NCBI GenBank assembly: GCA_003331605.1
Contig: QOPD01000009.1
Coordinates: 1-36,275, forward strand
From: SAR86 cluster bacterium
GTDB lineage: Bacteria > Pseudomonadota > Gammaproteobacteria > Magnimaribacterales > TMED112
Length of the DNA: 36,275 nt
Direction: 5' to 3'
The notes under the pieces were generated by a model. It was not told the DNA's origin, did no database searches, and was given only the letters and a program-made list of their open reading frames with translations. Below, one piece after another: positions 1-36,275 of this stretch. Position 1 is the first letter of the stretch, and each line of letters opens with the position of its first letter. The position numbers and the translations under genes were made by a program.

Positions 1-27
1 AATAATGCAATTGATCCACTCAAATAA
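1..27 (+). CDS. C-terminal end of an unidentified upstream gene (partial)
   Basis: The first 27 bases are open in frame 1, encode eight residues (NNAIDPLK) and end in TAA directly before the queE ATG. Abutting genes are the rule in this window, so this is probably the tail of the gene upstream of queE in the same operon. In many gammaproteobacteria that position is held by cpoB/ybgF of the tol-pal cluster, but eight residues cannot confirm an identity. Confidence 0.35.
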   Translation, partial: NNAIDPLK

Positions 28-657
28 ATGTCTTACAGAATAAAAGAAATTTACTTTACCCAACAAGGTGAGGGTAGAAACACTGGTATGGATGCAGTAT
101 TTGTACGTTTTTCAGGCTGTAATCTTTGGAGCGGGAAAGAAAAGCATAGAGCCAAGGCAATCTGTAGCTTTTGTGATACCGATTTCAATGGTATTGATGG
201 TGTTAATGGTGGTGAATACACAAAAGAATCTCTCTTGAGCAAGATAGAGTCCTTATGGCTATCTGAAAATAAAACAATTAATGTTGTTTTAACAGGAGGT
301 GAACCACTGTTACAGGCTGATCAGACTTTAGTAGATCATTTGAAATCTAGCAATATCTACATCGCTATTGAAACAAACGGCACCATTAAGGCGCCATCAG
401 GAATAGATTGGGTATGCGTTAGCCCTAAGCCCAATACTAAAATACTCCAAGATCATGGACATGAATTAAAATTTATCTACCCTCAAGATTCTTTGCATCC
501 TGATGAGTTTGAGAGTCTCGCATACGATAACTTATTTATTCAACCAATGGATTCAGTAAATTATATTGAAAACTTGAACTTAGCCTTGGAGTACTGCATG
601 GCTAAACCAAAGTGGCAGCTTAGTTTGCAGACACATAAAATTCTTGGAATAAGATAA
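28..657 (+). CDS. queE: 7-carboxy-7-deazaguanine synthase QueE (radical SAM)
   Basis: Converts 6-carboxy-5,6,7,8-tetrahydropterin to 7-carboxy-7-deazaguanine, the ring-contracting radical-SAM step on the way to preQ0 and queuosine in tRNA. The 209-aa product has the QueE cluster motif CX14CX2C (C31, C46, C49) instead of the usual CX3CX2C, the N-terminal stretch FTQQGEG, and the SAM-binding TGGEP motif at 89-93. The ATG follows the TAA of the upstream reading frame without a gap, which suggests translational coupling. Its last 38 bp overlap tail to tail with the prepilin peptidase gene on the other strand. QueH at 20068 acts at the far end of the same pathway. Identification is secure. Confidence 0.95.
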   Translation: MSYRIKEIYFTQQGEGRNTGMDAVFVRFSGCNLWSGKEKHRAKAICSFCDTDFNGIDGVNGGEYTKESLLSKIESLWLSENKTINVVLTGGEPLLQADQTLVDHLKSSNIYIAIETNGTIKAPSGIDWVCVSPKPNTKILQDHGHELKFIYPQDSLHPDEFESLAYDNLFIQPMDSVNYIENLNLALEYCMAKPKWQLSLQTHKILGIR

Positions 658-1354
658 AAACTCCAAAAGTGCCTGCTATCCAAGAGCCAAAGGCATGTGG
701 TTCTCTAAGTTTCTGTGTCAAAATTATTTTAATTAAAAGAGATGCTGAAGCGATAGTTATTAGATATAAGAAATCAGGAAAACCTAGATAAAGAGAAATG
801 GAAAAAAGGAGGATAATATCTGCTAAACCAAGACCTTCAAGCCTTCTTACTTTAAGAAAGAAAAGATAGAGAAGTATTAAAGCAAAAGCAAGATATAAGG
901 CTGGAAGAAAATTGTTTTCGATTAACTCATACCCAAAAGTTATCACCCATGAAAATAACGCTAAATTTACCCATATTGGAATTTCTTTGTACTTTTCATC
1001 ATTAAAGATAATAAAAATTATCAAAAAACCTAAGATTGATATTTCTAAAGTATTTGTTAGGTAGCCTACTGCAAAAATTAGAGCACCAAAGGATTCAAAA
1101 ATTATGTATTTCTTTGATAGTTTTGTGCTGCAGCAAGATGTTTTGCCTCCAAGGAAAATATAGGAAAGAACAGGGACTAAATTAGAATAACTAACATGTT
1201 CTTGACAATAATCGCATTTAGATCGTACTGATAATCTCTTGAGCACACTGGTATATCTTTGACCATAATTATCAAACTCATAAATCATCCAGCTTGCCAA
1301 TGAAGCTCCTAGCAAGCTAAAAAGCATTAAATGTAAGAGATACAAGCTATCCAT
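620..1354 (-). CDS. pilD: Type IV prepilin peptidase / methyltransferase (PilD/GspO family)
   Basis: Inner-membrane aspartic protease that cleaves and usually N-methylates type IV prepilins or type II secretion pseudopilins. The 244-aa product is almost wholly hydrophobic, with about seven to eight membrane segments. The first catalytic Asp is D119 in FNDEKYKEIP; the second is D179 in GLGLAD, where the family normally has GxGD, so an Ala replaces the Gly. The cytoplasmic Cys domain of bifunctional enzymes is present but irregular: C47 and C50 are spaced normally, while the second pair is adjacent (C74, C75). The start has a strong Shine-Dalgarno (GAGGTG on the minus strand, 1363-1368). No pilin genes lie in the window, so its substrates are unknown. 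Confidence 0.85.
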   Translation of the reverse strand: MDSLYLLHLMLFSLLGASLASWMIYEFDNYGQRYTSVLKRLSVRSKCDYCQEHVSYSNLVPVLSYIFLGGKTSCCSTKLSKKYIIFESFGALIFAVGYLTNTLEISILGFLIIFIIFNDEKYKEIPIWVNLALFSWVITFGYELIENNFLPALYLAFALILLYLFFLKVRRLEGLGLADIILLFSISLYLGFPDFLYLITIASASLLIKIILTQKLREPHAFGSWIAGTFGVFILFQEFYVSAN

Positions 1355-1355
1355 A

Positions 1356-1385
1356 TTGGAAACACCTCAAGTGATGTTATATACT
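1356..1385 (+). promoter_or_regulatory. Promoter of guaB, leaderless geometry
   Basis: A -35-like TTGGAA (1356-1361) lies 18 bp upstream of a -10-like TATACT (1380-1385). Only five bases separate the -10 from the ATG at 1391, so transcription would start at or within a base or two of the start codon. No Shine-Dalgarno precedes the ATG. Read from sequence only; the start site is a prediction. Confidence 0.5.
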
Positions 1386-1390
1386 ATATT

Positions 1391-2851
1391 ATGGAAAAGG
1401 TTCTGAAAGAAGCTCTTACATTCGACGACGTTTTGGTAATACCTAGGCATTCTGATGTCTTACCAAAGAGTGTAAAACTTGAAACTAAGCTAACAAAAAA
1501 TATAAAACTAAATTTACCATTTTGTTCTGCTGCTATGGATACGGTGACTGAGTCAAAGATGGCTATCGCGCTTGCAGCTTTGGGCGGAATAGGCATTATT
1601 CATAAAAATAATTCACCACAAGAGCAGGCCGATGAAGTTAGAAAAGTAAAAAAATTTGAAAGTGGCATAGTTAGAGACCCGATAACAATCAAATCCACCA
1701 ATAGTGTTGGCGACTTAATCCAATTGACGTCGGAATTAAATATTTCAGGAATGCCTGTGGTTGATGATGATAAGCTAAAAGGCATTGTCACTGGAAGAGA
1801 TTTTAGGTACGCAAGAGATATGGATCAAACTGTGGCTACAATAATGACTAAAAAAGAGGACCTAATTACTGTGCAAGAGGGTGAAGAGCAAGAAGTGGTA
1901 AAGTCATTGATGCATAAACATAGAATTGAAAAAGTTCTGGTACTTGATAAAGCAAAAAAGTTAGTAGGCTTGATAACAATGAAAGACATTGAAAAATCCA
2001 TAGATTACCCGCTAGCATCTCGTGATAGCGAAGGCAGATTAATTGTTGGTGCAGCCTTGGGTGTAGGGTCGGATCTTGAGGACAGAGCCAAAAAATTAAT
2101 TACCGCAGGCGTTGACGTTCTAGTAATCGATAGTGCTCATGGAGATTCCAAGGGCGTTGTAGATGTACTGACTTACCTCAAAAAGACATATAGCAATGTA
2201 GATGTTATCGCTGGCAATGTTGCCACAGCTGATGGCGCAAAATTGCTTATTGAAGCAGGCGCAGATGCAATAAAAGTTGGAGTAGGGCCAGGGTCAATTT
2301 GCACCACTAGAATAATCGCAGGAGTGGGCGTTCCTCAGCTTACTGCAGTCATGAATGTAGTATCAGCAGCAAAAGGTGTACCTGTAATTTCCGATGGCGG
2401 CATAAGGTTTTCAGGCGATATTGTTAAGGCACTCGGAGCAGGAGCAAATTCAGTCATGTTAGGCAGTGCTTTTGCTGGGACAGAAGAAGCACCAGGTGAG
2501 ATAGAGCTTTATCAGGGTAGAAGTTTTAAGACTTATAGAGGCATGGGCTCTATGGGAGCTATGTCTAAAAGGACGGATGGCAATCGATACATGCAAGGAG
2601 AAAACATTGATGCTAACAAAATGGTTCCAGAAGGTATTGAAGGCAGAGTCCCATTTAGAGGCTGGCTAAAAGATGTAGTTTTTCAAATGGAAGGGGGTTT
2701 ACGTCAAGGAATGGGCTATACAGGATCAGATACAATAGAAGATCTTAAAACCAATATACAATTTCAGAAAATCACGGCATCAGGCGTTAAAGAGAGCCAC
2801 GTGCATGATGTCAGCATTACCAAAGAAGCACCAAATTATAGAGCAGACTAA
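1391..2851 (+). CDS. guaB: Inosine-5'-monophosphate dehydrogenase GuaB
   Basis: Oxidises IMP to XMP with NAD+, the committed step of guanine nucleotide synthesis in the cytoplasm. The 486-aa protein matches the usual length (about 488). It has the N-terminal barrel half (TFDDVLVIP), a tandem CBS module at about 95-205, the catalytic-loop motif GPGSICTTR with C304, the phosphate-binding SDGGIR at 334-339, and the mobile-flap segment SKRTDGNRY around 392-400. Its stop overlaps the guaA start by one base (TAATG), so the two are translationally coupled. It appears to be transcribed from a promoter placed directly at the start codon. Confidence 0.97.
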
Positions 2852-4374
2852 TGCAAAAGATCTTGGTTGTAGATTTTGGATCTCAGTACACACAACTTAT
2901 AGCTCGCCGGCTCAGAGAGCTTAAAATTTACTCTGAAGTTTGCCCTTGGGATGAAATTACTGACATTGAGAATGTTGAAGGTTTTATATTATCCGGAGGT
3001 CCAGAGTCATCAAATATTGAAGGTAATCCTAATATTGATTCAAAGATTTTTGATTCAGGCAAACCTATTTTAGGAGTTTGTTATGGCATGCAAGTGCTGG
3101 CATTCCAAGAAGGAGGGCAGATTGTCAACGAGGGCAAGAAAGAGTTTGGTCATACGCAAATTAAGATGGAAAGTAAATCTTCAATCTTTGCTAAGACAGA
3201 TAACGATTTTAGTGTTTGGATGTCTCATGGCGATAAAGTTGAATCATTGCCTGAGGGTTATGAAGTAATAGCATCATCTGATAATTCCCCAATTGCTGCT
3301 TTTCAGAATCAGTTAAAAAGTTATTATGGTTTACAATTTCACCCCGAAGTTACACACACCCAGCACGGCACTCAGGTCATCAAAAATTTTTTAAAGAGTT
3401 GTAATGTAAAACCTAATTGGGACGCAGCAGACATTCTTCATCAGATAGATAATGATGTAAAAGAAAGTGTTGGCAATGACAGAGTATTGCTTGCTTTAAG
3501 TGGTGGAGTTGATTCAACGGTTTTAGCTGCAGTTTTGTATAAAATTATTGGAAAAAACCTTACCTGTGTAATGGTTGATCATGGCTTATTGAGAAAAGAC
3601 GAAGCAAAAAATGTAATTACTAATTTATACGAAAAAATAGGTTTGGAAGTCAATCTGGTAAATGCACAAGAGCTATTTCTCGGCAAATTAGCGGGAGTAA
3701 CAGATCCGGAAACCAAAAGAAAAATAATTGGCAACACCTTTATTGAGGTTTTTGAAGAGGAAAGTAAGAAGCTCGATGGTATAGCTTGGCTTGCACAAGG
3801 CACAATTTATCCAGATGTTATTGAATCTGCAGGAAATTCAAAATCAAAAGCCAAAGTAATTAAATCTCACCATAATGTAGGCGGCTTACCGGAAAGGATG
3901 AATCTGAAACTGTTGGAACCTTTTAGAATGTTATTTAAAGATGAAGTCAGAAAAATTGGCAAAGAGCTAGGCTTGCCACATGTGATTGTTGAAAGGCACC
4001 CGTTCCCTGGTCCGGGTTTGGGTATTAGAGTTATAGGTGAAGTAAATAAAGAAAGATTAGAGCGACTTAGAGAAGCCGATCATATTTTTTTATCTGAATT
4101 AAAAAATTATGATCTATATTATTCTGCCAATCAGGCATATGCATTTTATATGCCTATCAAGTCAGTTGGGGTAGTGGGGGATAATCGTATTTATGCAGAT
4201 GTTATTGGATTAAGATCCGTTAATACAACTGACTTTATGACTGCTAAAGCAACGAACTTGCCCCACGATTTCATCGAGCATGTATCAACAAGAATAGTAA
4301 ATGAAATCGATGGCATCAGCAGAGTGGTCTATGACATCACTTCAAAACCACCAGCTACTATTGAGTGGGAGTAG
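2851..4374 (+). CDS. guaA: GMP synthase (glutamine-hydrolysing) GuaA
   Basis: Aminates XMP to GMP using ATP and glutamine ammonia. The 507-aa protein has the class I glutamine amidotransferase domain in the first half, with triad C77 (GVCYGMQ), H164 and E166 (FHPEV), then the ATP-pyrophosphatase P-loop SGGVDS at 217-222 and the C-terminal GMP synthase dimerisation domain ending in the typical SKPPATIEWE. It shares one base with guaB and forms a two-gene operon with it. The gene converges on the doxX-like gene with two bases between the stops. No terminator hairpin is visible there. Confidence 0.97.
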   Translation: MQKILVVDFGSQYTQLIARRLRELKIYSEVCPWDEITDIENVEGFILSGGPESSNIEGNPNIDSKIFDSGKPILGVCYGMQVLAFQEGGQIVNEGKKEFGHTQIKMESKSSIFAKTDNDFSVWMSHGDKVESLPEGYEVIASSDNSPIAAFQNQLKSYYGLQFHPEVTHTQHGTQVIKNFLKSCNVKPNWDAADILHQIDNDVKESVGNDRVLLALSGGVDSTVLAAVLYKIIGKNLTCVMVDHGLLRKDEAKNVITNLYEKIGLEVNLVNAQELFLGKLAGVTDPETKRKIIGNTFIEVFEEESKKLDGIAWLAQGTIYPDVIESAGNSKSKAKVIKSHHNVGGLPERMNLKLLEPFRMLFKDEVRKIGKELGLPHVIVERHPFPGPGLGIRVIGEVNKERLERLREADHIFLSELKNYDLYYSANQAYAFYMPIKSVGVVGDNRIYADVIGLRSVNTTDFMTAKATNLPHDFIEHVSTRIVNEIDGISRVVYDITSKPPATIEWE

Positions 4375-4376
4375 AT

Positions 4377-4754
4377 TTAACTTTTCTTTGATAACACAAG
4401 TAAGCCTGCGAGAATAGCAAGGTTTTTTACAAAGTTCTGAGTTTCATGGTCTTGATTGAGCTCACCTGACATATTCCAAAAATCATGAATATATAAATTT
4501 ATCAGCAAAGTTACTACAGCTAAAATAATTGCGCTTAATTGTATGTATTTACCTAACATCAAGAATAACCCTAAAACAACTTGGCATATTGCCACAAGAG
4601 TTAATGAAATAGTTGGTAAAGGGACCTCTCTAAGGATTACGACATCTAAATTCTCTTGGAACAAGAAGACTTTTGCTAAGCCAGGCAGTAAAAAATACAG
4701 CCCGAGCAGAAATCTGCCCAGGCTATATAAATTATTAGTTATGCTATCTATCAA
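4377..4754 (-). CDS. DoxX family membrane protein
   Basis: A small integral membrane protein with about four hydrophobic segments. The pattern LGRFLLGLYFLLPGLAKV near the N-terminus is typical of the DoxX/SURF4-like family, whose bacterial members are linked to respiratory or redox membrane complexes but mostly lack a defined reaction. I prefer the TTG at 4754, which overlaps the stop of the upstream DUF305 gene by four bases (TTGA), like many junctions in this window. It gives 125 aa starting just before the conserved segment. A TTG at 4784 would add ten residues and lengthen the overlap to 34 bp. Coupling to the secreted DUF305/propeller gene suggests a shared role, which is inference. Confidence 0.75.
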   Translation of the reverse strand: MIDSITNNLYSLGRFLLGLYFLLPGLAKVFLFQENLDVVILREVPLPTISLTLVAICQVVLGLFLMLGKYIQLSAIILAVVTLLINLYIHDFWNMSGELNQDHETQNFVKNLAILAGLLVLSKKS

Positions 4755-6934
4755 GGTGCTGAGCCAGACATTGATCCTGGCCAAGTCATAGGAATTTGTT
4801 GTTGTGGATTAAATAACCTTTTTGGGCCGGCAGCTGGATAAGCATTGGCTGCGGCATTAATCTCATCACTTGTTACAAATTCACTAGGAAGGAGCTTAAA
4901 TACATCTAAACCTCTTGCAATTTCTGTTCCATATAAAGTGCCCTCATAAAAATATACTGACCAATAACCACCAGTTACAAGCTCATCTTCAAGAACTGGA
5001 CCTCTATCAAAGTATGCAATTTCAATTGGGTTGCTTGAATCTGTAAAGTCCATCAGTGATATACCACCTTGGTACCAAGCTTGAGCAAAAATGTCTCGAC
5101 TTGGAATTGGAACTATTGAGCCGTTATGGGCAACACAATTTTCTGATTCAAGTTGTGGAGCAGGCATTTTATAATGACTCTTAAATTCCAAGTTGTTTTC
5201 GACAATATCATAAATTGCATTGGCTCCCCAGTTCAGTGGATCCCATGCACGGCATCTTGGCCTTCCGCCACCACCCCATTCATCAGTAAAGACAACTTTT
5301 GTGCCATCGTTATTGAAAGTAGCTGAATGCCAATAAGCAAAGCCAATGTCTGTTACAACATCAAGTCTTTTTGGGTTGTATGGATCTGTTATATCAAACA
5401 AAATGCCATTGCCTGAACAGGCACCTGCAGCAATATTTTTTGTTGGGAATACGGTAATATCATGGCATTGATTTGTAATTCTGGTGGTTTGTGTCTCATA
5501 AGGATCTCCATGATCGCCGCCGCGCCACAAGCCAGCAAGCTCACCGGTCTCTTCATCAGCGAATACCGCTGGGCTTGAAACTATTCTTGAGGCTGATGGG
5601 TTATTAATTGGAATTTCAATCACATCTATTCTAAATAGAGCTGTTCTGGTATCGCCTGGAGAATCGATACAACTTTCCATCTCTTTTTGATCTCTAATTC
5701 TGCCTGTACCGGAGTTGTAAACGATAATTTTTTCATCATCCGTTGGGCCTGCAACTACAGAGTGAGTATGCGAGCCTCGGCATGTTTGTACTACTCCCAC
5801 TTGCACAGGATTCTTGCGATCAGCAATATTAAATATTCTTATTCCTCTAAATCGATCGAAGCTTGCTTCGGTTCCAACTCCTTCTAAACCACAATCTAGC
5901 CTACCTCTTGTTTCTTCAACTGACATTATCAGCAGATCGCCAACTATTGAAACATCACCTTGTCCTCCAGGACAAACAACTGAGGTAATTAAGCTTGGCA
6001 TTCCAGTTTCATCAAGCTCATACATATTGAAACCGTGATAACTGCCAGCTACTAAAAGATCATCACTAAATGCCATGTCAGTGTTTGAAAAACTAAACAT
6101 AGGAGATCTTAATTTTCTTGATTTGTCCTCTAGTGACAATTCTTCTTCATCCTCACTTTTGGTATCAGTTTCAGAACCACGTAGTGCTGGATTTTTAGGG
6201 TCGTAAAAGCCCGTTGGTTTATCTAAAGAAGCTAATAGCTCAAGATTAAGTATTGCTTCTTCAGCTATTTTTAATCCACCTTTAAGACCTGATCTAGGAT
6301 CATCTGACAACCCAATCAAGAGGCCATTCATTCTTTCAATTTCAACGCCCTGATCATTGTATAAGTCTGTGACAAATTCATTTAAGACAGGATCATATGC
6401 AGAACCCGATTGTTTTCTTAATTCATTCACCATTTTGATCGCTCCGTCATGATGGTTGATCATCAAATTTAAAAAAAGTCTGTCAAAGTCCTTACCTTTT
6501 GAATTTTCCAGTGCATCTAATTGTTGTGGTGTTGCCATACCAGCCATCTTCATATGCATATGATTGTGGTTGTTATCACTCTGCTGCTCGTCACGTGCAT
6601 ATAGCCAGTCTTCCATGAACGAAATTTCGTCCTCTTGTGAAACCTCTATACGTCCAGCCAAGTCAATTATAGATTTGTTATTTGTTCTTTCCGGAGCAAG
6701 TTCTGACATAACCAAAGCTTGATCATGATGGACTATCATTCCTGTTAAAAAATCTACATCAGCCCTTGTATAAGAGGTATTTGCTATAGCAATGGCGGTC
6801 TCAGCATCAAGAACATTAGATGGTTTGCCTGGTGCACCAGGTTGAATTATTTTTGCATCTTTATCAATTTCTGCATTGATTGTAGGGGCTAAGAGGATTA
6901 GAAATAATAAATTAATTGTCCATATTTTTTTCAT
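4751..6934 (-). CDS. Secreted DUF305 / LVIVD-type beta-propeller fusion protein
   Basis: A 727-aa exported protein with a Sec signal peptide (MKKIWTINLLFLILLAP..., likely cleaved after A21). Residues about 55-210 form a DUF305 domain: two HH motifs (MIVHHDQA, H69-H70, and MINHHDGA, H161-H162) flank a His/Met-rich stretch (HNHMHMKMAGM, 123-133), a likely metal-binding set; copper is often suggested for this family. After an acidic linker (about 250-270) the remaining 450 residues look like an LVIVD-repeat beta-propeller (repeats such as RGIRIFNIADRKNPVQVG and GILFDITDPYNPKRLDV), with several Cys and one Gly-rich WGGGGRPRC turn. The start has a clear GGAGA Shine-Dalgarno. It is followed by a coupled DoxX gene. 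The reaction is unknown; periplasmic or surface metal handling is a guess. Confidence 0.8.
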   Translation of the reverse strand: MKKIWTINLLFLILLAPTINAEIDKDAKIIQPGAPGKPSNVLDAETAIAIANTSYTRADVDFLTGMIVHHDQALVMSELAPERTNNKSIIDLAGRIEVSQEDEISFMEDWLYARDEQQSDNNHNHMHMKMAGMATPQQLDALENSKGKDFDRLFLNLMINHHDGAIKMVNELRKQSGSAYDPVLNEFVTDLYNDQGVEIERMNGLLIGLSDDPRSGLKGGLKIAEEAILNLELLASLDKPTGFYDPKNPALRGSETDTKSEDEEELSLEDKSRKLRSPMFSFSNTDMAFSDDLLVAGSYHGFNMYELDETGMPSLITSVVCPGGQGDVSIVGDLLIMSVEETRGRLDCGLEGVGTEASFDRFRGIRIFNIADRKNPVQVGVVQTCRGSHTHSVVAGPTDDEKIIVYNSGTGRIRDQKEMESCIDSPGDTRTALFRIDVIEIPINNPSASRIVSSPAVFADEETGELAGLWRGGDHGDPYETQTTRITNQCHDITVFPTKNIAAGACSGNGILFDITDPYNPKRLDVVTDIGFAYWHSATFNNDGTKVVFTDEWGGGGRPRCRAWDPLNWGANAIYDIVENNLEFKSHYKMPAPQLESENCVAHNGSIVPIPSRDIFAQAWYQGGISLMDFTDSSNPIEIAYFDRGPVLEDELVTGGYWSVYFYEGTLYGTEIARGLDVFKLLPSEFVTSDEINAAANAYPAAGPKRLFNPQQQIPMTWPGSMSGSAP

Positions 6935-6960
6935 TGTTTCTCCATTATTGACGACCTTAA

Positions 6961-6989
6961 ATACTAGAACATACCTTCAAAATTTACAA
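6961..6989 (-). promoter_or_regulatory. Promoter of the DUF305/propeller-doxX operon
   Basis: On the minus strand TTGTAA (plus coordinates 6984-6989) is followed after 17 bp by TAGTAT (6961-6966). The predicted transcript starts near 6954 and has a leader of about 20 nt carrying the GGAGA ribosome binding site at 6938-6942. This is a conventional leadered promoter, unlike others in the window. Hexamer matches are moderate (4/6 each). Confidence 0.35.
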
Positions 6990-7009
6990 TCAGCTGTTAA
7001 GTCGCAAAA

Positions 7010-7038
7010 TTGAGTTACGTTAACCTAAAAGTTATAAT
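7010..7038 (+). promoter_or_regulatory. Promoter of the Mpo1-like gene, leaderless geometry
   Basis: TTGAGT (7010-7015), a 17-bp spacer and a perfect TATAAT (7033-7038). Seven bases after the -10 comes GTG at 7046, so the mRNA should begin at or next to that codon. The TTG at 7010 could be misread as a start codon but is better explained as part of the -35 element. Confidence 0.6.
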
Positions 7039-7045
7039 TCAAATT

Positions 7046-7351
7046 GTGAAAAAATATAAAAATATAAAAAAATTTTATCCATATTATTTAAGCGAGCATG
7101 AGGATAAACATACTAAGTTATTGCATTTTATTGGTACGGGCTTATCCATATATTTCTTAATTCAACTTCTTACTACTTTTAATCCAATATATTTTTTGTT
7201 TGCTCTACTGTCTGGTTATGGGTTTGCTTGGGTCAGTCACTTCTTCATTGAAAAGAATAAACCAGCAACTTTCACATATCCTCTTTTCAGCTTAGTGAGT
7301 GATTACATTATGTTTTTTGAGATCCTAAGAGGAAAGCATAAGATTTTCTAA
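7046..7351 (+). CDS. Mpo1-like / DUF962 small membrane protein
   Basis: A 101-aa protein with the DUF962 (YGL010w/Mpo1-like) layout: an N-terminal YPYYLSEHEDKHTKLLHFIGT motif (H18, H22, H27), two or more hydrophobic helices, and GYGFAWVSHFFIEKNKPATF (H65) near the middle. Yeast Mpo1 is an iron-dependent dioxygenase for 2-hydroxy fatty acids; whether bacterial relatives do this is unproven. I choose the GTG at 7046 because it yields the normal family N-terminus and lies exactly downstream of a strong promoter. The in-frame TTG at 7010 would place the promoter inside the coding region. Its end overlaps the xthA end by four bases on the other strand. Confidence 0.75.
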   Translation: MKKYKNIKKFYPYYLSEHEDKHTKLLHFIGTGLSIYFLIQLLTTFNPIYFLFALLSGYGFAWVSHFFIEKNKPATFTYPLFSLVSDYIMFFEILRGKHKIF

Positions 7352-8160
7352 GAAACTAATTCTAAATCCAAATCTAGCACTACTGGACAGTGGTCTGATG
7401 GTTTTTCCATCGCTCTAAGTTCATGATCAATATCTGACCCAAGATAAGCTTCTTCAAGCTGCTTAGAAATAAGAAAATGGTCAATGCGTAATCCTCTTTT
7501 TGGGTCTTGATCAAAGCCACGTGACCGATAATCAAACCAAGAGCACTTTGTTGAATCTGGATTATTTTCTCGCCAAAAATCATGTAGCCCAAGATCGGTT
7601 AGCATTTTGTACCATTCGATTTCTTCAGGTAAAAAAGCAGTATGCCCCTCTCTTAACCATCTTTTTACACCATCATCGTTCATGCCTATATCCTCTCTTA
7701 GGGGGGCAATATTAAAATCACCAGTAAGAATGAGATTGTTTTTTATTGAGGCAATGTGTTTTGTGATTCGAGAGTAGTACCTCTCTTTATAGGGGAATTT
7801 GTCTGGATGTTTTCTATTTTCTCCTTGAGGAAAGTACGAATTGCAAATGGATATTACTCCTTTATCAGTTTTATAATCGCATTGTATGTACCTTTTTTGA
7901 ACTTCATCTTCACCACCATTCAGACCTTTAACAACTCCAATAGGCTCTGATTTTGAAAAGATGGCAACGCCATGAAACCCTTTTTGACCATAGTTAAAAA
8001 ATTTAAAGCCTAAATCTGTTGGGATATGTTCAGGGAAATCTTCATCACTAACTTTTATCTCTTGAATAGCAATAATATCTGGGTCGTATTTTTCTTTTAA
8101 TTTTTCCAGTTGATGAGGTCTTGCCCTTAAGCCATTTATATTAAATGTAATAACTCTCAC
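7348..8160 (-). CDS. xthA: Exodeoxyribonuclease III (AP endonuclease)
   Basis: Mg2+-dependent 3'-5' exonuclease and class II AP endonuclease of base excision repair, from the exonuclease-endonuclease-phosphatase family. The 270-aa product (E. coli 268) has the full catalytic set: E34 in AIQEIK, D148 and N150 in TGDFNIAP, and H257 in SDHCPVVLDL, plus RGLRIDHFL before the last motif. The start is GTG at 8160, sharing one base with the prc TAG stop, so it is the last gene of the sir2-mazG-acyltransferase-prc-xthA run. It converges on the Mpo1-like gene. Confidence 0.95.
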   Translation of the reverse strand: MRVITFNINGLRARPHQLEKLKEKYDPDIIAIQEIKVSDEDFPEHIPTDLGFKFFNYGQKGFHGVAIFSKSEPIGVVKGLNGGEDEVQKRYIQCDYKTDKGVISICNSYFPQGENRKHPDKFPYKERYYSRITKHIASIKNNLILTGDFNIAPLREDIGMNDDGVKRWLREGHTAFLPEEIEWYKMLTDLGLHDFWRENNPDSTKCSWFDYRSRGFDQDPKRGLRIDHFLISKQLEEAYLGSDIDHELRAMEKPSDHCPVVLDLDLELVS

Positions 8161-10100
8161 TAAGCCTCCACTAATTCCAAAAGTATGTTGATGGATTGAT
8201 CTATTTCAGCATCCAAAGCAAATTCATCTTCATCTTCAAATTCTATGTATTCTTCGTAAGTTTGAAACTGCTTTAAATTTGAAATCTCTCTTCTTAGGTT
8301 AATGAGTTTAAGTGAATCAGTTCTACTTCGTTCTCTCTCCCTCACTCTTTTCTCATAATTGAGGTTAATTTCTAAGTTTGCTTCCTTTTCTTTAATCTCA
8401 TTAAGCAAACTAAAATACGCTGAAGCAGAAAGAGCTTGCTTATGAATTTCTTCAATATTGTCGTCAACAAGTGGATTATTTACAAAATAAATTGCTGAAT
8501 TGATTGCTGATGGTTTTATGGCATTTTCATACCTTTTTTCACCATAATCATCGTTATTAATTAAGTTAGGAATTAGCAGATTTGGTGTGACTCCATAGAT
8601 CTGAGTTGGTTGCCCAGAAACTCTGTAATACAGTGAGTCAGTAAATTTTATTTGTCCATTAAGAGTATCGGTAAATCTTTGCACGCTCCCTTTGCCAAAG
8701 GTTTCTTGCCCCATTATGACTGCTCTGTTGTAGTCTTGAAGAGCTCCAGCAAAAATTTCAGATGCAGAAGCTGAAAATTTATTTACCAAAACAACCACTG
8801 GTTTACTCCAGGTTCTATTAGTTCGCCATGTTGTATAGACATTGATATTGTCATTGGAATCCTTAATTTGGACAGTAGGTCCAGAGTCAATGAAAAGCCT
8901 AGTTAGATAATCTGCTTCATGCAGAAAGCCCCCACCATTATTCCTTAAGTCAAACACAAGACCTTCAACATCTTGCAGCTTAAAGTCTCTTAATATTTTT
9001 TGGACATCGTTTGCAGCGCTTTTGCATGAATACATGCTTAGCCTCATACATTCGGAATCACTATAGAAAGAGGGCAGATTTATGTAGCCAACTTTTGTAT
9101 TCTCTCGAGTAATAATTTCTGAGAAAGCATCACTTTCTTCGAGCACAACCTTACCTCTTGTTAGCTCGATGATTTCTTTGCCAGATTGATTTTCTATTTC
9201 CAGTCTAACTATAGAGCCATCTGCGCCTCTAATCTTTTCAACAATGTCATCAAGCCTCCATCCTCTGACGTTTATCATTCTCCCGGTTCTACCTTGACCA
9301 ACTTTCAGAACTTTGTCTCCAACATTAATTTTTTTTGACTTAATAGCAGGACCACCCGGCATTAGTTCTTCAATTTTTGCCACTTCATTCTCATAACCTA
9401 GTATTGCCCCAATCCCCTCGAATGAAAGGTTCATTCTTAAATTCCAATTTTCTAAGTCTCGAGCTGAAAAGTATGAAGAGTGAGGATCAATGAGAGATAA
9501 GAAGTTGTTGGCAAGAATGCCAAATTTATCCTCATCTCTCACCTTAGAAAGAGATGAAAGTCTGTCACGATAGTTGGTTTTAAGCTCAGCTATCGCTTCA
9601 TTTTGCGCTTTGCCGTCAAGCATCTGAATAATGATTTCATTCTTAACTAACTTCCTAAGGTAAGTGGTTTTTTCATGACTGGATGTAAAAAACCTTTCGC
9701 GATCGTTTAATTTTATTGATTCATCGATATTTAAATCAAAATTATGATTAGTAAGCAATTCTCTTCTTTTCTTAAGCGATTCCTCGTACCTTTGATAGAA
9801 AATATCAATCACTGCTTTTAAGTTCTGGTAAATGTTTCCTCTAGAAATTTGCGAATCTTCAAAGCTAGCTAAATCCTCTTCAAGGAAATGTATTTTTTGA
9901 CCATCAAGCCTGCTCACAAAATTCAAAAAGAGCGTATTGTTTATATACTCATCGGCATTAAGATCTAATATAGATGAGTTATCAAAAGTAGTAAGAATAG
10001 ATTGAAATTCTTGATTGTAGTCAATAGGATCTTCAGGCTGGTAAGAGCAGCCAACCAAAACAATTAACAGCAGGGCTTTAGAAAACTGATTTAATGCCAT
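8160..10100 (-). CDS. prc: Carboxy-terminal processing (tail-specific) protease, lipoprotein
   Basis: Periplasmic S41 protease that degrades tagged or misfolded envelope proteins and trims lipoproteins and peptidoglycan hydrolases in related bacteria. I start at the ATG at 10100, giving 646 aa with a lipoprotein signal whose lipobox is LVGC (C18); an in-frame codon at 10154 would bury this signal behind 18 charged residues. An N-terminal helical region precedes a PDZ domain (about 230-310, GIGAILGYEN...PGGPA) and the protease core with S447 (SASASEIF) and K470 (TFGKGSVQ). The C-terminus is charged and helical (ERERSR). It overlaps the acyltransferase stop by 23 bp. Lipidation is unusual compared with E. 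coli Prc, which has an ordinary signal peptide. Confidence 0.9.
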   Translation of the reverse strand: MALNQFSKALLLIVLVGCSYQPEDPIDYNQEFQSILTTFDNSSILDLNADEYINNTLFLNFVSRLDGQKIHFLEEDLASFEDSQISRGNIYQNLKAVIDIFYQRYEESLKKRRELLTNHNFDLNIDESIKLNDRERFFTSSHEKTTYLRKLVKNEIIIQMLDGKAQNEAIAELKTNYRDRLSSLSKVRDEDKFGILANNFLSLIDPHSSYFSARDLENWNLRMNLSFEGIGAILGYENEVAKIEELMPGGPAIKSKKINVGDKVLKVGQGRTGRMINVRGWRLDDIVEKIRGADGSIVRLEIENQSGKEIIELTRGKVVLEESDAFSEIITRENTKVGYINLPSFYSDSECMRLSMYSCKSAANDVQKILRDFKLQDVEGLVFDLRNNGGGFLHEADYLTRLFIDSGPTVQIKDSNDNINVYTTWRTNRTWSKPVVVLVNKFSASASEIFAGALQDYNRAVIMGQETFGKGSVQRFTDTLNGQIKFTDSLYYRVSGQPTQIYGVTPNLLIPNLINNDDYGEKRYENAIKPSAINSAIYFVNNPLVDDNIEEIHKQALSASAYFSLLNEIKEKEANLEINLNYEKRVRERERSRTDSLKLINLRREISNLKQFQTYEEYIEFEDEDEFALDAEIDQSINILLELVEA

Positions 10101-10971
10101 ATTTTTCTTTCTCACTTTCAATAATTTGATCTTTCTCTTCCCAAACTCCCTCAAGAAAAGATTTTAGTTTTCCTCTTAGCTCATCATTGTTGCTGTAGTC
10201 TTTCCCTCTTAATTCTTCTGGTATTTTGTAGGTATTGATTGTGACGCTTGCTTCATTGAGTTCCCCGCATAGAAAAGCCCAGAAACTTCTTTTTGGAGAT
10301 TTATAAACAAGTGTTATATCAGTTAGATGATCTATGTAAGGCATAACTTCTAGGGTGTAACCCATGCCTCCGATTTTTGGTGGCATTAAATTTTTAAATT
10401 TGCTACCAGATTTTTCATATTTTGCTTTGTCAATTCTAGTGCCTTCAATAAATCCCGTAACATTGGTTGGGTAAAGTTCATATATTCTGCATGATCTTTT
10501 TGTTGCTTCCTTATCTGTTTTTGCTAACTCAGGATTAGCCATTATCTCTTCTCTAGATCTTCTTACTACAAACGGCATTGCAAGGCCTAGGTTTGCTGCC
10601 CAGGTAAGAGGTAACCACCATAGCTGTGATTTCATAAAAATCCTGGGAACTCCCGTTTTAAAATTAGTGAAATAAGTAAATAAAAAGATATCAGCCCAGC
10701 TAAGATGATTTATGGTAGTAAATTGCCAAATATTTTTTTTCAATTTTTCATCACCAGCACATTTATATTTAGCACCATGCATGACTTCCTGAATGACCTT
10801 ATTAATATGCAGCCATATTTCTGCAAGCTTCTCATTAATTTTTAGAATTATTATTTGAAAGGGCTTGAATGGGATTAAGCGCAACAAACCTATTGGAGTG
10901 ACAGCGACTATAATCCACATAGCATTAAATAAAATTAAAAAAAAAGTAATTATGCCTTTAATTTGTTTCAT
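10078..10971 (-). CDS. YihG-like phospholipid acyltransferase (PlsC superfamily)
   Basis: Predicted membrane-bound acyltransferase that adds an acyl chain to lysophosphatidate or a related lysolipid. The 297-aa protein begins with a hydrophobic helix (about 6-30). It then shows the HX4D catalytic motif NHLSWAD (H89, D94), RRSREE (137-142), FIEGTR (174-179) as the FPEGTR-type substrate motif, and KIGGMGYTLE as the fourth block. This layout resembles the YihG/YihG-like subgroup more than PlsC itself, which is shorter. It lies between mazG (14-bp overlap) and prc (23-bp overlap), so it is cotranscribed with them. The exact substrate cannot be told from sequence. Confidence 0.85.
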   Translation of the reverse strand: MKQIKGIITFFLILFNAMWIIVAVTPIGLLRLIPFKPFQIIILKINEKLAEIWLHINKVIQEVMHGAKYKCAGDEKLKKNIWQFTTINHLSWADIFLFTYFTNFKTGVPRIFMKSQLWWLPLTWAANLGLAMPFVVRRSREEIMANPELAKTDKEATKRSCRIYELYPTNVTGFIEGTRIDKAKYEKSGSKFKNLMPPKIGGMGYTLEVMPYIDHLTDITLVYKSPKRSFWAFLCGELNEASVTINTYKIPEELRGKDYSNNDELRGKLKSFLEGVWEEKDQIIESEKEKYGIKSVF

Positions 10972-11749
10972 TTTTTGCTCTTATCCAAAGATTTTCGAGC
11001 TCCTCTAGGTTAAGAGAGTTTAATGTATCATTTTTTTCTTTTGCAATCTTTTCCATCGCTCTAAATCTACTTTCAAATTTATTATTTGATTTTTTAACAA
11101 TATCTTCCGGTTCGTAACCAAGATGTCGACAAAGGTTCACAAGAGTAAAAAAGATATCCCCTATCTCTTCTTGAACTTTGTTTTCGTCTTTTGAGACAAG
11201 CTCAGCTTTGAGTTCTGCAATTTCCTCATCTATTTTTGCTATTACCTTATTTTCATCTTTCCAATCAAACCCTACGGTGCCTGCTCTTTTTTGAAGTTTT
11301 TTTGCTCTTGCTAAAGAGGGAAGGTTTCGTGGCACATCATCCAATAAAGAAGACATATTTTTCTTTTTACGCTCTTCTGCTTTAACTTGTTCCCATAACA
11401 TTAAACTTTCTTCTGGAGTGTTGGCGACCTTATCTCCAAATATATGGGGATGGCGCCGAGTAAGTTTTGAATTAATTTCTTCAATGACATCTTGTAAATC
11501 AAATTTTCCACTTTCCTCTGCCATGCCTGCATGAAAAACAATTTGAAATAAGAGGTCACCAAGTTCAGACTTAAGGTCTTCATAATTTTCTCTGTCTATT
11601 GCATCTACCACCTCATAAGCCTCCTCCAAAGTGCAGTCTGCAATTGATTTGAAATCTTGTTCTCTATCCCATGGACATCCATCATTGGGATCCCTGAGGC
11701 GTTGGAATGTTTCCAGTAATTTGTTTAGTGAGTCACTTAATTTTTTCAT
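10958..11749 (-). CDS. mazG: Nucleoside triphosphate pyrophosphohydrolase MazG
   Basis: Hydrolyses NTPs and dNTPs to the monophosphate and PPi, a housecleaning activity and, in E. coli, a modulator of (p)ppGpp. The product is 263 aa, the same length as E. coli MazG, with two tandem MazG domains. The first has LEEAYEVVDAI (E42, E43, E46) and ELGDLLFQ (E62, D65). The second has EEIAELKAEL and EEIGDIFFTLVNL. The signature RDPNDGCPWD is at 19-28. It overlaps sir2 by 17 bp and the acyltransferase by 14 bp. Confidence 0.95.
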   Translation of the reverse strand: MKKLSDSLNKLLETFQRLRDPNDGCPWDREQDFKSIADCTLEEAYEVVDAIDRENYEDLKSELGDLLFQIVFHAGMAEESGKFDLQDVIEEINSKLTRRHPHIFGDKVANTPEESLMLWEQVKAEERKKKNMSSLLDDVPRNLPSLARAKKLQKRAGTVGFDWKDENKVIAKIDEEIAELKAELVSKDENKVQEEIGDIFFTLVNLCRHLGYEPEDIVKKSNNKFESRFRAMEKIAKEKNDTLNSLNLEELENLWIRAKNETN

Positions 11750-12476
11750 AAATACTATCTAGGTCATCATAGATTACTAAATCTGCAATTGCATCAAGTG
11801 GTGTAGGTTCTCTATTAATTATAACTAAATTGACATCTCTGGCTTTTGCTTTTTGGGGAAATTGATTAGCTGGAGAAACTTTCAAGGAAGTACCTAAACA
11901 AATAAATAAGTCACACCGCCTAGATGCTAAAGTTGCTTTTTTTATCTGTTGCTCATCCAATTTTTGCCCAAAAGAAATGGTTGAAGTTTTAACATAACCA
12001 TCATTACAAGATGTACAACTTGTAGAACCTAATTCTTTGACTTTGGATTTATAGAAAGTTGCTGGATCATATTTTTTAAGACAATTTAAACAAGATGCAT
12101 TAAACACCGAGCCGTGCAGTTCGATTATCTGTGATTTAATTTCCTCTAGATAATGCAAACCATCAATATTCTGTGTTATGTGAGTATTCAATTTATTCTT
12201 CCTTAGAAGCTCAACTATGTATCCATGCATTAAACTAGGCTTTTTATCTTTTATCGAAGCTCTTATAGCATGGTTATTTTGCCAGGATTTGATACGTGCA
12301 GATTTTGATTGCACAAACTCACCAAAGTGAACAGGTTTATTTTTTTTCCAAAAACCTTGATCATCTGTCCTAAAATCAGGCAAACCAGATGCTGTACTTA
12401 AGCCAGCGCCCGATAAAATAGTTATAATTGAAGAACTATTTAAGTATTTTTTTAATTGAGTTATTTTTTTATTCAA
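11733..12476 (-). CDS. Sir2-family NAD-dependent protein deacylase
   Basis: Sirtuin that removes acyl groups from lysines using NAD+, producing nicotinamide. The 247-aa protein has GAGLSTASGLPDFR (23-36), TQNIDGLH (101-108), the catalytic H121 in ELHGS, a zinc site C129-X2-C132...C154-X2-C157, and CLGTSLKVSPANQFP (193-207). The only workable start is TTG at 12474-12476, because a stop lies two codons upstream and no ATG occurs before the Rossmann motif. This TTG shares base 12476 with the nadK ATG on the other strand. Being next to nadK, which makes NADP from NAD, it sits in an NAD-related context, though that may be chance. It is the first gene of the minus-strand run. Confidence 0.9.
   Translation of the reverse strand: MNKKITQLKKYLNSSSIITILSGAGLSTASGLPDFRTDDQGFWKKNKPVHFGEFVQSKSARIKSWQNNHAIRASIKDKKPSLMHGYIVELLRKNKLNTHITQNIDGLHYLEEIKSQIIELHGSVFNASCLNCLKKYDPATFYKSKVKELGSTSCTSCNDGYVKTSTISFGQKLDEQQIKKATLASRRCDLFICLGTSLKVSPANQFPQKAKARDVNLVIINREPTPLDAIADLVIYDDLDSIYEKIK
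12428..12456 (+). promoter_or_regulatory. Possible promoter of nadK inside the sir2 coding region
   Basis: TTGAAG (12428-12433), 17 bp, then TTTAAT (12451-12456), with transcription predicted near 12463 and a leader of about 13 nt. A second, weaker option is TATTTT at 12462-12467, eight bases before the ATG. Either must lie within sir2 because the divergent start codons share a base. Evidence is only hexamer matching in AT-rich DNA. Confidence 0.25.
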
Positions 12477-13312
12477 TGGTTAAGTTTAGTAAAGCATTAG
12501 TGGTTGCATTCCACAAAGAGAAATCAAAACCTATATTACAAGAGGTTAAAGACCTCTTGTCAAAAAATAGCTTTAATTTTGCATTGTATGATGAAGAAAA
12601 AGACCTTCCTGCGAATGACTTTGACATTGTGTTAGTTATTGGAGGAGATGGCTCAATGCTATCAGCAGCAAAAAAATTTAGTTTTCTAAAATGTCACTTT
12701 CTTGGTATCAATCTCGGAAGGGTTGGTTTTATGGCAGATCTTGAACCCAGTAAAATAAAAGAAAATCTTTTAGATATTCTACAAGGCAACAATGAGATTG
12801 AAGAAAAAGATGTCATAGAGTGTAGCTACAACGGCAACAGATACTATGCATTCAATGAAGCAGTCTTGCATACTGAAAAAAGCTATAAATTAATAGATTT
12901 TGAAGTAAAAATAGAAGATTCTTTAGCATATAGTAAAAGTTCTGATGGCCTTATTATTTCAACCGTAACCGGTTCAACCGCTTATTCTCTTTCCGCAGGT
13001 GGTCCTATTTTGTCACCTGAGATAGAGGGTTTTGTGGTAACGCCTTTGAATCCACTATCTCTTTCAGCACGTCCATTGATTGTTTCTAATAAAAAGGTTA
13101 TTGAGGTCAATGTGTTAAAGATTCCTTCAGGACTTAAGTCTCTCATTATTCTTGATGGTAATCAGGAAATAATGTTAGAGAATAGTAATTTATCTTTTAG
13201 TGTGAGGAGTGCAGATAGGAAATTTAAGTTGGTACACCCTAAAGGGTATGATTTTTATCAAATATGTAGATCCAAGCTTAATTGGAGTCTAAATAAAGAA
13301 CCTGAAAATTAG
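12476..13312 (+). CDS. nadK: NAD kinase
   Basis: Phosphorylates NAD+ to NADP+ in the cytoplasm. With the ATG at 12476 the product is 278 aa, close to the family norm (about 290). It has IGGDGSMLSAA (D58 of the GGDGS ATP motif), NLGRVGFMADL, the NAD-binding STVTGSTAYSLSAGGPI, and PLNPLSLSARPLI. An in-frame TTG at 12428 would add 16 hydrophobic residues not expected in the family and run further into sir2, so I reject it. Divergent from sir2 with no spacer; galU follows after 35 bp. Confidence 0.94.
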   Translation: MVKFSKALVVAFHKEKSKPILQEVKDLLSKNSFNFALYDEEKDLPANDFDIVLVIGGDGSMLSAAKKFSFLKCHFLGINLGRVGFMADLEPSKIKENLLDILQGNNEIEEKDVIECSYNGNRYYAFNEAVLHTEKSYKLIDFEVKIEDSLAYSKSSDGLIISTVTGSTAYSLSAGGPILSPEIEGFVVTPLNPLSLSARPLIVSNKKVIEVNVLKIPSGLKSLIILDGNQEIMLENSNLSFSVRSADRKFKLVHPKGYDFYQICRSKLNWSLNKEPEN

Positions 13313-13332
13313 ATGATAGCCCCCACTTTTTG

Positions 13333-13338
13333 TATAAT
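13333..13338 (+). promoter_or_regulatory. -10 element of galU, near-leaderless geometry
   Basis: A perfect TATAAT at 13333-13338 lies nine bases before the galU ATG at 13348, so the transcript would begin about two or three bases upstream of the start codon. No Shine-Dalgarno is seen between them. The -35 is poor (TTAGAT at 13309-13314, 18-bp spacer). Confidence 0.5.
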
Positions 13339-13347
13339 CATCCGACC

Positions 13348-14217
13348 ATGAACATCAAGAAAGCAGTATTTCCTGTAGCTGGTTTTGGAACGAGGTTTCT
13401 TCCAGCAACTAAAGCTACACCAAAAGAAATGTTGCCAATTATTGATAAGCCTATAATCCAATATGCTGTCGAAGAGGCTTTAGAAGCAGGAATAAATGAA
13501 TTTATTTTTGTTACTCATCACGCAAAAAGGGCAATAGAAGATCACTTTGACGAAAACTTAGACTTAAAACAAAGACTCAAGAATGATGGAAAAGATGATT
13601 TATTGAAATTGATATCAAAAGTAGGCGGGAAAGATTCTAAATTTACATTTGTTAGGCAAGATGAGCCTAAAGGGTTGGGACATGCAATTAGCTGCGCTCA
13701 ACACCTAATGGAAAAGAATGAATATTTTGCAGTGATACTGGCAGATGATTTAATAATTAGTGAAGGCAAAAATGTTACCTCTCAGCTTATCGATCGAGTG
13801 CAACAAGAAGATAGGCAAGCATTAGCATTGGAAACAGTGCCCACACATGATATTTCAAAATTTGGGGTTATTTCATTCAGTGAGCAGCAGGAGGATGTGT
13901 TTCAGCTAAGTGGTATCGTTGAAAAACCCGACCCCTCTGAGGCTCCATCTGATTTAGCTGTTGTAGGAAGATACATTTTTAATCAATCTATATTCAATTC
14001 AATTGATGAAAAAACCCCAGGGAAAAATGGTGAAATTCAAATCACAGACGCTATCGAAAAACAGATATCTGATTTTGTTGGCATAAAGTTTCAAGGGCAG
14101 CGCTACGATTGTGGAAGCAAAATAGGCTATTTGAAAGCAAATATTGAATTAGGTCTTAAGCACCCCGAAATTTCTGAAGATTTAAAGAATTTATTAAAGG
14201 AATATTGCAATTTATAG
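13348..14217 (+). CDS. galU: UTP-glucose-1-phosphate uridylyltransferase GalU
   Basis: Makes UDP-glucose from UTP and glucose-1-phosphate for envelope polysaccharides and sugar interconversion. From the ATG at 13348 it has 289 aa (typical 290-300), starting MNIKKAVFPVAGFGTRFLPA. The nucleotide-binding GFGTRFLPATKATPKEMLP is at 12-30, followed by the Gal/Glc-1-P uridylyltransferase blocks VRQDEPKGLGHAI, ILADDLI and IVEKPDPSEAPSDLAVVGRYIF. A TTG at 13330 in the same frame overlaps the promoter -10 and is not a credible start. The 3' end overlaps the inferred pyrD start by eight bases. Confidence 0.94.
   Translation: MNIKKAVFPVAGFGTRFLPATKATPKEMLPIIDKPIIQYAVEEALEAGINEFIFVTHHAKRAIEDHFDENLDLKQRLKNDGKDDLLKLISKVGGKDSKFTFVRQDEPKGLGHAISCAQHLMEKNEYFAVILADDLIISEGKNVTSQLIDRVQQEDRQALALETVPTHDISKFGVISFSEQQEDVFQLSGIVEKPDPSEAPSDLAVVGRYIFNQSIFNSIDEKTPGKNGEIQITDAIEKQISDFVGIKFQGQRYDCGSKIGYLKANIELGLKHPEISEDLKNLLKEYCNL
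14196..14201 (+). promoter_or_regulatory. Ribosome binding site that decides the pyrD start
   Basis: AAAGGA at 14196-14201, inside the end of galU, lies eight bases upstream of the ATT at 14210. This is an ideal Shine-Dalgarno spacing and supports initiation at a non-standard AUU codon. For the other upstream ATT (14204) the spacing would be only two bases. Confidence 0.5.
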
Positions 14218-15190
14218 ACTACTAAGAACATTTCTATTTCTTCTGCCACCAGAATTTGTACACAGCCTTTCACATTTATATTTAAAATTATTTTCTAGAG
14301 CTTACAGATTTAATTCTCATACAAATCAAGTTATTAAAGGGCTTAGAGTGGGCAATAAAATAGGTTTGGCAGCTGGATTTGATAAAAATGGCCAGCTGAT
14401 TCCAGAGCTTGAGGATATAGGCTTTGGTTTAATTGAGATTGGTACCGTTACACCAAAAGCACAACCTGGTAATCCTAAACCAAGATTACACCGTTTAGAA
14501 AAACATGAATCTCTAATTAATAGTTTAGGTTTCAACAACCATGGTATGGAAGCTATGTTGTCAAATCTAAAAAGCTTGAGGAGAAGAGGGGCCTTAGGCA
14601 TAAATATAGGGCCAAACAAAAATACAAAATTTGAAAATATTCTTGAAGAATATTTAATTTTATATAGGGCATTTAGCAGTCATGCAGACTACATCACAAT
14701 TAATATTTCTTCTCCAAATACTCCTGGTTTAAGAAATATGCATGATCCTCACTGCTTTAAAGATTTAATACGCCAAATTTCAGCAGAAAGATCCACAAGC
14801 AATGATAAGCCAAAAATCTTGATTAAATTTTCTCCTGATGAGAATCATGACACATATATTAAGTTGATTGAGATACTTAATAATTCTGATCTCGATGGAG
14901 TTATAATTTCCAACACTACAGTTGATAATGATCTTAAAATTAAATCTGGAGCAACAAGTATTAATGGTGGCATCTCAGGAAAATTGCTCCAAGATAAATC
15001 AAACGAACTTCTTGCTTTTTTTAAAAAAAATCTAAATCCTAAAAAAATTATTGTTGCAGTTGGTGGTGTTTTTGATGTAGATTCTTATAACAAAAAGTTA
15101 GACCTTGGCGCTGATTTAGTTCAAATCTATACAGGTTTTGTTTACGAAGGCCCAAGCTTAGTTAAGAGAATCGTACAGAATGGCAAGTAA
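14210..15190 (+). CDS. pyrD: Dihydroorotate dehydrogenase (quinone), class 2
   Basis: Oxidises dihydroorotate to orotate, passing electrons to the membrane quinone pool (pyrimidine synthesis). The FMN barrel begins at GLAAGFDKNG and includes EIGTVTPKAQPGNPKPR, INSLGFNNHG, INISSPNTPG with the catalytic Ser region of class 2, and VGGVFD near the end. The first ATG/GTG/TTG in frame is GTG at 14348, which would remove the membrane-binding helices. The frame is open upstream to a TAA at 14195, and from ATT at 14210 it reads MYRLLRTFLFLLPPEFVHSL, which closely resembles the normal N-terminus of gammaproteobacterial PyrD (MY...R...F.L.PE..H). Start at AUU gives 326 aa (E. coli 336). A CTG at 14243 is a poorer alternative. 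Confidence 0.85.
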   Translation: MYRLLRTFLFLLPPEFVHSLSHLYLKLFSRAYRFNSHTNQVIKGLRVGNKIGLAAGFDKNGQLIPELEDIGFGLIEIGTVTPKAQPGNPKPRLHRLEKHESLINSLGFNNHGMEAMLSNLKSLRRRGALGINIGPNKNTKFENILEEYLILYRAFSSHADYITINISSPNTPGLRNMHDPHCFKDLIRQISAERSTSNDKPKILIKFSPDENHDTYIKLIEILNNSDLDGVIISNTTVDNDLKIKSGATSINGGISGKLLQDKSNELLAFFKKNLNPKKIIVAVGGVFDVDSYNKKLDLGADLVQIYTGFVYEGPSLVKRIVQNGK

Positions 15191-17669
15191 AACACTAGTA
15201 ATTGTTGAGTCACCTTCAAAAGCCAAAACAATCAATAAATATCTTGGTTCCGAGTATGTTGTTAAATCTAGTGTTGGCCATGTAAGACGTCTTCCTAAAG
15301 GAGCTAAAGCCATTGATCTAAATAATTGGGACGTTAGTTATGAAATAGATCCCAAGAAAGAAAAAGTTGTTAAAGATTTAAAAACATCTGCTAAAAAAGT
15401 CGAAAATATTTTTCTGGCAACTGACTTAGACAGAGAAGGAGAAGCCATTGCTTGGCACTTAAAAGAAATACTTGGCAAAAAATTTAATTATAAAAGAGTT
15501 AGATTCAATGAAATCACAAAACCTGCTATTGAAAGAGCATTCGAAAACCCAAGTGAACTAGATGATGGTTTAATTAATGCACAAAAAACCCGAAGAATTT
15601 TAGATAGAATAGTCGGCTACGATCTGTCAGCAATCCTTTGGCAAAAAATTGGCAGTTATGGGAAATTATCTGCTGGTAGAGTTCAATCTGTAGCTGTGAA
15701 GTTAGTAGTTGAGCGAGAAAAAGAGATTAAATCCTTTGATCCTAAAGAATATTGGGAAATTGAAATAACCATCAAACATAAAGATAGGAATATTGTTTTT
15801 AAATTAAATGCAAAAAAATCTGAATTGAATTTAAGCAATGAACAGCAAGCAAATGAGCTGATAGAGAAACTGCTTAAAGCAGAGCTTTTAATACTCAAGA
15901 ATGAAACAACAAAACGAAAAATCCCTGTTAAGCCACCTTTTATTACCTCAACTCTCCAACAAACATCAAGTTCATTTCTAGGGTTTAGTCTTTCCAAAAC
16001 CATGAAATTAGCTCAAGATCTTTATACAGGTGGATACATCTCATATATGAGAACCGATTCCCCAAATTTAAGTGCTCTATCTCAGAGTAATTGCAAACAA
16101 TTTTTATTGGATGAATATGGTGAGAAGTACAGCACGCCTCGTAACTTTTCTTCGAAAGCAAGCAATTCACAAGAAGCCCATGAGGCTATTAGGCCTACAG
16201 ATGTAAACTTAAAATTTAATGATATTGCTCTTAGTGAAGATCATAAAAAACTCTATAAGCTAATATGGGATAGGTTTGTTGCATCACAAATGCCACAACC
16301 AGAGATAGTTGTTAATAGCATTAAAGCATCAGCAGAAAATTGTTTTTTTGATACTTCAGTAAGCTCTATAAGTTTTGATGGTTTTTATAAAGTTATGCCT
16401 CCTGGGAAGAATTCTGGCTATGTTGAATACAATTTAGCAGAACTTTCTGAGGGCACATCTTTAGGTATACCAAAAGCTGATAAATATCAGCATTTTACCA
16501 AACCCCCTTCAAGATATTCAGAGGCAAGCCTTGTAAAGGAATTAGAAAAGAGAGGAATTGGACGACCATCCACTTATCAAGAGATTATTACCAATATTCA
16601 AGAAAGAGGGTATGTAAAGAGCGAATCAAAAAGATTATATGCAACAAAAATTGCAAATCTGGTCTCAAATAGGCTCGAGCAATCCTTTGAAAAAATAATG
16701 GACTATGGTTTTACAGCAGGGATGGAGCAAAACCTGGACGAAATAGCTGAAGGAACAAAGGAATGGCAGGTTATTTTATCTGAATTTTATCAAGAATTTC
16801 AGAACGCAAAGTCAGATGCAGATCAAAAAATGGAAAGAAACCCTCCTATTGATACGGAATTAAGTTGTGATTTATGTGATAAGAATAGGAAAATGCAATT
16901 AAGGACAAATCAATCAGGCCAGTTCTTGGGTTGCGAAGGGTACACAGATGAAGATGACCAATGCAAAAATACCAAATCATTATTATCTGTAGATTTATTT
17001 TCGGAAAACGATGATAAGGAAGCTGAAAGTATATTTAATAAAGAGAAATGCAGTTTGTGTGGATCATCTATGGACGGATTTATCATTGATGAGAAAACTA
17101 AGCTTGATATTTGTTCTAATTCTCCTATTTGTCCTGGTACGAAATTAAAGCATGGAGAATTCATTAAGCCAAAAAATGAAGACGAGGAATTAATTGATTG
17201 CCATAAGTGCGACTCACAAATGGAGCTTAAACTTGGCAGGTTTGGTAAGTACTTTGCTTGCCGAAATGAATCTTGTCCTGCGACTAGGCAGTTATTAAAA
17301 AACGGCGATCTAAAGCCAGTTTTTATGGACCCAATAAAATTAGAAAATATTCGATGTCAGAAGTGTGATGATTTCTATTTGTTGAGAGACAGTATGAAAG
17401 GGCTTTTTTTAGCAGCATCACAATTTCCAAAAAATAGGGAAACTAGGGCACCTTTGTTATCTGAAATCAAGGATGTTGTAAATGAATTGCCAAAGAAGTA
17501 TGAGCATTTTGCCGATGCACCAACTGAGGATTTAGAGGGCGATAGCTTAGTTATTAGATTTAACAGAAAAGGAGGCACTCATTATCTATCAGCGGAAAAA
17601 GATAATAAGAAAAAGAAATACTTTTTTGTCTATGAGAAAGGTTCTTGGAAAGAAAAGAAAAGAGATTAA
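15180..17669 (+). CDS. topA: DNA topoisomerase I
   Basis: Type IA topoisomerase relaxing negative supercoils. The 829-aa protein (E. coli 865) has the TOPRIM domain with E10 and the D82-x-D84-x-E87 metal triad (TDLDREGEA), GYDLSAILWQKI, GKLSAGRVQSVA, the active-site Tyr Y289 in YISYMRTDS, and RGIGRPSTYQ. The C-terminus keeps three tetra-Cys zinc ribbons (starting at CDLCDKN, CSLCGSS and CHKCDSQ) and a final TopA-specific segment with CQKCDD that has lost the second Cys pair. The ATG overlaps the pyrD end by 11 bp. Confidence 0.96.
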   Translation: MASKTLVIVESPSKAKTINKYLGSEYVVKSSVGHVRRLPKGAKAIDLNNWDVSYEIDPKKEKVVKDLKTSAKKVENIFLATDLDREGEAIAWHLKEILGKKFNYKRVRFNEITKPAIERAFENPSELDDGLINAQKTRRILDRIVGYDLSAILWQKIGSYGKLSAGRVQSVAVKLVVEREKEIKSFDPKEYWEIEITIKHKDRNIVFKLNAKKSELNLSNEQQANELIEKLLKAELLILKNETTKRKIPVKPPFITSTLQQTSSSFLGFSLSKTMKLAQDLYTGGYISYMRTDSPNLSALSQSNCKQFLLDEYGEKYSTPRNFSSKASNSQEAHEAIRPTDVNLKFNDIALSEDHKKLYKLIWDRFVASQMPQPEIVVNSIKASAENCFFDTSVSSISFDGFYKVMPPGKNSGYVEYNLAELSEGTSLGIPKADKYQHFTKPPSRYSEASLVKELEKRGIGRPSTYQEIITNIQERGYVKSESKRLYATKIANLVSNRLEQSFEKIMDYGFTAGMEQNLDEIAEGTKEWQVILSEFYQEFQNAKSDADQKMERNPPIDTELSCDLCDKNRKMQLRTNQSGQFLGCEGYTDEDDQCKNTKSLLSVDLFSENDDKEAESIFNKEKCSLCGSSMDGFIIDEKTKLDICSNSPICPGTKLKHGEFIKPKNEDEELIDCHKCDSQMELKLGRFGKYFACRNESCPATRQLLKNGDLKPVFMDPIKLENIRCQKCDDFYLLRDSMKGLFLAASQFPKNRETRAPLLSEIKDVVNELPKKYEHFADAPTEDLEGDSLVIRFNRKGGTHYLSAEKDNKKKKYFFVYEKGSWKEKKRD

Positions 17670-17714
17670 CTCAAACCCCTTTATTAATTATTAAAAGAAC
17701 CCAATAATAAACTT

Positions 17715-17978
17715 ATGTCTAAATATCTTGAGCTAGTAGAAATTTCTGAAGGAGTTGTTGTTCTTAGGAGATCAGATGCTAAAGACTCCCCCCTAGTTAA
17801 AATTGAATTCTCAAAAGATGTAAAAGCTCTTTTAAATGGCATGGAATTCGATGTGGCTAAGGAAATGATCAAAGCAGGAATTGAAACTTTAAACGCTGAT
17901 ATTGATTTGGAGACCTTCGACGAAGAACTAATGGAAACGTTCTTCAAAAAAGATAACGACAACAGGGTCGTTCACTAA
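17715..17978 (+). CDS. Small acidic conserved hypothetical protein between topA and lexA
   Basis: An 87-aa, strongly acidic protein (MSKYLELVEISEGVVVLRR...), with a beta-rich N-terminal half and a helical C-terminal half (MEFDVAKEMIKAGIETLNADID). No catalytic motif is visible. From memory, pseudomonads carry a similar small gene between topA and lexA, so this may be a conserved gammaproteobacterial neighbour; that needs a search. A possible -10, AATAAT at 17703-17708, lies six bases before the ATG. The 3' end overlaps lexA tail to tail by four bases. It encodes a normal-looking protein in a dense region, so I think it real. Function unknown. Confidence 0.75.
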   Translation: MSKYLELVEISEGVVVLRRSDAKDSPLVKIEFSKDVKALLNGMEFDVAKEMIKAGIETLNADIDLETFDEELMETFFKKDNDNRVVH

Positions 17979-18568
17979 TTTAAATTCTCTCTTACAATTC
18001 CTACAGCCAGCCCCTCGATGGCAAAAAATTGCTGTTCATTAACTAAGATGTCTTTATAGTTATTGTTTTCAGCAACGAGCCTTATGCCTTTGCTGTCTTT
18101 GTAAAATCTTTTCAAGGTAACATCCTCATCTATTCTTGCAACGACTATTTGCCCGTTCTCAGCAACTTTTGAATGTTTTACGCCAACCAAGTCATTTTCA
18201 AGAATGCCAGCACTTATCATGCTATCTCCCTCAACACGCAGAAAGTAATCAACAAGTTTATTCAAAGGATTTACTGGAATTGTTTTTTCAATATTCTCTA
18301 TAGCTGTTATTGGAGACCCTGCAGCAACTCTCCCTATCAAAGGAATTCCTGTTGTTTCTTCAACAAGCTTTATGCCTCTAGATGAACCTGGGACCTTTTC
18401 AATAGCTCCTTTTTTCACTAGAGCTTTAATATGCGACTCAGCAGCATTGACTGATTTAAAATTTAGAATTTTTGCTATTTCTGCTCGCGTTGGCGGGAAT
18501 CCATTCACAACAACATGGTCTTTAATTACTTCAAATACTTTGATCTGTTGATTGGTTAGGTTTATCAT
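17975..18568 (-). CDS. lexA: SOS response repressor LexA
   Basis: Transcriptional repressor of the SOS regulon, inactivated by RecA-stimulated self-cleavage. The 197-aa protein has an N-terminal winged helix-turn-helix (GFPPTRAEIAKILNFKSVNAAESHIKAL), a hinge, and an S24 peptidase domain. The cleavage bond is A83-G84 (RVAAGSPI), the nucleophile is S116 (VEGDSMISAG) and the general base is K153 (DVTLKRF), all at the expected spacing to the E. coli protein (A84-G85, S119, K156). It is autoregulated: a near-consensus operator lies one base from its start codon and covers its -10. Divergent from a 5'-nucleotidase gene. Confidence 0.97.
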   Translation of the reverse strand: MINLTNQQIKVFEVIKDHVVVNGFPPTRAEIAKILNFKSVNAAESHIKALVKKGAIEKVPGSSRGIKLVEETTGIPLIGRVAAGSPITAIENIEKTIPVNPLNKLVDYFLRVEGDSMISAGILENDLVGVKHSKVAENGQIVVARIDEDVTLKRFYKDSKGIRLVAENNNYKDILVNEQQFFAIEGLAVGIVRENLN

Positions 18569-18569
18569 A

Positions 18570-18589
18570 TACTGTTATTATATACAGTA
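18570..18589. promoter_or_regulatory. LexA box (SOS operator) in the lexA/5'-nucleotidase spacer
   Basis: TACTGTTATTATATACAGTA, with perfect CTGT-N8-ACAG half-sites (18572-18575 and 18584-18587). It begins one base from the lexA ATG and overlaps the lexA -10 (18577-18582). On the other side it overlaps the weak -35 position of a possible promoter for the gene at 18612. Matches the gammaproteobacterial consensus closely. Confidence 0.92.
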
Positions 18590-18606
18590 AATTATATTTT
18601 TTTCAA
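18577..18606 (-). promoter_or_regulatory. Promoter of lexA, leaderless geometry, under LexA control
   Basis: On the minus strand TTGAAA (plus 18601-18606; 5/6 match) is followed after 18 bp by a perfect TATAAT (18577-18582). Eight bases then separate the -10 from the lexA ATG, so transcription should start at or within two bases of the start codon. The -10 lies inside the LexA box, giving direct occlusion by the repressor. Confidence 0.6.
18593..18598 (+). promoter_or_regulatory. Possible -10 of the 5'-nucleotidase operon
   Basis: TATATT (18593-18598), 5/6 match, lies 13 bases before the ATG at 18612. The matching -35 position is TACTGT at 18570-18575, which is the first half-site of the LexA box. 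If this is the promoter, bound LexA would block it too. Weak evidence. Confidence 0.3.
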
Positions 18607-18611
18607 ACTAA

Positions 18612-19487
18612 ATGACAATTCTTAAGGTAGGAATCAGTTCTAGAGCTCTATTTGACATGAATGAGAGCCATAAAGTCTTTAAAGAAAAAGGCATAGAAAA
18701 ATATGCTAAGTTTCAAAAAAAACATGAAAAAAACATCCTTGAGAAAGGGGTAGCATTCCCGTTAGTTGAAAAGCTACTCAGCATGAACACAAAAAAAGAA
18801 AAAATCGTAGAGGTTATTTTATTGTCAAGAAATAGTTCGGATACTGGATTAAGAATTTTTAATGCTATAGAAAAATATCAGCTTGAAATAACCAGAGCAG
18901 TATTTTCAGGAGGTGAAAGCCCATTTCCTTACGTAGATGCATTGGACATTGATTTATTTTTATCTGCAGATGTTGAAGATGTAAAGAAAGCTATCGAAAC
19001 CAATATTGCAGCTGCTCATATTTTCACTAATAAGGTAAATTTCTCTGAAAGAAAAGAATTAAGGATTGCTTTTGATGCGGATGCAGTAATTTTTTCAGAT
19101 GAATCTGAAGTTATGTATAAAAAGAAGGGATTAAAGAAGTATCTGGCTGAAGAAGGTGAATCTGAAGAACCTATAACTCCTGGACCGTTCAATGGATTCC
19201 TCAAGAAATTAAATTTTATTCAGTCAAATTTTCCTGTAGATAATTGCCCTATAAGAATAGCTCTTGTTACAGCTAGAGCTGCACCTGCGCACAAGAGAGT
19301 GATCAAAACTCTCAGAAAAGAAAAAATTCGTATTGATGAAACATTTTTTCTTGGAGGGCTTGCAAAAGGCAAATTTTTAAAAGGGTTCAATGCTGATATA
19401 TTTTTTGACGATTTAACAGAAAATTGCGCAGAGGCAACTAGTCATGTATCTACTGGTCATGTACCATACGGCATTAACAATACATGA
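18612..19487 (+). CDS. Cytosolic 5'-nucleotidase (type I family)
   Basis: Predicted to dephosphorylate nucleoside 5'-monophosphates. The 291-aa product resembles the cytosolic 5'-nucleotidase 1 family (Pfam 5-nucleotidase, related to animal NT5C1), known in many bacteria: VEVILLSRNSSDTGLRIFNAI, RAVFSGGESPFPYV, the acidic motif IAFDADAVIFSDESE (D155, D157), and a C-terminal LVTARAAPAHKRVIKTLR and FFLGGLAKGKFL. It is the first gene of a twelve-gene run and overlaps thrH by four bases. Its promoter region is shared with lexA, so nucleotide salvage may be linked to DNA damage here. Confidence 0.85.
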   Translation: MTILKVGISSRALFDMNESHKVFKEKGIEKYAKFQKKHEKNILEKGVAFPLVEKLLSMNTKKEKIVEVILLSRNSSDTGLRIFNAIEKYQLEITRAVFSGGESPFPYVDALDIDLFLSADVEDVKKAIETNIAAAHIFTNKVNFSERKELRIAFDADAVIFSDESEVMYKKKGLKKYLAEEGESEEPITPGPFNGFLKKLNFIQSNFPVDNCPIRIALVTARAAPAHKRVIKTLRKEKIRIDETFFLGGLAKGKFLKGFNADIFFDDLTENCAEATSHVSTGHVPYGINNT

Positions 19488-20071
19488 AAATTCTCTGTAC
19501 AGATTTAGAAGGTACCCTTGCTCCTGAAATTTGGCAAGAAATAGGGCGCAATTACAATATCTCAGAACTTAGCGCTACTACAAGAGAGATTCCTGATTTT
19601 GAAGATCTAATGAATATGCGAATGGAAGCCCTGCAAAATAATGCTATTAAGTACTCAGACCTAAAAAACTTTCTTAAGACTATTGACCCATATCAAGGCG
19701 CAAATGAATTTTTAAACTCTCTTAAAGACAAGTATCAAATTGTTATTGTTTCTGATACTTTCTATGAATTGGCTTTACCATTGATTGAAAAATTAGGAAA
19801 TTACCCTATTCTTTGCCACCATCTTAATATCAAAGATGATTACATAGAGTCGTATAGTAAAAGACAAAACGACCCCAAACGAAATGTTGTAAAAGGTTTT
19901 AAATCAATGAATTATGAGTGTTTTTGTATGGGTGATTCGTACAATGATATTCAAATGATTGATGAGTCTGATGGAGCATTTATTTTTGCACCAAAAGAAA
20001 TTAAGAGCTCAAGACCAGATATACTTAGCTTTGATAGTTATAACGATTTAAGAAATTATTTGCTGAAATGA
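19484..20071 (+). CDS. thrH: ThrH: phosphoserine phosphatase / homoserine phosphotransferase
   Basis: HAD-superfamily enzyme that in Pseudomonas aeruginosa hydrolyses phosphoserine and can transfer the phosphate to homoserine. The 195-aa protein starts [17 protein letters not shown]; the nucleophile is D7, with E9 at the second position (DLE, not DxD), as in ThrH. Further family blocks are [42 protein letters not shown] and [11 protein letters not shown]. It overlaps the gene before it (ATGA) and queH after it (ATGA), each by four bases. May serve serine or threonine synthesis. Confidence 0.92.
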
Positions 20072-20733
20072 ATTTATATAATCTTGAAAATTTTGAAAGA
20101 CCAAAACTTTCTATGCCAAATAGAGGTAAAAAATTGTTGATGCATAGTTGTTGTGCACCATGTGCTGGCGAAATAATGGAGGCAGTTGCAGCCTCAGGCA
20201 TTGATACAACAATTTATTTCTACAATCCAAACATTCATCCAAGGGAAGAATACGAAATTAGAAAAGAAGAGAACATTAGATATGCAGAAAAGCTTGGTTT
20301 TGATTTTATTGATGCTGACTATGATAAAGATAATTGGTTTGAAAGAGTGAAGGGCTTGGAAGATGAGCCAGAAAGAGGTGAGAGATGCACAGTATGCTTT
20401 GACATGAGATTCGAGAGAAGTGCCTTATTTGCAAATGAAAATGGTTTTGATGTTTTTGCAACAACTCTTGGTATTTCTCGGTGGAAAGATCTTAACCAGA
20501 TTAATGGCGCTGGCTTACGAGCAGCAAATAAGTATAATAACGTTACATTTTGGGATTTTAATTGGAGAAAACAGGGCGGCTCATCCCGAATGCTAGAAAT
20601 CTCCAAACAAGAAAAATTCTATAAGCAAGAATATTGTGGTTGTGTTTTCAGCTTAAGAGATACTAATAGGTGGCGAAAGTCGAATGGCCGTGAAATTATA
20701 AAAAGAGGAATCAATTTTTACGAAATTAATTAA
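20068..20733 (+). CDS. queH: Epoxyqueuosine reductase QueH (DUF208)
   Basis: Catalyses the last step of queuosine synthesis, reducing epoxyqueuosine in tRNA. It is the cobalamin-independent alternative to QueG. The 221-aa protein carries the QueH cysteine sets: HSCCAPC (C28, C29, C32), ERCTVC (C107, C110) and the C-terminal EYCGC (C190, C192), together with [16 protein letters not shown] and [10 protein letters not shown]. These bind an Fe-S cluster and a second metal site in characterised members. Works with queE at the window start, although the two lie 20 kb apart. Overlaps thrH (ATGA) and prpC (TAATG). Confidence 0.94.
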
Positions 20734-21848
20734 TGAAGAAATTAGAGGGTGCAGGTTTAAGGGGTCAGTCTGCGGGACAAACATCACTTTCAACAGTAGA
20801 GCAAGAAGGTAGCCTTAGATATCTAGGTTACAGCATTGAGGACCTTGCTGAAAATGCTTCATTTGAAGAGGTTGCTTATTTATTGCTACTAGGCAAGCTG
20901 CCAACATCTTCCGAACTTGATGAGTTTGAAGAAGAATTATCATCTCAAAGGAAAATGCCTGACTCCCTCGTTAATGTTATTGAATCAATACCATCCTCAG
21001 CCCACCCTATGGAAGTATTCAGAACAATTATTTCTTATATGGGAGTTATTGAACCTGAAAAAACGTTTGAAGATCAATTGAAAGTTGCTAAAAGATTACT
21101 TGGAGTAACCACTACTGGAATTGTTTATTGGTATAACTTTTCCCATCATGGAGTAAGAATAAATCAAGACTCAAATGAGAGATCATTAGCTGGACATTTT
21201 CTAAAATTATTAAGACAGGAAGATATACCAGAGCTCGATAAGAAGACTTTGGATGTATCGTTAACTTTGTATGCTGAGCATGAATTTAATGCATCAACTT
21301 TCACCGGTAGAGTTTGTGCATCAACACTTTCAGACCTTCATTCATGTCTAACTGCAGCAGTTGGCAGTTTACGTGGCCCTTTGCATGGTGGAGCGAATGA
21401 AGAAGCAATGAAAATGTTACAACAAATTAATTCAGTTGATGAAGTGAAAAGCTTTGTTGATCAAAAGTTCGAAAATAAAGAAAAAATTATGGGGTTTGGT
21501 CATGCTGTTTACTCAATTAAAGATCCTAGAAGCAATATTATTAAGAAATTTTCTGAGAAACTTTCTCTTAACCATGATCATAAGTTGCTACACGATGCAG
21601 CTGTAGAAATGGAAGCCTACATGTGGGAGAAAAAGAAATTATTCCCAAATACAGATTTCTTTATGGCACCTGCATATCACTACATTGGTATACCAACTGA
21701 TTTATTTACACCTCTCTTTGCCATTGCAAGAATTGTAGGCTGGTCAGCACATGCATTTGAGCAAAGAAGCAATAATAGAATTATTAGACCTAGCGCTGAG
21801 TATATTGGCCCAGAAGATAGAAACTGGATTGATATAGATTCAAGGTAA
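20733..21848 (+). CDS. prpC: 2-methylcitrate synthase (citrate synthase family)
   Basis: Condenses propionyl-CoA with oxaloacetate to 2-methylcitrate. The 371-aa protein is of the short citrate-synthase type used by PrpC, with catalytic residues H218 (PLHGGANEEAM), H257 (GFGHAVY) and D308 (NTDFFMAPAYHYIGIP), plus HEFNASTFTGR and GWSAHAFEQR. The class alone does not separate methylcitrate from citrate synthase; the coupled prpD (TAATG overlap) is what supports PrpC. No prpB (methylisocitrate lyase) is adjacent, unlike classical prp operons. Confidence 0.9.
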   Translation: MKKLEGAGLRGQSAGQTSLSTVEQEGSLRYLGYSIEDLAENASFEEVAYLLLLGKLPTSSELDEFEEELSSQRKMPDSLVNVIESIPSSAHPMEVFRTIISYMGVIEPEKTFEDQLKVAKRLLGVTTTGIVYWYNFSHHGVRINQDSNERSLAGHFLKLLRQEDIPELDKKTLDVSLTLYAEHEFNASTFTGRVCASTLSDLHSCLTAAVGSLRGPLHGGANEEAMKMLQQINSVDEVKSFVDQKFENKEKIMGFGHAVYSIKDPRSNIIKKFSEKLSLNHDHKLLHDAAVEMEAYMWEKKKLFPNTDFFMAPAYHYIGIPTDLFTPLFAIARIVGWSAHAFEQRSNNRIIRPSAEYIGPEDRNWIDIDSR

Positions 21849-23230
21849 TGTCCAAGTTTGACCCAGTAATTAGTAAGATTGCTGACTTTACCCAGGCTTA
21901 CATTGCAGATGAGTCTTCACTGCAAGAAGCTAAGAGATGTTTTTTTGATAGCCTGGCCTGTGCATTTCTAGCACTTGAGCATGACAAGGTACAGAGTTTT
22001 TGTGCACTTCCATATATTTCTGATTCATCAGGTACAGTAGGAGTAATTGGCACCGATATTAAAACAAATGTTGTTGATGCCACTTTTTTAAATGGCTCAC
22101 TGATAAGATGGCTTGACTTTAATGATACCTGGCTTGCTAAGGAGTGGGGGCATCCGTCTGATAATTTGGCAGCTATATTGGCTTTAACTGATTACTTAAA
22201 AAGCGCAAGGGGTAAAATATATAGCTTTAAAGATGTTTTAAATTTTATGGTCCTTGCACATGAAATCCAAGGCACTCTAGCAATAGAGAACAGTTTCAAT
22301 AAAGAAGGTCTAGACCATGTTGTGTTAGTCAAAATCGCGTCAGCTGCCGTGGCATCGAAAATGTTAGGACATGATCATAATCAATTGAGCGCTGTGATTA
22401 GCAATGCATTCGTCGACGGACAAAGTTTAAGAGCCTATCGTCATTTTCCAAACACAGGGGCAAGAAAAAGTTGGGCTGCAGGAGATGCAAGTGCTAGAGG
22501 GGTTAAACTTGCTTTCATTACAGAAGTTAGTGATGAACGTTATCCGTCAGCTATTTCAGCACAGACATGGGGCTTTAATGATGTTTTGATGGGCGATAAC
22601 CCAGTCGAGCTTAAGCGTGAACTAAATTCTTATGTTATGGATAATATTCTTTATAAAGTAAATTTTCCTGCTGAATTTCATGCTCAGACGGCTGCTGAAG
22701 CTGCAATAAAATTACATTCTCAAATCAATTATGAAGATATTGCAAGTATTGATATTCATACACAAGAGCCTGGTGTAAGGATTATTTCAAAGCAAGGACC
22801 ATTGACAAATTATGCCGACAGAGACCACTGTATTGAATATATTGTGGCATGGTGTTTGTTGACTGGAAATTTAAATGCCAATTCCTACACCGACGAAGCT
22901 GCATCAGACTCAAGGATTGATATGCTGAGAGAAATTACTTTAACAACAGAAAATAATGAATACACCAGAAGGTATTACAACCTAGATGAAAGAGCTATCC
23001 CCAATAAAGTTATTGTAACTCTTAAAAATGGCGAAGTGCTTGAAGAAGAGGTAATTTATCCCTTGGGCCACAGGGAGAGAAGAGAGGAATCAAAACCTTA
23101 CCTTAAACAAAAATTTGAAAATAGTCTTGCTCATTTGGGGCTTGATGAGGCTTATTTATGTGAAGCTTATAACTCAACAAAGATCTTAGATATTGAAATT
23201 TACGATATTCTAAAGAAAATATACAAATAA
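21848..23230 (+). CDS. prpD: 2-methylcitrate dehydratase PrpD
   Basis: Dehydrates 2-methylcitrate to 2-methyl-cis-aconitate in propionate catabolism. The 460-aa product is of MmgE/PrpD family length and shows [19 protein letters not shown] near residue 85, [34 protein letters not shown] in the middle, and [14 protein letters not shown]. It is iron-sulfur independent. Rehydration to 2-methylisocitrate would need an aconitase; AcnB at 28746 can do this in other bacteria. It starts on the last base of the prpC stop and is separated from aroC by a single base. Confidence 0.93.
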
Positions 23231-23231
23231 T

Positions 23232-24302
23232 ATGTCTGGAAACACATTCGGTACAATTTTTAAACTTACTACTTTTGGTGAAAGCCATGGTATCGCTCTT
23301 GGGGCAATAATTGATGGATGTCCGCCAAACATACCTCTCACAGCTGAGGATATTCAAGATGAATTAGATAGAAGAAAGCCTGGGCAATCACGGTATGTAA
23401 CTCAAAGAAAAGAAGACGATGTTGTTGAAATCTTATCAGGTGTCTTTGAAGGTAAAACTACTGGGACTCCAATTGGCCTAATTATCAAAAATAAAGACCA
23501 AAAATCAAAAGATTATGAAAATATTAAAGATAAATTCCGTCCTGGTCATGCTGATTATACATATCAACAAAAATATGGAATAAGAGACTACCGAGGAGGT
23601 GGAAGGGCTAGCGCACGCGAAACAGCAATGCGTGTTGCAGGTGGAGCAATAGCAAAGAAAATTTTAACAGCACTTGGCATAAGTATCTCGGCAGGGGTTG
23701 TGCAAATTGGAAAAATCAGAGCCAATAATGTCTCTATCTTAGAGGCTTCTAAAAATGACTTTAATTTTGTAGATTTAGAAAAAATCAATGAACTTGAAAC
23801 TTTCTTCCAAGCTCTCAACAAAGAACAAGATTCAGTTGGCGCAAAAATTTTGGTTAGAGTTGCTGGCCTAACGCCAGGTATAGGATCCCCAGTATTCTCA
23901 AAACTTGATGCAGAGCTTGCAAAAGCAATGATGAGTGTAAATGCTGTAAAGGCAGTAGAAATTGGTGCTGGCACTAGTGTTGTAGAAATGAAAGGCTCAG
24001 CAAATAGAGATCTAATGGTTAAAGCAGGGTTTCTTTCAAATAATTCTGGAGGAATTATTGGTGGTATTTCTAATGGAGAAGATATTGATCTATATGTATC
24101 ACTAAAACCAACATCAAGCATCTCTCAAAAAACGACTACAGTAGACAAAGATAATGAAGAGGTTGATTTGCAAGTTAAAGGTAGACACGACCCCTGTGTG
24201 GGCTTAAGAGCTGTGCCAATTTTAGAGGCAATGGCAGCTTTAACAATTCTTGACCAATATTTACTGGATAAAGGACAATGTTTTAATATTGAAAGGCCCT
24301 AA
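23232..24302 (+). CDS. aroC: Chorismate synthase
   Basis: Last shared step of aromatic amino-acid synthesis: 5-enolpyruvylshikimate-3-phosphate to chorismate, with reduced FMN. The 356-aa protein starts [20 protein letters not shown] and contains the signatures [41 protein letters not shown] and [14 protein letters not shown]. Length and motifs are ordinary. It lies one base after prpD; the next gene probably starts inside its last 14 bases. Confidence 0.96.
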
Positions 24303-24762
24303 ATCCAAAGTTCTATTTTTATTTTTAATCGTTTCTAGCGCATACTCCGACTCTTGTAAAAACTTAACCGAGCAAGCATTCCCAAAGAATTTAGCAGATG
24401 TAAACGATATTTACTTTGAAATTGAGAATTGCATTGACCAATTAAATATTCAACAAGAATACTTAATTGGAGGCTTGATAGCTCTAATTATTTTTATTTT
24501 TGTACTTATAGCAGAGATTAAATCTAAAAGAGCAAATAAAAAAATAACAAGCACTAATGATTTAGGGAATCATGTTTTTGACAACCAAGATAATGAAATA
24601 AGCTCTGATCCAATAACACAAAAAATAGATTTATTAATTGCGTACATTAATATGGAAGAGTTTTCCAAGGCTAGGAAATTAGCAGCGCAGCTTGAAAAAC
24701 AGAAACTAAATTCCACCCAGACAAAAACTATTACAAAACTCAAGAAAGGTTTAACTAAATGA
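24289..24762 (+). CDS. Miniature FimV/HubP-like membrane protein
   Basis: A 157-aa protein in the position that fimV holds in gammaproteobacteria, just upstream of truA and accD. From the TTG at 24289 it has a probable signal peptide ([14 protein letters not shown]), a short outside segment with two Cys (C23, C48), one membrane helix (59-77), a polar linker, and a C-terminal module [29 protein letters not shown] that resembles the FimV C-terminal TPR-like domain. Full FimV proteins are several times longer and carry a LysM domain, which is absent here. The start is uncertain: an in-frame TTG at 24250 would extend it into aroC. It overlaps truA by four bases (ATGA). Probably a polar-organising or peptidoglycan-linked remnant; function inferred only from position and topology. 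Confidence 0.65.
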
Positions 24763-25535
24763 TTAGATATTTTGCTCAAGTTGAATATGAGGGAACGCAA
24801 TATCACGGTTTTCAGAGCCAGAGAAATACAAAAAAAACTGTTCAATATCACTTAGAGGAGGCACTAGGTAAGGTTGGAAACGAAAAGATTGGCATTGTCT
24901 GTTCTGGTAGAACAGATACAGGAGTTCATGCCTTGAATCAAGTTATTCACTTCGATACCAAGTCTAAAAGATCTTCAGATTCATGGGTTAAAGGTGCGAA
25001 TAGATATTTACCAAGAGATATAACTATAAAGAAAGTTTTTAAAGTTAATGATAGTTTTCATGCAAGGTTTTCGGCTATTTCAAGAACATATGTTTATCTA
25101 ATTAGAAATAGTAAGACCCCTGGTGGTATTGATAGCATGAGATCTTTATGGTGTAGTGATTCTTTGGACGAAAAAAAAATGAATTCAGCTGCCAAGAAAC
25201 TGCTGGGAGAGAAAGATTTTTCATCTTTTCGAGCTGCTGGATGTCAATCTAAGTCATCAAAAAGAAAGATTTCTTTTGCTGAAGTAACAAGAGCTAATAA
25301 GTATATAATTATACGCATAACAGCAAACGCCTTTATGTTAAATATGATGCGGATTATTGTTGGGACTTTAATAAATGTTGGTAAAAAAGAAATAAGTATT
25401 ATGGATTTTACTCAAATAATAAAAGCCAAGAACCGAAGACTTGCTGGCAAGACAGTTTCACCCTCTGGCTTATATTTTATTGGTCCAAGATACGATGATG
25501 TAGAATACTTGCAAGACGATATGGAAATTATATGA
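24759..25535 (+). CDS. truA: tRNA pseudouridine(38-40) synthase TruA
   Basis: Converts uridines 38-40 in the tRNA anticodon arm to pseudouridine. The 258-aa protein starts [19 protein letters not shown] and has the catalytic D53 in CSGRTDTGVHALNQVIHFD, then FHARFSAISRTYVYLIRN and NAFMLNMMRIIVGTLINVG. Four-base ATGA overlaps at both ends place it in a translationally coupled chain. The fimV-truA-accD order is the usual one in Pseudomonas-like genomes, without the trpF found there. Confidence 0.96.
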   Translation: MIRYFAQVEYEGTQYHGFQSQRNTKKTVQYHLEEALGKVGNEKIGIVCSGRTDTGVHALNQVIHFDTKSKRSSDSWVKGANRYLPRDITIKKVFKVNDSFHARFSAISRTYVYLIRNSKTPGGIDSMRSLWCSDSLDEKKMNSAAKKLLGEKDFSSFRAAGCQSKSSKRKISFAEVTRANKYIIIRITANAFMLNMMRIIVGTLINVGKKEISIMDFTQIIKAKNRRLAGKTVSPSGLYFIGPRYDDVEYLQDDMEII

Positions 25536-26389
25536 ACTGGATAAAAGACTTAATTCCGAATATTAAAAGGAACTTTTCACAAACACTTGGTGATAAAGAT
25601 AGTAAAGTTCCTGAGGGCTTATGGCGTTCATGCGATAGATGTGGATCAATTCTGTATATTCCTGAGCTGAAAAAAAGCTCATATGTTTGCTCAAAATGTT
25701 CGCATCATTTCAAAATAAATGTTGAGCAACGTATCGAGGTAACATTTGATAAAGATAGTTATGTAGACCTTAACCAGCATGAAGAATTCAAGGATCTATT
25801 GGACTTCAAAGACACTAAGAGGTACAAAGACAGGTTTTCTGAAGCAAAAAAGAAAACCTCTTCAGATGAAGCTATATCAATTGGTCATGGAAAAATAAAA
25901 GGCAAGCACGTGGTTTCAGCTATTTTTGAGTTTGATTTTTTAGGAGGCTCGATGGGTGGTGTTGTGGGTAAGAGGTTTGCTCAGGCAATAGATTATGCAG
26001 TTGAGAATAAACTGCCTCTTATATGTTTTTCTACTAGTGGAGGAGCAAGAATGCAAGAATCAATGATTTCTTTATTTCAAATGGGAAAAACTGCAGCGGC
26101 AGTAAAAAAACTTAAAAAATCAAAATTACCATTTATTTCTGTTTTAGTTGATCCTTGTTATGGTGGTGTTACAGCAAGTCTTGCAATGCTTGGAGATCTA
26201 ATTATTGCTGAACCAAAAGCTAGAATAGGCTTCTCTGGAAAAAGAGTGATACAAGATACTGTAAAAGAGGAACTGCCAAAAGATTTTCAAACGGCAGAAA
26301 AACAACTTGAGATGGGCTTTGTCGATAAAATTGTTGATAGAAAAGATATAAGAAAATTTTTCGAGAAGATGTTGATAATATTGGAGTGA
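25532..26389 (+). CDS. accD: Acetyl-CoA carboxylase, carboxyltransferase beta subunit
   Basis: With AccA it transfers CO2 from biotin to acetyl-CoA to make malonyl-CoA for fatty acids. The 285-aa protein has the N-terminal zinc ribbon (C34, C37, C53, C56) and the crotonase-like carboxyltransferase fold with FLGGSMGGVVGKRFAQAI, FSTSGGARMQES, PCYGGVTASLA and IGFSGKRVIQDT. Its stop overlaps the next gene in a GTGA. In relatives the next gene is folC; here it is the SPOR-domain gene. Confidence 0.96.
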   Translation: MNWIKDLIPNIKRNFSQTLGDKDSKVPEGLWRSCDRCGSILYIPELKKSSYVCSKCSHHFKINVEQRIEVTFDKDSYVDLNQHEEFKDLLDFKDTKRYKDRFSEAKKKTSSDEAISIGHGKIKGKHVVSAIFEFDFLGGSMGGVVGKRFAQAIDYAVENKLPLICFSTSGGARMQESMISLFQMGKTAAAVKKLKKSKLPFISVLVDPCYGGVTASLAMLGDLIIAEPKARIGFSGKRVIQDTVKEELPKDFQTAEKQLEMGFVDKIVDRKDIRKFFEKMLIILE

Positions 26390-26847
26390 CTTTGAGAGAA
26401 ACGGTCAAATATATTCTAGGGCTCTTAATCATTGCAACAATATCCTACGTAATCTTCGTTAGTTACAATGCTTACCAATTCTTTCAGACCGATCAAGCGC
26501 TTCTTTCTGAGAGTCTTTATAAAAAACAGGTAGAGGTATTTGAAAACGATTTATCTGCAATAGAATCCAAATTCAATGAAACTAACTACTATGATTCATC
26601 TAAAGCAATAAATCTAAATTTTGATGGAACACCAAAAACTTGGGTGGTCAAAATTACTGCGCTAAGCGATGAAGCAATGATTCAAATTAAAGACGTTCTG
26701 TTTAACCAAGGATTCTTAACCTTTTCAGAAGATGGTGTTCTATATATAGGGCCCTATATTGATAGATCGCAACTTGATTTTGCTCTTGAACTTCTTGGCA
26801 CAGATTTTGATTTAGACGACTTGCAGATTCTTGAGTGGAAAATATGA
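26386..26847 (+). CDS. DedD-like SPOR-domain membrane protein
   Basis: A 153-aa protein with one N-terminal membrane helix (about 7-27, ILGLLIIATISYVIFVSY) and a C-terminal SPOR-like domain (about 84-150: TWVVKITALSDEAMIQIKDVLFNQGF...LYIGPYIDRSQLDFAL). SPOR domains bind denuded septal peptidoglycan, so a septal envelope role is likely. The position between accD and cvpA is that of dedD in gammaproteobacteria. The GTG start overlaps the accD stop by four bases (GTGA). The middle region is shorter and less Pro/Lys-rich than in E. coli DedD (220 aa). The SPOR match is by eye. Confidence 0.7.
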   Translation: MTLRETVKYILGLLIIATISYVIFVSYNAYQFFQTDQALLSESLYKKQVEVFENDLSAIESKFNETNYYDSSKAINLNFDGTPKTWVVKITALSDEAMIQIKDVLFNQGFLTFSEDGVLYIGPYIDRSQLDFALELLGTDFDLDDLQILEWKI

Positions 26848-27299
26848 CTTTTAGTATTTTAGATATCCTTCTTGGCACAGGCTTTATTCTCCTTTTCTTC
26901 AGGGTTCAAAAAAATGGCTTGTTAAAAGAGTTGGTTTATCTCTCACTTCTTCTCGTTTTTATTTTTTTGGTAATTAACAACTTGGAAGTAGTTTACAATC
27001 ACTTCGAAGATCAAGGTTTTGATTACGGGGACGATATATACAATCTCTTTCTCATAATCTTAGCATTTGCAGGAATGCCCCTACTAAATTTCTTTACATC
27101 ATTGTACGTTCCAAAATTCAATGGAACATTTAGCATGATATCTGGAGTCTGTATTGGTTTTTTGAGGTATATGCTGCTGCTTTTCTTTGTGCTTCAAGTA
27201 TATCCATCTATTTTTGATAGTTCGGTAGTATTGAATTCGTTTATCGTTAATATAATGCTTACATATTTTTTTGATATTTTTGTTTACTTGCTTTATTGA
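26844..27299 (+). CDS. cvpA: CvpA family inner-membrane protein
   Basis: A 151-aa hydrophobic protein with about four membrane segments, located between the dedD-like gene and purF exactly as cvpA is in E. coli. The start MTFSILDILLGTGFILLFFRVQKNGLLKEL resembles the CvpA N-terminus (D..i......G...G...E), but the rest is diverged, so the name leans on synteny. CvpA was named for colicin V export and is linked to envelope stress tolerance. I choose the ATG at 26844, which overlaps the previous stop as ATGA; a GTG at 26835 is possible. The stop overlaps the purF ATG (TGATG). Confidence 0.7.
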   Translation: MTFSILDILLGTGFILLFFRVQKNGLLKELVYLSLLLVFIFLVINNLEVVYNHFEDQGFDYGDDIYNLFLIILAFAGMPLLNFFTSLYVPKFNGTFSMISGVCIGFLRYMLLLFFVLQVYPSIFDSSVVLNSFIVNIMLTYFFDIFVYLLY

Positions 27300-28756
27300 T
27301 GTGTGGAATAGTAGGAATCGTCCAACAAGAGAATTGTTTTACAGAACTTTATGATGCATTGATAATGCTGCAGCATAGAGGACAAGATGCTGCAGGGATG
27401 ACGGTATGTGAAAATGGTCATCTACATTCTAGAAAATCTAAAGGTCTAGTTAAAGAAGTATTTGGACAACAGCATTTCGAACGGCTGAAGGGCACTTACG
27501 GTGTTGGTCATGTAAGGTACCCGACGGCTGGAGGCAATTCAAAAGAATATGCCCAACCTATGTATGTAAATTCTCCTTATGGGATAGCACTGGCACATAA
27601 TGGAAATTTATCGAATACCAAAGAATTAGCTAAGGAATTATTTCATAGTGATTTAAGGTATATTTCTACAGATTCAGATTCAGAAGTTCTTCTTAATATT
27701 TTGGCTCATGAAATCTCTAATTTTAGAGAAAAAGACCCTAGCCCAGAATTATTTTTTGATGCTGTTTCAAAAACTTTTGATAGGTGTGAGGGTAGTACAA
27801 ATGTTATTTCAATAATTACTGACTACGGATTACTAGCATTCCGCGATAAGATGGGAATAAGGCCTTTGATTCTAGGTTCCAAATTAAATTCTAAAGGAAG
27901 TAAGGATTATATGGTTGCTTCTGAAAGTGCTGCTTTCTTTTCAAGTGGTTACGAAGTGGAAAGAGATCTATTGCCAGGTGAGGCTATTTTTATTTCATTC
28001 GAAGGCGATTTATTTTCAAGAATATGTTGCAAGCAAACAAAACTTACACCTTGTCTATTTGAGTATGTTTACTTTGCGAGACCAGATTCTGTAATTGATG
28101 GCGTGAATGTCTATGAAGCAAGGCAGTTGATGGGTGAAAAGTTGGCTGAAAAGATAAAGAATGAAATCCCAGATGAGGAAATTGATGTTGTAATTCCAAT
28201 CCCTGAAAGTTCAATATCTAGTGGCACTAAGGTAGCAGAGGTTTTGAAAAAGGAGTTGGCCTATGGGTTTGTAAAAAATCGTTACGTAGGCAGAACGTTT
28301 ATCATGCCTGATCAGCAACTAAGAAGAAAGTCAGTAAGAAGGAAGCTGAACCCAATCAAATCTGAATTTTCTGGCAAAAAAGTGCTTCTGGTGGACGATT
28401 CAATTGTTAGAGGAACAACTATGAAAGAGATTGTTCAAATGTGTTATGCAGCAGGAGCTTTAAAAGTTTCTGTAGCATCGGCAGCACCGGAGGTAAGATT
28501 CCCTAATGTTTATGGCATTGATATGGCTGCTCGGAGTGAGCTTGTGGCACATAATCGAACTCAGGAAGAGATAAAAAGTTTTTTGGGCTGCGACTACTTG
28601 GTTTATCAAAGTTTAGCAGATTTAGTTGCCTCGGTTATTGAGCTTAATCCAAAACTAGATGGACTAGAGAAATCAATTTTTGATGGGGTTTATCCAACCG
28701 ATATTTCAGAAGAATATCTTCAGCATTTAGAGCAAACGAGACTGTTTAAGTTTTAA
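27299..28756 (+). CDS. purF: Amidophosphoribosyltransferase PurF
   Basis: First committed step of purine synthesis: PRPP plus glutamine to phosphoribosylamine. The start must be the ATG at 27299, because the class II amidotransferase needs its Cys directly after Met (MCGIVG) as the N-terminal nucleophile; a TTG one codon earlier would bury it. Other motifs are LQHRGQDAAGM, LAHNGNLSNT, the PRPP loop VLLVDDSIVRGTT and the downstream DMAARSELVA. 485 aa (E. coli 505). Last gene of the long run; its end overlaps acnB on the other strand by 11 bp. Confidence 0.96.
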   Translation: MCGIVGIVQQENCFTELYDALIMLQHRGQDAAGMTVCENGHLHSRKSKGLVKEVFGQQHFERLKGTYGVGHVRYPTAGGNSKEYAQPMYVNSPYGIALAHNGNLSNTKELAKELFHSDLRYISTDSDSEVLLNILAHEISNFREKDPSPELFFDAVSKTFDRCEGSTNVISIITDYGLLAFRDKMGIRPLILGSKLNSKGSKDYMVASESAAFFSSGYEVERDLLPGEAIFISFEGDLFSRICCKQTKLTPCLFEYVYFARPDSVIDGVNVYEARQLMGEKLAEKIKNEIPDEEIDVVIPIPESSISSGTKVAEVLKKELAYGFVKNRYVGRTFIMPDQQLRRKSVRRKLNPIKSEFSGKKVLLVDDSIVRGTTMKEIVQMCYAAGALKVSVASAAPEVRFPNVYGIDMAARSELVAHNRTQEEIKSFLGCDYLVYQSLADLVASVIELNPKLDGLEKSIFDGVYPTDISEEYLQHLEQTRLFKF

Positions 28757-31325
28757 CCTCTTCGATGTCGATATGAGAGATGTCCATCTCTCTAACTTTC
28801 TTAAGGTAGTCCTCAATCTCATTAAAATTCATATATCTAAAAATTTCTTCTGACATCGAATTCAAGTCTCCAGCATATTCAATATATTCTTGAACGCTTG
28901 GTATTTTCCCAAGAAGCGATGATATTGCAGTTACTTCAGAGGATGCTAAATAAACATTTGCACCATCACCCATTCTATTGGGGAAGTTTCTTGTAGAAGT
29001 TGACACAACTGTAGCATTATCTGCAGTTCTTGCTTGATTACCCATGCATAGCGAGCAGCCAGGGATTTCAACTTGAGCTTCAGAGTTTTCAAATATTTTG
29101 TAGTACCCCTCGGAAGTTAATTGATGCTCATCCATGCGAGTAGGGGGCACAATCCATAATTTTGATTTTGACTTACCATATTTTTCAAGTAATTTTCCAG
29201 CCGCTCTAAAATGACCAATGTTTGTCATACATGAACCGATAAATCCTTCATCAACAATATCACCTGCTACTTCACTCAAAGGTTTGATATCATCGGGATC
29301 ATTTGGGCAAGCTAAGAGTGGTTCGGAAATTTCATCTAAATTAATGTTAATTACAGCTGCATACTCAGCATCAGAATCAGCTTCAAGAAGAACTGGGTTT
29401 TTCATCCACTCTTCCATCTCTCTTGCTCTTCTTTCTAAAGTTTTTGGATCATGATAGCCCTCAGATATCATCCAACGCAGGAGTGTAATATTTGACTTGA
29501 GGTACTCTATGATTGGTTCTCTGTTTAATTTTACAGTGCAACCAGAAGCTGACCGTTCTGCGGATGCATCGGATAACTCGAAGGCTTGTTCGATTTTTAA
29601 TTGCGGCAGCCCTTCGATCTCTAAACATCTTCCTGAAAAAATATTTTTCTTGCCCTTTTTGTCTAAAGTAAGTAGTCCTTGCTTTAATGCAAAATATGGA
29701 ATTGCATGGACTAAATCTCTTATAGTGATTCCAGGTTGCAAGTTACCACTGAATTTAACCAAGACACTTTCAGGCATTTCTAGTGGCATCACACCCAGTG
29801 TAGCTGCAAATGCAACCATGCCTGATCCAGCAGGAAAGCTTATGCCAATCGGAAATCGAGTATGACTATCTCCACCTGTACCCACGGTATCTGGTAGCAA
29901 CATTCTATTTAACCAAGAGTGAATAATGCCGTCTCCAGGCCTTAAAGAAACTCCCCCTCTATTTATAAAGAAATCTGGAAGTGTACGATGTGTATGTAAA
30001 TCTATTGGCTTAGGATATGCAGCAGTATGACAAAATGACTGCATTACTAAGTCAGATGAGAATCCAAGACAAGCCAACTCTTTAAGTTCATCTCTAGTCA
30101 TAGGTCCTGTGGTATCTTGTGACCCAACTGTAGTCATTCTTGGCTCGCAGTATTGTCCAGCTCTAACACCTTCGAGTCCACAAGCCTTGCCTACCATCTT
30201 TTGAGCTAGAGTAAAGCCTTTTTCTGAACTTGAACCTTCGCCATATCTTCGAAAAACATCGGATGTCTTCAGTCCTAATTTCTCTCTTGTTTTATCTGTT
30301 AATTGACGACCAATAATGAGATTGATCCTTCCACCAGCTTTTACTTCATCAAGCAAGACTTCTGATTTCAAAACGAATCTTGATACAACCTCTCCAGATT
30401 CTTTATCAGTAATTTCTCCGTCATATGGCTTAAGAATAATTTTTTGACCATGATTTAAGTTTTCAACGTCTAATTCGATAGGTAGCGCTCCTGAATCCTG
30501 TAGAGTGTTGTAAAAAATAGGTGCAATTTTATTTCCAAGACAAAACCCTCCGGTTTTCTTTGCAGGAACATTCGGTATATCGTCTCCCATATGCCATAGC
30601 ATAGAGTTGACTGCAGATTTTCTTGATGATCCTGTACCCACAACGTCACCTACAAAAACTAAATTTGAGCCATCCTGTTTAAATGAATTTAGCTCTGCTA
30701 AGGGATCAGCAATATTTTCTGAGAATTTTAAAAATGCCTGTGCATGCAAAGGTATATCAGGTCTAGACCATGCTTCCTTGGCTGGAGAGAAGTCATCGGT
30801 GTTGGTTTCACCACTTACTTTAAAAATTTTGAGCTCAATTTCTTTTGCTAAATCAGGCTTTTTGGTAAACCATTCTGCTTCAGCCCATGAATTGATGACA
30901 TCTTTTGCAAATTCATTTTCAGAAGACATGTCATAAACTTCGTTAAAAGCATCGTAAACTAAAATGGTGTGTTTCAGTGCTTCGGCTGCCTCTTTTTGGT
31001 AATTGCTTGATTTTAAAATAGATACAAGGGCTTCAACGGAATAACCTCCTAGCATGGTGCCCAGAAGCTTAATTGCATGTGAGGGTGATATCAGGTTTGA
31101 ATGAGATTGCTCCAGAGCCAATTCTTTTAGATAGCCTGCTTTGACATAAGCAGCCTCATCTACTCCTGGAGACACCTCATCTTCAAGCAGAATAAGATGT
31201 TCTTGTTGAGCTTCTTCTTTTTCAAATAGGTTTATAAGCTCTTGTGTTTGTTCAGCGTTTAAAGGCAACGGTGGCAAGTCTTGCTCTTGCCTAGCTATTT
31301 TGTCCTTATTGTATGATTCAAACAT
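28746..31325 (-). CDS. acnB: Bifunctional aconitate hydratase 2 / 2-methylisocitrate dehydratase AcnB
   Basis: Iron-sulfur TCA-cycle enzyme that isomerises citrate and isocitrate. In bacteria with the methylcitrate cycle it also hydrates 2-methyl-cis-aconitate. The 859-aa product (E. coli 865) has the AcnB domain order, with the HEAT-like domain and swivel domain first. The [4Fe-4S] ligands are C699 (GSCMTNIGHFRAAGKLL), C757 and C760 (PGCSLCMGNQARTA), close to the E. coli positions 710, 769 and 772. It probably supplies the aconitase step for the prpC-prpD pair in this window. On the minus strand a -10-like TATAAG lies seven bases before its ATG. Confidence 0.97.
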   Translation of the reverse strand: MFESYNKDKIARQEQDLPPLPLNAEQTQELINLFEKEEAQQEHLILLEDEVSPGVDEAAYVKAGYLKELALEQSHSNLISPSHAIKLLGTMLGGYSVEALVSILKSSNYQKEAAEALKHTILVYDAFNEVYDMSSENEFAKDVINSWAEAEWFTKKPDLAKEIELKIFKVSGETNTDDFSPAKEAWSRPDIPLHAQAFLKFSENIADPLAELNSFKQDGSNLVFVGDVVGTGSSRKSAVNSMLWHMGDDIPNVPAKKTGGFCLGNKIAPIFYNTLQDSGALPIELDVENLNHGQKIILKPYDGEITDKESGEVVSRFVLKSEVLLDEVKAGGRINLIIGRQLTDKTREKLGLKTSDVFRRYGEGSSSEKGFTLAQKMVGKACGLEGVRAGQYCEPRMTTVGSQDTTGPMTRDELKELACLGFSSDLVMQSFCHTAAYPKPIDLHTHRTLPDFFINRGGVSLRPGDGIIHSWLNRMLLPDTVGTGGDSHTRFPIGISFPAGSGMVAFAATLGVMPLEMPESVLVKFSGNLQPGITIRDLVHAIPYFALKQGLLTLDKKGKKNIFSGRCLEIEGLPQLKIEQAFELSDASAERSASGCTVKLNREPIIEYLKSNITLLRWMISEGYHDPKTLERRAREMEEWMKNPVLLEADSDAEYAAVININLDEISEPLLACPNDPDDIKPLSEVAGDIVDEGFIGSCMTNIGHFRAAGKLLEKYGKSKSKLWIVPPTRMDEHQLTSEGYYKIFENSEAQVEIPGCSLCMGNQARTADNATVVSTSTRNFPNRMGDGANVYLASSEVTAISSLLGKIPSVQEYIEYAGDLNSMSEEIFRYMNFNEIEDYLKKVREMDISHIDIEEVKT

Positions 31326-31332
31326 ATTAGTA

Positions 31333-31338
31333 CTTATA
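31333..31338 (-). promoter_or_regulatory. -10 element of acnB, leaderless geometry
   Basis: Minus-strand TATAAG (5/6 match) with seven bases between it and the acnB ATG at 31325, the same distance as for the Mpo1-like gene. The -35 region is weak and there is no Shine-Dalgarno. Predicted mRNA start is at the ATG. Confidence 0.4.
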
Positions 31339-31340
31339 AT

Positions 31341-31370
31341 TTGCCACTAATTCTACAACTAAGTTATCTT
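31341..31370 (+). promoter_or_regulatory. Promoter of the DUF1289 gene
   Basis: TTGCCA (31341-31346, 5/6), an 18-bp spacer and TATCTT (31365-31370, 4/6), ending ten bases before the ATG at 31381. The leader would be only about three or four bases. The 55-bp divergent spacer also holds the acnB -10 on the other strand. Confidence 0.35.
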
Positions 31371-31380
31371 AATAGAAATA

Positions 31381-31827
31381 ATGAAAAATAATTATCTAGT
31401 AAAAACGCCTTGTATTGGAATCTGTTCTACAACTTATGGCGATGATATCTGTCGTGGCTGTAAGCGTTTCTCTCATGAAGTTACAGCTTGGATTAAGTAT
31501 TCAGATGTTGAAAAAGATAATGTAAATTCAAGATTGCAAAAATTTAAAGTTCTAATTCTTTCTAATAAATTCTCCATTGTCGATGATCAAAAGCTATTTA
31601 ATTTTATGAAAGATAATAAGATTATGTTTAATGATGAGCTCAATCCATTATGTTGGGTGTTTGATTTGCTACGTGCTTCATCTGATGACAAACTTAATCT
31701 TTCAGAATACGGCATTGAAGTTAAGAGCAGCTTTAAGGACTTAACTAATGTTGAGCTTAAAGATCTTATAAATAGAGAGTTTTTTGAACTCTCTGTTGCT
31801 CATTTTGACAGATACCTGAGAAGCTAG
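31381..31827 (+). CDS. DUF1289 domain protein with a C-terminal extension
   Basis: A 148-aa protein whose first about 45 residues form a DUF1289 domain: TPCIGICSTTYGDDICRGCKRFSHEVTAWIKY, with C11, C15, C24 and C27 as a likely metal or Fe-S knuckle. DUF1289 proteins have no established function. The remaining about 100 residues (from about 55) are helical and charged; I do not recognise them. Many DUF1289 proteins are only 60-90 aa, so the extension is of note. It converges on umuC with two bases between stops and diverges from acnB. Confidence 0.8.
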   Translation: MKNNYLVKTPCIGICSTTYGDDICRGCKRFSHEVTAWIKYSDVEKDNVNSRLQKFKVLILSNKFSIVDDQKLFNFMKDNKIMFNDELNPLCWVFDLLRASSDDKLNLSEYGIEVKSSFKDLTNVELKDLINREFFELSVAHFDRYLRS

Positions 31828-31829
31828 TT

Positions 31830-33092
31830 TTATTTTGCAATAGGTATTTCGTCTATCTTCGTGGTGTACCTTTTTGATTTCATATCCCTTTTCATTTTCC
31901 ACGTATTTCTATAGCCTTGATTCCCAAAATAGAGCTTGCCCTTTTCTGTTAAGTTTAGAAAATCGACAACACTCATAAGTCTTTCTGACTTTTTGCTATC
32001 GCATGATTTTTCAAATAGATTCATTTGGTATCCAAGCCTGTCTGAGAAACTGCTTAATAGCACTCCAGCTTTAGAGTACTTATAGCCTTTTCTATATATT
32101 TTATCCAATATCTGATTAGCAGACTTGATGATTACTCTTGAGTCATCGGTTGGGTGTATTAATTCAATAAAATTTGAAGAATATATTTGCTTTACGTTTC
32201 TGTTAAAAGGGTTAGATCTAATAAAAACGGTTATTAAACTACATTTTTGATCTTCGAATCTTAGTTTTTCTGCTGCTCTTCCAGCATGAAAGCTAATGGC
32301 TTCATTGATAATTTTTTTTGAATCTATTGATTTCCCAAAACTTCTGCTAACCATGATTTGTTTTTTTGGTTCCAGTATATTGTTGGCACCTAAGCATGGC
32401 TGTCCTTTTAGCTCTCTTATTGTTCTTTCCAGAACAACACTAAAGTTATCTCTCATTAGGCGTGGTTCAGTCTGGCTAAGTTGTAAAGCATTTTTTATTC
32501 CTATCGCTTGCAGTCTCTTGGCTAGCCTTTTGCCTATTCCCCATATTTTTTCTATCTCCACCATCTTTAGAGAATGTTGAATTATTTTTTTATCTTGAAG
32601 AATAACTACACCATCAAATCTGTCATCGTCTTTAGCCATCTTGTTGGCAAGCTTTGCCAGTGTTTTTGTGGGAGCAATGCCTATGCTTACTGGAATGCCA
32701 ATCCATTTTTTAATTTTTTCTTTTGACTCAAAAGCAAACCTAATTAGATCAATATTTTTTTCATATGTTTGTAAATTTAGAAATGCTTCATCAATGCTAT
32801 AAATATCGATCTCAGGGCAAGATGCTGCCAATAGATTCATTACTCTATTTGAGATATCAGCATATAGCTCATAATTAGATGAAAAAACTACTCCACCCCT
32901 CCCAATATAGTCTTCTCTGATCTGATACCATGGCTGACCCATAGTTAAGCCCATTTTTTTTGCTTCTGGTGATCTTGCTATTACACAACCATCGTTATTG
33001 CTTAGTACGATGACTGGCTTATTTTTTAGGTCGGGTCGAAATATCTTTTCACAAGACGCATAAAAGCTATTGCAATCAACTAAGGCATACAT
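31830..33092 (-). CDS. umuC: DNA polymerase V catalytic subunit UmuC
   Basis: Y-family translesion polymerase active with UmuD'2 and RecA. The 420-aa protein (E. coli 422) has an intact active site: D6 in YALVDCNSFYASCE, and D101 and E102 in YSIDEAF, plus the YELYADISNRVM block and a helix-hairpin-helix segment (IWGIGKRLAKRLQAIG). A beta-clamp binding motif QMNLF lies in the C-terminal third, in the place of QLNLF in E. coli. It starts on the last base of the umuD stop (TGATG). No defect is visible, in contrast to its UmuD partner. Confidence 0.96.
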   Translation of the reverse strand: MYALVDCNSFYASCEKIFRPDLKNKPVIVLSNNDGCVIARSPEAKKMGLTMGQPWYQIREDYIGRGGVVFSSNYELYADISNRVMNLLAASCPEIDIYSIDEAFLNLQTYEKNIDLIRFAFESKEKIKKWIGIPVSIGIAPTKTLAKLANKMAKDDDRFDGVVILQDKKIIQHSLKMVEIEKIWGIGKRLAKRLQAIGIKNALQLSQTEPRLMRDNFSVVLERTIRELKGQPCLGANNILEPKKQIMVSRSFGKSIDSKKIINEAISFHAGRAAEKLRFEDQKCSLITVFIRSNPFNRNVKQIYSSNFIELIHPTDDSRVIIKSANQILDKIYRKGYKYSKAGVLLSSFSDRLGYQMNLFEKSCDSKKSERLMSVVDFLNLTEKGKLYFGNQGYRNTWKMKRDMKSKRYTTKIDEIPIAK

Positions 33093-33496
33093 CAGTAAAT
33101 ATTTATCGAAGAAGTGACAACTCCTAAAATCTCAAAATCTAAAATTAGATCTATATCTATGTAGCTATTTTTATGACAGGCAGTAGTAAGTATTTTTTTA
33201 TTATTCATTATCAATTTGCGGCAAATAAAATTTCCATCTACTGAGGCCACGACTATATTCCCATTGGTTGCCTTTATGCTTCTATCAATTACCAGAATGG
33301 CATTATCTTTTATACCAGAAAACAGCATCTCATGGCCCTTAAATCTCATCAGGAATGTCGAGCTAGCTCTTTTTATGAGCAGTTCATTAATATTTATTGG
33401 ATTCTCTACATAATCACCGGCAGGACTAGGAAAACCTGAGTGTTTTTGCTTTTTGTGAAGAAAATTATTCTCTGTCTTGCTTTCAAGATCCATCAT
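33092..33496 (-). CDS. umuD: UmuD homologue lacking the catalytic Ser-Lys dyad
   Basis: Accessory subunit of DNA polymerase V. In E. coli, UmuD cleaves itself between C24 and G25 to give the active UmuD'. This 134-aa protein aligns along its length from GFPSPAGDYVE onward. However, where E. coli has S60 (SGDSMIDGG) it has E56 (KGHEMLFSG), and where E. coli has K97 (GEFTVKKL) it has R93 (GNFICRKL). I checked both codons in the DNA: GAG and CGC. The cleavage position is S20-G21. The reading frame is intact and overlaps umuC by one base, and the operator upstream is perfect, so this is unlikely to be simple decay. Self-cleavage is not expected. Confidence 0.88.
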   Translation of the reverse strand: MMDLESKTENNFLHKKQKHSGFPSPAGDYVENPININELLIKRASSTFLMRFKGHEMLFSGIKDNAILVIDRSIKATNGNIVVASVDGNFICRKLIMNNKKILTTACHKNSYIDIDLILDFEILGVVTSSINIY

Positions 33497-33500
33497 AAAA

Positions 33501-33520
33501 TACTGTATATATATACAGTA
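33501..33520. promoter_or_regulatory. Consensus LexA box upstream of umuDC
   Basis: TACTGTATATATATACAGTA, identical to the textbook gammaproteobacterial LexA consensus. It lies at the centre of a 32-bp perfect inverted repeat (33495-33526) and ends four bases before the umuD ATG. This gives tight SOS control of umuDC. The spacer to lpxH is only 39 bp, so the box also separates umuDC from the upstream lpxH transcript. Confidence 0.95.
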
Positions 33521-33535
33521 TTTTATATGAAATAT

Positions 33536-34246
33536 TTAAATAGAAAAAGACTTCAGATCAAAATGATCATGGTCATATTCGAAAACCCAACCTTCATCTT
33601 CCCAGCTTCCTAAAACAACTTTCATTGAGCCATTAGAAAGTTTTTTGATTTCAGGACGATGTGTATGTCCATGAATTAGTAAATCTAAATTATTATGCTT
33701 TATGCAGTGATCTATGGAATCCTTATTAGTATCCATAATATTTTCAGGCTTATTGCTGCTGGCATCCTTGCTTTTAGATCTCATGTCTTCTGCAATAGCA
33801 ATTCTTTCACTAAGAGGCTGGCTAAGAAAATCATCAACCCATTTTTTTGATCTAATTCTTGATTTTAGATCTTGGTACTCATGATCATCGGTGCAGAAAA
33901 CATCGCCATGAGAGAGCATAATTTTTTTACCTGAATGTGCCATGATGTATTGGTCTTTAATAATTTGAATGCTGCTATCTTTTGCAAACTTAGAGCCAAT
34001 TAAAAAATCTCTATTTCCATGAATAAAATATATTTTATTCCCTTGGTTTGAATATTTTTTAAGAGACTTTTTTACTTGAACAGCTAGAGATGAATTGTCA
34101 TCGTCGCCTACCCAATATTCAAATAAATCCCCTAAGATAAAGAGTGCTTCATATTTGATACAATCATTTGAAAGAAAATTTAAGAAAGCTTCTGTTCTCT
34201 TATTTTCATTGGGATCTAGATGTAAGTCAGAAATAAAACCAAGCAT
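33536..34246 (-). CDS. lpxH: UDP-2,3-diacylglucosamine diphosphatase LpxH
   Basis: Cleaves UDP-2,3-diacylglucosamine to lipid X in lipid A synthesis, a peripheral inner-membrane metallophosphoesterase. The 236-aa protein (E. coli 240) shows the full metal motif series: DLH (D7, H9), GDLFEYWVGDD (D40), HGNRD (76-80), SHGD (H113) and HGHTHRP (from H192). Its presence shows a Gram-negative outer membrane with lipid A. Upstream, a minus-strand TATCAT lies eight bases before the ATG. It is followed by the umuDC genes 39 bp downstream on the same strand. Confidence 0.95.
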   Translation of the reverse strand: MLGFISDLHLDPNENKRTEAFLNFLSNDCIKYEALFILGDLFEYWVGDDDNSSLAVQVKKSLKKYSNQGNKIYFIHGNRDFLIGSKFAKDSSIQIIKDQYIMAHSGKKIMLSHGDVFCTDDHEYQDLKSRIRSKKWVDDFLSQPLSERIAIAEDMRSKSKDASSNKPENIMDTNKDSIDHCIKHNNLDLLIHGHTHRPEIKKLSNGSMKVVLGSWEDEGWVFEYDHDHFDLKSFSI

Positions 34247-34254
34247 ATCTATTG

Positions 34255-34260
34255 ATGATA
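34255..34260 (-). promoter_or_regulatory. -10 element of lpxH, leaderless geometry
   Basis: Minus-strand TATCAT (5/6) with eight bases between it and the lpxH ATG at 34246. The -35 is weak and no Shine-Dalgarno lies in between. The 63-bp spacer to the oligopeptidase gene contains nothing else I can name. Confidence 0.35.
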
Positions 34261-34309
34261 ACGTGTTTAGAAATTATGGGAAAGGCAATAAAAAAAGTAG
34301 AATTAAAGA

Positions 34310-36275
34310 ATGAAAAACTTATTAAAAGCAGTAAGCATATTTTTTTTAGGAAGCTGTGGGAGTGGAAGTGTGGTAGATGTTGAAGATCCATATCTATGGC
34401 TTGAGGAAGTAGAAGGCGAAGAAGCTCTGCAATGGGTTCAGTCGCAAAATGAGATTACACAAGCAAGGTATGAAGGCTCTGAAAGCTTTGATAACACATA
34501 TCAATTTTTGCTTGATGAATATAATTCAGATGATCGCATACCATATGCTTATATTCAGAACGGTGAAATGTACAATTTTTGGCGTGATGAAAGCAATGTC
34601 AGAGGGGTGTGGCGAAAAACATCCATCGAATCCTACCAAACAGAGGAGATTGAATGGGAAAATATTCTGGATATAGATCAGTTGGCTCAACAAGAAGGGA
34701 GGAATTGGGTCTGGAGAGGAGCAAGTTGTTTAGCTCCTGATTATGAGAGGTGCTTGATTCGTTTATCCGATGGAGGCAAAGATGCCATTGTCATCAGAGA
34801 GTTTGATTTAATAAATAAGCAGTTTATTTCTGATGGATTTATTACAGCAGAATCAAAACAATATTTTAGTTGGCTAAATAAAGATGAGCTACTAATAGCA
34901 ACTAACTTTGGAACAGACTCCATGAACGAATCTGGCTATCCTCGACAAGTTAAAGTTTGGAATCGAAACCAAGATCTTGAGGATGCAAAGCTAATTTTTG
35001 ATGGAGATTATAAGAAAATATTTAGCTTTCCATTTTCAAGCGTTAGACCCGATGGCAGCTATTTTGGAGTTTTAGAGGGGCCAACATTCTTTACCAAAGT
35101 GCTTTATTTATTTAAAGGGCTAGAGCTTGTTAAGCTTGATTTGCCACTCAAAATGGATGTTTATGGTACGTATGAGAACTTGCTAATTATTTCTCTTGCT
35201 GAAGATTGGCAAGGTTATGGGGTCGGAGATTTAATTGCAGTAAATATTGATGATGCGCTTGATAAAAATATCACCTCAGACTCTCTAATTCTACTTTTTG
35301 AACCCAGCGAAAAAAGTTTCCTTAGGGGTGTATCAATAGGGTATAAGCAGATTTTAGTAAGTATTCTTGATAATATTTCCGGCCAAGTTTTACAACTTCA
35401 GAAAGTAGGAGACACCTGGATTAAAAATCAAGTTCGTGGCTTCGAGGGAGGCATGTTATCGGTTTCAAGTGTAGATAGTTGGTCTGACCACACTTTTCTA
35501 AATTCTCAAGGATTCACAGAGCCAGCTAGTCTTTATTATTCTGATGGTGCAAAAGAGTTTAAAAAAATTAAATCTGTACCAAGTAAATTTAACCCAGAGC
35601 AGTACAAGGTAGAACAACTTTATGCAACTTCTAAGGATGGAGCTTCAATACCTTACTTTCAGATATCAAACATTGATATGGTAAAAGATTCAAAAAACCC
35701 AACACTTTTGTATGGTTATGGGGGATTTGAGATTTCACAAACACCTTCTTATTTAAGTGCGTTCTCTAGAGCTTGGCTTGATTCAGGAGGCGTATATGTG
35801 ATTGCTAATATTCGCGGTGGAGGCGAGTTTGGACCTAATTGGCATCAAGCAGCACTCAAAGAGAATAGACAAAGAGCATATGATGACTTTATTGCTGTTG
35901 GTGAAACTCTTATTAGTACAGGAGTAACCTCAAGTGAGCACTTAGGTATTAGGGGAGGATCTAATGGCGGACTACTCGTTGGAGCGGTCGTTGCTCAACG
36001 TCCAGATTTATTCAACGCTGTTATTTGTGCTGTCCCGCTTCTAGATATGTATCGATATGACAAGCTCTTAGCTGGTGCTTCATGGGTAGATGAATATGGT
36101 GACCCAGACAATCCTGAGGAATGGAGTTTTATAAGCAAGTATTCACCATACCAGAATGTTTTTGCAGACAAAAATTACCCAGAGATTTATTTTTACACAT
36201 CTACAAAAGACGATCGTGTTCATCCTGGGCATGCGAGAAAAATGGCTAAGAAGATGTTAGATCAGGGTCATGAAG
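34310..36275 (+). CDS. Prolyl oligopeptidase family lipoprotein (S9A), 3' end outside window
   Basis: Open from the ATG at 34310 to the window edge without a stop (655 codons). The N-terminus MKNLLKAVSIFFLGSC is a lipoprotein signal with lipobox LGSC (C16). DPYLWLEEVEGEEALQWVQSQNE is the typical start of S9A peptidases. A beta-propeller follows, then the alpha/beta-hydrolase domain with YGGFEIS, NIRGGGEFGPNWHQA, the nucleophile elbow GGSNGG (S551) and DDRVHPGHA (about 634-642) bearing the catalytic Asp. The catalytic His would lie beyond the window. Probably cleaves short Pro-containing peptides in the periplasm or at the outer membrane. Diverges from lpxH. Confidence 0.92.
   Translation, partial: MKNLLKAVSIFFLGSCGSGSVVDVEDPYLWLEEVEGEEALQWVQSQNEITQARYEGSESFDNTYQFLLDEYNSDDRIPYAYIQNGEMYNFWRDESNVRGVWRKTSIESYQTEEIEWENILDIDQLAQQEGRNWVWRGASCLAPDYERCLIRLSDGGKDAIVIREFDLINKQFISDGFITAESKQYFSWLNKDELLIATNFGTDSMNESGYPRQVKVWNRNQDLEDAKLIFDGDYKKIFSFPFSSVRPDGSYFGVLEGPTFFTKVLYLFKGLELVKLDLPLKMDVYGTYENLLIISLAEDWQGYGVGDLIAVNIDDALDKNITSDSLILLFEPSEKSFLRGVSIGYKQILVSILDNISGQVLQLQKVGDTWIKNQVRGFEGGMLSVSSVDSWSDHTFLNSQGFTEPASLYYSDGAKEFKKIKSVPSKFNPEQYKVEQLYATSKDGASIPYFQISNIDMVKDSKNPTLLYGYGGFEISQTPSYLSAFSRAWLDSGGVYVIANIRGGGEFGPNWHQAALKENRQRAYDDFIAVGETLISTGVTSSEHLGIRGGSNGGLLVGAVVAQRPDLFNAVICAVPLLDMYRYDKLLAGASWVDEYGDPDNPEEWSFISKYSPYQNVFADKNYPEIYFYTSTKDDRVHPGHARKMAKKMLDQGHE

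Follow-up and report, generated by a model that had tools for sequence, protein, structure and literature searches.

Where does translation begin when the first standard start codon of a reading frame lies well inside the protein that it encodes? This question is raised by the pyrD gene of a SAR86 cluster bacterium, found in a stretch of 36,275 nucleotides (hereafter the window) on a contig whose host genome is 0.94 Mb in size, and a preliminary description of this DNA had answered it with the codon AUU. The infC gene (IF3) starts at AUU in Escherichia coli, at AUC in Streptomyces and at AUA in Staphylococcus aureus, and to our knowledge very few chromosomal AUU starts have been established. 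In a literature search that covered subscription journals thinly, neither AUU starts in pyrD or rsmH nor the start codons of SAR86 were found to be reported.

The pyrD locus in the window

The gene order in the window is galU-pyrD-topA, with all features on the plus strand. galU, encoding UTP-glucose-1-phosphate uridylyltransferase, occupies positions 13348 to 14217 (NCBIfam TIGR01099, 332 bits against a cut-off of 326.8); pyrD, encoding a class 2 quinone-dependent dihydroorotate dehydrogenase of 326 amino acids, occupies positions 14210 to 15190 including its stop (TIGR01036, 308.6 bits, cut-off 200); and topA, which starts with ATG and shares its first 11 nt with pyrD, occupies positions 15180 to 17669 (TIGR01051, 687 bits). 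The pyrD frame is open from 14198, just past a TAA at 14195-14197, and contains no ATG, GTG or TTG until GTG 14348, which is codon 47 when counted from the ATT at 14210-14212; here both coordinates and sequence agree with the preliminary description. The same holds for the Shine-Dalgarno (SD) sequence AAAGGA at 14196-14201, whose end lies 8 nt ahead of the ATT. The galU stop codon, TAG at 14215-14217, falls within codons 2-3 of pyrD (ATT TAT AGA), forming a termination/re-initiation overlap.

Class 2 PyrD enzymes carry an N-terminal helical extension that is used at the membrane. The window protein is assigned to this class by its profile score above the cut-off together with the presence of the extension, which could be aligned with that of E. 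coli PyrD (1f76): residue 2 of the window protein aligns to chain residue 3, and the near-cognate codon lies no more than one residue from E. coli Met1. On this alignment, the codons ahead of GTG 14348 encode the helical extension, bearing out the earlier reading of this N-terminus as a class 2 membrane anchor. Codons 2 to about 45 show low pN/pS values in six pairs (0.34, 0.10, 0.00, 0.07, 0.23 and 0.27), and this purifying selection argues that they are translated. The SD duplex energy at ATT 14210 is -5.6 kcal/mol, compared with a background median of -0.9, and 17% of genes have an equally strong signal.

The same frame offers other candidates, namely an in-frame CTG at 14243, GTG 14348 as the first canonical codon, and a second in-frame ATT at 14204. 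Initiation at any of them is very unlikely. Neither CTG 14243 nor GTG 14348 is conserved, and a start at either would cut off the membrane-binding N-terminal helices; no SD serves CTG 14243, where the duplex energy is +0.2, and the codons ahead of GTG 14348 are the ones under purifying selection. ATT 14204 lies only 2 nt past the SD and is found in just two genomes, the host genome (G000) and the 89%-identical G008. On sequence grounds, ATT 14210 is the only plausible pyrD start in the window.

Signals of other kinds were also sought around this codon. A regulatory RNA or structure was rejected as an explanation, since the Rfam search at the pyrD start gave no match for a structured or regulatory RNA and the RNA fold there was no more stable than that of shuffled sequences (z = 0.55). 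A separate internal promoter ahead of pyrD was likewise rejected, the single weak match being below the shuffle mean.

Conservation of the start codon in family f1

The SAR86 family to which this locus belongs (f1) is represented in our sample by one genus with 21 genomes, in which 15 pyrD genes were found, and all loci were oriented before comparison. These genes are 53-89% identical and come from single-cell genomes and metagenome-assembled genomes. The start column reads ATT in 14 and ATC in one (G014), counts that are not phylogenetically independent, and TAT follows in every one. Most of the genes have no canonical start in the first 40 or more codons, and many have none in the first 65. 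In three of them (G011, G002 and G019) a TTG occurs five codons before this column, but there it falls on the 5' edge of the SD (TTGAGGAAATTAAAGATT). SD energies range from -4.0 to -7.3 across all 15 genes. Among the isoleucine codons inside f1 pyrD genes, ATT accounts for 53%, ATA for 32% and ATC for 15%; if the column were an ordinary isoleucine codon, ATT in 14 of 15 would have p = 0.001, a value that ignores shared ancestry and the galU overlap.

The same codon is present in nine named public records, including the single-cell genomes AG-898-K03, AG-892-M20, AG-349-I13 and AG-422-P06. An ATG masked by a sequencing or assembly error is therefore practically out of the question, given that the start column is ATT or ATC in 14 other assemblies of both single-cell and metagenomic origin. 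The preliminary description had proposed comparing this codon in related genomes, and the comparison upholds its AUU start, with ATT or ATC in 15/15 f1 genes and ATG at the aligned position in 71/71 pyrD genes of Pelagibacteraceae. As judged from these alignments, AUU (window position 14210) is almost certainly the pyrD start of SAR86 family f1.

Overlap with the galU stop codon

In 14 of the 15 f1 genomes, the galU stop (TAA or TAG) ends 8 nt into pyrD (ATT TAT AAR), which favours termination-re-initiation for pyrD. The bases of the ATT are partly common to the galU frame (TTA TAA/TAG), so that its conservation is not wholly independent evidence of start function. G008 is the exception: its galU stop ends one nucleotide ahead of pyrD, and the ATT is still kept.

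The fixed frame offset and the overlap (UUA UAA/UAG) in 14/15 genomes could also be read as the mark of a GalU-PyrD fusion, produced by a +1 frameshift where galU ends. This reading is highly improbable. The Leu-tRNA bound at UUA would need to re-pair with UAU; stops in the pyrD frame lie directly upstream and leave a slip window of a few nucleotides; the galU stop of G008 sits upstream of pyrD; and the SD ahead of the ATT would be left unexplained. Further, ATT-started pyrD genes in family f2 have no upstream open reading frame with which to fuse.

A second occurrence in family f2

Outside f1, all 20 sampled pyrD genes of f3 and all 20 of f4 start canonically, often with TTG or GTG, and at a single conserved position. 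Set against the start-codon background of the host genome (ATG 387, TTG 45, GTG 31), this frequency of TTG and GTG marks pyrD as a weak-start gene throughout the order. In f2, the start is canonical in 13 of 18 genes, whereas the other five (G054, G036, G185, G042 and G191), which belong to three genera, carry an ATT preceded by an SD and lack a usable canonical start. The sister species G188 and G189 of f2 have pyrD with ATG.

In the PyrD tree the f1 clade has a support of 100/100, and lineages with canonical starts separate it from the f2 ATT genes; the ATT start of pyrD thus arose at least twice. The upstream gene does not overlap in any of the five f2 cases, and these sequences indicate that galU-pyrD coupling is not general.

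Near-cognate starts elsewhere in the genome

Start codons were surveyed in 608 non-shadow orthologous frames from 712 kb of G000 (76%) and 1.06 Mb of G013 (99%), a design that is blind to genes with a chance in-frame ATG, GTG or TTG upstream. Most first-pass flags proved to be shadow ORFs, or genes that overlap a neighbour and start normally, and were rejected. In both genomes, the conserved protein begins far ahead of the first canonical start only in pyrD, rsmH and, more weakly, rimM. Together with the recurrence in 15/15 f1 pyrD genes, this near-uniqueness among 608 frames indicates that the pyrD pattern is not due to chance.

The rsmH (mraW) gene (G000:C4:72061-72951, L299, P0001; L300-L314) begins with ATT-AAR-CAY in 16/16 f1 genes. 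Outside f1, its start is ATG in 14 f3 loci and ATG or TTG in 20 f2/f4 loci, with ATT in 0/34. The SD energies of f1 rsmH lie between -5.8 and -13.3 (15 measured), and purifying selection is seen from codon 2 to about codon 35 (pN/pS 0.08-0.27). The upstream gene is ftsZ, and in 16/16 its TAA stop and the ATT start share a T (ATTAA). The gene of the partner methylase, rsmI, has an ATG immediately ahead of the conserved core in f1.

Behind rpsP, f1 rimM (G000:C4:160526-161153, L393; L376-L394) lacks a canonical start in most genomes; its starts are ATC or ATA, with CTG in two (G013 and G004) and TTG in one or two, and overlap the rpsP stop. The evidence from rimM is weaker, as the S16 reading frame limits its position. 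The S16 gene has a repetitive, variable C-terminal tail, and its DNA extends into rimM.

Several candidates appear in one of the two genomes. At G000:C1:211853 (loci L211-L272) there is an ATC start candidate where G013 has ATG, and in G013 an MFS transporter has an ATC candidate where G000 has ATG, and birA has ATT behind GGAG; the latter two correspond to stretches matching G000:C5:397-1660 and C5:10583-11279. In pheS (G000:C6:985-1732) of both G000 and G013, the apparent start lies near the catalytic core (MTAPKDIFLPPLNREIGSRHPINQ), and the usual N-terminal coiled coil is seemingly missing or short.

Since ATG/GTG/TTG-only gene callers cannot place these fixed AUU starts, they will truncate or miss pyrD and rsmH in f1 genomes.

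The initiation machinery of f1

In f1 (L195-L208), infC starts invariably at TTG. Outside f1 (L329-L354), it starts at ATA in f2, in genus g8 of f4 and in part of f3, and at ATG or TTG in some groups. By these codons, f1 has lost the usual near-cognate infC start while carrying AUU at rsmH and pyrD. Like the galU overlap and the ATT of rsmH, the TTG of infC was missing from the preliminary description. Both infC and rplT were not found in G007 (a single contig), G004, G014 and G019; loss of IF3 in G007 and G004 was rejected as an explanation, because rplT is missing as well and a gap in this neighbourhood (missing or misassembled) is likelier.

RsmH methylates a ribosomal P-site base, C1402 of 16S rRNA (m4C1402). 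In E. coli, loss of MraW (RsmH) or RsmI affects start-codon selection (PMC5053481), and cells without either enzyme initiate more at AUU (PMC13317604). Non-canonical starts are repressed by IF3 (PMC5472188), and excess IF3 leads to less re-initiation (PMC2268962).

Start-codon fidelity might be relaxed across f1, by a divergent IF3 or an altered P-site modification, with AUU, AUC and CUG merely tolerated. The scores of f1 IF3 are in keeping with this, being the lowest in the order, mostly 149-182 bits where other groups have 193-236, as are the shift of infC from AUA to TTG and the want of canonical starts in rimM and a few single-genome genes. Even so, we consider relaxed fidelity rather improbable: just 2-3 of the 608 orthologous frames are affected in both genomes, most f1 genomes have both rsmH and rsmI, and f2, whose infC starts at AUA, also has ATT pyrD genes. 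The probable initiator tRNA retains its GGG/CCC stem pairs, which speaks against relaxed fidelity and led to the rejection of an altered initiator tRNA.

A weak start as a probable translational step-down

What would an AUU start be for? In our judgement, AUU 14210 is very probably the start of pyrD and most likely a deliberately weak one, which would set a low, galU-coupled synthesis of PyrD. The initiator fMet-tRNA would pair with the AUU despite the mismatch at the third position, aided by the SD and, in f1, by ribosomes finishing translation of galU at the overlapping stop. A mismatched start implies inefficient initiation, so that each galU-pyrD transcript would yield PyrD at a low rate. 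Where the gene in front overlaps and is probably translated better, a weak start would act as a translational step-down, placing pyrD one step under galU; low expression of pyrD and stronger translation of galU than of pyrD are assumed here. The ftsZ-rsmH pair shows the same device, with AUU, and the rpsP-rimM pair may do so with AUC, AUA or CUG.

Such a step-down is the most likely function of the pyrD AUU, and its main rival is neutral drift under the constraint of the overlap. The AUU would then be a start without a regulatory role, reached by drift because the galU overlap fixes its bases and because a modest loss of PyrD is tolerated in a small AT-rich genome. That the galU stop overlaps in 14/15 genomes fits such drift, as does the rsmH ATT, which likewise shares a T with the ftsZ stop TAA, and so do the one-sided near-cognate candidates of single genomes. 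Drift accounts less easily for the ATT kept in G008 although the galU stop moved upstream, for the f2 ATT genes without any overlapping gene, for SD sequences above background strength, and for ATT or ATC in 15/15 genes when canonical codons are easy to reach. On balance, drift is a real but less probable explanation than the translational step-down.

In E. coli, both IF3 and the C1402 methylation by RsmH/RsmI select against AUU. The starts of pyrD and rsmH are therefore expected to respond to both, and by this analogy, already hinted at for IF3 in the preliminary description, we infer that IF3 or RsmH may control the pyrD start. A more speculative and rather unlikely extension is that the AUU feedback moved from infC to rsmH, with pyrD as the second gene of an AUU regulon in f1. 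Methylation of C1402 by RsmH would suppress initiation at AUU and hence at the start of rsmH itself, an infC-like loop in which pyrD would be a passenger. If such a regulon exists, pyrimidine synthesis would be tied to rRNA methylation or to the state of IF3; should the AUU of rsmH serve to control rsmH itself, start-codon fidelity would be under a feedback that does not depend on IF3.

Comparison with known near-cognate starts

The pyrD AUU start is ordinary in kind, with precedents in infC, pcnB and cvfC1. Like infC, SAR86 pyrD has a near-cognate AUN start that is conserved and preceded by an SD, and that would lower initiation. IF3 autoregulates its own infC AUU start, according to work cited in PMC5472188. 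This kind of autoregulation depends on a product that acts in start-codon selection; PyrD is a dihydroorotate dehydrogenase without a role in initiation, which rules out such a loop for pyrD. By its known activity, rsmH could form one.

The closest functional parallel for pyrD is pcnB, the second chromosomal AUU gene of E. coli (Binns and Masters 2002, cited in PMC13009471), a non-regulator gene whose expression, in that account, is limited by its AUU. Unlike pcnB, SAR86 pyrD has a start that overlaps the stop of the preceding gene and is fixed family-wide. The staphylococcal genes cvfC1 (AUU) and ccpN (AUA) resemble pyrD in having clade-conserved near-cognate starts with a strong SD (PMC13009471). 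Near-cognate starts in S. aureus give about 10% of the AUG yield and have extended SD motifs; those of cvfC1 and ccpN, which also give about 10% of AUG, were mapped experimentally by Ribo-Ret, belong to different genes and have a stronger, extended SD (PMC13009471). In sigR of Streptomyces, a GTC start repressed by IF3 sets a protein ratio and makes the gene IF3-sensitive; it differs from pyrD in the codon, in encoding a sigma factor and in having had its phenotype tested (PMC5472188).

What is new in SAR86 is that such a start is fixed family-wide in a metabolic gene, recurs in f2, overlaps a stop codon and is shared by rsmH. Two essential-pathway genes, pyrD and rsmH, carry a start at AUU that is fixed throughout a clade. 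The comparison suggests a general design for compact genomes, in which a weak start placed over the stop of the preceding gene provides a step down in protein output.
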